Origin: a virus
Virus record (IMG/VR): IMGVR_UViG_3300033153_011881
Location: 1 to 49,124 of that record
Strand: one strand, 5' to 3'
Length of the DNA: 49,124 nt
This document shows positions 1 to 49,124 of this stretch, one piece after another. A program made the position numbers and the translations under genes. The notes under the pieces are model-generated. The model was not told the origin of the DNA. It searched no databases and saw nothing but the letters and a program-made list of their open reading frames with translations. Each line of letters starts with the position of its first letter. Within the stretch, counting starts at the first letter, position 1.

Positions 1-11
1 CATCTTTGTGC
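1..11. repeat. Terminal direct repeat, left copy
   Basis: The first 11 bases are identical to bases 49114-49124. With an internal attP site, this fits a circular molecule opened at an arbitrary point by assembly. The repeat is short, so chance cannot be fully excluded. Confidence 0.6.
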
Positions 12-110
12 CGTATAGTTTTAGGTGCCAGGAAGGACCCGCCGCTTTTCTCCCCCTACCTACCGTAATGGAGGTTGGGAAGAAAATAAAATAGAAGGGG
101 GAAAGGGGAG

Positions 111-135
111 AAAGAAAACGAGAGAAACTTCTCGT
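111..135 (-). terminator. Rho-independent terminator after the leftward operon
   Basis: On the minus strand a 6-bp stem (ACGAGA / TCTCGT, 118-123 and 130-135) with a 6-nt loop is followed by a T-rich run. It lies just past the stop codon of the P-loop gene and probably ends the 1785-144 operon. Confidence 0.55.
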
Positions 136-143
136 AATATTTT

Positions 144-686
144 CTATCTCAATTTCCTCAGCGTTTCCATTAGATGTTTATAGCCCTGATTCACTTCCAT
201 TACAAAAATATCAAATGACTGAATCCAATCGGCCAGGATATTATGGATCTCAAGCTGAAAGACTGGATTTGTGTCCCTGAAGCCATCCTCTGTAAGTCTA
301 CCAGGTACCGGAGAAAACCAGACAAGCTCCGTGTACTTCTCCAGCCACCAGAGGGCCATCGGGAAGCATGCGTCTACAACGTCGCTAAGGCCGGCGGCCT
401 CGGCATAGGCGAGGTTATCCAGGACGGTCCTGTCGCAAATGATATATTCAGCCTCGGCCTCATCCTTGGCCTCAATCTCTCGCTGTATGTGGTGATGGAA
501 GATCCAAAGCTGTGCCGCCTCGGACGTTTGCCTGTTGACCGGAAGTGGGCATTGCCTGGCGATCCCCGAGACCAGGGCAATGGTATTGTCCGGAAACAAC
601 CCGGTTAACTTTCGATAGATATGGTTGGCATAGGTGGTCTTGCCTGTACCGTGGGTGCCAATTAAACCTATGTGATGTTTTTTCAA
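144..686 (-). CDS. P-loop NTPase (AAA / NadR-like kinase type)
   Basis: This 180-aa protein begins with a Walker A motif, GTHGTGKTT, at about residues 10-18, right after the first beta strand. A downstream ICDRT segment (about residues 83-87) resembles the Walker B/DR region of small nucleoside- or nicotinamide-kinase-like P-loop proteins. It is probably a nucleotide or nucleoside kinase, or a phage AAA_28-type ATPase; the substrate cannot be read from the sequence. The start is TTG at 686, one base past the preceding stop codon; no ATG is available and no clear Shine-Dalgarno is seen, so it may be translationally coupled. It is the last gene of a leftward operon ending in a hairpin terminator. 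Confidence 0.7.
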   Translation of the reverse strand: MKKHHIGLIGTHGTGKTTYANHIYRKLTGLFPDNTIALVSGIARQCPLPVNRQTSEAAQLWIFHHHIQREIEAKDEAEAEYIICDRTVLDNLAYAEAAGLSDVVDACFPMALWWLEKYTELVWFSPVPGRLTEDGFRDTNPVFQLEIHNILADWIQSFDIFVMEVNQGYKHLMETLRKLR

Positions 687-687
687 T

Positions 688-945
688 TTAAGCCCGGGCC
701 CGGGAGAATGATCCTTGGTTTTTCGGCGATACCGTTTTCAGACGGCCATCCTTAGCAGCTTTGACAAAGTAGTCGGCGATGTTCGCGGTGATGAAATGCG
801 CACAAAGCATGGCGGATTTGAATTCAAGCGGGAAGCCCGAAACCCTCATACCGCCTCCATCAAAAAATGTGGCGTTGATCTGTCTAAAAATCTTTGGCTG
901 TGGTGGTCCGTCCTGTCTCTTTTGTTTGGCTTTTTTCTCAGACAT
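688..945 (-). CDS. Small basic conserved-looking protein, unknown function
   Basis: 85 aa with a strongly basic N-terminus (MSEKKAKQKRQ) followed by a mixed hydrophobic core. I chose the ATG at 945 because it overlaps the stop of the upstream gene in an ATGTCTGA arrangement, typical of translational coupling; an upstream start at 993 would read far into the neighbour. No domain is recognised. The operon position between an unknown protein and a P-loop NTPase suggests an accessory early role. Confidence 0.6.
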   Translation of the reverse strand: MSEKKAKQKRQDGPPQPKIFRQINATFFDGGGMRVSGFPLEFKSAMLCAHFITANIADYFVKAAKDGRLKTVSPKNQGSFSRARA

Positions 946-1444
946 CCTCTTTTCCCTCCCCTCTTGTTCCTTCGTAGAACGCAAGCGTCTCATCCAACTC
1001 TCTTTTAGCCTCTGTCCAGAGGTGCCTGACCCGTGGGACCGGATTTATATCCCGAATTGATTCATGAAACCTTGTAATCGCCGGATAATCATCCAGACAC
1101 TCATCCTCCATTGTAGCCTTATCAGGCAAAATCTCTGTTTTGACAGACAGCTCGCAGCCCACAATATAAGCATGGCGTGCCACCAATGCCCTGGCTATTT
1201 CCAGGCCCCCGGGCTCCTGTAGGAGACGCTTCAACACTTTCTCATGCTTCTCTATCCAGTTTTCGCGGATTGAATCCTCATCGACATACGGCCGTTTTGC
1301 AGTCCATCGACACAGGCTGCGGGGGCCACTATTCTTATGGGGTGATAAACCGAAAAGCTTAATAAGGTAGGTATCTCCGACAAGGTCACGAAACGCGGAA
1401 ATGAATCCGCGGGGCGTCAAAGGGGGGGTCTTTTTGTTATCCAT
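938..1444 (-). CDS. Hypothetical protein
   Basis: 168 aa, soluble, no signal peptide or membrane segment. A helical stretch with charged residues (ENWIEKHEKVLKRLLQEP) lies near the middle. I do not recognise the family. It is followed without a gap by the 85-aa gene and lies downstream of the HTH gene at 1504-1785, so it belongs to the same leftward transcription unit. Confidence 0.6.
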   Translation of the reverse strand: MDNKKTPPLTPRGFISAFRDLVGDTYLIKLFGLSPHKNSGPRSLCRWTAKRPYVDEDSIRENWIEKHEKVLKRLLQEPGGLEIARALVARHAYIVGCELSVKTEILPDKATMEDECLDDYPAITRFHESIRDINPVPRVRHLWTEAKRELDETLAFYEGTRGEGKEDV

Positions 1445-1503
1445 TCAGTCCTCGCAATTGATTGTGGCAGGGTTTATGTTAAATCATCGGCTCCCGGCTT
1501 ATT

Positions 1504-1785
1504 CTACTGTTCAGGGTACAATTCTTTCACATCCAGACCGAGGGCGCCGGCGCTTATTTGCTGGGCATTAGAACTGTGCCTTATGCCCTTGATTGTGTTG
1601 TATAGGGTACTCGATACGATCCCATGATCCTCTGCCAATGCATTTAGCTTGATTTTGTTGCCCTTAAAGAGCATATCGCGCACCGCGGGTAATGAGAAAC
1701 CGATCAGGCTTAAACACCTAAGTGCGGCCCGGTTCCGGTTTTTTTCTCCTTGTATAAATTTATACAGTTTGATACGTTTAAACAT
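1504..1785 (-). CDS. HTH DNA-binding protein, Ner/Cro-like regulator candidate
   Basis: 93 aa with two helix-turn-helix-like segments; the stretch around ALAEDHGIVSSTLYNTIKG (about residues 48-66) has the spacing of a lambda-repressor or Ner-type HTH. The start is ATG 1785, which has a GGGGGAAA Shine-Dalgarno just upstream; a longer frame to 1881 would overlap the divergent gene at 1817 and lacks a site. It heads the leftward operon and is divergent from the plus-strand control genes with only 31 bp between start codons, so a shared promoter/operator region is likely. The role as the lytic-side repressor in a switch against the CI-like protein is inference. Confidence 0.65.
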   Translation of the reverse strand: MFKRIKLYKFIQGEKNRNRAALRCLSLIGFSLPAVRDMLFKGNKIKLNALAEDHGIVSSTLYNTIKGIRHSSNAQQISAGALGLDVKELYPEQ

Positions 1786-1816
1786 TGATTTCCCCCAAAG
1801 TTGAGCTAATTCCGAT

Positions 1817-2065
1817 ATGAGATACGTCGACCTTTTTGCAGAACTCGCCGCAGAGACAACGGGCGCATCCAAAGACCTCATATTGGCGAAAATGCTGGTT
1901 TACGAGCAACATATGGAGAATGAAAGTATTTTGTATCAAGAGATTTCTCCTGAAGATGCTGATAAATTGCGGGATGCCGCAAGGGCAGATCCATCGGGGT
2001 TTTCTCGGTCATTTGAAAAAGGCTTCGCAGATGTATTGTCTATGGCACATGCGAACAAGGCATAG
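1817..2065 (+). CDS. Small acidic protein, paralogue of the 2584-2829 gene
   Basis: 82 aa, acidic, predicted helical. It aligns along its full length with the 81-aa product of 2584-2829: both begin M-x-Y-x-x-LF, share an E-A-(D/E)-KL pattern near residue 47, and end in a related (K)G-x-x-D-V segment. No known domain is recognised. Its last 130 bases overlap an antisense frame (1936-2145). It is the first plus-strand gene after the divergent control region. Confidence 0.6.
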   Translation: MRYVDLFAELAAETTGASKDLILAKMLVYEQHMENESILYQEISPEDADKLRDAARADPSGFSRSFEKGFADVLSMAHANKA

Positions 2066-2145
2066 GCGAAAAGCCTTCTAATATAAGAGACTGTTTCTGC
2101 CGGAAAAATATCTGTAAGGGCCTGTTCAAACGTCTGTTTCGGCAT
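1936..2145 (-). CDS. Antisense small ORF of cassette 1 (uncertain)
   Basis: 69 codons starting MPKQTFEQALTDIFP, convergent with and overlapping the 1817-2065 gene. A weak AAAGGGATG-type ribosome site precedes it. Part of its C-terminal half resembles the antisense frame at 2731-2928, but this could just reflect the paralogy of the sense genes. Its MPKQ start matches the 2301-2528 frame. Real translation is uncertain. Confidence 0.3.
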   Translation of the reverse strand: MPKQTFEQALTDIFPAETVSYIRRLFAYALFACAIDNTSAKPFSNDRENPDGSALAASRNLSASSGEIS

Positions 2146-2174
2146 GGTGCATCCCTTTCTACTGGAGGTTGATA

Positions 2175-2405
2175 ATGAAAGATCCCACAATTGACTTAGA
2201 TATTGACAAAAAGATGAATGCTACGCTCATAATCGGTTGTCCTGAATGCAAAAGGAAAACAAAGTTGGCCGCCAGGAATGCAATACCCGGAAAGAGCATC
2301 TCATGTCTGTGTGGCGTCTCGTTCAACCTCTCCGGAGACGCCCTCCGGCCCATCCAGCGGAGTCTTGACGATCTCCAGCGAACTCTGAAGAGCCTTGGCC
2401 AGTAA
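2175..2405 (+). CDS. Small zinc-ribbon protein
   Basis: 76 aa with two cysteine pairs, GCPEC and CLC (about residues 20-46), flanking a short linker, typical of a zinc ribbon. A helical C-terminal tail (RSLDDLQRTLKSLG) follows. The start is ATG 2175 with GGAGG six bases upstream; a TTG at 2169 is less likely. The last ~105 bp overlap the convergent frame 2301-2528. Probably a nucleic-acid- or protein-binding early phage protein. Confidence 0.6.
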   Translation: MKDPTIDLDIDKKMNATLIIGCPECKRKTKLAARNAIPGKSISCLCGVSFNLSGDALRPIQRSLDDLQRTLKSLGQ

Positions 2406-2528
2406 ATCCCTATTTTGCTTCAACAGTTGATATATGGTTTCCAAATTAACGGTTAGTTTTGATAAGACCCGCTTTGTCTCAGGCTCGAATGTTATTTTGA
2501 GATTATATTCTATTTCTTGTTTCGGCAT
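2301..2528 (-). CDS. Small helical protein of cassette 2
   Basis: 75 aa starting MPKQEIEYNL with a GAGGGGG Shine-Dalgarno about 8 bases upstream. The middle is strongly helical and leucine-rich (KLTVNLETIYQLLKQNRDLL), like a short coiled coil. It is convergent with the zinc-ribbon gene and overlaps it by 105 bp. Of the three antisense frames in this region it looks the most protein-like. Confidence 0.45.
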   Translation of the reverse strand: MPKQEIEYNLKITFEPETKRVLSKLTVNLETIYQLLKQNRDLLAKALQSSLEIVKTPLDGPEGVSGEVERDATQT

Positions 2529-2536
2529 AATCCCAA

Positions 2537-2570
2537 CCCCCTCTTTTCTGTATGTTTTTGGTTGATTGTG
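2537..2570. repeat. Upstream motif of cassettes 2 and 3, copy 1
   Basis: The stretch centred on TGTATGTTTTTGGTTGATT is repeated almost identically at 2938-2968, about 400 bp away, in each case just upstream of a minus-strand start (2528 and 2928). It may be a promoter/operator or a remnant of a tandem duplication. Confidence 0.5.
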
Positions 2571-2583
2571 AGAAGGATTTTCC

Positions 2584-2829
2584 ATGACTTATGCAAAATT
2601 GTTTATTCAAATTATTTCCGAGGTTTCCGGTAAACCAGAGCAAGAGATTGCAGACCTGCTTTCCACCTTCCGTGAAGCACATCCGGGCGGAAATTGGGAT
2701 CAGGTAATCCCAGCAAATGAGGCCGAAAAACTACTTAATGATCTTCGTGAAGAGGCCCCTGGAATTCTTGCCTGGCTGGTCAAAGGCGCCATGGACGTTG
2801 CTCGCCACGAAAGCAGCACAATCCATTGA
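2584..2829 (+). CDS. Small protein sharing a peptide with the D5-type helicase
   Basis: 81 aa, paralogue of the 1817-2065 product. Residues near 57-68 read EEAPGILAWLVKG, almost the same as EEAPGILAWLVRG in the primase-helicase encoded at 46013-47620; in that family the segment belongs to the helicase domain. No other domain is seen. It could be a helicase-derived fragment or a modulator that mimics part of it; this is inference. Start ATG 2584; the gene overlaps an antisense frame (2731-2928). Confidence 0.6.
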   Translation: MTYAKLFIQIISEVSGKPEQEIADLLSTFREAHPGGNWDQVIPANEAEKLLNDLREEAPGILAWLVKGAMDVARHESSTIH

Positions 2830-2928
2830 CCTGGCAAAAAATAGTCTGAGACTTTCCACACCTTCTTTGGAAACTATTTGCTTCAAAAATCTGTCCCAGT
2901 GGGGAGCCCTATCAGGTGTTGCTGGCAT
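2731..2928 (-). CDS. Antisense small ORF of cassette 3 (uncertain)
   Basis: 65 codons starting MPATPDRAPHWDRFLKQ. It overlaps the 2584-2829 gene in antisense and shows patchy similarity to the 1936-2145 frame. No good Shine-Dalgarno is seen. It may be a mirror of the sense duplication and not a gene. Confidence 0.25.
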   Translation of the reverse strand: MPATPDRAPHWDRFLKQIVSKEGVESLRLFFARSMDCAAFVASNVHGAFDQPGKNSRGLFTKIIK

Positions 2929-2937
2929 GATTTTAGT

Positions 2938-2968
2938 CCCCTTTTCCTGTATGTTTTTGGTTGATTAT
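2938..2968. repeat. Upstream motif of cassettes 2 and 3, copy 2
   Basis: Second copy of the 2537-2570 sequence. It lies between the antisense start at 2928 and the CI-like repressor gene at 3031. Confidence 0.5.
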
Positions 2969-3011
2969 GTAGGGTTTTTGTTCGGTGAGAGGGAGTTTAT
3001 ACAGGGCTTGT

Positions 3012-3040
3012 AACGTTTGTCAAGGAAAAAATGCAACGTT
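3012..3040 (+). promoter_or_regulatory. Possible operator around the repressor start codon
   Basis: Two AACGTT palindromes (3012-3017 and 3035-3040) lie 23 bp apart, about two helical turns, flanking the ATG at 3031. A TATACA box at about 2999-3004 could be the -10 element. Autoregulation by the CI-like protein is a guess from position. Confidence 0.25.
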
Positions 3041-3597
3041 TTGCAAATAAAACAGAAATAGCTTTTATGCAATTGGCCCAACTATTTGATATTACAATAG
3101 AAAAGGGTTGGAAAACAACTCTTGCAGAAAAGATTGGAATTAAGCGAATTCTGATATCAACCTGGATCAACAGAGACCGGATTTCAAAGAATGGGCTTAA
3201 ACACATCGAAAAAGCATATTTTTCAAAAGATAAATGGTTGACCACAGTTAAGCCTTTCCCCGAAGCCCCTTACGACACAGGTCTCCCGGGCCCTGACAGC
3301 CGGCCACATCTCTATACATTACCAACCGGCCAAGAATTTGCAGTGAAGGCGGTTATTGAGCGTGATCGGCCGGATTCGGAATACATTGACGCGGTGAAGG
3401 AGATCCTGTCCAGCGGCGAAAGGGCCACCATAGAAGCGCTCAAATCCAATATCACGCAGTTTTTCGAGCAGGTAAGGGATAAGACACGTTTGAAGAAACT
3501 GGAAAAACAGGTCGATCAATTAACTAAACAACTCAACACTGAAAAAAACGCAGACGATTTATTACACGAGCCGGAGAACCCTGCGGAAGGGGAATAA
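3031..3597 (+). CDS. CI-like phage repressor without protease domain
   Basis: 188 aa. The N-terminal ~65 residues match the bacteriophage CI N-terminal HTH pattern: (K)TTLAEKIGIKRILISTWINR with a GLKHIEKAYF segment after it. A linker is followed by a C-terminal coiled coil (KKLEKQVDQLTKQLN, about residues 152-166) and an acidic tail. The S24 LexA-like autoprotease domain of lambda CI is absent, so induction is unlikely to work by RecA-stimulated self-cleavage; an antirepressor or another route would be needed (inference). It lies on the plus strand opposite most genes and in front of the exported moron genes, as expected of a gene expressed in the lysogen. Confidence 0.75.
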   Translation: MQRFANKTEIAFMQLAQLFDITIEKGWKTTLAEKIGIKRILISTWINRDRISKNGLKHIEKAYFSKDKWLTTVKPFPEAPYDTGLPGPDSRPHLYTLPTGQEFAVKAVIERDRPDSEYIDAVKEILSSGERATIEALKSNITQFFEQVRDKTRLKKLEKQVDQLTKQLNTEKNADDLLHEPENPAEGE

Positions 3598-3683
3598 CGC
3601 GTAAACAGGGAAACATTTGCCATGTAAATTTTGGGACTCTTGTTTAATGCTAACCGTACCATGCATATGGAAAGGGGAATATC

Positions 3684-3923
3684 ATGAAAAGAGCTATCAT
3701 ATTAACCATTTGTTTTTCACTGTTTTTTCTTTTTTTGTCAGGAAGCGGCGGAGCCAATAGAACAGGTACCCAATATGAACCCACGATTCAGTCGGACGCG
3801 AGTTTCAATAATATATTGGAGAAAAGAGGTTGTTGCTCGCATCATGGAGGGGTTTGCGGCTGTAATCAGGAAACCGGAAGGGTGATATGCTGCGACGGTA
3901 CATTAAGCCCTACCTGCACCTGA
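3684..3923 (+). CDS. Exported cysteine-rich small protein
   Basis: 79 aa with an N-terminal signal peptide (basic MKR, then a 14-residue hydrophobic core rich in F and L, to about residue 23). The mature part ends in a dense cysteine/histidine region: GCCSHHGGVCGC and a VICCDGTLSPTC tail. I have seen similar CCSHHGGV...CCDGT motifs in small proteobacterial exported proteins, but do not know a function. Good Shine-Dalgarno (AAAGGGG) before ATG 3684. It overlaps the next gene by 37 bp and probably forms a lysogenic-conversion operon with it. Confidence 0.65.
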   Translation: MKRAIILTICFSLFFLFLSGSGGANRTGTQYEPTIQSDASFNNILEKRGCCSHHGGVCGCNQETGRVICCDGTLSPTCT

Positions 3924-4303
3924 TAGCTATTTTATTGGCCCTGGCAGGGCCTGCTAAAGCGGGTGAAAATGAACGCCAACCTGAAAGATGGTATCAAGAT
4001 AAATGGTGTTTTGAGAATGGTGGTCGCGTTGAAATAGCGCTCGAAGATCAAACCCGATGTGATTGTGTGACTGCGACCCATGCGGTTGAAATTGAATTCG
4101 CGGAGCGTTGGCACCATGCTATAGGACAAAGCCTACATTATTCTCTAAAAACAGGAAAAAAAGCAGGAATTGCTTTAATACTACATAGAGGCAATGACAG
4201 GAAATACTTCCTTAGGCTCAAGGCTGTTATTGAGCGCTTTAAATTGCCTATACGTATATGGCTTATTTCGGATGAAAAGAGCTTAGTTAACAATCGAGAT
4301 TGA
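3887..4303 (+). CDS. Exported protein with PD-(D/E)XK nuclease-like core
   Basis: 138 aa. A signal peptide (residues 1-25, ending PAKAG) is followed by a compact domain with CDCVTATHAVEIEFAERWHH and AIGQSLHYSLKTGKKAG. The D...ExE...Q-x-x-HY arrangement resembles the PD-(D/E)XK fold found in some exported proteobacterial proteins; catalytic activity is not proven. The ATG lies inside the previous gene with GGAAGGGTGAT upstream. Function unknown; an exported nuclease or an inactive relative are the options. Confidence 0.6.
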   Translation: MLRRYIKPYLHLIAILLALAGPAKAGENERQPERWYQDKWCFENGGRVEIALEDQTRCDCVTATHAVEIEFAERWHHAIGQSLHYSLKTGKKAGIALILHRGNDRKYFLRLKAVIERFKLPIRIWLISDEKSLVNNRD

Positions 4304-4330
4304 CATTTAAGATAAGCGGAGACAATACCC

Positions 4331-5284
4331 ATGAAAAATTCAATCATTATTGCGACTGTCATCTCCCTATTTCTCATCTCAGCTCCGACTGCCGCTGAGA
4401 TCTATAAGTGCATTGATGAAAAAGGCCAGGTCACATTCACCACAAAGCCTGGCCCGGGATGCACGCTGCTGTCGGGCTCGGCATCCAAACCCCGAAAAAC
4501 CACCAAGAACGTAGAAACCATTCCGACGCCACCGGAACCGATAGCATCAAAACTTGATGCAAAACGAATCGTAAGATCATTCCCGTGTTCAAAAGGTGGA
4601 ACCATCGGTGATCACATACGGAATAAGACGAAACTTCCAGCAGTAAAGGATTTGGGGTGGTCGGTTAGACAGTCAGGCAACCAATTCATAGTAGAGAAGA
4701 CCATTCATATCGGCGGTCTTTCTTCTTACACTGTTTATAGGTGGGCTGTAGATTCCAAGGGCAGTGTAAAGGCTATCAATGGCCATGCAATTGGCATAAC
4801 AAAAGAGGAAATAATATCAGAAACAACAGTCACAATACAAAGTGTAGAAGGTTTTTCATCAGGAGCTTTAGGGATATCTCGGCAATCTTGGGAATCACAA
4901 CATAGGCTGTCAGAAGCGCGTAGCGGGTTCTCTCTTTATGAAGGATTGCGATATCTTGTCGGATATCAGAATGAGAATGTCAATCATTTTGAAAGATCCT
5001 GGGGAGAAACAGGGATAGCAAAACGACAGGCTATGATTGAAATAGAGAAGATGATCCCCAGTGACAGCAAGTTCATAAGGAGCTATTCGGCCCCATCTTC
5101 TGGAAGCACTGTGCGTTTGTACTTCAGCAAGTCACTAATTTCACGTTTCCCTAAGACCATAGGGATTGGCAATAGTGAATTCTCTTTATGGACCGGTGGT
5201 GAACCTGGCAATTTCATCGTGATATTCAAGGAAAAAAAGGGGAAAGTCACGCGTGTTCTCATTGCTATTGGGAACAATCCATGA
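4331..5284 (+). CDS. Exported DUF4124-domain protein 1
   Basis: 317 aa. Signal peptide (residues 1-22, cleavage near PTAA-E) followed by a DUF4124 motif: EIYKCIDEKGQVTFTTKPG with a second Cys, then a proline/threonine-rich linker and a ~220-residue C-terminal domain that I do not recognise. DUF4124 is a small beta domain at the N-terminus of many exported proteobacterial proteins. Shares the DUF4124 segment with the next gene. Likely acts in the periplasm or outer envelope of the lysogen; function unknown. Confidence 0.65.
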   Translation: MKNSIIIATVISLFLISAPTAAEIYKCIDEKGQVTFTTKPGPGCTLLSGSASKPRKTTKNVETIPTPPEPIASKLDAKRIVRSFPCSKGGTIGDHIRNKTKLPAVKDLGWSVRQSGNQFIVEKTIHIGGLSSYTVYRWAVDSKGSVKAINGHAIGITKEEIISETTVTIQSVEGFSSGALGISRQSWESQHRLSEARSGFSLYEGLRYLVGYQNENVNHFERSWGETGIAKRQAMIEIEKMIPSDSKFIRSYSAPSSGSTVRLYFSKSLISRFPKTIGIGNSEFSLWTGGEPGNFIVIFKEKKGKVTRVLIAIGNNP

Positions 5285-5471
5285 AATCGCAATCATATCA
5301 GCGTCAGCGTGCCGACATTTGGCAGTAATGGGAACCAGGAGCCATCCATGTGGCAAGGTGCGTTGTCGTCTACATTGTAATTCAGTTTATTTAACGCCGC
5401 CTGAAAGCCCTGAGATTCCAGAGAGATTGCGCGTAACAGCAACTATTGGGAATCACCAATAAGGAAATATT
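5285..5471 (+). other. 187-bp spacer between the two DUF4124 genes
   Basis: No convincing gene, repeat or terminator seen. A short plus-strand frame here lacks a ribosome site. Confidence 0.4.
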
Positions 5472-6308
5472 ATGTTGAAAAAATTTAGGCTCATTTTATG
5501 CGCGTTTTGTTTTGCTATATTGTCCTTTGGCTTTGGCTTCGCTGGAATAGATTATAAGTTCATAAACTCAAAAGATACGAGCTACGCGAATATCAGAAGG
5601 GGGGTCATAAGGATTCGAATCAAGCATGACATGATTCCATCCGAATCAGAATTGAAACAGGTTTCGAAAGAAGCATGGAAAAAATATCGTGAAAACTGGA
5701 AAACCGGCACAGTCTTTATGTATGTCAAAGATATGCCTGCCAATAGCACGGCTTATGCTGCTTCCGAATTTAAGCGCTCAAGAATTCAGGGATTCTGGAT
5801 TAATACGCAGGCGTTAGAGGTGCATGAATATTCAAAAATGAAAGAGGCAGAGACTGTCAAACAAGGTCCGAATGTAAGCGCTGAGATCTATAAATGCATC
5901 GATGCAGATGGGCAGGTCACGTTTACGACAAAGTCCGGGCCTGGATGCAAGTTGCTGCCGGGGTCTGTGGAAAAAAAGGCACCTCCTGTAAAAACACCTG
6001 CTCCAATCCCATCTCGGCCAGCCGCTAAATCAGTGAAAAAAGCAAAAAAATATAAATTTCCAAGATGCACCACAAATGATGGATATTTCGCATGTCTAAA
6101 GGAAGAATGGCTGGATCACGTGACCAGATTTATCACTGCCAAAGATTATGACAGCATTGATGCATACATCTCCAGTAAGAAATGTCTTGTCATGAAGGGA
6201 GGTCTTGTTGTTACGGTAATCGACAGCCCTGGGATGTTTGGCGGGAAAACAAGCTTTATTTATAACGGAATTAAATTCTGGACCTACAGAGAGGGAGTCA
6301 ACTACTAA
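5472..6308 (+). CDS. Exported DUF4124-domain protein 2
   Basis: 278 aa. Signal peptide (to about residue 24), a ~110-residue N-terminal domain, then a DUF4124 unit in the middle (EIYKCIDADGQVTFTTKSG), a lysine/proline linker and a C-terminal domain with two cysteines. The DUF4124 segment is nearly identical to that in the 4331-5284 product, pointing to domain copying. Its stop overlaps the convergent stop of the minus-strand gene at 6305. It is the last plus-strand gene of the putative conversion region. Confidence 0.65.
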   Translation: MLKKFRLILCAFCFAILSFGFGFAGIDYKFINSKDTSYANIRRGVIRIRIKHDMIPSESELKQVSKEAWKKYRENWKTGTVFMYVKDMPANSTAYAASEFKRSRIQGFWINTQALEVHEYSKMKEAETVKQGPNVSAEIYKCIDADGQVTFTTKSGPGCKLLPGSVEKKAPPVKTPAPIPSRPAAKSVKKAKKYKFPRCTTNDGYFACLKEEWLDHVTRFITAKDYDSIDAYISSKKCLVMKGGLVVTVIDSPGMFGGKTSFIYNGIKFWTYREGVNY

Positions 6309-6613
6309 ATCCCCCCGCCCCGGGTCTCGATCTTCTTCACCAGTTTCCACATAAAGGCTTTGAGTTCAGGCTCCAGATCACCTGTCTCTATTTTAATCAT
6401 CGTGTCCTGAGCTGATTTATCAGCAATGTCTTTCAGTGATATCGGCGCGCGTCTTCGGAAAGGAAAAAACATTTCTGCGAGCCTATTTAACACAGGCCTT
6501 ACAATTTCTAAAATCTTCTCCAGATAAGGGTCATCTTCTTCGACTTGTAAAGCCGAAAACTCCTTTACCGGAGGATTAGTATCTATCGTCGGTTTATCAT
6601 CATCAGTCGCCAT
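6305..6613 (-). CDS. Small protein sharing the tape-measure C-terminal motif
   Basis: 102 aa, acidic N-terminus, helical middle (KILEIVRPVLNRLAEMFFPF). The C-terminus has DLEPELKAFMWKLVKKIETR, close to GLEPEMEAFMWKLLKKVQVR at the end of the tape-measure protein (20347-23088). The shared segment suggests a common partner or a copied tail-assembly motif. Located at the end of the late operon, downstream of a possible holin. Function unknown. Confidence 0.6.
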   Translation of the reverse strand: MATDDDKPTIDTNPPVKEFSALQVEEDDPYLEKILEIVRPVLNRLAEMFFPFRRRAPISLKDIADKSAQDTMIKIETGDLEPELKAFMWKLVKKIETRGGGI

Positions 6614-6639
6614 AAAAACTACCTCACCTCACAACATCC

Positions 6640-6819
6640 CTACGCGTTATTCCCCCGTGCCAAATACCCCACCAGACCGCCGCCTATGGCCGACACGGCC
6701 TCTTTACTCTCTACCCCGAGGATCAGCATGGCGCCCATGGCGATCACGGTTAGGGCCACGATGGTCAGTTCCTCGGATATATTTACGCTCCACCACGGTT
6801 TGGTCGGTTCCGTTGTCAT
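6640..6819 (-). CDS. Small membrane protein, possible holin
   Basis: 59 aa (MTTEPTKPWWSVNISEEL...), with one or two hydrophobic segments: LTIVALTVIAMGAMLILG and a second AIGGGLVGYLA. An AGGAGG Shine-Dalgarno lies just upstream of ATG 6819. Size and topology fit a small holin or holin-like protein, and it sits near other membrane proteins in the late region. No family match is claimed. Confidence 0.6.
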   Translation of the reverse strand: MTTEPTKPWWSVNISEELTIVALTVIAMGAMLILGVESKEAVSAIGGGLVGYLARGNNA

Positions 6820-6840
6820 GGGTTTAGCCCTCCTTGCAGG

Positions 6841-7575
6841 TTAAATCTCAACATATTTCATCCCTATCCTGCCATTTTCCACAGTAATCTCCCCTGCCTT
6901 GCTTTTCCCCGGTGAATTATCCGAGGCAAGAATATACTTAATATTCCATCGGTTTTCCCAGTCCATCATTTCGTGTTTGTGGCCGAACAGAATCACATCA
7001 ACCCGATTGTAGAGAACACGCGCCAGTTTTCCGGCGTCCCTTAGCTCCATGAATGGATTGTTATATATGAAGGGATGGTGATGGAAAAACAGGATTTTCA
7101 CCCTGTCATCGGCCCGGTCTAATATTTTGTCCAGTGCAAATAGTTGATTGAACCCAATCTCCCCGCAGGCGAAATCAAACGGGTGATTGGTTTCCAGGTT
7201 TGTGTCCAGGGCGATCAGCCTGACCCCGTCAATATCATTAATCACAGGGGTGTTATTGCCTGAGAAAAAGCCACGCTGCCCGAGGGGTGCGGCCAACATA
7301 TCGTCAAAAAGATCGGCTTTTTTTCTGCTGTAGAGATGTCCTGCAGCGCCGAAATCATGATTGCCGGGAGCGATAAACACCCGACCGGCAAACGCCCCCA
7401 ACGCATCTAAGGCGTTTTGATATTGTTGCCTGTGCCCATCGTCTGTGATATCGCCCGTGATGATCACTGCATGATCCGGGTATCGCTCTTTTATGTTTTT
7501 CAGCAGCCTGTTTGCGTCCTGGTTATTCTCCCCGTCACGATGAAAATGCAGGTCGCTGATATGTAGAAATTTCAT
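6841..7575 (-). CDS. Calcineurin-like metallophosphoesterase
   Basis: 244 aa with the metallophosphoesterase signature set: D-x-H near the N-terminus (ISDLHFHRDG), GDITDDG, GNHDF, HHHPF and GHKHE. These are the metal ligands of the calcineurin-like fold. Likely a phosphodiesterase or phosphatase; substrate unknown (cyclic nucleotides or nucleic acid are possible). The start is ATG 7575, two bases after the stop of the lipoprotein gene; a longer frame to 7713 would overlap it. Unusual among late genes; may be a lysogen or host-takeover function. Confidence 0.85.
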   Translation of the reverse strand: MKFLHISDLHFHRDGENNQDANRLLKNIKERYPDHAVIITGDITDDGHRQQYQNALDALGAFAGRVFIAPGNHDFGAAGHLYSRKKADLFDDMLAAPLGQRGFFSGNNTPVINDIDGVRLIALDTNLETNHPFDFACGEIGFNQLFALDKILDRADDRVKILFFHHHPFIYNNPFMELRDAGKLARVLYNRVDVILFGHKHEMMDWENRWNIKYILASDNSPGKSKAGEITVENGRIGMKYVEI

Positions 7576-7577
7576 AA

Positions 7578-7982
7578 CTATAAGGCTCCTAATCCAAGGA
7601 AAGTTAGCCCGGATATTACCTGTGGTAATTTTAAAAGGCCTGGAGCATACTGTTGAATGATAGCCTGTAAAATTGGACCCATATGAGCAAGCCGCGCTCC
7701 CGCAATAAACCACTTTTGATATTCAGTTAGGACTATCTTCTCGGCGGGAATCCAATTGCCCTTTTCATCCTTCCACCAACTATCAATTTTGTTCAATTTA
7801 TCAATTATGTTTTGAGGCAAATACCCCTCATCCAGGCCACCTCGAATAGCTCCAGACGCTTGGGGCCAATCCATCGCCAGCGTTTCTACGGATGATTCAA
7901 GGGTTTGTTCGGTTTGTCCTAACTGTGTAGTGGCGCAGCCCCCAACCAAAAACGCTAAAATAATCAGGATTACCTTTTTCAT
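7578..7982 (-). CDS. Phage-encoded lipoprotein
   Basis: 134 aa. Type II signal peptide with a lipobox, LVGGC (Cys about residue 16). The mature part is helical with a W-rich middle (DSWWKDEKGNWIP) and a hydrophobic C-terminus. A role as an outer-membrane spanin (Rz1-like) component is conceivable but it lacks the usual proline-rich tail; superinfection exclusion is another option. Coupled to the metallophosphoesterase gene. Confidence 0.7.
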   Translation of the reverse strand: MKKVILIILAFLVGGCATTQLGQTEQTLESSVETLAMDWPQASGAIRGGLDEGYLPQNIIDKLNKIDSWWKDEKGNWIPAEKIVLTEYQKWFIAGARLAHMGPILQAIIQQYAPGLLKLPQVISGLTFLGLGAL

Positions 7983-8014
7983 GGATTTAATCTCCTCTTA
8001 ACCTGGTGCTTTCA

Positions 8015-8422
8015 TTAATACACTTCGCGGATAGTCAAACGGCAAATATCATAACCCCTTAGAATTTTCATAAAGGTTGTAAATGTCTTACCGGAAGCAA
8101 GCACCCCTCGGTTGCCCTGCAATCTCCCAAAATGCTGTCCCAAAACAATACAGCCCGCGGTGTCCGGCAACAGGTTCCCCGGATGAAAAAGAATATTCTT
8201 ACGACCGGGCACATTTATAATTTTGAACGTCTCTCCAAATCGCGGGGAGTTATGCCGGATACAGGTATATTGCTGGGCAGGGATTGAGGATCTGCCGGCA
8301 ACATTTTCCATATCAGGCGGTTCCAAGGTCACGCAAAACACCTCTTCACTGATCAGCAATACCCCGAAGGTTCCATATTTAGTACGCTCTTCAAGCCGGA
8401 TGAGTCTGAGTATTGGTTTTAT
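8015..8422 (-). CDS. DUF5675-like protein with an apparent ATA start
   Basis: 135 aa if begun at 8422. The core (YTCIRHNSPRFGETFKI, NILFHPGN, GCIVLGQHFG) resembles the DUF5675 family of phage proteins found near lysis genes. The family-like N-terminus (LIRLEERTKYGTFGVLLI) lies upstream of the first TTG (8359), in frame back to the stop of the previous gene, without ATG, GTG or TTG. A GAGG Shine-Dalgarno sits 7 bases before an ATA codon at 8422-8420, where an ATG would be expected. Either ATA is used, or the gene is a start-codon mutant. Function unknown. Confidence 0.6.
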   Translation of the reverse strand: MKPILRLIRLEERTKYGTFGVLLISEEVFCVTLEPPDMENVAGRSSIPAQQYTCIRHNSPRFGETFKIINVPGRKNILFHPGNLLPDTAGCIVLGQHFGRLQGNRGVLASGKTFTTFMKILRGYDICRLTIREVY

Positions 8423-8431
8423 GGCCTTACC

Positions 8432-8743
8432 TCACTTCCCCAACATTTCAATCGTATGTTTTACGACTCCCATGTCAATTTGCAGGCCTGTAACCTGCTC
8501 CAACATTTTATTTAAAAGGTTAGCCTGGGAATTGTAAATAAACCCTACAATTATGATAAGGATGGATATTGTCAGACCCATGAGCGTGAGAAATAATCGT
8601 TGAGAAACCTTCTTTTCAATGCCCTCCCACAAGCGTCTGATGGCCTTCTCTGTGGACGTTTTAGCCTCTTTAAGGGTCTCCACTGCTTCCATAATTCCAG
8701 TGTGTTCTTTGCATGGCGGGCATATTGGTTTATCTCCAGGCAT
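8432..8743 (-). CDS. Single-TM coiled-coil protein, holin-associated type
   Basis: 103 aa: a CPPC near the N-terminus, an amphipathic helix, then one clear transmembrane segment (LFLTLMGLTISILIIIVGF) and a helical C-terminus. The layout is similar to XhlA-type hemolysin/holin-accessory proteins. ATG 8743 has GAGG 8 bases upstream; a GTG at 8752 is less likely. Placed in a run of small membrane-protein genes, consistent with lysis functions. Confidence 0.65.
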   Translation of the reverse strand: MPGDKPICPPCKEHTGIMEAVETLKEAKTSTEKAIRRLWEGIEKKVSQRLFLTLMGLTISILIIIVGFIYNSQANLLNKMLEQVTGLQIDMGVVKHTIEMLGK

Positions 8744-8778
8744 TTTCTGCACCTCAGTTAGATTTCATTATAAACAAC

Positions 8779-8889
8779 TCATTGCCTCACGATCTGAAAT
8801 CGCGCACCCTGCACTACACAGGCATCATCTTCAACGCTAATAATAAATGTTACGTTGTGCCTTATGTTCCCATTATCCAGAACAAGCAT
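8779..8889 (-). CDS. Small ORF, 36 aa
   Basis: A 36-codon frame (MLVLDNGNIRHNVTFIISVE...) with an AGGAG site 4 bases before its ATG. Its start lies inside the end of the 28-aa ORF (8862-8948), so the two may be coupled. Beta-strand-rich; no family recognised. Moderate support from spacing and Shine-Dalgarno only. Confidence 0.4.
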   Translation of the reverse strand: MLVLDNGNIRHNVTFIISVEDDACVVQGARFQIVRQ

Positions 8890-8948
8890 ATCACTCCTGC
8901 AAGCGCGAAGTGGATTATGGATACTCTGAGGTGTTGTTTGCTGGTCAT
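8862..8948 (-). CDS. Small membrane peptide, 28 aa
   Basis: A 28-codon frame with one hydrophobic segment (IIHFALAGVICLFWIMG), beginning right after the stop of the 8950-10020 gene with GGGAG upstream. Resembles other tiny membrane peptides of phage late operons. Confidence 0.4.
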   Translation of the reverse strand: MTSKQHLRVSIIHFALAGVICLFWIMGT

Positions 8949-8949
8949 A

Positions 8950-10020
8950 TTACTCCCTGTATTCCTCCATCACAAATACAGGATCATAAACCAAAACCCA
9001 CCGGCCATCCCACATTCTTGCGAACACAAGTTTGATGTCAGTGCCAAACACGGTCAGAAAATACTTTGAAGTCTCATACTCCCATTCTACGGAAATATCG
9101 TCTATTGATACCGTTACTGCCCCCCACGGACACTCAGCATCTTCACCCTCTTTAAAAGTCATACTCAACCCGGACGCTTCTATTAAGGTTGTACCAGGCA
9201 GTGACCACATCCAATTACACTCGGAAGGATCGTGGACTATCGGATCAGGGTCAGGATCAATAGGGGGATTGTAAGGCGGCCAGAATGGGGCAAACGGGTC
9301 ATCATTAGGGTCATTATCTACAGGGGGATCATCCTCTCCGGTAGAAACGAAATTGCAATTACCTGTATGAGTAGGGGTTATTCCATTCGGTAGGGGGTTG
9401 CCGCTCGAATCCCAGCTTGCGGTAGCATACCATGCCTTATAGGCATTCGTGTCTATAGTCACCTCAAAATTGGAAGCTGCCAAGTTAGGGGCGCTTCGGC
9501 CATCATAGAGCACCTTTACATAGAGCCATTCACCGTCTGATGAGGGACTGTAATCCTTGACTATTGGTATGGTTCCGGAATGATTCCTGATACGTATATC
9601 ATTATCTCTAAATTGCTGAAGTGAGCCGCCAGAAAAACCTGCAGCAGATAGCCAGGGCAAGCCGTAAAAGTAGTCTTCTGATGCACTGGTACTGGTGCTA
9701 TATCCAGCTACATTGCACTGTGGCGGAAACCCCAACCGTACAACCACGCCGATCATCTGGTTCTGGGGACAGAACACGGCAAGGCTTACTCTATCCTTTA
9801 CGGCAGGCGGGATATAAAACCTGAAAAGCCACGTATTTTGTCTGCCACCCTGAAAACCCAGTTTCGTAGTTACGTTATCCGGATTATGCGTCATCTTGTA
9901 GCCACCCATCGGGTAAACAGACTTATATTGCGAAGCTGATTCCACTGCGCCGGAAACTGAAACACCCAGGAACAACACCGCCATAAAAATGACGGTTATC
10001 ATAATCGCTATTTTTTTCAT
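8950..10020 (-). CDS. Exported surface or tail-associated protein
   Basis: 356 aa. Sec signal peptide (residues 1-25, ending SVSGA), a beta-rich N-terminal half, a Pro/Asp-rich linker (DDPPVDNDPNDDPFAPFWPP) at about residues 225-250, and a C-terminal domain with paired Cys. GGAGGG precedes ATG 10020. No family recognised. The signal peptide, shared by four other genes in this cluster including the DGR target, suggests delivery to the periplasm or cell surface before or instead of assembly into virions. Confidence 0.6.
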   Translation of the reverse strand: MKKIAIMITVIFMAVLFLGVSVSGAVESASQYKSVYPMGGYKMTHNPDNVTTKLGFQGGRQNTWLFRFYIPPAVKDRVSLAVFCPQNQMIGVVVRLGFPPQCNVAGYSTSTSASEDYFYGLPWLSAAGFSGGSLQQFRDNDIRIRNHSGTIPIVKDYSPSSDGEWLYVKVLYDGRSAPNLAASNFEVTIDTNAYKAWYATASWDSSGNPLPNGITPTHTGNCNFVSTGEDDPPVDNDPNDDPFAPFWPPYNPPIDPDPDPIVHDPSECNWMWSLPGTTLIEASGLSMTFKEGEDAECPWGAVTVSIDDISVEWEYETSKYFLTVFGTDIKLVFARMWDGRWVLVYDPVFVMEEYRE

Positions 10021-10084
10021 AATACCCTCCGTTAAATTCCCACTATTTTTAATTTACTCGTTATCACTTTATTCCATACCTCCT

Positions 10085-10588
10085 TTAAAGTTTATAAAAA
10101 TGAATCATGTCTTTTTCGGGATCAGCTTTCCAGGCATCAAAATCCACTGGAGTAGACACCTCGCCATCAGCATCTTTATGCGGTTGGGGTTCAAAGAACC
10201 AAAGTTCTTTTGTATCGAGCATAATCAGATTAACGGCATGGCTTGTTCTATGCCCATGTAGCCTCGTGCACCAAACTTCTGCCACAGCCCATTCAAGTTT
10301 AGCAGAAGGCTCAAAGGCCCTGATTGACTGTAACCAAAGCACGTGGAGATCCGCCACCACTGCCACAGCCGCCGCCATGTTGGTGCACATCCAGACATCG
10401 TGGGTATATTCTATATTCTTAGCTATCATATTCCATTGCTGACCGATCATTTCATCCACGTTCTTCTTTGATGGCGCCCAGTAATCGAATCGTGGTATCC
10501 AGATAGATCTGGGGTTGTCATAACCCACTGTAAGGTGAGGCCACAGATCCTGTAACGCTCTCGATATTTCAGTGCTTGATACTTTCAT
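10085..10588 (-). CDS. Possible papain-like Cys/His protein (agglutinin C-terminal-like)
   Basis: 167 aa from ATG 10588 (AGGGAGG upstream; the longer frame to 10615 overlaps the 28-aa gene). A Cys at the start of a helix (DVWMCTNMAAAVAV), a His in SHAVNLIMLD and a Glu in WFFEPQ give a Cys-His-Glu layout seen in papain-fold enzymes such as the agglutinin C-terminal (MOA-like) proteases. This is a weak resemblance. It could be the unseen lysis enzyme or a proteolytic surface factor; not determined. Confidence 0.5.
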   Translation of the reverse strand: MKVSSTEISRALQDLWPHLTVGYDNPRSIWIPRFDYWAPSKKNVDEMIGQQWNMIAKNIEYTHDVWMCTNMAAAVAVVADLHVLWLQSIRAFEPSAKLEWAVAEVWCTRLHGHRTSHAVNLIMLDTKELWFFEPQPHKDADGEVSTPVDFDAWKADPEKDMIHFYKL

Positions 10589-10599
10589 TTTATCCTCCC

Positions 10600-10686
10600 T
10601 TATTTCACCCACCACAGAACAAACAGCAGTCCATTAAGTACTACCGACATAACCAGCATGGCCCTGAGCAGCTCGTTCCGTGTCAT
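10600..10686 (-). CDS. Small membrane peptide, 28 aa
   Basis: MTRNELLRAML followed by a transmembrane segment (VMSVVLNGLLFVLWWV) and a terminal lysine. GAGG lies 5 bases before ATG 10686. Another tiny late membrane protein, possibly a holin or holin regulator. Confidence 0.5.
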   Translation of the reverse strand: MTRNELLRAMLVMSVVLNGLLFVLWWVK

Positions 10687-10694
10687 TTCATCCT

Positions 10695-11174
10695 CTATTC
10701 AAAATCCATATTCTTAATCAACGCCAAAACAGCCTTATAGAGCTTCTTTAAACTGCTTTTCTGTGCTGTTGATAAAGCGCTGAACGTACTGTCAACATGC
10801 GTGTCAATCTGCGCGTAGGTCATGGCTGATATCTGAGCAAGCTTGTCTTGTGCCGTTGTACGATCTGTGGCAACACCCTCAATAGCTACCGTAGCCGTGC
10901 TGGACTCTGCCTCTGCAATAGCGTTTAAAACTTTTAATTTGGACGGCTTGCCCTGGATTGTGACGTAGTTATACCGGTAGAAAGTCTCTGCCTCCATCGG
11001 TCCATCACCATCCGGGTCCTTCTGGATTTCCTGGATGTTGTAATTATAATAGTAACTCTCCGGTGCGATTTTCTGAATAGTCGGCGGTGACGATTTGGAC
11101 TCCGCTGTTTCAGCAAATGTTGATGCCGGGCAGAGTAGGCAGATAAACGCTGTGATTATGAGCAGTTTTTTCAT
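10695..11174 (-). CDS. Exported helical protein next to the DGR
   Basis: 159 aa with a signal peptide (residues 1-21, ending STFAE). The mature part has a tyrosine-rich segment (SYYYNYNIQ) and a helical C-terminus rich in Ala, Thr and Ser. AAAGGAG precedes the ATG. Immediately downstream of the OB-like DGR gene. No family recognised; it might be a partner of the diversified protein at the surface (inference from position only). Confidence 0.6.
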   Translation of the reverse strand: MKKLLIITAFICLLCPASTFAETAESKSSPPTIQKIAPESYYYNYNIQEIQKDPDGDGPMEAETFYRYNYVTIQGKPSKLKVLNAIAEAESSTATVAIEGVATDRTTAQDKLAQISAMTYAQIDTHVDSTFSALSTAQKSSLKKLYKAVLALIKNMDFE

Positions 11175-11187
11175 TTTAGTATCTCCT

Positions 11188-11508
11188 TTAGCTAAAAATA
11201 TAATACCTGTTTATCTTCTTAATGGTTGCTGAAAATGGGATCTCATTCCCGTATTTTTCGATTTGCTTTATTAGTACGTCAGACCCCGTAAAAACAATCT
11301 TCACCTCGTGTTCAATCTTAATTTGCAGAGTCAAATATTTACCCGATTTGTTTTTAGAATAATTACTGTCACCAATACGATACCCGACAATCTCAATTTC
11401 CTGATTCAAAATGGTGTCCAGCTTTACTTTATCGCCATCTAAAACAGGCGGCTCTGTGGCAAAATCCGAAAAGCGTTTCTTCCGTTTTTCCGCCAATTCT
11501 ATCGTCAT
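11188..11508 (-). CDS. OB-fold-like protein coupled to the DGR reverse transcriptase
   Basis: 106 aa. A basic N-terminus (MTIELAEKRKKRFSDF) is followed by alternating beta strands with the pattern (L)NQEIEIVGYRIG...GKYLTLQIKIEHEVKIVFTG, suggesting an OB-fold nucleic-acid-binding domain; this is a fold guess without a motif. Its ATG overlaps the RT stop as ATGA, so translation is coupled. In the absence of an Avd gene it is the best candidate DGR accessory protein, perhaps binding template RNA or cDNA. Confidence 0.55.
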   Translation of the reverse strand: MTIELAEKRKKRFSDFATEPPVLDGDKVKLDTILNQEIEIVGYRIGDSNYSKNKSGKYLTLQIKIEHEVKIVFTGSDVLIKQIEKYGNEIPFSATIKKINRYYIFS

Positions 11509-12569
11509 GTGAATCTCTTTTCTAATGGGTTACTGAACCCGCCTCTCTCACACACATCCGCCAGTATTCCCTTGATTTTTTCGTCAACATGTCTGTGCCA
11601 CAGATTGAGGCAATTAGCATGCCTCATCCATCCGTGATAACTCATAATCGTACTGGCAATGGATACAGGATATTTTTCGTCGTATTTACCCCTCCGAATA
11701 GTGCGCATCTTCCGTTTGAATTCAAATGCGGTGGATTTCCGCAATAGCGTGTATCCCGGAAAAAACCGATACCCGAGAAAATCAATCCCGCGGGCAGCCA
11801 CAGGGTACACCTGCCAGTCAGATTTCAGAGTTAAGCTTAATCTGTCGATCAGGTAGGTCTCGATCTCTCTGCGGATCTCATGTAGTTTACTTTTGTCCGC
11901 TCCCAGAATCACCATATCGTCGCAGTATCGGATATAATATCGGCATCCCAGGCTTTCCTTAATCCAGTGGTCCAGACCGGTAAGATAGAGATTGCCAAAA
12001 TACTGGCTCAGGTAATTACCGATGGGTACGCCCTTATCTGTAGAATCTATAATCCGTCCCAGCAGCCATAACACATCCGGGTCTTTGATCTTTCGGGCCA
12101 GGATGCGCTTTAATATGCCGTGGTCAAGAGACGGATAGAACTTCTTCACGTCCATCTTGAGACAATAGCGGGTTCCCTCCGGATCGATCCTGAGGGCGTG
12201 CTTTATACACTTTACGCCCTTATGGATGCCGCGCCCCTTTAGACACGCCAGGGTGTCCGGAATTAGCCAGGGCACCCAGATAGGCTCGCAAACCTGCACA
12301 ATGCAATGGTGAATGATCCGATCCGGAAAGTAAGGCAGTTTATGAATCACCCGATCTTTCCGCCCCTTTTTCACAAACACCTTATAATGTGAGTTTTTGA
12401 ATATTTTATTCTTCAACATCGTCTGTATCCGTCCGAGATACATCCCCGGGTCCGCGTCAACCATGCGGACCTCATGATAATGGCTTTTGCCCTTTCGGGC
12501 GTTCTCATGTGCCATGCGGACATTGTCCATATCGTATATTTTGTGATACAAGTTTCCGTATCGTTTCAT
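11505..12569 (-). CDS. DGR reverse transcriptase
   Basis: 354 aa from ATG 12569. RT motifs in order: catalytic Asp in LKMDVKKFYPSLDH (about 140), GVPIGNYLSQYFGNLYL (about 180-196) with the SQ-containing motif 4 typical of DGR RTs, and YCDDMVIL (about 215-222) as the YxDD box. It makes cDNA from the template RNA that mutagenises the target gene 3' end. A TTG at 12650 would give 381 aa, but MKRYGNLYHKI at 12569 matches the usual DGR RT N-terminus; neither has a strong Shine-Dalgarno. No maturase or HNH domain, so not a group II intron. It lies directly after the template repeat. Confidence 0.93.
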   Translation of the reverse strand: MKRYGNLYHKIYDMDNVRMAHENARKGKSHYHEVRMVDADPGMYLGRIQTMLKNKIFKNSHYKVFVKKGRKDRVIHKLPYFPDRIIHHCIVQVCEPIWVPWLIPDTLACLKGRGIHKGVKCIKHALRIDPEGTRYCLKMDVKKFYPSLDHGILKRILARKIKDPDVLWLLGRIIDSTDKGVPIGNYLSQYFGNLYLTGLDHWIKESLGCRYYIRYCDDMVILGADKSKLHEIRREIETYLIDRLSLTLKSDWQVYPVAARGIDFLGYRFFPGYTLLRKSTAFEFKRKMRTIRRGKYDEKYPVSIASTIMSYHGWMRHANCLNLWHRHVDEKIKGILADVCERGGFSNPLEKRFT

Positions 12570-12864
12570 AAGCTGCTTATTTCGCCCTGGAGCGTTCGAA
12601 CCCTCCGGCCTACCAGCACCAAAAACGGGCCTTGCTTTGTGTTTTGCCAAGAGGCATGGTTTCAGACTCCAATGAGCTTTTTTTGCTTATCCATAAGCTG
12701 AGCTGCCCGCCGATATTCACATTGTCATTCGACGACGTGTTATTCGCATTGACGTAAAACGCTCCGGTGTTCGAGCTGTTATTCGCATTACTGCCGAATT
12801 TAACCACGCGCCAGCCGGGGAGCCTGAAACCAGTAAAAAGTTGCGTGCGTTCTGCGATTTGCGA
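12570..12864 (-). ncRNA. DGR template RNA region
   Basis: This 295-bp stretch between the target stop codon and the RT start carries the template repeat and no supported gene. It is probably transcribed with the RT as the template RNA. A 65-codon frame across it (12610-12807) is the untranslated template reading as VP-like codons, with ten AAC/AAT codons. Confidence 0.7.
12693..12818 (-). repeat. DGR template repeat (TR)
   Basis: 126 bp aligned without gaps to the VR at 12867-12992 (constant offset 174). Sense strand is minus. It has 34 adenines; 25 differ in VR, none of the other 92 positions differ (hand count). Adenines are concentrated in AAY (Asn) codons. Confidence 0.95.
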
Positions 12865-14865
12865 TTAGAAGCAGAGCCGCCCGCCGAAATGCACAACGTC
12901 ATCCGACGACGCGGCATGCGCAACGACGCAAAACGCTCCGGCGTACGAGCCGTAAGCCGCACTACCGCCGAAGCTAACCACGCGCCAGCCGGTAGACTGA
13001 TAATAGTAATCAGTAATATATGTAGAGCTTGACCCGCCAACCGCAGAGGGTAGGAATCCTCCTTTTGTTTGTTCTAAGGTTGTTTGATAACCATCCCCGT
13101 TATGCAGTGTAATCCCGCTGCCGCCGGTATCTAATAATTGACTGTACGCTGTAGTTGTGTCATCTGCAAAATCTGTCTCCGTGTTGGAGACATACGGGAT
13201 ATTATTGTTGATATTGATCCCATCAATCCACTGATAAATATTGCCATAGAAGTTTTCAATACCACGGTAGGTCATATAGGCATCTTCTGCACCGACATCG
13301 TCGGCATCGCCCGAATATTCGGCATTATTGGTTCCGTTTCCATCCCCGTTGGACAATCCTCCCTCAGAAATATAACTACCGTTTACCCATGTCCCGCTTG
13401 ATAGTTGTGTCCGACCTTCGCCGATGACATCCTGGCTATAAAACGACGCATACTCAACCAGATAAAGTAACTGAATGGCACTGTTTAAATAGAAGTCGAG
13501 CTGTCTCCAGCCAGCCCCACGGTTAAGGGCGATGGCCCTGAACTCAGCCCGTGTCTCATCGGTAATTGGGTTTTTTCCACTGACACTGCCAAGTATATCA
13601 TTAACTGTATCAATAGTGCCGCCGCTCCATCCCGTAGCCGCTGTATTACCGTGGTCAATATAAGCACTTGCGGAATCATCCCAGCCGACACCCTCATACG
13701 CCCCGATATACCTGTAATCTACCCAGGCCCCGTCTTTGTAGAACGCGGGATGTGGTTCGTAGCCCGGTAGTGCAACGCCTGATATGCTCCAAGAGTGGAC
13801 ATTTGTGGCCGCAACGTATGAATATTTATAGTAAAACTTCGGGATTTCGACCATAACCTGGCCGTCTGTACCGTCTAAGACGGAGGCAGTAGAGCAGTCC
13901 TCTTTATCCGTGCTGTCAGTGGCACAGAGGTAATATTGCACTACTCCGGCATCGCTGAGAATGCACCGTCGCATAGCCGCTTGGACAGGTAAGCAAACAT
14001 TGCCTGGACTTGATGCCGCTGCTATACCTGCCAAGGCTCCTGTACGAGTCAGTGTGGGGCTTGAATTATCCTCATCCCACGAAACACCATATGCCAACAG
14101 CCCCGCCATAGCGTAGCCAAGCCCTTCAGGGGTTACCGCCCTGTTTTCATCGGTGAACGCAGCCACTTCATCATTCGTGGCTATCTCCATCACGCCTGTA
14201 GCCGATGTCGTGGCAGATTGTTTTAATGCAGTGAACGCAGCCGCAGCCGTGCTCGCACCTGTGCCCCCATCAGCTATAGGGACATCTGTCCCGTCAGCTC
14301 GATATATATATTTTGCCCCGATAGTAACGGCTGTAGGGATATTTGCGCCCCACACAGGATCACTCCCGGGGCCGCCGCCGACAAGGATTTCAGTAGTCGC
14401 GCCGGCATCCCAGACTGTACCAGCCCCCACTAAAGCCGTTCCGTCAGCCCTCGTATAATCCAGGCATCTCCAATCCCCTGAAGCATATTCATAGAAGGCC
14501 GCAAGATCCCCGGCGGCAGTTGTGATGTTAGCCCCTGTCGGTAAAACCAAATCAGCCGAATGGGTGAGCTGAAGGATCGCGTCAAACTGAAGGACAACCA
14601 TCGTTCCAATGCCCTTCGAGGTAATCGTATTAATGGTCGTGGTCCCGGTAATATCAAAGAAATTTCCATCCCCCAGGGTCATAGCGTTTGCGCTTGCTAC
14701 GTCTGAGCCTTGATGAGTTTTGAGGGTCTTTCCGACGGTGACATCACCAGGAAATACGCCCTCGGACTTGCCGGGATTATTAAACGGGTTGCCCTGTTCG
14801 GCGTGGGCGAAGCCGGCGGTAATCAGTCCGGCCAGTATGAACAGTATTAAGGATATTCGTTTCAT
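12865..14865 (-). CDS. DGR variable protein with C-type-lectin-like C-terminus and signal peptide
   Basis: 666 aa. Residues 1-22 form a Sec signal peptide (MKRISLILFILAG, cleavage near AHA-E). Residues 23-330 are repetitive, Thr/Gly/Ala-rich and tail-fibre-like (DGTDVPIADGGTGAS). The C-terminal ~300 residues contain YRGIENFYGNIYQWIDG and GWRVVSFGG...GGRLCF, the pattern of the CLec/formylglycine-enzyme-like domain used by DGR targets. The last ~42 residues are the VR. Start ATG 14865 has GGAGG 8 bases upstream; the frame extends to 14997 but only through spacer repeats. Likely a surface or tail ligand-binding protein; export suggests it may also act on the lysogen surface. Confidence 0.85.
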   Translation of the reverse strand: MKRISLILFILAGLITAGFAHAEQGNPFNNPGKSEGVFPGDVTVGKTLKTHQGSDVASANAMTLGDGNFFDITGTTTINTITSKGIGTMVVLQFDAILQLTHSADLVLPTGANITTAAGDLAAFYEYASGDWRCLDYTRADGTALVGAGTVWDAGATTEILVGGGPGSDPVWGANIPTAVTIGAKYIYRADGTDVPIADGGTGASTAAAAFTALKQSATTSATGVMEIATNDEVAAFTDENRAVTPEGLGYAMAGLLAYGVSWDEDNSSPTLTRTGALAGIAAASSPGNVCLPVQAAMRRCILSDAGVVQYYLCATDSTDKEDCSTASVLDGTDGQVMVEIPKFYYKYSYVAATNVHSWSISGVALPGYEPHPAFYKDGAWVDYRYIGAYEGVGWDDSASAYIDHGNTAATGWSGGTIDTVNDILGSVSGKNPITDETRAEFRAIALNRGAGWRQLDFYLNSAIQLLYLVEYASFYSQDVIGEGRTQLSSGTWVNGSYISEGGLSNGDGNGTNNAEYSGDADDVGAEDAYMTYRGIENFYGNIYQWIDGININNNIPYVSNTETDFADDTTTAYSQLLDTGGSGITLHNGDGYQTTLEQTKGGFLPSAVGGSSSTYITDYYYQSTGWRVVSFGGSAAYGSYAGAFCVVAHAASSDDVVHFGGRLCF
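12867..12992 (-). repeat. DGR variable repeat (VR) in the target gene
   Basis: The last 42 codons or so of the target gene up to its stop. All 25 differences from TR are at TR adenines, changing about 20 residues, e.g. Asn to Ser, Ala, Tyr, Val, His and Asp. Invariant framework such as GWRVV, GAF and GG remains. Confidence 0.95.
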
Positions 14866-14879
14866 GGTTTTTACCTCCG

Positions 14880-14921
14880 ACTGCTTCGAGTTTTGAGTTT
14901 TGGGTTTTGAGTTTTGAGTTA
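14880..14921. repeat. Word repeat (GTTTTGA family)
   Basis: Spacer between the target gene and the 127-aa gene made of tandem 7-8-nt GAGTTTT-like words. Same style as the other intergenic repeat families. Confidence 0.6.
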
Positions 14922-14926
14922 TCCCA

Positions 14927-15310
14927 TTACTCGTAATATGTAATGGAGACCTTGGCCGCATAGGCTGATATAACAGACATCTGCGTTTCGCCTTCAATCC
15001 ATCGACAGATGGGGTTCAGTTCGCTTCCGGTCCCGTTATTTGTATCACCCGCGGGGATCGCAGCCGTCCCGGTCCCGATCCTGACCCAGATATCAGCGGT
15101 GGACGCGAAAATGACATACCGGGATCCGGTTGGAATGGTTATGGTCTTGGCAGCGCTGGCCGTCAACAGATATGTGTTCACATACCCCTGGGGAATGGCA
15201 AAGGTCTGATCCCCCTTGTAGTTCCGGAAGATCTTGAATGAATCAAGCGCCAAAGCGTTTGAAGCGATAAGCATAATTGCCGCTGTGATAATAATAAGTG
15301 TTTTTTTCAT
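14927..15310 (-). CDS. Exported small beta-rich protein
   Basis: 127 aa. Signal peptide (residues 1-21, NALALDS); the mature part resembles a small beta-sandwich with (T)ITIPTGSRYVIFAS and ends in SITYYE. It looks like a phage head-tail or adhesin-type beta domain but carries an export signal. GGAGGCG precedes its ATG. Its 5' end is duplicated as a dead copy at 15390-15476. It precedes the DGR target gene and may be a partner of it. Confidence 0.65.
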   Translation of the reverse strand: MKKTLIIITAAIMLIASNALALDSFKIFRNYKGDQTFAIPQGYVNTYLLTASAAKTITIPTGSRYVIFASTADIWVRIGTGTAAIPAGDTNNGTGSELNPICRWIEGETQMSVISAYAAKVSITYYE

Positions 15311-15327
15311 AGTGTTTCGCCTCCTGT

Positions 15328-15358
15328 TCTGGATACTGGATACTGGATACTGGATACT
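15328..15358. repeat. Word repeat family B (GGATACT), copy 1
   Basis: Tandem CTGGATA-type words between the 127-aa gene and its truncated copy. Joins directly to family A copy 1. Confidence 0.7.
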
Positions 15359-15400
15359 CGTTATTCGTCATTCGCTATTCGTCATTCGATTATTTTCTTT
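15357..15400. repeat. Word repeat family A, copy 1 (half)
   Basis: Left arm of the family-A hairpin (TTCGTCATTCG words and a TTTTCTTT loop), missing the right arm. The right end merges with the truncated signal-peptide ORF. Confidence 0.7.
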
Positions 15401-15476
15401 CATTTAATGAATCAAGCGCCAAAGCGTTTGAAGCGAAAAGCATGATTGCCGCTGTGATGATTAGTGTTTTTTTCAT
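15390..15476 (-). pseudogene. Truncated copy of the 127-aa exported gene
   Basis: A 28-codon frame whose first ~23 residues nearly copy the signal peptide of the 14927-15310 product (MKKTLIITAAIMLFASNALA) and then run into family-A repeat sequence to a stop. The DNA at 15408-15482 matches 15238-15318. Best read as a duplicated 5' end left after a deletion or repeat insertion. Confidence 0.7.
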
Positions 15477-15507
15477 GGTGTTTTTGCCTCCGTGAGTAAT
15501 TATTATT

Positions 15508-15564
15508 TTAGAAATAGAGACTAAGCTCCTTTTCGATTGCCCTTGTTTCGTCTTTTTGTAACAT
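15508..15564 (-). CDS. Possible 18-aa leader peptide
   Basis: MLQKDETRAIEKELSLYF with AAAGGAG 8 bases upstream of the ATG. Lies in the spacer between the tail protein and the exported-protein cluster. Too short for homology; included on ribosome-site evidence only. Confidence 0.25.
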   Translation of the reverse strand: MLQKDETRAIEKELSLYF

Positions 15565-15622
15565 TTTGTTTTCTCCTTTTAATTTTCGTTGACCAAAGAA
15601 GGGATCAGGTTCTTTGGGATTA

Positions 15623-17815
15623 CTAATAAACAAAATCTATATAATCCAATTCTACCGCTATGGAGGCTGCAAGAGGCCCTTCTGTGCTTAAAGATATCGT
15701 AAAATACTGTATTTCTTCCCCAGGAGCCATCGAAGCATATTGAGTGAGATCAATTACTGTTTCTTCCCCTAATGTAATAAGAGGCCTGATCCACTCAAGA
15801 CATAGAGCAGGCTTACTTCCGATTGTATAAGGTAGGGTGTCAATTATACCTTGTGACGCTGAAAAATATAGGCGAAGGCCTTCATTTGAGTTTTGTCTAA
15901 TATATATCATCCCGTACCCGTATTGATCTTCTCCGTCTAAATTAGCCTCCGCAATGTTTAAAAATTTAAACTTGAGAGTTCCAAGGAGGGGGTGTTCCTC
16001 GTCTGGATTATATCTGTCTCGCTCCCAAACAATAAAATTAAATAAACTTTGGCCGGCATTGCTGTGACATTCTAATTGAAGACTGTAATTTTGCCTGGAA
16101 GACTCATCCGGTTTCTCAATTTCGTTGAGCTTCATAATCCCGGTTCCACCATTATTCTCCTCATCATCATAAATCCAGGTTGTATCAGGGGGACAAAGAA
16201 GATACTCAGGCATCCCTTCCATATAACACGCCCAATTCTGATTTGCACAAAACGTTGCTCCAAACTCTTCCCATTTTGCAAAATGAATATAATCAATGCT
16301 AAAATTTATGTTTCCTCCCAAGTTCCCCATTCCAAAAAAACCTATTCGGTCAATAGGGTCACCAGGCTCAAATAACTCAAACCTCTCCTCAAAAAGATCA
16401 AGAATTAATTCTTCCCCCACTTCTATCTCATCACCAATCCATACATATTTTCTATCAACAGGTGATGCTGGGGCTTTATCAGTCGCATAAGCAAACCAAA
16501 GTATTAAAAGTTTCCCTGCTTCAGATTTAATATATATATTCCCCTCTACATATGGATACGGCCCGCTGTAATCATAACTATAATTAGAAAACTTAATTTT
16601 TATTTTCCGGCCTAATACGTGTGGCATTGAATCGGATTCACTATTGTAAACGTCCATCTGAGCAAGCGATGTTGTGTTATCATCTTCATGATGCACAGTA
16701 TTGCAAGTCATTGAAATTACTTCATTTTCAAGGGAAAGATCAAGGTAGCTTCCATACTGACCAGTTTCATTAATAGGTAAGGTCACGCAAGAATCTTGAT
16801 AATGAAGCTGATCACCATCTATATATGCCCCCACTTCCCACTCATGTTTTCCGCAAATCAAATCATCTTCCCAATCTTCCCAATAATCTGTTTCTGATTC
16901 CAAGAGCTGCATTACATCTTCATATAAAGTACCATCTCCAAAAATAATCATATCGGTTTCTTTCCACCAATCACCCTCTGTATCCTTAGCTAAATACTGA
17001 GTTGTCTTATATCCTCCTTTCATATATCTCACCCAAAAAGGGCCTGAGCAATCGTAACCCTCTTGGTCACGATTTAAGGCAAATCCCCAATACTCCTCAT
17101 CTTCATCATATTCAAGGTTTATCACACTTTGAGCTACCTGTTCTTCGTTGTAGACTGAGAATAAAACACCCTCGATCAAAGCAGGACCATCGGCACCAAC
17201 AAGCGAAAAACGAAAAAAACAGCAAGCCTTCGGCTCACTCTTAAACCCGATCACTTTAGGGTTTATCCAATTATTATTTGCATCATGGCTAAGCTCTACG
17301 ATCACCTCATCACCATCACTAAAAGCTGAAGCGTCACAGTCCATATATTCGATAGGAACATCTCCAAGTGATGTTTCCTGATTGACATCCAAGCTCTTCC
17401 CGTCAGGTGTGTCAGTTGCCAAGCAAGCCTCTAAGGTCAAATCACACTTATCTGTGTCGCTATAAATATGGGTTATGGTTCCGTATCTGTATTTAGTACG
17501 CCACTTTTGCCAGCCGGGACGCATGGCCCAGTTCCAGTACACCTCGCCTGTGGGGGATGTTGCCGGGAACGGCTGGATCTGTTTCATGGCGCCGTCCCGG
17601 GCAGCGTCATAGACGGCATTTCCATCATGCCCCGGCTGTATGTTCACACCCTTGTCAATATCCCCTGCGATCTCGATCACACCCACCTCTCCGGAGAGAT
17701 CCTCTGTCTTATCGGCGCACCAGGCCTGCATGGTCTGATTATCACCATCGAGCATGTCAATCTCGACATTATAATCGCCATCCGCTCCACCGCTGACTAT
17801 GGTTCCCTTGCTCAT
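15623..17815 (-). CDS. Large tail / receptor-binding candidate
   Basis: 730 aa. The N-terminal ~130 residues (MSKGTIVSGGADGDYNVEID...) are GC-rich and look like a conserved phage tail attachment domain; the remaining ~600 residues are acidic, Trp/Tyr/Cys-rich and encoded by clearly more AT-rich DNA. Two related beta modules occur (SIDYIHFAKWEEF and VELDYIDFVY endings), suggesting duplicated carbohydrate-binding-like domains. Located after the tape-measure and baseplate genes, where lambda J-like or fibre proteins lie. Specificity domain likely acquired by exchange (inference). Confidence 0.6.
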   Translation of the reverse strand: MSKGTIVSGGADGDYNVEIDMLDGDNQTMQAWCADKTEDLSGEVGVIEIAGDIDKGVNIQPGHDGNAVYDAARDGAMKQIQPFPATSPTGEVYWNWAMRPGWQKWRTKYRYGTITHIYSDTDKCDLTLEACLATDTPDGKSLDVNQETSLGDVPIEYMDCDASAFSDGDEVIVELSHDANNNWINPKVIGFKSEPKACCFFRFSLVGADGPALIEGVLFSVYNEEQVAQSVINLEYDEDEEYWGFALNRDQEGYDCSGPFWVRYMKGGYKTTQYLAKDTEGDWWKETDMIIFGDGTLYEDVMQLLESETDYWEDWEDDLICGKHEWEVGAYIDGDQLHYQDSCVTLPINETGQYGSYLDLSLENEVISMTCNTVHHEDDNTTSLAQMDVYNSESDSMPHVLGRKIKIKFSNYSYDYSGPYPYVEGNIYIKSEAGKLLILWFAYATDKAPASPVDRKYVWIGDEIEVGEELILDLFEERFELFEPGDPIDRIGFFGMGNLGGNINFSIDYIHFAKWEEFGATFCANQNWACYMEGMPEYLLCPPDTTWIYDDEENNGGTGIMKLNEIEKPDESSRQNYSLQLECHSNAGQSLFNFIVWERDRYNPDEEHPLLGTLKFKFLNIAEANLDGEDQYGYGMIYIRQNSNEGLRLYFSASQGIIDTLPYTIGSKPALCLEWIRPLITLGEETVIDLTQYASMAPGEEIQYFTISLSTEGPLAASIAVELDYIDFVY

Positions 17816-17835
17816 ATGGTACCTTGCGCCTTATG

Positions 17836-17975
17836 CCTTCGTCACTCGTCGCTCGGCTGTTCGTCAATCGATTGCTTTCCTTAACAATCGAGGTAAGCGA
17901 AGACTCCGATCACGAACAATCGAATAATCGAATCACGAACAATCGAACAACGAACAATCGAACATCAATCATCAA
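17836..17975. repeat. Word repeat family A, copy 2
   Basis: Hairpin arms plus the 'AGGTAAGCGAAGACTCCGA' insert shared with copies 5, 6 and 12; ends in CATCAATCATCAATC words of family C. Confidence 0.75.
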
Positions 17976-17978
17976 TCT

Positions 17979-18794
17979 CTAAGTAGCCGCTTCCTCCACC
18001 TCCATAATCTGCAGCTCCGGCGATATACTCAACACAACCTGGTTCACCGTAAACGAATCAGACCCGTACTTTGCCGTGTCTCCCGGATTCAGATACAAGT
18101 CACAAGACGCGCACCGGTAGGCCAGATCTCCGTCAATATCCCGCTTGTAAGTCACGTCATGGAGCCAGCTCACCTTGCTCACAAACGACTCGGTCTTGTG
18201 CCCGGTCAGTATAATGGACTGATTCCGGCCCCCTTCATCAACCCGGATTCCGTCAGGGTCTAAATCGGCCCTTATGATCTCCTCCTGGTACTCGATCACG
18301 CCGTGCAGTTCATAGGCCATTTCAATGATCATCTCGCCGTTTGACCTGGCGTTTATGGCCGCCTCATAATCGGTCCCCGGGATCACCGCGGCGAGAAAGG
18401 TCGGGTCCCCGGATTTGCGCCGGGCCTGGAACGATGTCATGGGGATGGTGATATCTGCCACAGGCGGGGTTTCATTATCTCCGGTCAGGGTCAGATAATA
18501 GTATTTGGTGGCCAGATTCCCGTATGCTTCAACCCATGCTTTCCAAGCTGCACCGTCCCAGACTTTCATTGAACCAGCGCCCAGAATCAACACAGCAGGA
18601 TCGGTTATGGGTATTTGAAACTGTGACATCCCGGAACCGGTCAGACTAAGAATTGCAGCAGCGGCAGGAACTTGCTGTTGGATGCCATTAGACCCGCTCA
18701 ATACCAACGTGGCGGCAGCTAAAGGAATCTGCTGCTGAACACCGCCCGAAGCAGTCAGATTAATAATTGCAGGCGGGAGTGCCACCGTCGTCAT
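17979..18794 (-). CDS. Baseplate / minor tail protein with internal repeats
   Basis: 271 aa. The N-terminus has three degenerate repeats around QQQIPLAAATLVLSGS (about residues 20-65). The rest includes a ligand-like CASCDLYLNPGD pair of cysteines near the C-terminus. Position after the 276-aa protein and before the tail fibre suggests a baseplate role. Starts with TAATG overlap to the upstream gene and an AAGGGGG site. Family not recognised. Confidence 0.6.
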   Translation of the reverse strand: MTTVALPPAIINLTASGGVQQQIPLAAATLVLSGSNGIQQQVPAAAAILSLTGSGMSQFQIPITDPAVLILGAGSMKVWDGAAWKAWVEAYGNLATKYYYLTLTGDNETPPVADITIPMTSFQARRKSGDPTFLAAVIPGTDYEAAINARSNGEMIIEMAYELHGVIEYQEEIIRADLDPDGIRVDEGGRNQSIILTGHKTESFVSKVSWLHDVTYKRDIDGDLAYRCASCDLYLNPGDTAKYGSDSFTVNQVVLSISPELQIMEVEEAAT

Positions 18795-19624
18795 TATGTC
18801 CCCCTTATAATAACATTTTCAAGCAGCAAGCTCGTTCCATCCGTAACCGTGTAATCCGTCCCGAAATCAGTACAGTGAATAATGGTGCCAAGTTCTTTGA
18901 GAGAAAAATTATCAAAGTCACCCGCCGCCGCAGCGTTTGTCTTTGAATATATCCTCAGCTCATGCGCGCCGGTAAACGATTCATCGGCAATAAAATCAAT
19001 CGTCTGGGCTGTGCCTGCAACCGCGTCACCAAGTACCTGTAAAGCCGCACCATTTATTTTGAATTCATATCCTGCCAGTGTTTCGCTATAATCGTATTGC
19101 AGCCTATATCGACCCCCAGCGACCAGGGCCGTGCCAATGTCAGTGAATGTGATTTTACAATACTGACCGGTAGCATCTGACACGAGACTCAAATCAGTAG
19201 TTTCATCAAACGTTGTTCCCAGGTCCCCATTCGTCCAATGAGTCCCTCCGCCGGTGAATGTCCGATCTATTGCCGTGGTAAAAAATTCAGTAGCTTCGAT
19301 AACATCAAAACCAAGGATTATCGCAGCTCCGGAAGGCCCTATAGATCCACCGGCAGCCGACCAACTCACATCGTCCCAGGCAATATTCACCCGGTCGTTT
19401 ACGTCGTCCTCGGTTATAACTATGTTGGCCAATGTTTTATCATTTTGGGTGTATCCATACGCAGTCGCCAATTGATCTGCTGCTATGTCCGACAAAGTCG
19501 CATGAGTATCTTTATCGAATGTAAAAGTATTATTCATCAGAATGATTTTAAACACATAAGCATTGAAAAACTCTGACAATGCTTGAAACTTTCCGTGATT
19601 TGACCAGGTTGTTACTATTGCCAT
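18794..19624 (-). CDS. Minor tail / baseplate protein
   Basis: 276 aa. The N-terminal ~110 residues (TWSNHGKFQALSEFFN) look like a conserved phage tail-associated domain; residues 115-260 resemble a carbohydrate-binding beta-sandwich (YRLQYDYSETLAGYEFKING). Strong AAGGAGG before ATG. Overlaps the next gene by one base. Likely part of the tail tip. Confidence 0.6.
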   Translation of the reverse strand: MAIVTTWSNHGKFQALSEFFNAYVFKIILMNNTFTFDKDTHATLSDIAADQLATAYGYTQNDKTLANIVITEDDVNDRVNIAWDDVSWSAAGGSIGPSGAAIILGFDVIEATEFFTTAIDRTFTGGGTHWTNGDLGTTFDETTDLSLVSDATGQYCKITFTDIGTALVAGGRYRLQYDYSETLAGYEFKINGAALQVLGDAVAGTAQTIDFIADESFTGAHELRIYSKTNAAAAGDFDNFSLKELGTIIHCTDFGTDYTVTDGTSLLLENVIIRGT

Positions 19625-19641
19625 GATTACCTCCTTGTTTT

Positions 19642-19820
19642 ACTTCGTCACTCGTCATTCGTTGATCGTGATTCGATTATTTTCTTTAACAATCTTTAAC
19701 AATCGAATTACGAACAATCGAATTACGAACAATCGAATTACGAACAATCGAATTACGAACAATCGAATTACGAACAATCGAATTACGAACAATCGAATTA
19801 CGAACAATCGAATTACGAAT
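19642..19820. repeat. Word repeat family A, copy 3, with expanded array
   Basis: Left arm of the family-A element followed by a right arm expanded into eight perfect 15-bp units (see 19701-19820). Confidence 0.85.
19701..19820. repeat. 8 x 15-bp tandem repeat
   Basis: Eight copies of AATCGAATTACGAAC in perfect register, the last ending in T. The unit is the right arm of the family-A hairpin. No spacers, so not a CRISPR. Confidence 0.95.
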
Positions 19821-19840
19821 TGCCAGTACCGGTTATTCCT

Positions 19841-20176
19841 TTACTCCGCCACAAGCAGGGTCAATTTCAGTTGCCCGTTATCAGCCTCTATATTTTCCGG
19901 CGCACAGACAAAAAACCCGGCGCGACTCGATATGTTCAACCGGGAATAGGTCTTGATCATGTACTCCAGAGTCGCCTTCTGTGCCTCGGTGATCTCTGCC
20001 TCCACAATCAGGGTCCGATCCATATCCGAATAACCCGAGTCATTCACGACTGCATCGCCGTCAAGCGTGGCTCTCCTGGACACTCTCCGGCTGAAACGGT
20101 CAAGCTTGCTCCCGTCCGGATCCTCCTGCAGCACAACCACATAGCTGCTCGATATCTGTGTGGTGATGGATATCAT
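19841..20176 (-). CDS. Small tail protein
   Basis: 111 aa with mixed alpha/beta pattern (RTLIVEAEITEAQKATLEYM) ending QLKLTLLVAE. It directly follows the tape-measure gene, the place of lambda M-type minor tail proteins. Family not firmly recognised. GGGGAACG precedes ATG 20176. Confidence 0.6.
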   Translation of the reverse strand: MISITTQISSSYVVVLQEDPDGSKLDRFSRRVSRRATLDGDAVVNDSGYSDMDRTLIVEAEITEAQKATLEYMIKTYSRLNISSRAGFFVCAPENIEADNGQLKLTLLVAE

Positions 20177-20249
20177 GAAACGTTCCCCTATGGTTTTGAT
20201 TTGTTACTTACCAATCGTTTGGGGTTATCGATAACCGCTTCCGGAACGT

Positions 20250-20345
20250 TGAAATTGGAAATTAGAAATTCGGTTTTCATATGTGTGCGGACCCTGTTCC
20301 GCTTCCTAATTTCCAGTTTCCAGTTTCGAGCCGTGAAACGGCTCA
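20250..20345. repeat. Word repeat family D (GAAATT/TTCCAG hairpins)
   Basis: Spacer between tape-measure and 111-aa genes: GGAAATTAGAAATTCGG words face CTAATTTCCAGTTTCC words, plus a GAGCCGTGAAACGGCTC hairpin. Could act as a transcript-stabilising or terminator structure. Confidence 0.6.
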
Positions 20346-20346
20346 C

Positions 20347-23088
20347 CTACGTCGCTGCCAATAAAAACTCCGCCCCGCTCTTATTTGCCCTGACCTGTAC
20401 CTTCTTCAGCAGCTTCCACATAAACGCTTCCATTTCCGGTTCCAGACCGTGGGCGTCTATCTCAATAGTACCCCCACCTGCTTCACTCGATGACTTCATG
20501 ACATAAGCCGCTTGATACAACTGAGTAGCCGCTGCATTAATGTTATCTGCCAGCTGTCTTTGAATATCCATCTGCTGCTGTATCGCCCTTTCTATTTGCA
20601 GTCTGGTGCGTAGATTATCGGCATTTTCCAGAGCGTCAAACAGATCAGGCAGACCTGAAGGGTCAAATATATCCTCTATGGGAATAGGCTTATCCTTGAA
20701 CTGGGACGTAACCTGGTCGTATATGCCTCCCACACCCTCTCCTATATCCAATCCTATATTAACCGGCCCCATTGACGCAGGACTGAGATACTGCTTTATT
20801 TTATTTCTGGTATCTTCAAGCTCCTTGTCATCAACATCAACCCCGAGATCAATCTTGTTATCCTCGAGTTCCTCATCAATCTGGTCCAGAAAATCTTCTA
20901 TTCCCTCAAAGGCATCGGGATCCATACCCATCGAGTCAATAGAGTCCTGGGTTTCCTGTAAAGTGTCCAGGGCCTCCCTATTATCGATTGTGAGTGTCTT
21001 TATGGCCTCTGCATATTCCCATTCAGCCATCGCGTCATTTACTATAGCTAAGTTACGCTTAAACGGATCTATGTCAGCATCAATGTCTACTTCAGCACCC
21101 TTCAGGCCACCGACTGCGTCACCCAGTTCTATTGTTTCATCCGTGACCCTGCTTAACGCGATTTTTTGAGCGTTCAAAAAAGCCTCATTTTCCTTTAATG
21201 TCTGGCTCGCGCTCTTCTGGGTCCCGGTCCAGTTGAGGAGTTTGTCGGTCCACTCGATCACCGCGGCCGCACCCTTACGCACGGCCGGCACATTATCGTG
21301 TATAATAGTCCCTGCCGCATACCCGGCCGCGGCTGCCAGACCCAGCATCCCGGCCTTGCCGGCGGTAGTCCCGATAACCGCATTAATGGCAGCGGGGATG
21401 CCCTTGATACTGGCCAGCATAGTGGAGGCGGACCCGGAAAACGACAGGAGCGTCTTTCCCGCCGAGACCCCGGCCATGGCATAAAATGCCCCGCTCAGAC
21501 CGGTTAGGCCCGATGTCAGCGGCGTCACCAATCCGGCGACCTTATTTACGGCCTGGCCAAAGCCCAATATCTTGCCCACAAACTCCTGCACATCGGCCCC
21601 GCCCTGGGAGAACTTGTCTATCCCCTCGCTCAGACCCCGGATAAAGGGCTCCCAGGCATCTAATAAACCACTAACGACATTATTCAGGGCTGCGCCCGCA
21701 TCGATAATCTTCTGCATGGCCTGGGCCAGGCCCTCGGGCGTGGTCAGATCCACATCGCCGAACATGGCGTCAAAGAGATCCCCGATTTCATCGAGCACAC
21801 CCTCTAAAGAACCGGTAAATCCGCTCCAATCCACCTGTTTGAGGGCCTCGGGCATGGCCTTGGCGATCCCCTCAAACATGCCGCCGATGTTATCGGCCAT
21901 ATCGCCCACCACATTCAGCAGGTCGTCAAAGGCGCCGGATTCGGCCAGATCCTGCAAGGTGTTTTCAATATCAGTGGCCCCGGCAATGGCCCTTGTGGCC
22001 GAGTCCCTGAACTTGTCTCCAATCACTGTGGCGAGATTGGTAAATCCCACCTTAAACCGTTCTACAGCCACCTCGCCGGCCGCCAATCTATCGGCCACCT
22101 CTTTGGCTGCGGATCCGGCGGAATTCAGCGCGGTCTTTGTGATGTCAGTGGATTTACTGAGATTATCAAAAACCTGGACCATCCTGGCCGACTGTTGTAT
22201 ACCCACCAACTGCTGTGTGACAAAGAGCTTTTGTGTGTCATCAAGGGTCAAAAAGGCCGTTGACACGTCATAGAGGATATCCTTACCCGAGCGGAGATTG
22301 CCGTTTGCGTCTGCCTGGGCCACACCGATGGATGCCAGGGCCTCCCTTACCGGCTTGGAGTCATCCACCAATTTTAACAGCCCGGTCTTCAGGGCTATGG
22401 CCGCCTCATCCCCGGACCGGAATACCTCAATCACAGGGGTGATCACCCCGGCAGTCTCTTCAAATGAAAAATTCATGGCCTTGGCAATGGGCGAGATCCC
22501 GGCCATGCCCCGGCCCAACTGCTCCACGTCCGTGGCGTAATTATTACTGACCTCGTTAAGGATATTTATAAGACGGGCTGCATCGGACGCGGGCGCGTCA
22601 AAGCCCTTTAAGGCCGCAATCAAAACATCGCTGGCCTCGGCCGCCTCTAAGTCCCCGGCAATCACCAGATCCAGGGCGTCCTTTGTCAGAATCATTGCCT
22701 CCTTAACTGTGAAACCGGCCTGCTTGAATGCGGCCGTGCTCTTCAGCACATTGGAGGCGCTCACCCCGTATTCGCTGGACAGCTCAAAGGCATGTTCCCG
22801 GGCGGAATCAAGCAGCTCGATCTCCTCGCCGATGACCTTTTTCAGATCAATAGTGGCCCCTTCAAACTCGATGGATTTGGCATAGGCATAGGCCAGACCC
22901 CCGGCCGCCAATGCCCCTAAGGCCGCCTCGGTCTTGAGTACGCCCGCGGCCACATCGGCCAGGGGCTGTGTCACGCTCTGGGTCTTTGAGGCAAACCGGT
23001 CCAGGGACCCGGTAACGGTCATCATGGTCTTGGACACGTTGTCTGTACCCGAGAATATGATTTCTACTGTTTTTTCAAGATCAGCCAT
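20347..23088 (-). CDS. Tail tape-measure protein (TP901 type)
   Basis: 913 aa. Residues ~60-400 match the TP901-type tape-measure region (ASNVLKSTAAFKQAGFTVKE, LVGIQQSARMVQVFDNLSK). Hydrophobic Gly/Ala-rich segments follow at about 530-600, then a coiled acidic part. The C-terminus carries GLEPEMEAFMWKLLKKVQVR. It sets tail length and helps DNA passage. The gene follows the G/GT chaperone pair, the conserved order. By the usual ratio, 913 aa predicts a tail of roughly 130-140 nm (inference). Confidence 0.9.
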   Translation of the reverse strand: MADLEKTVEIIFSGTDNVSKTMMTVTGSLDRFASKTQSVTQPLADVAAGVLKTEAALGALAAGGLAYAYAKSIEFEGATIDLKKVIGEEIELLDSAREHAFELSSEYGVSASNVLKSTAAFKQAGFTVKEAMILTKDALDLVIAGDLEAAEASDVLIAALKGFDAPASDAARLINILNEVSNNYATDVEQLGRGMAGISPIAKAMNFSFEETAGVITPVIEVFRSGDEAAIALKTGLLKLVDDSKPVREALASIGVAQADANGNLRSGKDILYDVSTAFLTLDDTQKLFVTQQLVGIQQSARMVQVFDNLSKSTDITKTALNSAGSAAKEVADRLAAGEVAVERFKVGFTNLATVIGDKFRDSATRAIAGATDIENTLQDLAESGAFDDLLNVVGDMADNIGGMFEGIAKAMPEALKQVDWSGFTGSLEGVLDEIGDLFDAMFGDVDLTTPEGLAQAMQKIIDAGAALNNVVSGLLDAWEPFIRGLSEGIDKFSQGGADVQEFVGKILGFGQAVNKVAGLVTPLTSGLTGLSGAFYAMAGVSAGKTLLSFSGSASTMLASIKGIPAAINAVIGTTAGKAGMLGLAAAAGYAAGTIIHDNVPAVRKGAAAVIEWTDKLLNWTGTQKSASQTLKENEAFLNAQKIALSRVTDETIELGDAVGGLKGAEVDIDADIDPFKRNLAIVNDAMAEWEYAEAIKTLTIDNREALDTLQETQDSIDSMGMDPDAFEGIEDFLDQIDEELEDNKIDLGVDVDDKELEDTRNKIKQYLSPASMGPVNIGLDIGEGVGGIYDQVTSQFKDKPIPIEDIFDPSGLPDLFDALENADNLRTRLQIERAIQQQMDIQRQLADNINAAATQLYQAAYVMKSSSEAGGGTIEIDAHGLEPEMEAFMWKLLKKVQVRANKSGAEFLLAAT

Positions 23089-23122
23089 GTGTCGCTCCGA
23101 TAGGCGTAAGGCGCAAGGTTTA

Positions 23123-23209
23123 GTTCGTTGCTCGTCATTCGGCTGTTCGTTGTTCGATTATTTTCTTTTCCTCCATTTTTCTTTAACAATCGAATCCCGA
23201 ATTACGAAC
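23123..23209. repeat. Word repeat family A, copy 4
   Basis: Hairpin-forming TTCG words, loop with TTCCTCC insert, ending in CCCGAATTACGAAC. Followed by GC-rich palindromes at 23235-23300. Confidence 0.75.
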
Positions 23210-23234
23210 ATTATCTCCCTCTCTGTGTCCCCTG

Positions 23235-23300
23235 CCCGCAATGCTTCGCAACCTGCCCGCCAGTGCCAGGCGATGGCAGGCGGGCGCGAGGCAGGCGGGT
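23235..23300. repeat. GC-rich nested palindrome (CCTGCCCGCC / GGCGGGC)
   Basis: Inverted repeats such as CCTGCCCGCC...GGCAGGCGGGC; a related palindrome occurs inside family-B copy 2 (25101-25141). Confidence 0.7.
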
Positions 23301-23306
23301 CTGTGG

Positions 23307-23477
23307 CTATTGTTTTGAATCGAAATAATTCGCCCATAGCTGCAGCTCCACGTCGGTCAAAAATCCATAGGGAAAGAGATCCGGGCGGGTCTCATAGAGG
23401 AAGGAATGGTTGATGTGACAGAGGGCCAGGGAGGCCCTCACGCTCATGTCTTGCCAGAGGATGTCGACTTTTTTTTT
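23307..23477 (-). CDS. GT extension of the tail assembly chaperone (via -1 frameshift)
   Basis: In the -1 frame after the A9 run the sequence is open for 54 codons: VDILWQDMSVRASLALCHIN, then a Trp/Tyr-rich end and TAG at 23307-23309. This matches the C-terminal T part of G/GT chaperones. A AAAAAG slip in AAA-AAA-AAG is the classic signal; a GAGGGCC...GGCCCTC stem (23421-23439) lies about 28 nt downstream. The fusion is about 197 aa. Needed in small amounts for tail assembly with the tape measure. Confidence 0.75.
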   Translation of the reverse strand, partial: KKKVDILWQDMSVRASLALCHINHSFLYETRPDLFPYGFLTDVELQLWANYFDSKQ

Positions 23478-23899
23478 GTATCAAAGCCCATACCGGTCAG
23501 GCGGTTGATGGTATTGGTAATGGAATAAAACTCGATCGGATAGACCCGGCAGATCTTTATGGCCAGTTCAATATCGGCGGCGGGCTCAACCGATCCCAGG
23601 ACCAGCATCTCCAACCGCTTGGCAATATCGTCAGGTACATCTTCCCGGGCTCCCACCAGTTTACGTACGGCCTCGGCCTTTTTGGCTGACACGGCCGAGA
23701 CAATCCCCTCTAACACGGCCTCGATGTTCCGGTTCCGCTCGGCAGATGCGTTGGCCACCCCCAACTCCTGGCCGTTCAGACCCCGGACCCGCCACACCGG
23801 CTTTTTATCCTCACCGAAAAAATCCTTCATATCCGGGACCGGCACATCCTCTTCCCGGGCCACAAACTGGGCAGACATAAACTTCTTCACATCAAACAT
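23444..23899 (-). CDS. Tail assembly chaperone (gpG-like)
   Basis: 151 aa. Helical protein with NASAERNRNIEAVLEGIVSA and a C-terminal TKKKSTSSGKT after the slippery run. It lies between the tube gene and the tape measure, the gpG position. The short product ends at 23444 and the longer GT product results from -1 shifting. AGGAG precedes its ATG. Confidence 0.75.
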   Translation of the reverse strand: MFDVKKFMSAQFVAREEDVPVPDMKDFFGEDKKPVWRVRGLNGQELGVANASAERNRNIEAVLEGIVSAVSAKKAEAVRKLVGAREDVPDDIAKRLEMLVLGSVEPAADIELAIKICRVYPIEFYSITNTINRLTGMGFDTKKKSTSSGKT

Positions 23900-23920
23900 T
23901 CGTTACTCCTGTTCTGCTTT

Positions 23921-24025
23921 CATTCGTCATTTGTCACTCGGCTGTTCGTCGTTCGATTGTTTTTTTTAATAATCGAATAACGAACAATCGAGGTAAGCGA
24001 AGACTCCGAACCCTGAATTACGAAC
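23921..24025. repeat. Word repeat family A, copy 5
   Basis: Hairpin arms plus the GAGGTAAGCGAAGACTCCGA insert; located between chaperone and tube genes. Confidence 0.75.
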
Positions 24026-24041
24026 AGTAAATCCCTGCCCC

Positions 24042-25064
24042 TTAACTTGCCGCCCTCTGTGACACTTCCTCGGCGCTGATGGTTGCCCCCGCGGTCAGGT
24101 TATCCCCTGCCGGATATGTGGGCGCGATCCCGAGTTTCCCCTGGCAAATGATATACGGATCCTTAAGCCGGTTCTGCTTGAACTTGAAGAGGAGAATCTC
24201 ATTGGCCAACTTGATCAGGTTGTCGGTTATCCCATCCAGGGGGTAGAAGGTGAACGATCCCTGGCCTAAGCTCGCCGTGCTGGCCCCGATCGTGCCCCCG
24301 TACACCTGTTTCGAACTCACGGAATGAGAGTTCTCGGGCGGGACAAAGTTCTCGGCCCTGGGCAGCTCGGCCCAGATCGGCTCGTAATACTCGGCATAGA
24401 CCTTTTTCCCGGCAGTTGTAGACCCGGCGTCATCAGAATGGATCAGGGGAAGGGCCGAAATAAAGTCAATCCCCGCATATCCAACCACCTGATCGGTCAC
24501 GCGGATCCGCTTCTCATCCCATGTGGGATAATCCCACCGCTCCACGTGGGTCCCAACTACCTGGAAGATCTCATCGGCGGTAACTACTGCTGCAGCAACA
24601 CTGGTGAGTCTCACCTGGGCAATCTCGATGGACCCGGTGGGTATCCACGGAGGCCCGCCGTTGGCACCTCTGGTCGTCGAAAATTCCGTGTGATCGGTCC
24701 CGGCCACAATAGCAACGGATCCGCCAGAATCGATGGTCACGGAATTGATGATATGAGTATCGGTAGTTACACCACGGGTTATGTCCTCATCTGCCGCGGC
24801 CCCCACATCGGTTTCAACCCCGGCCAGATAGCAGATCAGGGCGGCCACATCGATCTTGTCATCGCTCCCTGATACACCCGGGATCACGGCCCCGCCGGTC
24901 ATGAGCCCGTTGGGTCTCACCACAGGGGAATACCCGTCCCGGTTGGACCAGAAATTGGCCGCAGAATTAAAGGTAATATGGTCCCCGTCATCGGTCAGGG
25001 CAACCATGGCCGTCGGATCCTGCCCGGCCTCGTAATAAAATATTGCATTTTCTGCTGTTGGCAT
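24042..25064 (-). CDS. Major tail tube protein (gpV-like)
   Basis: 340 aa from ATG 25064, which follows GGAGGTAGACAA. It is a beta-rich protein with extra Ig-like sequences (VTIDSGGSVAIVAGTDHTE) in the N-terminal half. Position between the U-like protein and the G chaperone is that of the tail tube. Larger than lambda gpV (246 aa), so it probably has an added decoration domain. Family call rests on synteny and general features. Confidence 0.65.
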   Translation of the reverse strand: MPTAENAIFYYEAGQDPTAMVALTDDGDHITFNSAANFWSNRDGYSPVVRPNGLMTGGAVIPGVSGSDDKIDVAALICYLAGVETDVGAAADEDITRGVTTDTHIINSVTIDSGGSVAIVAGTDHTEFSTTRGANGGPPWIPTGSIEIAQVRLTSVAAAVVTADEIFQVVGTHVERWDYPTWDEKRIRVTDQVVGYAGIDFISALPLIHSDDAGSTTAGKKVYAEYYEPIWAELPRAENFVPPENSHSVSSKQVYGGTIGASTASLGQGSFTFYPLDGITDNLIKLANEILLFKFKQNRLKDPYIICQGKLGIAPTYPAGDNLTAGATISAEEVSQRAAS

Positions 25065-25078
25065 TTGTCTACCTCCGT

Positions 25079-25157
25079 TTCTGGATACTGGATACTGGAT
25101 ACTGCCTGCCCGCAACGCTCTCGCTTGCGCGGCGGGCGGGGATCCTGGATACAGCTC
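25079..25157. repeat. Word repeat family B, copy 2, with GC palindrome
   Basis: CTGGATACTGGATA words interrupted by a TGCCTGCCCGCAACG...GCGCGGCGGGCGGGG palindrome (25101-25141). Confidence 0.75.
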
Positions 25158-25161
25158 CCAT

Positions 25162-25338
25162 TCAAGATTCGATGTTCGATGTTGGATGTTGGACGTTTAT
25201 CTTTTCCAACAGTTTCTCCCCATCCTCCTGGGTCAGCTCCTTATCCACATGCCAGCCCTCGGGCTTCACCTCCCGCAGATACATATTGACCACATGGGCC
25301 AGCTTTCTCCCGTATCTCTCAATTGGTGTATTTTCCAT
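25162..25338 (-). CDS. Small protein with repeat-derived C-terminus
   Basis: 58 aa from ATG 25338 (AGGGAGGAG upstream). The body (YGRKLAHVVNMYLREVKPEG) is helical. The last ~10 residues (NVQHPTSNIES) are encoded by a family-F word repeat, so the original stop was probably lost to a repeat. Small tail-region protein of unknown function. Confidence 0.55.
   Translation of the reverse strand: MENTPIERYGRKLAHVVNMYLREVKPEGWHVDKELTQEDGEKLLEKINVQHPTSNIES
25163..25200. repeat. Word repeat family F (GATGTTCGATGTTGGA), copy 1
   Basis: Tandem GATGTTSGA words that read through into the 58-aa gene's C-terminus. Other copies at 33991-34022 and 45308-45345. Confidence 0.7.
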
Positions 25339-25349
25339 TTGTTCTCCTC

Positions 25350-25462
25350 CCTTCGTCACTCGTCATTCGGCTGCTCGTCAATCGATTACTGTTTTTCTTT
25401 TTTTTAATAATCGAATAGCGAATAATCGAGGTAAGCGAAGACTCCGATGACGAGTGACGAAC
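25350..25462. repeat. Word repeat family A, copy 6
   Basis: Full hairpin with the GTAAGCGAAGACTCCGA insert and a CGAGTGACGAAC end. Confidence 0.75.
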
Positions 25463-25480
25463 ATCATACTTACACCTTCG

Positions 25481-26188
25481 TTATTGGTGATACGGATCCC
25501 CGCTCAACGTCCGATACTTGATATTCCAGTTTGTCACCACGCCGGTGGCTTCATCTGCCCCTTCCGGGTACTCATCGATCCCTCCGCCCGCGTACTCTAT
25601 AGCCTCGGCAAATCCGCCGGCGGTTCCGTCCACCGGATCCGTGCCGGTAGGTGCTCCGGCAATGGTGGCAACATTCAGATCGGTCCCCACATCGAGATTC
25701 TCGGCCTGGAATGTCCCGGTCACCCTTCTCAGGGTCAGGGTCCCGGCCGCGTCGCCGCCGGCCCATGTACCCGTCGCAACACTCACGCCGGTCACATAAC
25801 CGGTGGCTCCACCCGTGGCGCCCTCGATGGTATCCCCCACCTCGATCTCGTAGGTCCCGCCCGAGGTAAAAGAGAGAGACCACACGATCCCCACCATTGC
25901 CTCTATCAGATCACCCAACAGCAGTTCCGCCACAACAGACGGATTGACATCCGCATGCAGCTTGAGCCCTTCCACCTGCAGCGGCATCATATGCAGCCCG
26001 GCCCCGTAGTCGTACTTCATATCCTCGGTCTTGGGCCACACCACTACCCCTGGCAGTTCAGGCGGATCCAGCTTTTTCTGTACCCGTTTCACCAATGCTC
26101 CGGCCTCGGTGTTATACCCGTTGGCCGTGCGGATAATGGCTAATTTACTGATAACCGCTAAGATGATCTGTTCTCGTATGGTTTCCAT
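25481..26188 (-). CDS. Tail completion protein (U position) with inserted beta domain
   Basis: 235 aa. The N-terminal ~105 residues are helical/beta like tail terminator proteins; residues ~110-190 form an inserted domain with FTSGGTYEIEVGD, GTWAGGDAAGTLTLR and GTFQAENLD, closely related to a domain in the decoration protein (29104-29976). Position between Z-like and tube genes supports the U-like role. ATG 26188 with AAGGA. Confidence 0.6.
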   Translation of the reverse strand: METIREQIILAVISKLAIIRTANGYNTEAGALVKRVQKKLDPPELPGVVVWPKTEDMKYDYGAGLHMMPLQVEGLKLHADVNPSVVAELLLGDLIEAMVGIVWSLSFTSGGTYEIEVGDTIEGATGGATGYVTGVSVATGTWAGGDAAGTLTLRRVTGTFQAENLDVGTDLNVATIAGAPTGTDPVDGTAGGFAEAIEYAGGGIDEYPEGADEATGVVTNWNIKYRTLSGDPYHQ

Positions 26189-26192
26189 TTTT

Positions 26193-26287
26193 CCTTCGTC
26201 ACTCGTCAATCGCTATTCGGCTGTTCGTCAATCGATTATTTTCTTTTAACAATCAAATAACGAACAATCGAATCCCGAATTACGAAC
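26193..26287. repeat. Word repeat family A, copy 7
   Basis: Full hairpin element in the spacer upstream of the 235-aa gene; ends CCCGAATTACGAAC. Confidence 0.75.
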
Positions 26288-26305
26288 ACCTTCCTCACGA
26301 TTAAT

Positions 26306-26938
26306 TTACCTCAATTTGCTGATCTCATAATTAAGCGCCCGATCCATTTCCTTCTTCAGCCTGGGTCCGGCCAGATCCAGCACCGCCTTGATGGTAGGCG
26401 GGTGACCCAATACGTCGGGCACGGCAAAGCTGAAAAGTTGTTTAATGGGAAGTCTGTATTTATGAGGTAATACACCATACCAAGCATAAGAATCTTGGGA
26501 TTTCCTAAGAGGCTGCCTGACCCCCCCCCACTCAGTACGCACAAAAACTCCCTTGTGGCCGCTCCTCATATCATCAATAAAAGCGTGCTTAATGAGGCTC
26601 CTGGACCCTTTTTTCAACACCTGGACGGTCACGCCCTTTTTTGTCTGACGGGCCTTAAAGTGTATCAGGGGCATCTGTTTTCCCTTGCATCGCACATAGG
26701 CGCTGTCATCTGCGGTCGTCATCTTTTTCACGCTGATGCTCGCACGGATCCTGGTCTTTGTAGGCGTAATAACCTTGCTCACCTCATTGGTAGCATCGGT
26801 CCTCACGCCGGTCAGGGTTTTGTTGACCGCCATCCTGGTGACTTTAGGCACCGCATCGCTCAGTCCATCGAGCAGGCTCCTCACGTCATAAAGATCCTGC
26901 TGATTTACCTCCACCCTCAATGGTTGATTCGCCGCCAT
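26306..26938 (-). CDS. Minor tail protein Z (GPZ)-like
   Basis: 210 aa from ATG 26938. The segment AVNKTLTGVRTDATNEVSKV followed by RIRASISVKK is typical of prophage minor tail protein Z / gpZ, a head-proximal tail completion protein. The C-terminus is basic. Gene order FII, Z, U agrees. A weak AAGG precedes the start. Confidence 0.75.
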   Translation of the reverse strand: MAANQPLRVEVNQQDLYDVRSLLDGLSDAVPKVTRMAVNKTLTGVRTDATNEVSKVITPTKTRIRASISVKKMTTADDSAYVRCKGKQMPLIHFKARQTKKGVTVQVLKKGSRSLIKHAFIDDMRSGHKGVFVRTEWGGVRQPLRKSQDSYAWYGVLPHKYRLPIKQLFSFAVPDVLGHPPTIKAVLDLAGPRLKKEMDRALNYEISKLR

Positions 26939-26952
26939 CCTAACGCCTTTTT

Positions 26953-27038
26953 CCTTCGTCACTCGTCAATCGCTATTCGTTATTCGATTGCTTTTTTTAA
27001 TAATCGAATCACGAACAATCGAATCCCGAATTACGAAC
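26953..27038. repeat. Word repeat family A, copy 8
   Basis: Full hairpin element between FII-like and Z-like genes. Confidence 0.75.
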
Positions 27039-27045
27039 GCCATCG

Positions 27046-27360
27046 CTATGCGCTCTTCACCGCCACCTTCACAAACCGCCCGTCATTCTCCATCACATCC
27101 TTCACCGTGTAATCCGTCCCGCCCACGGTAAAGACCTCATCCCGGTCCGCTTCCTTCCCCACCTCGGCCAACCTGTATTCGATGGAGGTCTCCGATCCCC
27201 AGACCTGGGCATCCAACCCGCCCGGCTGGAAATCGGAGCCTTTCTCCAAGTTGACCTTGCACGAAACCGGATCCCCCACCGCAGGGGTGAAGACGGCGTC
27301 CTTGCCCAGCCGATCAAAGATCCGCTCTTCAGCCTTATCGAATATCTCCTCCGCGGTCAT
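27046..27360 (-). CDS. Head-tail joining protein (gpFII-like)
   Basis: 104 aa, beta-rich, with ETSIEYRLAEVGKEADRDEV and GTDYTVKDV, resembling the FII-type attachment proteins that form the tail-binding site of the head. Position and size agree (lambda FII 117 aa). AGAGG before ATG 27360. Confidence 0.7.
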   Translation of the reverse strand: MTAEEIFDKAEERIFDRLGKDAVFTPAVGDPVSCKVNLEKGSDFQPGGLDAQVWGSETSIEYRLAEVGKEADRDEVFTVGGTDYTVKDVMENDGRFVKVAVKSA

Positions 27361-27431
27361 CCTCTACTTCCTTGTTTTAGGTTGTTTAGGCTGAAGGCTG
27401 AAGGTATTTAGGGCTCTCCTCTTCCGTTGTC

Positions 27432-27509
27432 CTTCGTCACTCGTCAATCGCTATTCGATTACTTTCTTTAACAATCGAATAACGAATAATCGAGTCCCGA
27501 ATTACGAAC
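27432..27509. repeat. Word repeat family A, copy 9
   Basis: Compact full hairpin element between the 113-aa and FII-like genes. Confidence 0.75.
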
Positions 27510-27527
27510 ATCATCCTTACGCCTTCC

Positions 27528-27869
27528 TCACACTCCCGCCCCACTACAAACATAAACGCTGTAAGTCTTATCAGCGTCAAAGCCGGTCGGCGTTACCTTG
27601 ATGGCAGTCGCATATCCCTTGAATTGCAGGATATATTGCGTGCTGTCGGTCATATCTATGGTATGGTCCCCAATATTGCCGAGCGATGCGAAATCCGTGG
27701 CCCCCGGTGTCTTAATGGACACATCGAGAGAGCCGGCCGACGGAGTCGCGCTCACCTCCAATTGAATCTGATGCTCGCGGAACCTGTCGTCGGTACCCAG
27801 GCTGATAGTCTGCGCGCCATCGGCCTGGGATTTGCCCTCAACATTTCCGACGAATATTTCACCTGACAT
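27528..27869 (-). CDS. Small beta-rich head-region protein
   Basis: 113 aa from ATG 27869 (AAGGAGAAGCC upstream). Beta-sandwich-like (ISLGTDDRFREHQIQLEVSA, IDMTDSTQYILQFKG). Lies between the capsid and FII genes, the FI position, but is not FI-like in sequence; probably a decoration or neck component. Confidence 0.55.
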   Translation of the reverse strand: MSGEIFVGNVEGKSQADGAQTISLGTDDRFREHQIQLEVSATPSAGSLDVSIKTPGATDFASLGNIGDHTIDMTDSTQYILQFKGYATAIKVTPTGFDADKTYSVYVCSGAGV

Positions 27870-27882
27870 GGCTTCTCCTTCG

Positions 27883-27958
27883 GATTGTTGACTTATGATT
27901 GATGATTTATGATTGATTTTTCTTTTTTCAATCAACAATCAACAATCAACAATCATCA
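27883..27958. repeat. Word repeat family C (GATTGTTGATT), copy 1
   Basis: GATTGATGATTTATGATTG words face CAATCAACAATCAACAATC words, forming a long hairpin with a TTTTTCTTTTTT loop just after the capsid gene. Confidence 0.8.
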
Positions 27959-27962
27959 ATCC

Positions 27963-28976
27963 CTAGTTCGAACTATGAATCTTCACCAACACACCCGGTC
28001 GATAGCACAGAGGCAGCGGGTTAGACTGCGTATGCAGATCGATACCGCGCCCGAACTTGCGAAGCTCCTGTTTGGCGTACAGCTCGATGCCGAGCGTATT
28101 AGCCGTTTCCACGAAGTCGGCCGGCGCAAAGATGGTCTTAAAGGTATTCATTGTGCCCTCGGGATACGCATGCCCTTCTCCGCTGGCTATAAACCTGCGC
28201 GAGGTCCCGTCCGGATCCGTGGCCACACCCCGGTATTCCTCAAAGATTATGCCACCGAAAATGAAGTTTTTCCGGGGGTCCCCGCCCAACCGGTCTAATG
28301 CGGCCGAGTGATTGGCAAAAACATCCCTCACTTTTGCGTGAGCGATCAGCTTGTCAAAGAACTCCTGGCTTATAAGGGCCCTGACCCCGCTCATAACCTC
28401 ACCCTTGAGATTATCCTCAATATGCCTGGCTACCTCAAAACACTTGGTCTGGATATTTGTGGCAGCCGTGCCGAGAAGAAAATCCACCACTTTCTGGGTG
28501 ATCTCAAACTCAGTATAGAGATTATAGATGGTGGATGCGTCGGCATCGAGAATGACGCCCTTTAAAGCGCCCATCCTCAGATGCTCCAGGGTGATGGCAT
28601 GCTTGGCCCGCATGGTCTCGAGATGATCGTTCATGACCTGGGCCAGGGCCGCCATGTCGGTTTCAGAGCCGAATGCCCTGATCCCTTCATATTCCGCCGG
28701 CAGGATCACGTCGTCATGGGGAATATGCGGGACGGTCAGGCTCCGCACCTTACGCTTGGCCCTGTTGCCCGTTGTGCCCGGGCTTCCCGGCGGCTGGGTG
28801 GGCAAAAGATTGAGCACGCCATGTTTCTCTTCAACCACCACAGCCCGGGTGCGCACGCCCTTTCCCGGCATAAGGTTTAGTTCTCTGACCCTGCCGTAAG
28901 TATTGGGCAGGATATTGATGGAGTCGGTAAGAGACACCACATTAAAGGCATCGATCTCAAAAGGATTTAGTAACAT
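27963..28976 (-). CDS. Major capsid protein (lambda gpE / HK97-fold type)
   Basis: 337 aa, close to lambda gpE (341 aa). Features of the family: NPFEIDAFNVVSLTDSIN N-terminus, RSLTVPHIPHDDVILPAE, an HLRMGALKGVILDADAS helix region and an FRDY-like YRGVATDPDGTSRRFI loop. GGAGG precedes ATG. Follows protease/scaffold and decoration genes in the lambda order. Confidence 0.9.
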   Translation of the reverse strand: MLLNPFEIDAFNVVSLTDSINILPNTYGRVRELNLMPGKGVRTRAVVVEEKHGVLNLLPTQPPGSPGTTGNRAKRKVRSLTVPHIPHDDVILPAEYEGIRAFGSETDMAALAQVMNDHLETMRAKHAITLEHLRMGALKGVILDADASTIYNLYTEFEITQKVVDFLLGTAATNIQTKCFEVARHIEDNLKGEVMSGVRALISQEFFDKLIAHAKVRDVFANHSAALDRLGGDPRKNFIFGGIIFEEYRGVATDPDGTSRRFIASGEGHAYPEGTMNTFKTIFAPADFVETANTLGIELYAKQELRKFGRGIDLHTQSNPLPLCYRPGVLVKIHSSN

Positions 28977-28992
28977 TGTAGGACCTCCTTGT

Positions 28993-29104
28993 CTGGATAC
29001 TGGTTTCTGGTTCCTGGTTCCTGGTTCCTGGATATCCCGCCTTAGCGGGAGATACTGGTTTCTGGTTTTATCCAGTATCCAGTATCAAGCATCCAGCATC
29101 CAGT
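28993..29104. repeat. Word repeat family B, copy 3
   Basis: CTGGTTTCTGGTTCCTGG words face TCCAGTATCCAGTATCAAG words across a CCCGCCTTAGCGGG hairpin, in the spacer between decoration and capsid genes. Confidence 0.75.
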
Positions 29105-29976
29105 TAAGCTCCTTCTCTCTCTATAATGCCTGCAGCAGCTAACACGGCTAAGTTATCCACCGTCTTAAGGGCTGCCGCGATGGCGGCAAAATTGGTGATG
29201 CTCCGGGCGTCGATATCGAGATTCTCGGCCTGGAACTCTCCGGACACTTTTCTGAGCCACAAGGTCCCGACCGCATCGCCTCCGGCCCATGACCCGCTTG
29301 ACAGGGTGATCTTGACGATCTCGCCGGTGTCGGAACTGGTCGCGCCCACCACGATATCACCCACTGCCGGCACATCGGTGCCGCCCGAGGTGAACTCCAT
29401 AGGCCATGCCAAATAATCGGGATTGATAAGCGCATCCCTTATAATGGCTACAGCTAACAGATCGGCCAAGCTGGCATCGTAATCGTCTATGACAAAGCCA
29501 TGGGCATCTTCTGAGCCGTCCACCGCGGCAAATGCGATCCTGACCATTTTGAGTGAGCCTGCCGTAACAGCGATGGTGAAAATATCGCCGACAATAAAAT
29601 CCGCGGCCCCGTCATTAAGGGTTAAGTCGATCTGCTCGCTGGTATACGCGACAGCGACAGTTGCCTGGCCCAGCGTGATATCGTCCGGGTCCCTGACCTC
29701 GAATGTCCCGGCATTGCCGGCCGCCGCAATACAAGTCAGGATATAGGTCCCTAACTTCACCTGTGCCCCGGCAGTGACGCCGGTACAGGTACCGTCACCC
29801 GTGTTTCCACCGTCTGCCGTGCCGGTAGTGGGGCAAGAAGTCTTGACCTTTCCTACGACCGCGCCGCAGGGCAGGTCCTCACCGCTGAGGATGGTGATTT
29901 TCTCCCGGGAGAAGAGATTTTCCATCTCCCATTTGAGCACATCGTTCAATCGATCATTTTCAAGTAGTTTTGCCAT
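29104..29976 (-). CDS. Head decoration protein (gpD-like) with extra beta domains
   Basis: 290 aa, against 110 aa for lambda gpD. The N-terminal MAKLLENDRLNDVLKWEMENL is followed by the D-like part and two insertions: a GNAGTFEVRDPDD region and the FTSGGTDVPAVGDIVVGATS / GSWAGGDAVGTLWLRK / GEFQAENLD domain shared with the U-position protein. AAGGAG precedes ATG. It stabilises the capsid shell; the added domains may project from the surface. Confidence 0.75.
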   Translation of the reverse strand: MAKLLENDRLNDVLKWEMENLFSREKITILSGEDLPCGAVVGKVKTSCPTTGTADGGNTGDGTCTGVTAGAQVKLGTYILTCIAAAGNAGTFEVRDPDDITLGQATVAVAYTSEQIDLTLNDGAADFIVGDIFTIAVTAGSLKMVRIAFAAVDGSEDAHGFVIDDYDASLADLLAVAIIRDALINPDYLAWPMEFTSGGTDVPAVGDIVVGATSSDTGEIVKITLSSGSWAGGDAVGTLWLRKVSGEFQAENLDIDARSITNFAAIAAALKTVDNLAVLAAAGIIEREGA

Positions 29977-29994
29977 GATTTATCTCCTTATTAA

Positions 29995-30060
29995 ATTTGA
30001 AGTTCGGAGTTTGAAGTTTGAAGTTCGGGGTTAACTTTAGGCACTCCACACTTCAAACTT
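29995..30060. repeat. Word repeat family E (GAAGTTTGAAGTTCGG)
   Basis: GAAGTTTGAAGTT words followed by CACACTTCAAACTT in reverse complement, so another hairpin made of short words. The end overlaps the protease gene stop. Confidence 0.6.
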
Positions 30061-30478
30061 TCGGTGCTGCCTGATCGCGCCGTTTGCGGGCATCGGCCAA
30101 CAGCGGATTGACCTCGCCGGTATTATTCGGCCCCACCGTTGAGATGATTTCATCCTTGCCGTCCTGTACCGCCTTGTATTCAAGAATTTTTTTCCGGGCA
30201 TCTTCGACGCTCACGCCCTCTTTCAGGAAACCGGCAGCCATCTCCGGCACACCGCCTAAGACACAGAGATCCAATATCCCCGTCATGGTGTCCATAGCGT
30301 CCTTTCGCCCCTGGGCCACGGCATCGGCGGTTATCTTTTCCAGATCCACCGGTTTCTCTTCTGACCGGGGGACATAACCGAGTTCCGCTAACACTGCCCC
30401 GGCGTCCATATCGGGCATGGTGAGAAGTTCCTGCAGTTGTGTTTTAAACTCTGCGCTTGTAATTGGATTTGTTGACAT
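30053..30478 (-). CDS. Nested scaffold protein (Nu3-like) inside the protease gene
   Basis: An internal in-frame ATG at 30478 has GGAGG 7 bases upstream, much better than chance. The 141-aa product (MSTNPITSAEFKTQLQELL...) is the helical C-terminal third of the protease, just as lambda Nu3 is nested within gpC. Likely the scaffold for capsid assembly. Confidence 0.75.
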   Translation of the reverse strand: MSTNPITSAEFKTQLQELLTMPDMDAGAVLAELGYVPRSEEKPVDLEKITADAVAQGRKDAMDTMTGILDLCVLGGVPEMAAGFLKEGVSVEDARKKILEYKAVQDGKDEIISTVGPNNTGEVNPLLADARKRRDQAAPKV

Positions 30479-31336
30479 AATTTGACCTCCTTGCTTAGTA
30501 TTGGAATTTATATATTTAATAGCCTGATCCCATGACATGATTTCATCGGCCAGGCCTGCATCTATGGCGGCTTGCCCCTGAAAGGAACCCGCCTCGGTTG
30601 CCATAATCGCCGCTGCTTCGACATTCCTGTTTCTCGCTACGGTGTCTACGAACAGGTCGCGCGTTTTCATCACTCTTTCATGGATTATCTTGTAAGCCTC
30701 GGTGCTCAGTTCCTGATGGGGCGAGAAATCGTTCTTGCGGGCCCCGGCAAAAATCGTGGTATATTTCAGGCCTTCCTTTACATCAAAAGCGCTCTGATCG
30801 ACATGCTCGGCAATCACTCCGATAGAACCAACCAGACCCGTGCGCGGCAAAAATATCCTGTCCGCTGCCGAGGCAATAGCGTAGGCCGCTGATAAGGCCA
30901 TCTCATTGACCATGGCATAGATCGGCTTTTGCCCCCTGGCCTCATAGATCTCATCGACTAAGTCAAAGACCCCGGCCACCTCTCCGCCATGACTTTCAAT
31001 GTCGAAAAGGGTCGCATCCGCGTCAGCATCGTCCATGGCTTGCCTGAAATCGGCCCGTATCTGCTCATACGATGTAAGGCCGGACAGGGTCGTAAGGCCG
31101 CCGGTACGATGCACTAATGAGCCGTGTACGGGGATAACGGCAATTCGCTCATGGGTCTCCTCCAATATCTGTGGATTGGCAGGGATCCAATCCTGTGCCG
31201 TTAAGGGCATGGGCACCTGGAGCCCGATCCGGACACCGATCACGCTGAGTATTATGTCTAACATCTCGCGTTGGATCATAAGCGGCGTATTGATTATCCT
31301 GCCTGCCAACCGCGTCAAAACAGCTTTTTCGTTCAT
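30053..31336 (-). CDS. Prohead protease (S49 / SppA-ClpP type, gpC-like)
   Basis: 427 aa. The protease core includes IESHGGEVAG, ALSAAYAIASAADRIFLPRT (Ser in MALSAAYAIA) and TGLVGSIGVI, the S49 signature. A helical scaffold segment follows from residue ~287. It cleaves scaffold and capsid-associated proteins during head maturation. Position after portal and before decoration matches lambda C. Confidence 0.9.
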   Translation of the reverse strand: MNEKAVLTRLAGRIINTPLMIQREMLDIILSVIGVRIGLQVPMPLTAQDWIPANPQILEETHERIAVIPVHGSLVHRTGGLTTLSGLTSYEQIRADFRQAMDDADADATLFDIESHGGEVAGVFDLVDEIYEARGQKPIYAMVNEMALSAAYAIASAADRIFLPRTGLVGSIGVIAEHVDQSAFDVKEGLKYTTIFAGARKNDFSPHQELSTEAYKIIHERVMKTRDLFVDTVARNRNVEAAAIMATEAGSFQGQAAIDAGLADEIMSWDQAIKYINSNTKQGGQIMSTNPITSAEFKTQLQELLTMPDMDAGAVLAELGYVPRSEEKPVDLEKITADAVAQGRKDAMDTMTGILDLCVLGGVPEMAAGFLKEGVSVEDARKKILEYKAVQDGKDEIISTVGPNNTGEVNPLLADARKRRDQAAPKV

Positions 31337-31352
31337 TTGAATTACCCTTCGG

Positions 31353-31371
31353 ATTGATGATTGTTGATTGA
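31353..31371. repeat. Word repeat family C, copy 2 (short)
   Basis: GATTGATGATTGTTGATTG words just upstream of the protease gene, next to family A copy 10. Confidence 0.65.
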
Positions 31372-31382
31372 CGCTCTTTTTC

Positions 31383-31467
31383 CTTCGTCACTCGTCATTC
31401 CTTATTCGTCATTCGATTATTTTCTTTAACAATCGAATGACGAATAATCGAATCCCGAATTACGAAG
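31383..31467. repeat. Word repeat family A, copy 10
   Basis: One of the most regular copies: TTCGTCATTCGATT, loop ATTTTCTTTAAC, then AATCGAATGACGAA, a 14-bp perfect stem. Confidence 0.85.
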
Positions 31468-31492
31468 TTTTATCCTTTTGATTCCCGACCCT

Positions 31493-32992
31493 TTATTCCT
31501 CGTTATCTATTAATTGCTGCGCCTTCCCGCTCTTATCGGTCATCCGGCCGTCGCTGTCGTAGACGTTCTCGTGTTTATCGGCCCGCTTATTGTCCCTGCT
31601 GATCTCCTCATCCACTACCTCGCTGTCATGCCCGCGCTCACCCACTACCTGGGACCGCGACTTAAACCCTGACCGGACCGCGTCTTTTTCAGCCTGCACA
31701 TCCTTGAGGGGATCCACCCATGGCCAGCCGTCTATATCCCATTTGATTCGATGATATTTACGCCTGTTGGAAGTATAATCAGGCATGATGAGACCACGGG
31801 AAAGGACGGCGGTATCGACCCACCGTTGTGTGACCCGCCTGCAAAACTGAAAGACCAGCACGGTGTAGATGGTCTGTTTGCAGATTCGTTGAAACTCCAG
31901 ATTGCCCGCGCGAATGGATGAGTAATTGACGTCCTCCAGATTGCCCGAGAATTTTTCGTATGTGAGCCCCCCGAATCCCCTGGCGGCCCTGCGATCCTGG
32001 CGCTTGGTGAATGCCTCGTACCCGCCTCCCACGTCCGCGGGATTGGAAAACTTCACGTCCATTCCCGTTGGCAGAACAGGAAACGTCCCCGGCTCCAGGG
32101 CCACCACGTCGCGGCCCTCGGAATCGTCATCGGTCTTCTTTCCAAGAGGCGGGTAATCCACCGACTCGCCCGGCATCTCGGTAATAAACCCGCCGAACAT
32201 GGCAGCGCCCTTTTTGCGCACTATTTCGGCGTCGTCAAACTGATTGGTTTCGTGTTGGGTTACGATGACCGAGGCGAGCCAGGGAGTGCCGAGAAGCTGA
32301 CCTGCCCTGAGGGGCCGAAAAACATGGATGATTTCCGAAGCTGGGACGCGGATCCGTTTAGAGTGGTCCCCGGAAGTAAGAAACGACTCGCCCGGGTGTT
32401 CTTTCCACAGCCAGTATGCTGCGCGTTTTCCGGCCTTGTTAATCTCGATCCCCATGCGGATCTCGTTTCCGTTGGGCGCCATAGAGTTATATGTTTCATC
32501 GAGATGGTCGCCCTCGAGGAGCTGAAGCTGGAGCGGCACGGAAAACCCTGACTCGGGTCTGCGCGGTCTGAACCTGACAAGCATATGCCCGCCCTCGATT
32601 ATGCCCCTGGTGAGCAGGGACTGAAGACCGTAGAAATCGCATATCTCATCCGCATCCGCCTCTAAGACCCAATCGGCCCAGAGCTCCTGGATCTCGGCCT
32701 TGAGATCCGGATCTTTCAGGAGCCACCTCGGTGTGATGCCCGTACCCACGAGATTGGCCACCAACGTGTCCATCCCGCCTGTGGCCAGGGGATCATTCCT
32801 CACCAACTGACGCGATCGTGCCCGGAGTGTACCGAGAGAGCTGAAGAGCGTTGTATTGGCCCCGGCCGTGGAAGTACCCCAGGTGCTCATCCGCCTGCCA
32901 TAGGCCGCACCCTCATAGGGACCTGCATAGGCTTTCGCGGGTATGGGATCACCCTTTGCGTCTACGATTTTAAGGTATGCTGATCTGGCCAT
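31493..32992 (-). CDS. Portal protein (lambda gpB type)
   Basis: 499 aa. Has SRQLVRNDPLATGGMDTLVAN and LVGTGITPRW near the N-terminus, WADWVLEADADEICDFYGLQ, and FGGLTYEKFSGNLEDVNYSS, all characteristic of lambda-type portals. It forms the dodecameric DNA entry channel. The start ATG 32992 is directly preceded by family-C words with no Shine-Dalgarno. Confidence 0.9.
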   Translation of the reverse strand: MARSAYLKIVDAKGDPIPAKAYAGPYEGAAYGRRMSTWGTSTAGANTTLFSSLGTLRARSRQLVRNDPLATGGMDTLVANLVGTGITPRWLLKDPDLKAEIQELWADWVLEADADEICDFYGLQSLLTRGIIEGGHMLVRFRPRRPESGFSVPLQLQLLEGDHLDETYNSMAPNGNEIRMGIEINKAGKRAAYWLWKEHPGESFLTSGDHSKRIRVPASEIIHVFRPLRAGQLLGTPWLASVIVTQHETNQFDDAEIVRKKGAAMFGGFITEMPGESVDYPPLGKKTDDDSEGRDVVALEPGTFPVLPTGMDVKFSNPADVGGGYEAFTKRQDRRAARGFGGLTYEKFSGNLEDVNYSSIRAGNLEFQRICKQTIYTVLVFQFCRRVTQRWVDTAVLSRGLIMPDYTSNRRKYHRIKWDIDGWPWVDPLKDVQAEKDAVRSGFKSRSQVVGERGHDSEVVDEEISRDNKRADKHENVYDSDGRMTDKSGKAQQLIDNEE

Positions 32993-32994
32993 TT

Positions 32995-33101
32995 TGGATT
33001 GTTGATTGTTGATCGATGATTGTCTTTGGATTGTTGATTTATGATTGTAACTGCTGTTGATTTGTGATTGTTTGTCCTTTCAATCAACAATCAACAATCC
33101 C
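32995..33101. repeat. Word repeat family C, copy 3
   Basis: GATTGTTGATTG words face CAATCAACAATC words over ~100 bp between the gpW-like stop and the portal start; occupies the place of the portal ribosome site. Confidence 0.8.
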
Positions 33102-33102
33102 C

Positions 33103-33324
33103 TTAAAGCCCCTTACTCGTCTGTGTAAGCAAAAACCGCCTGCGACCGGCACCGGCCTGCAGTTCCGTCTTTATCTCCGTCCGGAGGGTACGCAGCTTAT
33201 CTATTTCGGCCTCGGCATAACGGATCTGCTTGTCGCCAAGCGAGACACTCACCTCCCGCTCGCCGGTGGCCAACGCCACGATCGCCGCTTCAACGTTTGT
33301 TAGATCTGTGTTGGTAAAAGCCAT
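33103..33324 (-). CDS. Head-tail joining protein (gpW-like)
   Basis: 73 aa (lambda gpW 68 aa), helical with EAEIDKLRTLRTEIKTEL, typical of the gpW family. Lies between terminase and portal as in lambda. The start ATG 33324 has no adjacent Shine-Dalgarno; a good GGAGG sits at 33398-33402 on the far side of a family-B repeat. gpW stabilises packaged DNA and receives the tail connector. Confidence 0.75.
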   Translation of the reverse strand: MAFTNTDLTNVEAAIVALATGEREVSVSLGDKQIRYAEAEIDKLRTLRTEIKTELQAGAGRRRFLLTQTSKGL

Positions 33325-33325
33325 G

Positions 33326-33392
33326 CTGGATCCTGGATGCTCGATGCTGGATACTGGTTTCTGGATCCTGGATACTGGTTCTTGGATACTGG
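33326..33392. repeat. Word repeat family B, copy 4, inside a ribosome-binding region
   Basis: About 67 bp of TGGATCCTGG/TGGATACTGG words lying exactly between a GGAGGAAAAA site and the gpW start codon. Confidence 0.8.
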
Positions 33393-33397
33393 TTTTT

Positions 33398-33402
33398 CCT
33401 CC
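33398..33402 (-). promoter_or_regulatory. Displaced Shine-Dalgarno of gpW gene
   Basis: GGAGG followed by AAAAACC, then the repeat, then the gpW ATG 73 bases away instead of ~7. Suggests insertion of the repeat between the two. Confidence 0.55.
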
Positions 33403-33409
33403 ATCCTGC

Positions 33410-33462
33410 AAAAAAAAGACCGGCCAAAATGCAGGGTGTGCAGCCACTGCACTGGCCGGTCT
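33410..33462 (-). terminator. Strong hairpin with T-run upstream of gpW
   Basis: 10-bp stem AGACCGGCCA/TGGCCGGTCT (33453-33462 and 33417-33426), an inner GTGCAG-TGG-CTGCAC stem, then TTTTTTTT on the minus strand. It looks like a Rho-independent terminator inside the late operon, perhaps an attenuator requiring antitermination. Confidence 0.7.
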
Positions 33463-33510
33463 AAGAAGGAGGAAAAGATTAGATAGGATTATATCATGGG
33501 TTTTTTCTCA

Positions 33511-33585
33511 CTTTTGAAATCTTTTCAAATCTTTTGAAATCTTTTCATATATATGTCATCTTTTTTCATATCTTTTCATCTTTTC
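33511..33585. repeat. 10-bp phased repeats (CTTTTGAAAT) near terminase genes
   Basis: Four consecutive 10-bp units (CTTTTGAAAT, CTTTTCAAAT, CTTTTGAAAT, CTTTTCATAT), followed by looser TCATCTTTT words that end in the 79-aa gene. Helical phasing suits protein binding or DNA bending. Confidence 0.6.
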
Positions 33586-33805
33586 GCTTGACAGGCTGTT
33601 TTTCCCCCTTCTTTTTCGGCTGTTTTTTCATGCTCCCGTTCAAGATCTGATCCTTGCGCCACTGATCGATCAACCCCGTATCCGATGCCCATATTCCGGA
33701 AAGCTTATTTGCCGGAAAGCCCCTGTGTCGAATCAAGGCCAGGATCGTCGGGGCGCTAAACCCGTAATAATTAGTAATCTCTCCCATCCCGTTAAGTGCT
33801 GTCAT
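33566..33805 (-). CDS. Small wHTH protein, Nu1/AlpA-like
   Basis: 79 aa from ATG 33805 (GGGGAG upstream). The sequence GEITNYYGFSAPTILALIRH and GFPANKLSGIW reads as a winged-helix DNA-binding domain of the AlpA/Nu1 type; the tail is lysine-rich. It lies between large terminase and gpW. It could recognise the packaging site, perhaps the adjacent 10-bp repeats, or act as regulator. Confidence 0.6.
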   Translation of the reverse strand: MTALNGMGEITNYYGFSAPTILALIRHRGFPANKLSGIWASDTGLIDQWRKDQILNGSMKKQPKKKGEKQPVKRKDEKI

Positions 33806-33889
33806 GGTTGATCTCCCCTTTACACAATTTCCGATGTTAAATATCGCCACATTAACTTCAACCACTAACCTATGCCCCCGCCCTTCTTT

Positions 33890-33939
33890 CCTTCGTCACT
33901 CGTCACTCCTTGATCGTCATTCGATTACTTTCTTTAACA
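33890..33939. repeat. Word repeat family A, copy 11 (half)
   Basis: Left arm and loop only (ends TTCTTTAACAG). Followed by family I words (CTCTGTGCGCTCTGTGTCTC, 33961-33987), family F copy 2 (33991-34022), a second I copy (34024-34047) and family C copy 4 (34049-34079). Confidence 0.75.
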
Positions 33940-33960
33940 GTGTAATAGGTGGAAAATAGC

Positions 33961-34047
33961 CTCTGTGCGCTCTGTGTCTCCGTGGCCTTCTATTCGATGT
34001 TCGATGTTCGACGTTCATCTTTTCTCCGTGTCCTCTGTGAGAGGGTT
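33961..34047. repeat. Word repeats families I and F, mixed block
   Basis: CTCTGTGTCTCCGTGGCC words, then GATGTTCGATGTTCGACGTTC, then CTCCGTGTCCTCTGTGAG. Related family I words recur at 40645-40677. Confidence 0.7.
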
Positions 34048-34048
34048 T

Positions 34049-34079
34049 TTTCAATCATCAATCAACAATCATCAATTTA
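34049..34079. repeat. Word repeat family C, copy 4
   Basis: CAATCATCAATCAACAATCA words ending at the stop of the large terminase gene. Confidence 0.7.
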
Positions 34080-34081
34080 TT

Positions 34082-36076
34082 TCAACTCATAAACTTCGAT
34101 CGCGCAACCTTGATTGATCCTCTGCCTCCAGCCTTCTTGCCGTCCTTGCCGCCGCTATCCAACCCCAAGTGCTTGAGATAGATATCTGCCATGGCCATGT
34201 GATATCCCGAGATATCCCACGCATGGTTATCGCGACTCTCGATCACCTCCCATATCCCTTTCTCGTCATTCCTGACCTCCGAGCACATCTGCCTCGCCCA
34301 ATCGATGGTAGTGTCCTTATGCAGGTGCCATGCCCCCGGGTCTATGGGAGATATCTGAAGGCGATTTACCAGCATATCCTTATAATGATTTACGTTAAGC
34401 CCGTATAGCCTGATATCGCGGCCTTTCTTCCGGTGTTTTTCCCCGGGTTTATCCCACCGCCAGGCCAGGGCCATGCGGTTGTGGCCTCTGATCCCCATCA
34501 CGCGCGGGTTATGTTTCCGGCACCAGTCATAGACCTCTCCTGTCCGGTGCCCGCCCGTATCGATAAAGACCAGTTGTACGGGGTATTCAGCCCCGTCCAT
34601 ATCCCTGTAGACATCCGAAAACAGTACCTGCTCCAAGGCCCTGAAATCCTTGGAATGCACTGAGGGGACAAATCCCTCGCGCACCTGCCAGCTCTCCAGG
34701 TCGGGCCAGGGGCCCCAGGCCCGGATCTCGTACCAGAATCCGTCATCCTGCGTATCCGCAACCGCGGTCAGTCCCACGAGCGGTTCTGACGGCACTACCC
34801 CTCGGTCCCGATCGTCCCGCAAAGCCAAAATGTCATCTTCTTTTCGTGCCCGGATCTTTGGCCTGTAGGCCTCGGCCTTATGGGCATTGATAAAGTCCTG
34901 TAGCTTTGCCGGATCCTTCCGGCCCCGCAAAAAAGCCGCGGCAACCTTGGACAAAGACATAAAAGAGCTTATCCATGAGGGGACCTGGACGCCGATTTTT
35001 CGGGGGCGCTCTTTTTCGAGATATTTGAACATCTCTATGCCGCCCTCGACCTTTTCTCCTTCATCCCGCTGTCGCGTGCGCCATTGGCCCCCACGAACCG
35101 CCTTATTCCGCTGGTTGTCATCCCATTGGGCCTTACAGATCGCGCATTCATACCAGGCAAGGCCCAGGGCTTCCATCCGCTCCGGATCCGGATGGACCTC
35201 CTTCTCCTCGTCATTGACCTCCTTATCCCACTTGATCTGATCAAACGTCATCAAGTGATGCTTATGGCATCCGGGGCATTTTACCCAATAATCAAACACC
35301 ACCTGGGCCTCGGGCGGTACCTTGCCGGGGATCCCCAGCAATGCCTTCGAGATGGGGGCGCTCTCGAGGGTCGGCTTTGATATCTTGATAATCTTGTGAT
35401 CATGCTGATATGTGATGGTCCGTTTTTCACCCTGAGAGATGGGGTCTGTTTCTCTTTTGCTGGGTTGATCGGGATATAGATCGGTCTCATCGAAGATCAT
35501 GACCTTGATGGGCCGGTTGGCCATCCGCGCGGGAGATCCGGCCCACCCGAGGTAGATCGGCATATGCAGCAGTTTTATGCGCAGCGACGATTTGTCATCC
35601 TCGTACCCGGTCAGATAACTCCTGAGGCGCTGCGAACTCTCGATCATCGGCAGTATGCGGTCCTTGCAGTTCTCTGCCGCGGTCGGACGGTCAGGATAAT
35701 TGTACTGCACCGGGCCCGGACTCCGGTCGATGCACCATCCGACAAAATTATGAACGCATTCCGACTTCCCGACCTGATTGGCCGCGCATATGATCACCGT
35801 GCGCACATAAGGGAGGGCCATGGCATCCATGATCCCGGCCAGATATGGCGTCACCTCATTGCGCCAGGGACCCTCAAGCTTGCTTAGAGTCACAATCCGG
35901 TGCCGCTCGGCCCACTTGCTCGGTCGGATCGGCCGGCGCGTGCGCATGATCTTTTTTTCCGCCCGCGAAAACGAGCCCACATACTCGAGGCGGCCTTTCT
36001 CTTTCAGTTTCTTGAGGAGAACGGGCGACAACCATTTGGAGGGGTTATTAACGACTATTGAAGATTGAATATCCAT
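34082..36076 (-). CDS. Large terminase (lambda gpA type)
   Basis: 664 aa. Motifs: PSKWAERHRIV N-terminal region, an ATPase loop region VIICAANQVGKSECVHNFV, Walker B-like IKVMIFDETDLYPDQPS, a zinc-binding VKCPGCHKHHLMTFDQIKW with a second ECAIC pair, and nuclease region VFIDTGGHRTGEVYDWC. This is the DNA-packaging ATPase/nuclease that cuts cos sites in gpA phages. ATG 36076 is chosen over TTG 36091. Confidence 0.92.
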   Translation of the reverse strand: MDIQSSIVVNNPSKWLSPVLLKKLKEKGRLEYVGSFSRAEKKIMRTRRPIRPSKWAERHRIVTLSKLEGPWRNEVTPYLAGIMDAMALPYVRTVIICAANQVGKSECVHNFVGWCIDRSPGPVQYNYPDRPTAAENCKDRILPMIESSQRLRSYLTGYEDDKSSLRIKLLHMPIYLGWAGSPARMANRPIKVMIFDETDLYPDQPSKRETDPISQGEKRTITYQHDHKIIKISKPTLESAPISKALLGIPGKVPPEAQVVFDYWVKCPGCHKHHLMTFDQIKWDKEVNDEEKEVHPDPERMEALGLAWYECAICKAQWDDNQRNKAVRGGQWRTRQRDEGEKVEGGIEMFKYLEKERPRKIGVQVPSWISSFMSLSKVAAAFLRGRKDPAKLQDFINAHKAEAYRPKIRARKEDDILALRDDRDRGVVPSEPLVGLTAVADTQDDGFWYEIRAWGPWPDLESWQVREGFVPSVHSKDFRALEQVLFSDVYRDMDGAEYPVQLVFIDTGGHRTGEVYDWCRKHNPRVMGIRGHNRMALAWRWDKPGEKHRKKGRDIRLYGLNVNHYKDMLVNRLQISPIDPGAWHLHKDTTIDWARQMCSEVRNDEKGIWEVIESRDNHAWDISGYHMAMADIYLKHLGLDSGGKDGKKAGGRGSIKVARSKFMS

Positions 36077-36096
36077 TATGTTCTCACGCAAGGCCG

Positions 36097-36867
36097 CTAA
36101 GCTTTTTCTATATCCGCTGCTTCGAATACAACTTGAAACTGACCCATCTTGGCCATCTGATTATTCACCTCATCAAACTTCCGAGCCATGGCCGCTATAA
36201 ATTCCGCCTCGAGGTTGGGGTCTCCACGCACAAGCTCAATCCATGCGAGGGCCTGGGTCAGGTGCATATTCCTGACCTCCTGATCGTATACGATTTTATG
36301 CGCAGACGTCTGCAGTTCCACCTCGGCTGTGAGTGTATACATGTCATCTTTTATTCCCAACTCATAATCCAACAGCCGGTTCTGTTTCTCTATTTTATCG
36401 GCCTCGCCTTTGACTTTCCGCCGCTGATTCATATCCATCACGGCTGCCGGGTCACCACGGTAAGCGACATATTTTTTAGCATAGGCAATAAGATCACTTT
36501 CCAGTACTGTGCTATCCTCCTGCACCGTCATTTGCTGATATTTGTTTTTGGCGGCCAGGAGTTTACTTTTTCCGCACGGATAACCTGCCCTGGCCAGACA
36601 CTCTTTCATTTCCTCGCCGGTTTTAAACCGCTTTTCGCTCTCGGCAGGAGCCTGCTGCTTCTCCGGAAAATAAACCGGCCACAACCGGGCCACACACTCC
36701 GTCAGTGCGTCCCTGGCCGCATCTAAATTGGACTTGTTGGCCTTGGCCTCGGCGGGATCGTCCTTAAATGCCTTTTCGCAGGCATCCTTGGTATCCTGGA
36801 AGATCTCCAATTCCTCCCGGTCCGCATCTTCCGCAACCTCTATGAGCCTATTGAATTTATCCGGCAT
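36097..36867 (-). CDS. Small terminase-like protein
   Basis: 256 aa. The middle has an HTH-like EEMKECLARAGYPCGKSKLL, followed by long helices (KIEKQNRLLDYELGIKDDMY) resembling the Nu1-type oligomerisation region. It lies directly upstream of the large terminase, so DNA recognition for packaging is the likely role. It is larger than lambda Nu1 (181 aa). Confidence 0.65.
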   Translation of the reverse strand: MPDKFNRLIEVAEDADREELEIFQDTKDACEKAFKDDPAEAKANKSNLDAARDALTECVARLWPVYFPEKQQAPAESEKRFKTGEEMKECLARAGYPCGKSKLLAAKNKYQQMTVQEDSTVLESDLIAYAKKYVAYRGDPAAVMDMNQRRKVKGEADKIEKQNRLLDYELGIKDDMYTLTAEVELQTSAHKIVYDQEVRNMHLTQALAWIELVRGDPNLEAEFIAAMARKFDEVNNQMAKMGQFQVVFEAADIEKA

Positions 36868-36887
36868 ATTTCCGTCTCACATTAGGA

Positions 36888-37016
36888 TTAATGATTGTTG
36901 ATTGATATTCGATTAAGAAAATAACCCATAACCAGATCCACCAGCCACACCAACCCAAACCCGGCCAACAGCCCGATAAACGCCAAAATCCCAAAAGTCC
37001 CATAAACTGCCGCCAT
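36888..37016 (-). CDS. Small membrane protein, 42 aa
   Basis: MAAVYGTFGILAFIGLLAGF followed by a second hydrophobic run; AAGGAGGAAAAA precedes ATG 37016. The C-terminus (RISINNH) is encoded by repeat words of family C. Possible holin-like or exclusion protein; unknown. Confidence 0.55.
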   Translation of the reverse strand: MAAVYGTFGILAFIGLLAGFGLVWLVDLVMGYFLNRISINNH

Positions 37017-37030
37017 TTTTTCCTCCTTCC

Positions 37031-37133
37031 TTCGTCACTCGTCACTCGGCTGTTCGTCATTCGATTGATTTTCTTTAACAATCGAGCAACGAGTAATCGA
37101 GGTAAGCGAAGACTCCGATCCCGAATTACGAAC
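37031..37133. repeat. Word repeat family A, copy 12
   Basis: Full hairpin with the GTAAGCGAAGACTCCGA insert. Located upstream of the 42-aa gene. Confidence 0.75.
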
Positions 37134-37152
37134 ATCATCCTTGCCAAAAACG

Positions 37153-37353
37153 CTAAAGGATTTCTTGGCGCGAAGTGAACTTAACTTCCTCCCCTTTTAC
37201 GATAGGCTCTTCACCCTCTCGTCTGTCTGCCCGGAATACCCACTTCCAGCAAAGCCCGTGTTTTGTTGCTCTAAGCAGAACACAGGTCCATGAACCGCCG
37301 CCGGGAACGTCATGGATAGTTTTCTAACAAGCGGGGGCAGTCATCCGTTCCAT
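37153..37353 (-). pseudogene. Short ORF interrupted by an in-frame amber codon
   Basis: Reads MERMTAPAC, TAG (37324-37326), then 56 open codons with clear protein character (TIHDVPGGGSWTCVLLRATK, ...CWKWVFRADRREG) and a TAG stop. No start codon lies after the internal TAG. Either a nonsense mutant, a gene with unusual initiation, or amber read-through. Product unknown. Confidence 0.5.
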
Positions 37354-37378
37354 CTTAATTCTTCGCGCCAAGCGTTTA

Positions 37379-37672
37379 TCAAAATAAACACAACTGGTTT
37401 TTATTCCTTTTCTTCCACCGTGTCAGCGCATGGTGTTTCGCATCATACCGAAGATGACATGGCGCACACGCGGCACACAGATTCTCAGGTCGGCAATCCA
37501 TCGGCCTGTGATTACAATGAGCCACAGTCAATGTCCTTTTGTGCGTATCAAACATCTCTCCCGGTAACCGGCACTGCTTCCCGCACATCTCACACTGCCA
37601 ATCCGCCTCTTCCTTCACGGCCAACGAGATCTCCGGCCAATCATCCGGATATTTACTCCAGTCTACGGGCAT
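37379..37672 (-). CDS. HNH endonuclease
   Basis: 97 aa with the HNH arrangement: QCEMCGKQCRLPG, TVAHCNHRP and CRPENLCAACAPCHLRYDAKHH. The Cys pairs bind a structural zinc. Small HNH proteins next to terminase genes commonly assist cos cleavage and DNA packaging, which fits the location upstream of the packaging genes. Confidence 0.85.
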   Translation of the reverse strand: MPVDWSKYPDDWPEISLAVKEEADWQCEMCGKQCRLPGEMFDTHKRTLTVAHCNHRPMDCRPENLCAACAPCHLRYDAKHHALTRWKKRNKNQLCLF

Positions 37673-37704
37673 CTATTCCCCTCACCATCCTTGCGCCTCA
37701 CGCC

Positions 37705-38310
37705 TTACGCCTGTATCATATCCACAAACCAGTACTTATCCACCTTGCGGATGTCGATCTCATACAAATGCTTTAAAACATATTCCTTGATATTTTGATC
37801 CAGGATCCACCAGTGATCACCTCCCTGGCGCTCGTTCCGGGCCGAATGCCCGGCCAGGTTCTGGTGCATCTTCATCCGTCTGAGTTTGAGCACGATGGCT
37901 GTCTCGGACCGGATATAGCCCCGCTCCTTCATCTTTATCCGGATTCGTCCCGGAGAATACCGTGCAAACTTCTGGAGCTGCTCGGTCTCTGCCTCGGTCC
38001 AGGTTGGCCCTTTTGCCTTTTGTTTGGCGATCCACCCCTAGGTAGTGGCATACCGCGTGATCTTCCATCTCGGCAGATGTAACGCCTTGGCCAGTGTCGC
38101 CACCTGCCCGTTGCCCGAATCACGCTTATAAACCGTTTCAATCCGCGTGTGCATCTCCCGCGTGATAATATACTTGACCGGTTTGCGCGGCTGCCCGATC
38201 ATCCCTTCCGTCATACATGGTTTACTGCAGAACCGCGGAGGATGGCCTTCAGGCCGCCACGCCTTTCCCGGTCTCTCGCAAACTTCACATATGTATTTGT
38301 AAGTCGGCAC
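37705..38310 (-). pseudogene. Zinc-finger/HTH protein split by an in-frame amber codon
   Basis: From GTG 38310 the frame reads 90 aa (YKYICEVCERPGKAWRPEG zinc finger, then HLPRWKITRY HTH), hits TAG at 38038-38040, and continues in the same frame for 110 codons (GPTWTEAETEQLQKFARYSP, RSETAIVLKLRR, RKVDKYWFVDM). From memory, full-length relatives in other phages span the break, with Leu at this place, one base change from TAG. The second part could start at ATG 37932. Nonsense mutation or read-through. Confidence 0.65.
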
Positions 38311-38365
38311 TTTATAATTGAATATTGACTATTGAATATTGAATATTTTCTCACGCAAAGGCGCA
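38311..38365. repeat. Word repeats families G and H
   Basis: TTGAATATTGACTATTGAA words followed by TCTCACGCAAAGGCGC; a similar CTCACGCAAGGC word lies at 36083-36094 before the large terminase start. Abuts the GTG start at 38310. Confidence 0.65.
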
Positions 38366-38371
38366 AACAAT

Positions 38372-38626
38372 TTAAGTCAGCGGGCGGCTACCGCTCCACT
38401 GGACTGGCTTGTTAGCCCGATTGTTCCATGCTTTTATCGCTTCCTCTTTGTAATGCCACCAACATGTTTGGCACCCACATTTCACACAACGTATTTTATA
38501 CCCATGATCTTGATTTCCAATAGCGTAGGGATAACGATCTGAATAACATTGACCATGAAATATGTTGGAATCTGTCTCTATCTCAGATGGATACCCACAA
38601 CATGGGCAAAACTTAATTTCTTTCAT
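38372..38626 (-). CDS. Lar-like zinc-ribbon (restriction alleviation family)
   Basis: 84 aa. KFCPCCGYPS and IRCVKCGCQT pairs with WWHYKEEAIKAWNNRA match the Lar_restr_allev pattern. Members modulate host type I restriction or are general phage zinc ribbons. Function here inferred from family only. Confidence 0.7.
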   Translation of the reverse strand: MKEIKFCPCCGYPSEIETDSNIFHGQCYSDRYPYAIGNQDHGYKIRCVKCGCQTCWWHYKEEAIKAWNNRANKPVQWSGSRPLT

Positions 38627-38692
38627 TTGTGTGCCTGGATGCTAACAAGTGATTATATAGATCCGCATAACTCCGCTTTTGTAGTATTATCC

Positions 38693-40351
38693 TCACTCCG
38701 CCAGTATCTCCTCCGGCACCACACCGGCCAGGTCAACACCGCTTTCCAGAAATATCCGTTTCAATTCGCCTTTCTTGCAACTCTTGAACTTCTCCCGTTT
38801 TTTCAACAGCGTTTCATAGAGAAAGGTCTTTGCCGCTTTCTGTTCAAACACCTTAAAATCTTCAGCGATCTTGTGTATCTCCGAAATAGTCTTTTTATTC
38901 AGATACTCTTCCGTGATCCGCCACTCCTTTTCAAGGGATATCCCTATATGATCCGCGATCGCCCGCCGGCCCTTCGTATCATATTGATTCTGCATGACCA
39001 CCAGGATAGACGCCTCGTTGAGTTCATCCATAGCGTCGACGTTCTCCATGGCGGACACTATGTCCCATATTTCTTCATTTCGCATGCAAAAGCCCCAGGT
39101 GTCATCCTTCGCCTCTTTGCCGTGCTTGCGGCCAAACCACTCGTGAAGATCCGTGTTTGACTTTAAGAGCGCAAAGAGGTCTATCCGGGCCGATACCTGT
39201 CCCTGCAGCCTCTCCGGCAATACTTCCTTATAAAACTGCTCCCGGAAGTAGGCCCCATGCCAGGCCGGCGGCTTGCGGACGGTGGCGCCGGCCTGCCCGG
39301 TATCCCCGGCATCGGAAGCCTTGCTTGATTCCCTGCATGCGCTGAAGCAATTTTTGTCTCCAATACACACCTTCCCTTCATTCACTCTTCCATCAAGATG
39401 CAGTATTGTTATGAAAGAATCACATTCCTTACATTTTTTAAGGGGTTTATGATTACTGTAACCGTCAAAGGCCTCATAGTCTTGCCAGCCCACATCTCCG
39501 TAAAACCGGAAACCATTGGTCCCGTGCTGTTTCCGGTACCCGGTCTTTTTCCAGTTGGCCGTGAGCCAGTTGTTCTGGTTTTGTTTAAAGCATTTCAGGT
39601 TCAGGCAATGGGCGCCTTTCAGGTCCGTCAGTTCGAACAGGCTTTTCTGGATATCGCTGTTCTGTTGGCACGCTGAACAGCCTGCCTTTTCACGGTTGAA
39701 CTTGGCGGATTTCAACTCGGGCGCATCACTATTAATGTCATTCTTTAATCGTCCGACAGAATACCCGCCGCGCCATTTAATTATCTTCCCCGTGTATTTC
39801 TTAATCTCCTTTTTATCCTGCAACCTGGAGAGCTGCTCTAAATGCCCGTATTTGAGATTCCCCTTTTCCCATGCCGTTAAAGTCTTTGTTGGCAGCGAGA
39901 GTACTCCCACACGCCGGCGGATATATCTCGGGTTGATCCCGGTCCTCTGCGCCAGATCGGGCAAGGCATCCTGCCCCCGTTTGTCAAGATAGGTCTTAAA
40001 TCCCTCCGCCTCCTCCAACTCCGTGAGGTCCTCACGATGTAGGTTCTCGATACACATCATGTCAAAGGCGTCCTCATCGGATAGGTCACGCACCAACGCC
40101 GGGATTTTTTGCCCGTTGAGGCCTCCCCCGGTTTCGGCCACGGTCAGACTCGCCCGGTACCGCCTCTCCCCGGCCACAATCTCCAACCGGTCCTCTTCCA
40201 CAGGCCGCACCAGGATCGGTTCAATCACCCCCTTTTCCCGGATCGATGCCACCAGTTCGTCAAACTTGGCCCCTGAAAACCGCTTGCGCGGGTTCAGCGG
40301 GTTAGGCTGCAACCTCTTCAACTCTACCTCCTGATAAATCTCATTTTCCAT
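38693..40351 (-). CDS. ParB-like protein with long zinc-finger C-terminal region
   Basis: 552 aa. N-terminal ParB/Srx domain: LQPNPLNPRKRF, REKGVIEPILVRP, VAGERRYRAS, IENLHREDLTELEEAEGF, then a KorB/ParB HTH (LAQRTGINPRYIRRRVGVLS). The C-terminal ~330 residues have two Cys-rich clusters (CSACQQNSD, CLNLKC; KKCKECDSF). No ParA gene is present, so it is more likely a regulator or nuclease-type ParB homologue than a partition protein. Strong AAAGGAGG. Confidence 0.8.
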   Translation of the reverse strand: MENEIYQEVELKRLQPNPLNPRKRFSGAKFDELVASIREKGVIEPILVRPVEEDRLEIVAGERRYRASLTVAETGGGLNGQKIPALVRDLSDEDAFDMMCIENLHREDLTELEEAEGFKTYLDKRGQDALPDLAQRTGINPRYIRRRVGVLSLPTKTLTAWEKGNLKYGHLEQLSRLQDKKEIKKYTGKIIKWRGGYSVGRLKNDINSDAPELKSAKFNREKAGCSACQQNSDIQKSLFELTDLKGAHCLNLKCFKQNQNNWLTANWKKTGYRKQHGTNGFRFYGDVGWQDYEAFDGYSNHKPLKKCKECDSFITILHLDGRVNEGKVCIGDKNCFSACRESSKASDAGDTGQAGATVRKPPAWHGAYFREQFYKEVLPERLQGQVSARIDLFALLKSNTDLHEWFGRKHGKEAKDDTWGFCMRNEEIWDIVSAMENVDAMDELNEASILVVMQNQYDTKGRRAIADHIGISLEKEWRITEEYLNKKTISEIHKIAEDFKVFEQKAAKTFLYETLLKKREKFKSCKKGELKRIFLESGVDLAGVVPEEILAE

Positions 40352-40426
40352 TCTCTTTTCCTCCTTTACCTTTATTAAGTTTTATTGTGTTCGCTGCGAC
40401 ACCAATTAAACTCAATCTGCACCTAC

Positions 40427-40684
40427 CTAATAAAACAGACTCTCTTGTTGCACCCGTCTCACGGCCTGATCCCTGGCCGCCTTATACACACCCTCGGTCA
40501 CCGCCACTGCATCGGCCATAACCTTTACATCCCGGCCGGGAAGACACACCAACCGGCCGCAATCCTTATCTCTCATGATCACCGCATCCTTGACGCACAA
40601 GAGGAGATCGTCCTTAGGGATCATCCGGATATGGTTATCAGAGTCTCCGTGTTCTCTGTGCCTCTGTGAGAGACATTCAGTCAT
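40427..40684 (-). CDS. Small hypothetical protein
   Basis: 85 aa, with KDDLLLCVKDAVIMRDKDCG and VMADAVAVTEGVYKAARDQA. The N-terminal ~20 codons come from family-I repeat words, so a later start (40624) is possible. Overlaps the upstream gene by 8 bp. Unknown function in the replication/early region. Confidence 0.55.
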   Translation of the reverse strand: MTECLSQRHREHGDSDNHIRMIPKDDLLLCVKDAVIMRDKDCGRLVCLPGRDVKVMADAVAVTEGVYKAARDQAVRRVQQESLFY

Positions 40685-40862
40685 CAAAGTTCAACTCCTT
40701 CAGCATTTCATCCTCGGTATTCATTGCCACACATTCGATCGTCATCCCCGTGGCCTCCCAACATGTCCCGTAACAATCCAAACCAAACGTATGAAGATCC
40801 ATATGCCCGCAATCAATCCCTTTATCCCGGCACTCATCCGCCTGCTCACATATCACGTCCAT
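40677..40862 (-). CDS. Small Cys-rich hypothetical protein
   Basis: 61 aa with six Cys spread through the chain (ICEQADECRDKGIDCGHMD, LDCYGTCWEA) and an acidic C-terminus. Could bind a metal. Overlaps the next gene by 8 bp. Unknown. Confidence 0.5.
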   Translation of the reverse strand: MDVICEQADECRDKGIDCGHMDLHTFGLDCYGTCWEATGMTIECVAMNTEDEMLKELNFDD

Positions 40863-40893
40863 GGTCTTGCCGCTTTAGTCCTGTTCTTTTTCC

Positions 40894-40981
40894 TGTTCGA
40901 TTATTCGTCAATCCTTGATCGTCATTCGATTACTTTTTTTCAACAATCGATTAACGAATAACCGAGTTACGAATTATGAAC
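40894..40981. repeat. Word repeat family A, copy 13
   Basis: Divergent full hairpin in the spacer between the 237-aa and 61-aa genes, starting TTCGATTATTCGTCAATCC. Confidence 0.75.
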
Positions 40982-41005
40982 ATTAAACACTTTACCCCGT
41001 ACTCA

Positions 41006-41719
41006 TCACGCGATAATCGCCACCTCCGGGACCATCTTCTTTATCCAGTCCCGTATCCGCTCAATCGCCTTCAGGCGCCACGCTCCGCCATCTGCCTCAA
41101 ACAGGGCACATAACGGGCTGCCGTTGGGACCGGTCTTTAACCTGAAAACAAACAGGCTCTCGGGCTGACCGATCTCAAAAAACGTCCTGTACGGCTGTAA
41201 CACTATCGGGTTCGGGATCTCGGTCTCTTCCACCCGTGTTATACCGGCCTTTACGGTCACCTCCTGGGTAACACCGTCGTCTTTGAATTTGGTTGTGTTT
41301 GAGTCCTTGAGGTTCCCCACGATGCTTAACAACTGCCTCTGCAGTTCGGTGGGCAAAAATATGGCCTGCAGTTTTATGATAAACATCTCAACACTGTAAT
41401 AATGGTCATAAAGGAAATCAGGGCACTCTGCCGTTGCAGTCAGATAGTGGGGACGTGATAAAAAATCCCCGGTCAGACGCGAGCATAAAGCGACATGTGC
41501 GGGTCCCTGCACGTGGATCAGGAGTTGGGACATATCTAATTTGTCAATATTGGTTTTTAGATAATCCGTCAATCCGGTCAGCGTATGGATATCAGTCAGC
41601 ACGGCAGGCACAGGCTCCATCACCGGGAATATTGTTTTGCTCGAGTATGATCTTTCGTTCACCTTTATTAGTTTCGGGGTTGCCATTTCCACCACTTTTT
41701 CCATCGCTTCCTTTATCAT
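41006..41719 (-). CDS. DUF2303-like phage protein
   Basis: 237 aa. TLTGLTDYLKTNIDKLD, ETEIPNPIVLQPYRTFFEI and LCALFEADGGAWRLKA match my memory of the DUF2303 (YfdQ-like) family of phage early proteins, possibly linked to recombination or replication. Followed upstream within 2 bp by the 119-aa gene. Biochemical role unknown. Confidence 0.65.
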   Translation of the reverse strand: MIKEAMEKVVEMATPKLIKVNERSYSSKTIFPVMEPVPAVLTDIHTLTGLTDYLKTNIDKLDMSQLLIHVQGPAHVALCSRLTGDFLSRPHYLTATAECPDFLYDHYYSVEMFIIKLQAIFLPTELQRQLLSIVGNLKDSNTTKFKDDGVTQEVTVKAGITRVEETEIPNPIVLQPYRTFFEIGQPESLFVFRLKTGPNGSPLCALFEADGGAWRLKAIERIRDWIKKMVPEVAIIA

Positions 41720-41720
41720 C

Positions 41721-42080
41721 TCATTCCCCTCCTTCCTGGTTCATCGATATCACGTTTCCCTTGTTTTCAAATAACGACCGCTGACCGGTCTCAAGCTCCC
41801 GGGCTTCCATCCGTCCCCGCGAATCCTTGCCAAATATCACCCTTGTCATAAAGGCCTTGGAGCCTGCCAACTTAGATGATACGGCCACATCCACCTGGGC
41901 CAGGTCCCGGTCCTCATCCGGACGGAACTTCACCTTGAGCACAATCTCCCTGGCTGCCTTAGGTTCGGTATTGGGATCCATAATGTTTTTCAGGATCCTC
42001 CCGAGCTCCAAGTCAAACATCTCCATAGCCGCACCATCACCAATGTTCGACAAACTCAATAATTCCTCTTTTGTGTGCAT
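41721..42080 (-). CDS. Small phage protein, 'replication terminator'-like family
   Basis: 119 aa starting MHTKEELLSL (ATG 42080, GGGAGGAG six bases upstream). The segment AMEMFDLELGRILKNIMDPN and VLKVKFRPDEDRDLAQVDVA is seen in phage proteins annotated replication terminator. The function named is not well supported. Paired with the DUF2303-like gene. Confidence 0.6.
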   Translation of the reverse strand: MHTKEELLSLSNIGDGAAMEMFDLELGRILKNIMDPNTEPKAAREIVLKVKFRPDEDRDLAQVDVAVSSKLAGSKAFMTRVIFGKDSRGRMEARELETGQRSLFENKGNVISMNQEGGE

Positions 42081-42109
42081 TTTCATCTCCTCCCTTTCCT
42101 TTTCCTTTA

Positions 42110-42194
42110 TTCGATTATTCGTCAATCCTTGATCGTCATTCGATTGCTTTCTTTAATAATCGAATGACGAACAGCCGAGCCCCGAATTACGAAC
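42110..42194. repeat. Word repeat family A, copy 14
   Basis: Full hairpin; its left part overlaps the 3' coding end of the 61-aa zinc-ribbon gene. Confidence 0.75.
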
Positions 42195-42338
42195 AGCATC
42201 CCTATTCGTCAATTTTTGTAGCGGTATGACCCACTCTCTCAACCACCGCCACACGGAGCGCTCACCGCAGCGGGGACAATTCTCCCCCTCAAAAATCTCC
42301 TCACAGTCAATGCAAAACTTCGCCTTTTTCAATTCCAT
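42153..42338 (-). CDS. Zinc-ribbon protein with repeat-derived tail
   Basis: 61 aa. KFCIDCEEIFEGENCPRCGE gives a Cys4 zinc ribbon. The last ~17 residues (RDAVRNSGLGCSSFDY) are translated family-A repeat. The gene probably ended earlier before the repeat arrived. AAAAGGGGG precedes the start. Confidence 0.6.
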   Translation of the reverse strand: MELKKAKFCIDCEEIFEGENCPRCGERSVWRWLREWVIPLQKLTNRDAVRNSGLGCSSFDY

Positions 42339-42436
42339 CCTGCACCCCCTTTTTTAAAAAACCTTATCAATGATCCAAATGACCGCTTTAGTCCTATTTT
42401 TCATTTCGTGGGCTTTTTCCATTCGATGTTCATCTT

Positions 42437-43771
42437 TTAAATCCGCCACCCCTTCGGCAGCCCCACCTGTATCCACTCCCTCAGATCCAGCCTCTTAATG
42501 TGTTTTTTAAGTTCCTCCACCTCCCCGATCATTTGTATGGAATCCACAGAAAGACAACGCAGTTTAATTTCAAGTTCCTCCTGGACTCTTTCAATTTTCT
42601 CCCAGTGTCTTTCAATTTCCTCTTCACTTTCCTGCTGAACTATTTCAGTCTCAAGCTGCTTCAGTGCCCTTTTGCTTGAAAACACATCCAGGACGTCCGG
42701 AGGAAGACAAGTTAGTTTAATATCGAGCGCCCTTTTGACTAGCCTCTGCTGCTGGTACATCTCACCCGGATCTTTACCCTCTACTACAATCCACCGCTTG
42801 CACTGGGGCAGATGCCGCGCCCACCACTCGCTCTGGTCTCTGCCGGCCTCGTCGTAATCGAGGGCATTGAGAATCACCGCGGCTCCCTGCAGGCTGTGCC
42901 AGGTCCGCGCGTCCGGCTTCCTTGAGGCGTTACCGAGAGGGATTGGCGCGGCCAGATCTCCGGCCTCGTTTTCGATCAGGTGCGCATCGAGTTCGGATTC
43001 GACAATGATATAGGCCCGGTGTCCCTCCCACCGGAGCATGCAATCCATATTTGACCCCGGTATCACATAATATCGCGGGTCATCCTTCTCGCGCCGGATC
43101 CGGATCCGCCAGACTTCTCCGTCATGGAAGCGGGTCTGCCGGATCATGGGGATCACGATCCCTCGAGGGATCCACAACCGTTTTTTCTGCCCGTTATCCT
43201 TAATCTCTGTCTCGAGACCCCAAGACTCCCTGGGGCGGAAAAGATCCTTCCCGTCCTTTCCCGGGTTCCATCCGAGCCGGCCAAACTTCATGGCATGCTC
43301 ATTAATCCCCCGCTCGAGCAGCATCTTCTTAGGTCCCTCATCCGCCTCCATCCGCATCAGATTCATATGTGCCCACTCCACCAGGGTGCCGGCCTTTTCC
43401 CGCCACAACTCCGGCGGCGGTCCCTTCTCCGGATCCGGTTTCCATTCTTCCATTTTCCTTTCCCTTTTCGCCTTTGGCCCCACATAGGGCCTGAACTCTT
43501 TCGTCTCTATTCCCAACCGGGCGCACGCCTCCTTGTACCCGAGCCCCTCAAAGTCCCTCAAAAACTGGATCGCATCCCCGCTCTTTTTGCATCGCCTACA
43601 CCAGTAGGCCCCCTGGCCCTCATTCGCTTCCGGCCAAACACAAAACCGGTCCGACTTCCCACCTTTCCCCCCATCACCACACCCCGGGCACGCACAATGA
43701 TATTCCCCACCTTTCCTGGAAGAGACCTTCCGAGGCTCATAATATTTTCGTGTCAGATCAAGGACGTTCAT
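42437..43771 (-). CDS. DNA primase (CHC2 zinc finger plus Toprim)
   Basis: 444 aa. N-terminal zinc finger (YHCACPGCGDGG...YWCRRCKKSG), then a Toprim domain with AYIIVESELDAHL and the acidic NALDYDEAG motif. The C-terminal ~110 residues are a coiled coil (QQESEEEIERHWEKIERVQE). Likely makes RNA primers for phage replication together with the D5-type helicase. Three bases after the upstream gene. Confidence 0.85.
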   Translation of the reverse strand: MNVLDLTRKYYEPRKVSSRKGGEYHCACPGCGDGGKGGKSDRFCVWPEANEGQGAYWCRRCKKSGDAIQFLRDFEGLGYKEACARLGIETKEFRPYVGPKAKRERKMEEWKPDPEKGPPPELWREKAGTLVEWAHMNLMRMEADEGPKKMLLERGINEHAMKFGRLGWNPGKDGKDLFRPRESWGLETEIKDNGQKKRLWIPRGIVIPMIRQTRFHDGEVWRIRIRREKDDPRYYVIPGSNMDCMLRWEGHRAYIIVESELDAHLIENEAGDLAAPIPLGNASRKPDARTWHSLQGAAVILNALDYDEAGRDQSEWWARHLPQCKRWIVVEGKDPGEMYQQQRLVKRALDIKLTCLPPDVLDVFSSKRALKQLETEIVQQESEEEIERHWEKIERVQEELEIKLRCLSVDSIQMIGEVEELKKHIKRLDLREWIQVGLPKGWRI

Positions 43772-43774
43772 GAC

Positions 43775-44140
43775 TTAGGCGCTCTCTCGAATATCAGCAA
43801 ACTCGGGCTCAGTTAAGAATTCTTTAAACGTCAGTTCGGGGATCGCGTCACACAGATCCAAAAACCTGGAATATCGCCGCTGAGGTTTTGCTTTCCGGAT
43901 TGTTCTATGGCTCCGTATTGCGGCCAGTTTCCCGGCAGCAGTACACTGAAAATAATCATAATCGGACCCGGCCCTTGCTTCATACCTTTCCACGGCTCCT
44001 AATCGCTCCATTTCAGCAAATTTCTGATCGCCAGGATTTACCGCAGCATAATTTCGATACGGACGCGGAATTCGATCGTTAGGTTTATTGATCCCCAACA
44101 TGTGCCGCAGGGTATATAATTGCTCTTCTGTGAGATTCAT
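43775..44140 (-). CDS. Conserved phage protein, unknown function
   Basis: 121 aa. MNLTEEQLYTLRHMLGI, RPYRNYAAVNPGDQKFAEME and SDYDYFQCTAAGKLAA are recurrent in phage genomes as a hypothetical family. Helical DNA-binding-like layout. Overlaps the upstream gene by ATGA and is followed by primase. Confidence 0.65.
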   Translation of the reverse strand: MNLTEEQLYTLRHMLGINKPNDRIPRPYRNYAAVNPGDQKFAEMERLGAVERYEARAGSDYDYFQCTAAGKLAAIRSHRTIRKAKPQRRYSRFLDLCDAIPELTFKEFLTEPEFADIRESA

Positions 44141-44610
44141 GGTGCACCTTCCGCGTTCTTTTCCATAAACGCCTTTGCCTTATCGCACAAATCGTAAATA
44201 TTACTTTTATTGCTCCCATCAAGTGCCATATTTGCCAGAGGGATAACGAATTCATCAACTATTTGGTCTTGAAAAGAAGGCAGCGTCAAATGTTCGAACC
44301 GGATAACATATGGCACACGATGCGGGCCGCCCATCGCGGCAATGTAGGCCATGCGATCCGGCCAGTACCGCGTGCCGCCGTCTCTCAAAAAACTATCTTC
44401 CGTCATGTCCCCTAAAGATTCCTTACGGCAAAAAATCACACGCGCCGGGTGCATCCGTTTCCCGTCGGCACGGAAATCTTTGGTGATACCCATAAAAACA
44501 ACACCAGGTCTGAATTTCTCAGCGTGCCGGGGTTTCCAGAACCGTCTCGTTTCGGTTTTAGACCGGTCAGTAAAAGCCCCCGATGTCATTGCAAATGATA
44601 CATGTAACAT
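44137..44610 (-). CDS. ASCH-like domain protein
   Basis: 157 aa. The start AMTSGAFTDRSKTETRRFW resembles the ASCH/PUA-like pattern (G..KT.TRR) followed by a beta core (PARVIFCRKESLG). Such domains bind RNA or modified nucleotides. The C-terminus is helical. AAGGAG precedes ATG 44610. Confidence 0.5.
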   Translation of the reverse strand: MLHVSFAMTSGAFTDRSKTETRRFWKPRHAEKFRPGVVFMGITKDFRADGKRMHPARVIFCRKESLGDMTEDSFLRDGGTRYWPDRMAYIAAMGGPHRVPYVIRFEHLTLPSFQDQIVDEFVIPLANMALDGSNKSNIYDLCDKAKAFMEKNAEGAP

Positions 44611-44637
44611 CTCAATTCTCCTTACCTAACCAGCAGA

Positions 44638-45126
44638 TTAACGGTTGATGTATGGCACCGGCTTTAAGTCTTTCTTGAGATACAGCGGATGCCTGGGGCT
44701 ACCCGCTTTTGTCACCCCCAAACATTGCGGAGCTTTTAAAAGGTGTATTACAGTCGCGGCTCGATCAAGGTAGTCTCCGTGGTTTCCCCACGCTGCAACT
44801 GTGACTTGAGCCTTACTGCTTGCACTGCGTATGTGAAAATCATTGTCAGGCCCGATAGGGTCATCAACGGTATAAAGTCGCTTTGGATCGGTGGAGCGAT
44901 AGGCAAAAAGATTCAACATAATCACTCCGCTATAACCCCAATCTTTCGCATATCTAATGCACCGCCTGATTGTCGGATCGTCTTTGTGTTCATCTGCGGT
45001 CGACGGGTTTAAACCTACAAATGCGGCGTACGCGCTATCCTTGCTCCAGAATCGCCATAGCGAATACCGGTAAACTCTATCAGGCGAGAACTCTGCACCG
45101 CTTTCGATAAATAGATTTGTTTGCAT
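44638..45126 (-). CDS. DUF1643 family protein
   Basis: 162 aa starting ATG 45126 (GGAGGTGAAT upstream). YRYSLWRFW, AFVGLNPSTADEHKDDPTIR and GVIMLNLFAYRSTDP are the DUF1643 hallmark segments. The family is common in phages and hosts; activity is unknown, possibly nucleotide-related. Confidence 0.85.
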   Translation of the reverse strand: MQTNLFIESGAEFSPDRVYRYSLWRFWSKDSAYAAFVGLNPSTADEHKDDPTIRRCIRYAKDWGYSGVIMLNLFAYRSTDPKRLYTVDDPIGPDNDFHIRSASSKAQVTVAAWGNHGDYLDRAATVIHLLKAPQCLGVTKAGSPRHPLYLKKDLKPVPYINR

Positions 45127-45128
45127 AT

Positions 45129-45291
45129 TCACCTCCCTCGGTTTCTCCGCCTACTCGCCCGCGCCATCCGGTTCCGGCTTTTCCGCTTCATTTTTTCTTT
45201 AGGGGTCAAACGGCCTGCGGTCTGCTCCCTCGTTTGCCCCCTGCGGCCAAAAATACCGCCCCAAGATCCGCTTTAGATTGAGAATATCCAT
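45129..45291 (-). pseudogene. Short basic ORF split by a likely frameshift
   Basis: MDILNLKRILGRYFWPQ (ATG 45291, GAGGAG upstream) runs to a stop after 30 codons, while the +1 frame from the GGGGCGG run continues with GIFGRRGQTREQTAGRLTP and a highly basic end (MKRKSRNRMARASRRRNRGR). Joined across GGGGCGG this gives a coherent ~53-aa basic protein. Either an indel, or a programmed shift. Confidence 0.45.
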
Positions 45292-45624
45292 ATCTACTCC
45301 TCATTCATTATTCGATGTTGAACGTTCAATGTTCGACGTTCATCTTCTTAATGGTCCATATGGTCCATCATTTTTCATTCAATGGTCCACACTCTTTTAT
45401 TTATATATATCAATACCTTATATTATCTCTTTTTATAGTAAATGGACTATTGGACTATAGTTGCATAGAAAACGGCTTAAACATTCCTATAAGAACACCC
45501 TGGCTTTATACGGTGCATTTATGGTCTTATGGTCTCACTGCTGCTGTAAAGTGTTGATATTTAAAAATAAAAAGCGTGGACGTTTATCAGGACCAATGGA
45601 TTTATAGTCCGTATGGTCCGGCAT
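45292..45624. other. AT-rich region with repeated ATGGTCC words, candidate origin
   Basis: 333 bp without a gene. Family-F words at 45308-45345, then ATGGTCC at 45351, 45360 and 45382, ATGGACTA/TTGGACTA at about 45442-45457, ATGGTCT twice near 45521-45535, and TATGGTCC near 45611, in very AT-rich DNA beside primase-helicase genes. Iteron-like layout. Confidence 0.45.
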
Positions 45625-45999
45625 TTACGTGAGCAGGCGCAGCCCCTTGTAAAATGTGACACCTCTTCTACGTTTTTCGAAGCGACCAGTCATGAGCTTG
45701 TTAAATTTTTTCCAGGATGGGACCCAGCTTCTTGATATATTTGTCGTGAACCATTCACGAAATGCAACATATAAACCCCATGTCCGAGTCTGCCATGCAG
45801 GATCGATAAGACAATTTTGATCAATGAAATCTGCGAGCAGGTCGTCGTCCGTGATATATCCTCGTTTAAGAATCCGCTCGTTCATCCGCGCTTTTATTCT
45901 CATGCCACAATCATTACAGATAAGCATAAAACCATCGTGGCACGATTCAGGAATGCGATATTTTTTCCCTTCTCGTTTCTTACAGATCCCGCAAAGCAT
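45625..45999 (-). CDS. Stand-alone copy of the D5 helicase C-terminal domain with zinc finger
   Basis: 124 aa. N-terminal Cys4 finger (MLCGICKKREG...LICNDCG), then DDLLADFIDQNCLID, WGLYVAFREWFT, KFNKLMTGRFEKRRRG and the end FYKGLRLLT, nearly matching the C-terminal winged-helix region of the primase-helicase. A duplicated DNA-binding domain that might bind the origin or compete with the helicase. Follows the helicase gene within 13 bp. Confidence 0.75.
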   Translation of the reverse strand: MLCGICKKREGKKYRIPESCHDGFMLICNDCGMRIKARMNERILKRGYITDDDLLADFIDQNCLIDPAWQTRTWGLYVAFREWFTTNISRSWVPSWKKFNKLMTGRFEKRRRGVTFYKGLRLLT

Positions 46000-46012
46000 A
46001 TGGACATCCTCC

Positions 46013-47620
46013 CTATGTCAACAGGCGCAGCCCCTTGTAAAAATAAACCCCTCTTTTGTACTTCTCAAACCGATCTTTCATTAAATTTCCAAATTTCTTC
46101 TGTGACATGGAACTCTTTTTAGAGACATTCTCAGAAAACCATTCCTTAAACGCATCATACAGACCGGACGCCGGCGCTTCGGCCTCCGAATCGACATGGC
46201 AGCATTGATCTAAGAAATCGCCCAACAGATCTTCATCCCGCTTATATTCGGCAGTGGCATCGATGATCACCTGTGGAGGAGCAAGACCCATCTTCTGCCA
46301 TTGCAGGCACCCGCGCACCAACCAAGCCAAAATCCCAGGGGCCTCTTCCATAAGCTTATCAGGTAGATCATTGTCCGCCCGCAGCTCATTGTCCGCTTGC
46401 GGCGCTCGATCGACAAAACTGAAAGGGAAAGGGATCAAATGCACCCGCTGCCAGAAGGCGAAATCATTAGCAGGGGCATGGGGTTTGTGATTGGTCAATA
46501 AGACGAGAGTGTGTGTGGGTAAAAAGTAGGTCTCATATCGATCATGGGGCGCCCGGCCTACCAGGCTGTCACTGCCGGACAGCCACTTGACCCGGGAAGG
46601 AGAGAACCGGCGGCCCTCATCTGCCTCGGATCCGAACGCGATCCGGAGGCCGCGCAGGGCCATGATATCCGGGCTGGGTCCGGAAGAGTTCTTAACCCGG
46701 CCCTGGTCCAGGAGCATCTCCGACTGGATCGGTGCCGCCAGGGGCCCCAAAACCTTGGAGATTGTTTCCACGATCGTGGTCTTCCCATTCCGTCCCTGAC
46801 CCCACATGATCGGGAGGATATTTTCTTTGGTGAGCCCGGTGCAGGCATATCCCAAAAGACGGTTGACGTAGGCGACCAGATCCTTTGTTTGCCGGATCTC
46901 CTCATCTGTTTCGGCCTTGGCCCCCCCGAATATCTGATAAAGAGTCTCCTCCCAAATGGGCGCCGGCGCATCGATACCCTGGTATTCGACCGGCGAGGCC
47001 TTACAAATCATATCCTGCGGTTTCCCGGGGCGCATCTCCCCGGTCTTGAGATCGATGACCCCGTTCTCACACCCCAACACCCAGGGATCCTGATCCAGCT
47101 CATCACCTATAATATCAAGACTGTGCTTCAGGTTGACCGCCGAGAACTTGAGACAATTCATTCTCCCATTCTCCGTCCGCAACCTTCCAACCCGTTTATA
47201 AATATCCTCCTGGATCTCCTTCAGGGATCCGGCCCGTTTGGTATCCTTTTTCTGCATGGCCCAATCGATCTCTTTGACCAGATCCTGGGCATCCTGCAGG
47301 TACCTCTGCGCCACATTTTCCACCGATGCCACGGCTCGCTGACGGATATCCCGGTCCCAATGATGCCCAGTCCAGGACATCCACTCCCCGCTGCTCTGAT
47401 TCAATAGAAATTGCCCATCATGAAGCGCCGAATACAGCATCCCATCCCCTAACTGATTGGCATAAAGACAATCCCGGACAAACCGGGAATCAACCTCTCC
47501 ATTTACTCCCGCCCGGGTTTCCGCTTGCTTTTTCTCGGCCCGTTGTTTAAACTCCTCCTCAACACGTTTCCGGACCATCTCCTCAACTGACTTTTCATCC
47601 ATAAACCAATCCCAATCCAC
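46013..47620 (-). CDS. D5-type primase-helicase (phage/plasmid P4 family)
   Basis: 535 aa. D5_N region (VLGCENGVIDLKTGEMRPGK, residues ~181-200), Walker A GQGRNGKTT (~274-282), SF3-helicase-type core with LRGLRIAFGSEADEG, the EEAPGILAWLVRG segment, and a C-terminal winged helix ending FYKGLRLLT. Replicative helicase loaded at the origin. The GTG at 47620 gives the full frame; ATG 47602 is an alternative. No clear Shine-Dalgarno. Confidence 0.85.
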   Translation of the reverse strand: MDWDWFMDEKSVEEMVRKRVEEEFKQRAEKKQAETRAGVNGEVDSRFVRDCLYANQLGDGMLYSALHDGQFLLNQSSGEWMSWTGHHWDRDIRQRAVASVENVAQRYLQDAQDLVKEIDWAMQKKDTKRAGSLKEIQEDIYKRVGRLRTENGRMNCLKFSAVNLKHSLDIIGDELDQDPWVLGCENGVIDLKTGEMRPGKPQDMICKASPVEYQGIDAPAPIWEETLYQIFGGAKAETDEEIRQTKDLVAYVNRLLGYACTGLTKENILPIMWGQGRNGKTTIVETISKVLGPLAAPIQSEMLLDQGRVKNSSGPSPDIMALRGLRIAFGSEADEGRRFSPSRVKWLSGSDSLVGRAPHDRYETYFLPTHTLVLLTNHKPHAPANDFAFWQRVHLIPFPFSFVDRAPQADNELRADNDLPDKLMEEAPGILAWLVRGCLQWQKMGLAPPQVIIDATAEYKRDEDLLGDFLDQCCHVDSEAEAPASGLYDAFKEWFSENVSKKSSMSQKKFGNLMKDRFEKYKRGVYFYKGLRLLT

Positions 47621-47647
47621 CGGTCCGATTCGGTCCGATCCAGTAAC

Positions 47648-47816
47648 ACTTACAGTATATTTAGTGTTATTTGATGCCGTTGGTAAAGGCGAAGTGTAAT
47701 AAATTCAATAAGTTATGCTACTTACAATAAGGTTCGGTAGCCTGCTAAGCGAGTGTAGGGCGCAAGTTCTACCGAGGGTTCGAATCCCTCTCTCTCCGCC
47801 ATTTCAACCACTTACA
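47648..47816. promoter_or_regulatory. Integrase arm-type site candidates (ACTTACA)
   Basis: Three direct copies of ACTTACA at 47648, 47720 and 47810 flank the core. Consistent with arm sites of a tyrosine integrase; not tested. Confidence 0.4.
47742..47801 (+). other. attP core: 3' part of tRNA-Ser(GCU)
   Basis: From the anticodon loop CTGCTAA through a long variable arm (GTAGGGCGCAAGTTCTAC), T-arm GAGGG-TTCGAAT-CCCTC and the terminal GCCA. The 5' half is absent: upstream bases do not pair with GCGAG of the anticodon stem. So it is a gene fragment that would restore the host tRNA upon integration. Confidence 0.85.
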
Positions 47817-47824
47817 TAATATTT

Positions 47825-48877
47825 TTATTGAATCCCTTCTTCCACCTTACCGGTCTGATCGGTCCGATCTTGATTTTCAACGCTATCTAAAATGTCCACT
47901 GCTTGTTGAATTGCCGTTGGAAACATATGGGCATAGATGTCGGTTGTGGTGACCCGTTCGTGGCCCAAATATGCCTGAACCGCCGGCAGAGGTGCATTTG
48001 ATGTTAAGAGACTTGAAGCGCCTAAATGCCGCAATGCATGTAAAGTGAATCGCTGCACTTTCGCTTTTTTACATAAGCGTCGCATCATATGGTCCAGAAA
48101 ATCGGTATCGAATTGAAAAACTCGGGGATCTGATTTGTCGCGTTTCTGATATCGAGAATATAAGACCCTGCGAAGAGTTTTAGTCATCGCCTTAGGCTTC
48201 GAAGTCAACGCGCCATCCTTACGTTTCCTGGTCCAGGCAATAAGCGATGAGGACCCAAAATTAATATCCCGGTCCCACAATAGACGCTGTGCCTCAATTC
48301 TTCTTAAGCCTGCGTGAAATATGGTTTCCAAGAAATCAACCTCATCAATAGAGGCAACCAACTTAACCACCGTATAATCTTGAATCGGTGGGATGTATCT
48401 CACTGTAAGATCCTCACCTATTTTATAAATGTCATTGGCAGGATTAAAAAGCACAGCCTGTCTCCCAAAATGCCAGTTAAACATCGCGCGAATATCCCGG
48501 AGATCCCGATTATGTGTTGATTTTCCCGAATCGATTCGTGTATCCAGATACGATTCAATATCTTCTTTGGTCACTTTATCGACCGGCTTATCTCCAATGT
48601 CGGAAAGAAGACTTGTTAATACGAAATACTTTTGCCGTACCGTATTAGTCGCCATCCTGCGTTTTTTGCAATATTCGAGATACTCGAGGATTATCTCTTC
48701 TAAGCAAGCGGAGGGGATGGCCCCTGTTTGAGCTGGAGCATTTACCCAGCTCCGCTTTTCCGCCTCCGCAAGGATCGCCTCCCTTTGGGTGGCAAACCCC
48801 TCTTTTTTGTACCTTTGTTTTTGGCGTTCGAATTTGTACTTCCATCTTTTTGTTTTTGGATCCTGCCATACGCTCAT
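47825..48877 (-). CDS. int: Tyrosine integrase
   Basis: 350 aa. N-terminal AP2-like arm-binding region (MSVWQDPKTKRWKYKFERQK), SAM-like core-binding domain (residues ~60-150), catalytic domain with the first Arg in HAGLRRIEAQRL, HALRHLGASSL, and LGHERVTTTDIYAH with the nucleophile Tyr. Integrates at the tRNA-Ser(GCU) gene whose fragment lies 24 bp downstream. GGGGGTGGGTT precedes the ATG. Confidence 0.93.
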   Translation of the reverse strand: MSVWQDPKTKRWKYKFERQKQRYKKEGFATQREAILAEAEKRSWVNAPAQTGAIPSACLEEIILEYLEYCKKRRMATNTVRQKYFVLTSLLSDIGDKPVDKVTKEDIESYLDTRIDSGKSTHNRDLRDIRAMFNWHFGRQAVLFNPANDIYKIGEDLTVRYIPPIQDYTVVKLVASIDEVDFLETIFHAGLRRIEAQRLLWDRDINFGSSSLIAWTRKRKDGALTSKPKAMTKTLRRVLYSRYQKRDKSDPRVFQFDTDFLDHMMRRLCKKAKVQRFTLHALRHLGASSLLTSNAPLPAVQAYLGHERVTTTDIYAHMFPTAIQQAVDILDSVENQDRTDQTGKVEEGIQ

Positions 48878-49070
48878 AACCCACCCCCTTCTTGATTTTC
48901 AGATACAATAGCACATCCGAAATATCAAAGCGAGCGGCTTTTAGATCGGTCCCGGTTCCGACGAAAAAATGGGGATACTGCCGCCAGAGCCTCCGCACGT
49001 TTGAACGAGTAGCCTGTAAGTATTGAGCCAGCCCGTCAATTTTGACAATTCGCTGATTGACCGTTTCCAT
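48645..49070 (-). CDS. Excisionase/AlpA-like wHTH protein overlapping the integrase
   Basis: 141 codons if the frame is fully used. The first ~70 residues (KIDGLAQYLQATRSNVRRLW, then AARFDISDVLLYLKIKKG) match MerR/AlpA-type excisionases. The remainder overlaps the integrase N-terminus by 233 bp in another frame and reads as low-complexity basic sequence, so the functional part is likely the N-terminal half. Start ATG 49070 with CGGAAAA; GTG 49103 possible. Confidence 0.65.
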   Translation of the reverse strand: METVNQRIVKIDGLAQYLQATRSNVRRLWRQYPHFFVGTGTDLKAARFDISDVLLYLKIKKGVGYERMAGSKNKKMEVQIRTPKTKVQKRGVCHPKGGDPCGGGKAELGKCSSSNRGHPLRLLRRDNPRVSRILQKTQDGD

Positions 49071-49113
49071 TTTTCCGTTCCATTTCAAATCTGAAAAATG
49101 CACGTTTACTGCG

Positions 49114-49124
49114 CATCTTTGTGC
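49114..49124. repeat. Terminal direct repeat, right copy
   Basis: Identical to bases 1-11. If the ends are joined, the stretch from the start of the excisionase-like gene (49070) round to base 143 is one short intergenic region. Confidence 0.6.

Follow-up and report, generated by a model that had tools for sequence, protein, structure and literature searches.

A candidate OB-fold accessory gene linked to the reverse transcriptase of a phage diversity-generating retroelement whose contig carries no Avd

Diversity-generating retroelements (DGRs) are natural targeted hypermutators. According to the available portions of the papers concerned, the BPP-1 DGR requires Avd (PMC12875486), about a quarter of DGRs have been reported without a recognisable accessory gene (PMC7290462), and a 2024 survey is cited for “alternative accessory factors” (PMC11661182). 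The locus described here raises the question of what serves as the accessory part in such an Avd-less cassette. It lies in a window of 49,124 nt, i.e., the whole stretch of DNA analysed (IMG/VR record IMGVR_UViG_3300033153_011881), which is a phage or prophage contig. The reading favored here, at a probability of roughly three in four, is that this is a recently active phage DGR belonging to a large Avd-less set, and that its reverse transcriptase (RT) works with a partner of predicted OB fold, termed ACC, which would bind the template repeat (TR) RNA or single-stranded cDNA.

All features described below are on the minus strand, and the complete target-VR-TR-RT cassette on one strand that had been proposed in the preliminary description was borne out. 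The target gene (12865..14865) encodes 666 aa from its ATG and is a phage tail protein gene by its match to phrog_5302 (1.7e-91). By eye, the N-terminus of the translated sequence resembles a signal peptide. The target protein has no Pfam match at E 0.01, and at the thresholds used a C-type lectin fold was matched neither in Pfam nor, over the lectin part, in the PDB. The variable repeat (VR, 12867..12992) spans the final 41 complete codons of the target gene, and this 3′ end of the gene lies close to the TR (12693..12818) and the RT gene. A 120 nt spacer (12573..12692) separates the TR from the RT start and has the position of the RT-recruiting spacer of BPP-1; a single fold only was computed for its RNA. 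Over the whole window, Rfam at gathering thresholds gave nothing and a tRNA search found none; terminal repeats longer than 11 nt were absent within 400 nt of the contig ends.

The RT gene (11505..12572) encodes 355 aa with the motifs IGNYLSQ and YCDD. A (I/V/L)GxxxSQ motif is given as a feature of DGR-type RTs in the part of PMC3521204 available. The ATG at 12572 is a likelier start than the TTG at 12650, because the alignments of relatives begin at about this position. The best match of the RT is to the reverse transcriptase 8ub7 (5e-43), which we take to be that of BPP-1, and the first RT of group II intron type, 6ar1, follows at 3e-15. The RT also matches phrog_1423 (1.9e-116), and it aligns and groups with known DGR RTs in a tree that was built without any group II intron RT. 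Thus the earlier assignment to the DGR type stands, both by the motifs and by the match to 8ub7 as against 6ar1, and the RT is not of group II intron type.

Direct comparison of TR and VR (offset 174) gives 126 gap-free columns with 25 differences. All are at TR adenines, of which there are 34, and with the TR boundary set at 12818 none is at the 92 non-A positions; the zero hinges on this boundary, because a short patchy similarity further 5′ has non-A differences. The changes are 13 A>G, 6 A>C and 6 A>T, and the probability that all 25 would fall on the 34 A by chance is 3.2e-19. The adenine-restricted variation seen in the preliminary description is thereby confirmed, and neither of the outcomes named there as a refutation was observed. 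At the 3′ end of the repeats, the final two columns (A>C, T=T) are possibly due to chance. The pair is the sole result of a run-finder over 9001-16000, and in a repeat search it is the longest direct repeat in 9000-17000, at 124 nt. Twenty of the 41 VR codons are altered, all 20 nonsynonymously, and the TR contains 10 AAY codons. In a check for IMH and IMH*, the GC-rich sequence CGGCGGGC was found to be common to TR and VR, with A changes continuing to the VR end. A hairpin search behind the VR revealed one 5-bp stem with a 15-nt loop and nothing else.

The lack of drift at the 92 non-A positions fits recent DGR activity, in agreement with what had been suggested earlier; the repeated activity also suggested there goes beyond what one VR copy can show. 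A single VR copy is available for the window's phage and no other allele was found, as might also be expected of a relic, a DGR that changed its VR on one occasion and no longer operates. Such a relic is extremely unlikely: the RT, target and ACC reading frames are all open, the non-A positions are without drift, and near-identical relatives differ in their VRs. These relatives are ACC-bearing contig pairs, seven of which were used from 11 chosen for near-identical RTs and differing VRs; the VR differs by 12-20% and the rest of the contig, the control, by 0.05-0.8%, with A and non-A positions pooled. In the pair L239/L240, differences are 20/117 in the VR, 0/117 in the TR and 7/6744 elsewhere. 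Left aside were L025/L026, in which the VR is not covered, the more divergent L047/L084 and L242/L243 (87/2809 and 246/3831 elsewhere), and L130/L132, in which the TR itself differs at 5/117. A zero for non-A differences between the VRs of relatives is uninformative, because the selection of TR/VR runs forces it. Variation confined to the VR is thus established for the relatives only.

Directly behind the RT gene is ACC (11188..11508), a conserved, unannotated accessory gene of 106 aa whose start codon overlaps the RT stop codon (ATGA). This open reading frame was overlooked in the preliminary description, though it is within the interval described. ACC had no match to curated families. Sequence matches in Pfam, NCBIfam and the PDB, obtained with the protein and with two alignments, were weak and scattered and are attributed to chance; toxin chains are among them (from E 0.18 upward), and no SSB is listed. 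In a diverse ACC alignment, 24 of 29 members match phrog_19665, a family of unknown function, at E 0.01 (best 8e-51), and the window's own ACC falls short of it. A scan of 395 genomes of the phylum with phrog_19665 gave no match and is uninformative, because the window was also missed. The A5 profile found the window alone in the same set (1/395), and an 8-row ACC alignment searched against genome contigs found two loci, both in MAGs. The next gene (10695..11174, 159 aa, weak phrog_11557) is outside the DGR count; by eye its product resembles X2, a gene of about 105-160 aa.

The linkage of ACC to DGR RTs was seen from both directions. With both ACC queries, 85 of the 90 loci retrieved by ACC alone carry a DGR RT; of the other five, three are incomplete (L057, L090, L104) and two are orphans in the stretch covered (L137, L140). 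Among the loci from a single ACC query, 13/14 encode an RT, and the remaining one, the incomplete L057, encodes a relative of the target. When the query was an RT and ACC was not required, ACC was present in 75 of the best 80 of 411 matches to the cr55_1 RT, and in 22/42 loci found with the window RT; another search used the best 80 of 210 matches. The gene is located directly behind the RT, one gene after it, before it, or fused to it, and its start is often within the RT gene or at its end.

Fusions are seen at two separate points in the RT tree. In L281, the RT has a C-terminus that shares 51% identity with the unfused ACC from L021, and in pairwise comparison that of the hankyphage p00 RT is 35% (E=1e-19) and 37% (E=5e-19) identical to two free ACCs. 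In addition, four RTs, three of them crAss-like and the fourth from L030, have a C-terminal tail that is moderately ACC-like (hhalign probability 72%). These arrangements bear on the possibility that ACC is a gene of the tail or lysis module merely travelling with the cassette, and that the RT is partner-free. The DGR cassette sits behind the tail genes of the window phage, X2 likewise comes after the RT in many of the related phages, two ACC orphans exist, and ACC and Avd are both absent in 36 of 250 distinct loci. A passenger gene is nevertheless unlikely, as ACC has been fused to the RT at two separate places and moves around the RT yet stays in the cassette.

The same 250 loci show how ACC and Avd are distributed, as scored by Avd, ACC and RT profiles built from sequences of this analysis. 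They remain from 295 after identical RT DNA was dropped, raw counts repeating contigs across queries; 148 have ACC, 60 have Avd, 36 have neither, 6 are incomplete, and none has both. In the set dereplicated at 90% (n=187) the counts are 117 ACC, 41 Avd, 26 neither and 3 incomplete. The Pfam bAvd family (PF22296), in a scan that covered 50 records only, was present in 9/9 records of BPP-1 type and in 0/41 of the others; it was absent from the window contig and from Pfam scans of 17- and 29-member ACC alignments. PF05635 is found in the assembly on contigs C177, C151 and C257, not in the window. Seven of the loci with neither gene (L007, L008, L009, L012, L014, L016 and L017) have RTs 54-60% identical to that of the window, so relatives may manage without ACC. 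ACC is not universal among DGRs.

In the RT tree the distribution of ACC and Avd tracks the RT clades, and their non-overlap may therefore mean descent and not functional replacement. With midpoint rooting, the Avd clade branches from within the ACC lineages. A broader and tentative proposal, to which we give somewhat less than even odds, is that many phage DGRs use ACC for the job that Avd does in BPP-1, on TR RNA or mutagenic cDNA, and that Avd was a later replacement in the BPP-1 branch. That ACC went unnoticed would then be put down to its small size and to its usual position, after the RT gene or within it.

Alternatively, the host or a different element may provide Avd in trans, and ACC may act elsewhere, in regulation or in protecting cDNA from host nucleases or defence. 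A contig of the same assembly, C339, does have a bAvd gene adjoining the start of another DGR RT. However, the binning of C339 may be wrong (assembly contamination 5.83%), its RT piece has 46% identity over 41 residues, and every host behind the 41 Avd-less records would need to have Avd available in trans. Supply in trans is considered very unlikely.

The partner role of ACC is suggested further by its predicted structure. An OB fold is a five-stranded barrel with a helix between strands 3 and 4, and two AlphaFold models of ACC (pLDDT 86 and 93) have the OB order of strands; as a prediction only, ACC is an OB-fold protein by that definition. Its structural neighbors, many of them OB domains, include a RuvB-like OB domain, SSB, PriB, LEF-3, POT1 and RPA, at Z 4.3-6.9, where values below 8 may reflect only a common arrangement. 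Foldseek searches with the ACC models gave no PDB match at E 0.001 and four rows from BFVD at E<=0.001. By whole-protein names, the top row is an RT-domain protein and the next one a group II intron-encoded protein, the other two being uncharacterised; two further RTs are at ranks 12 and 18. The models point to a protein that is probably nucleic-acid-binding.

In the favored reading, and by analogy with BPP-1, the adjacent RT would copy the TR RNA, misincorporating where the template has adenines, and the cDNA so mutated would replace the VR in the 3′-terminal part of the tail protein gene. ACC, at about 100 aa, would act as the RT partner in place of Avd, and may bind TR RNA or single-stranded cDNA in priming, synthesis or homing. 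A physical partnership with the RT, and the step at which ACC would act, are what we infer from linkage, fusion and predicted fold.

ACC is probably the missing helper of Avd-less cassettes, and is provisionally regarded as a newly recognised candidate for a DGR partner gene. An OB-fold DGR accessory was not described in the available portions of the literature searched (PMC10053308, PMC4891356, PMC8934634, PMC8867640, PMC6642488, PMC7159879, PMC10743442, PMC3240598), though the surveys 10.1093/nar/gkx1150 (2018) and PMC11661182 (2024) could contain one; the words “accessory” and “Avd” are absent from the main text of PMC8144416 as available. ACC offers a specific candidate, open to testing, for the accessory part absent from Avd-less DGRs. 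If the partnership is true, targeted mutagenesis would have a second architecture, and ACC would serve annotators as a phage DGR marker.

The cassette can be compared with several known systems. BPP-1 (mtd-avd-TR-brt; AY029185) has the same order of target-VR, TR and RT, an adenine-restricted rewriting of a tail protein, and a homologous RT, 31% identical. It differs in lacking ACC and in having Avd (PF22296), encoded between target and TR, whereas in the window ACC follows the RT and the contig is without Avd. In the archaeal virus ANMV-1 (KP703175), the target and RT are followed directly by an ACC homolog, AJP62065, labelled hypothetical in the record and 48% identical; the RT is 33% identical to that of the window and neighbors the Avd clade in the RT tree. 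A figure legend in the available part of the ANMV-1 paper names an Avd ORF (PMC4372165), and no ORF was identified as such in the ANMV-1 DGR. The crAss-like “lineage 3” DGRs, which are without avd according to the part of PMC7290462 available, share the target-VR-TR-RT order and a phage tail target; unlike the window, most crAss-like loci examined are without a separate ACC.

Hankyphage p00 (BK010646) likewise has a phage tail-fibre DGR with an ACC-type domain, but there the domain is the RT's own C-terminus, whereas it is a separate gene in the window. In the sources as available, an Avd-like ORF was proposed for hankyphage from charge and size (PMC6199706), and DGR activity in culture is reported for hankyphages of B. 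thetaiotaomicron, whose RTs are stated to differ (PMC12135933). Bacteroides phage Versailles (ON453897) has, like the window, a tail protein, an RT and ACC; its ACC is one gene behind the RT, and its RT is 42% identical to that of the window.

The window is the complete contig C324 of a 4.02 Mb assembly of 341 contigs. Its gene content points to a phage or prophage: ahead of the diversity-generating retroelement (DGR), the minus strand carries an integrase, two primase-like genes, a ParB-like gene and genes for the large terminase, portal, head protease and tape measure. On the same strand, the tail-protein (target) gene (14865-12865) ends in the variable repeat (VR, 12992-12867) and is followed by the template repeat (TR, 12818-12693), a 120 nt spacer and the reverse transcriptase gene (RT, 12572-11505). 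The single-strand order of target, VR, TR and RT given in the preliminary description is thus confirmed, and behind RT lies a 106 aa accessory gene, ACC (11508-11188), whose start codon and the stop codon of RT overlap in the sequence ATGA. Two 59-nt copies (15234-15292 and 15403-15461), 93% identical and 169 nt apart, lie upstream of the target gene. Genes 12865-14865 and 10695-11174 display, by eye, signal-peptide-like N-termini, unusual for tail genes. The latter resembles X2, a gene of ~105-160 aa that many related phages carry behind RT, on either side of ACC; the copies (also L047:4369-4686, L048:2071-2403, L154:4729-5064, L309:1572-1916 and L319:3805-4290 in related loci) look alike by eye, and those of L047 and L154 gave no credible Pfam match.

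The alignment of TR and VR over 126 ungapped columns shows 25 differences, all at the 34 TR adenines and none at the 92 other positions (chance probability 3e-19), in agreement with the adenine-restricted variation described earlier. By codon position, 15/17, 8/14 and 2/3 TR adenines are changed, and all 20 altered VR codons change the amino acid. The repeat boundary was placed where the restriction to A stops, patchy likeness with non-A differences starting 5′ of 12818. The RT, a member of phrog_1423, aligns with DGR RTs. By sequence, its closest PDB entry is 8ub7, the BPP-1 RT (E 5e-43), and the first group II intron-type enzyme scores far worse (3e-15); the RT's earlier assignment to the DGR type stands.

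No credible match to the window ACC came from Pfam, PHROGs or PDB, nor one to the family from NCBIfam. ACC genes are nevertheless linked to DGR RTs. The window ACC as sole query against viral contigs found 14 loci, 13 with a DGR RT and one incomplete; an ACC profile search gave 210 confirmed matches, with a DGR RT in 76 of the best 80. With both queries pooled, RT is present in 85/90 loci; three of the others are incomplete, and in two (L137:4932-5360 and L140:4938-5294) the 7.2 and 10.3 kb of available sequence contain no DGR RT. These two are possibly orphans, or the fold put to another use.

RT-only queries served as a control for searches conditioned on ACC. With the RT of crAss-like phage cr55_1, ACC was found in 75 of the best 80 of 411 loci, four ending behind RT and one (L289) being without ACC. 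The window RT gave 42 loci: ACC in 22, absent in 18, and two incomplete. Since both searches recover ACC, the linkage is not only an effect of ACC queries. The 18 include seven (L007, L008, L009, L012, L014, L016, L017) with RTs 54-60% identical to that of the window, over partial length for L016 and L017, and with neither ACC nor the known accessory Avd found beside them. Among 21 loci from named phage records, four have ACC, three Avd and 14 neither. Given this mixed presence, ACC is common among these DGRs, not universal. A close relative (L044:285-758, on the contig that is also L078, IMGVR 3300009374_000549) keeps an ACC 78% identical to that of the window; its RT seems to lack the catalytic core, as only residues 1-107 and 309-362 can be aligned.

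ACC is located directly behind RT, one gene further, upstream of RT, or within the RT polypeptide. The L281 RT (411 aa) ends in 96 residues that share 51% identity with the free-standing L021 ACC, and about 105 residues at the C-terminus of the hankyphage p00 RT are 35-37% identical to the separately encoded ACCs of L018 and L034. The RT tails of L154, L313, L314 and L030 display moderate profile similarity to ACC (probability 72%, P 3e-5); these were scored as having neither accessory in the ACC/Avd counts.

AlphaFold models of the window ACC (17 rows, pLDDT 86) and the L281 domain (29 rows, pLDDT 93) both have their strands and helix arranged in OB order. Structural neighbours of these models, at middling Z of 4.3-6.9, include the OB domain of RuvB-like proteins and the single-strand binders SSB, PriB, LEF-3, POT1, RPA and PRD1 P12. 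Foldseek with the ACC models gave no significant match in PDB; among predicted viral proteins, the top structural match bears the name RT. Most ACC proteins are basic (median pI 8.6, n=156; window ACC 9.05), and the median pI of Avd is 9.5 (n=67).

A-restricted TR/VR pairs are found in 37/42, 69/85 and 67/80 loci from three queries, repeats of contigs counted. Of eleven contig pairs chosen for near-identical RTs and differing VRs, seven, almost identical overall and all ACC-bearing, were used to contrast VR with the rest. Differences are concentrated in VR: L239/L240 (VR 20/117, TR 0/117, elsewhere 7/6744), L049/L050 (13/103, 0/103, 3/5735), L002/L003 (21/104, 0/107, 8/5925), L002/L004 (20/104, TR 0, 34/6034), L003/L004 (11/89, 0, 50/6145), L228/L229 (16/116, 0, 42/5031) and L236/L237 (11/79, 0, 16/4944). 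ACC-type DGRs are therefore functional in nature. Hankyphages of B. thetaiotaomicron show A-position diversity in culture according to PMC12135933; the hankyphage RT analysed here is that of p00.

Across 250 loci (identical RT DNA removed), profiles built here place ACC in 148, Avd in 60, neither in 36 and both in none, six being incomplete. The Pfam bAvd model, run on 50 of 88 records initially listed, matched 9/9 BPP-1-type and 0/41 other records. On a midpoint-rooted tree built from 187 RTs dereplicated at 90%, 13 changes suffice for the three states (26 with ACC placement distinguished), and 200 shuffles never gave fewer than 58. Together the 41 Avd RTs make up a single clade (support 0.75), neighboured by the ACC-bearing ANMV-1 (0.98), then by 30 ACC-bearing RTs (0.97). 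An order of replacement is only suggested, because the root is a midpoint and sampling was shaped by the queries, and states bound to RT clades are by themselves no proof of functional exchange. Another DGR, of Avd type, begins on contig C339 of the window's assembly (L325:1488-4393). It comprises an open frame of 719 residues whose C-terminus looks FGE-like by eye, a bAvd gene, and an RT that the contig end cuts off after its first codons; a TR/VR pair was not found within the 4.4 kb.

In BPP-1, RT acts together with Avd, as reported in PMC12875486. By analogy with that account, the TR transcript and spacer would recruit RT, cDNA synthesis would start from the TR 3′ end with miscopying at adenines, and the mutated cDNA would be homed into VR. 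We propose that ACC, produced beside or within RT, holds the TR RNA or growing cDNA. Its linkage to RT and the fusions are seen in the sequences; we infer both its nucleic-acid binding and its step of action.

No description of an OB-fold DGR accessory was found in the literature searched, and major DGR surveys could still list one. As the two likeliest of these lie outside the literature covered, ACC is provisionally new in this role. The accessory proteins named in PMC10053308 are Avd, HRDC and MSL, and lineage-3 DGRs are regarded as avd-less in PMC7290462. For the hankyphage, an Avd-like ORF was proposed from charge and size (PMC6199706). In ANMV-1, ACC is present and annotated as "hypothetical protein" in its record.
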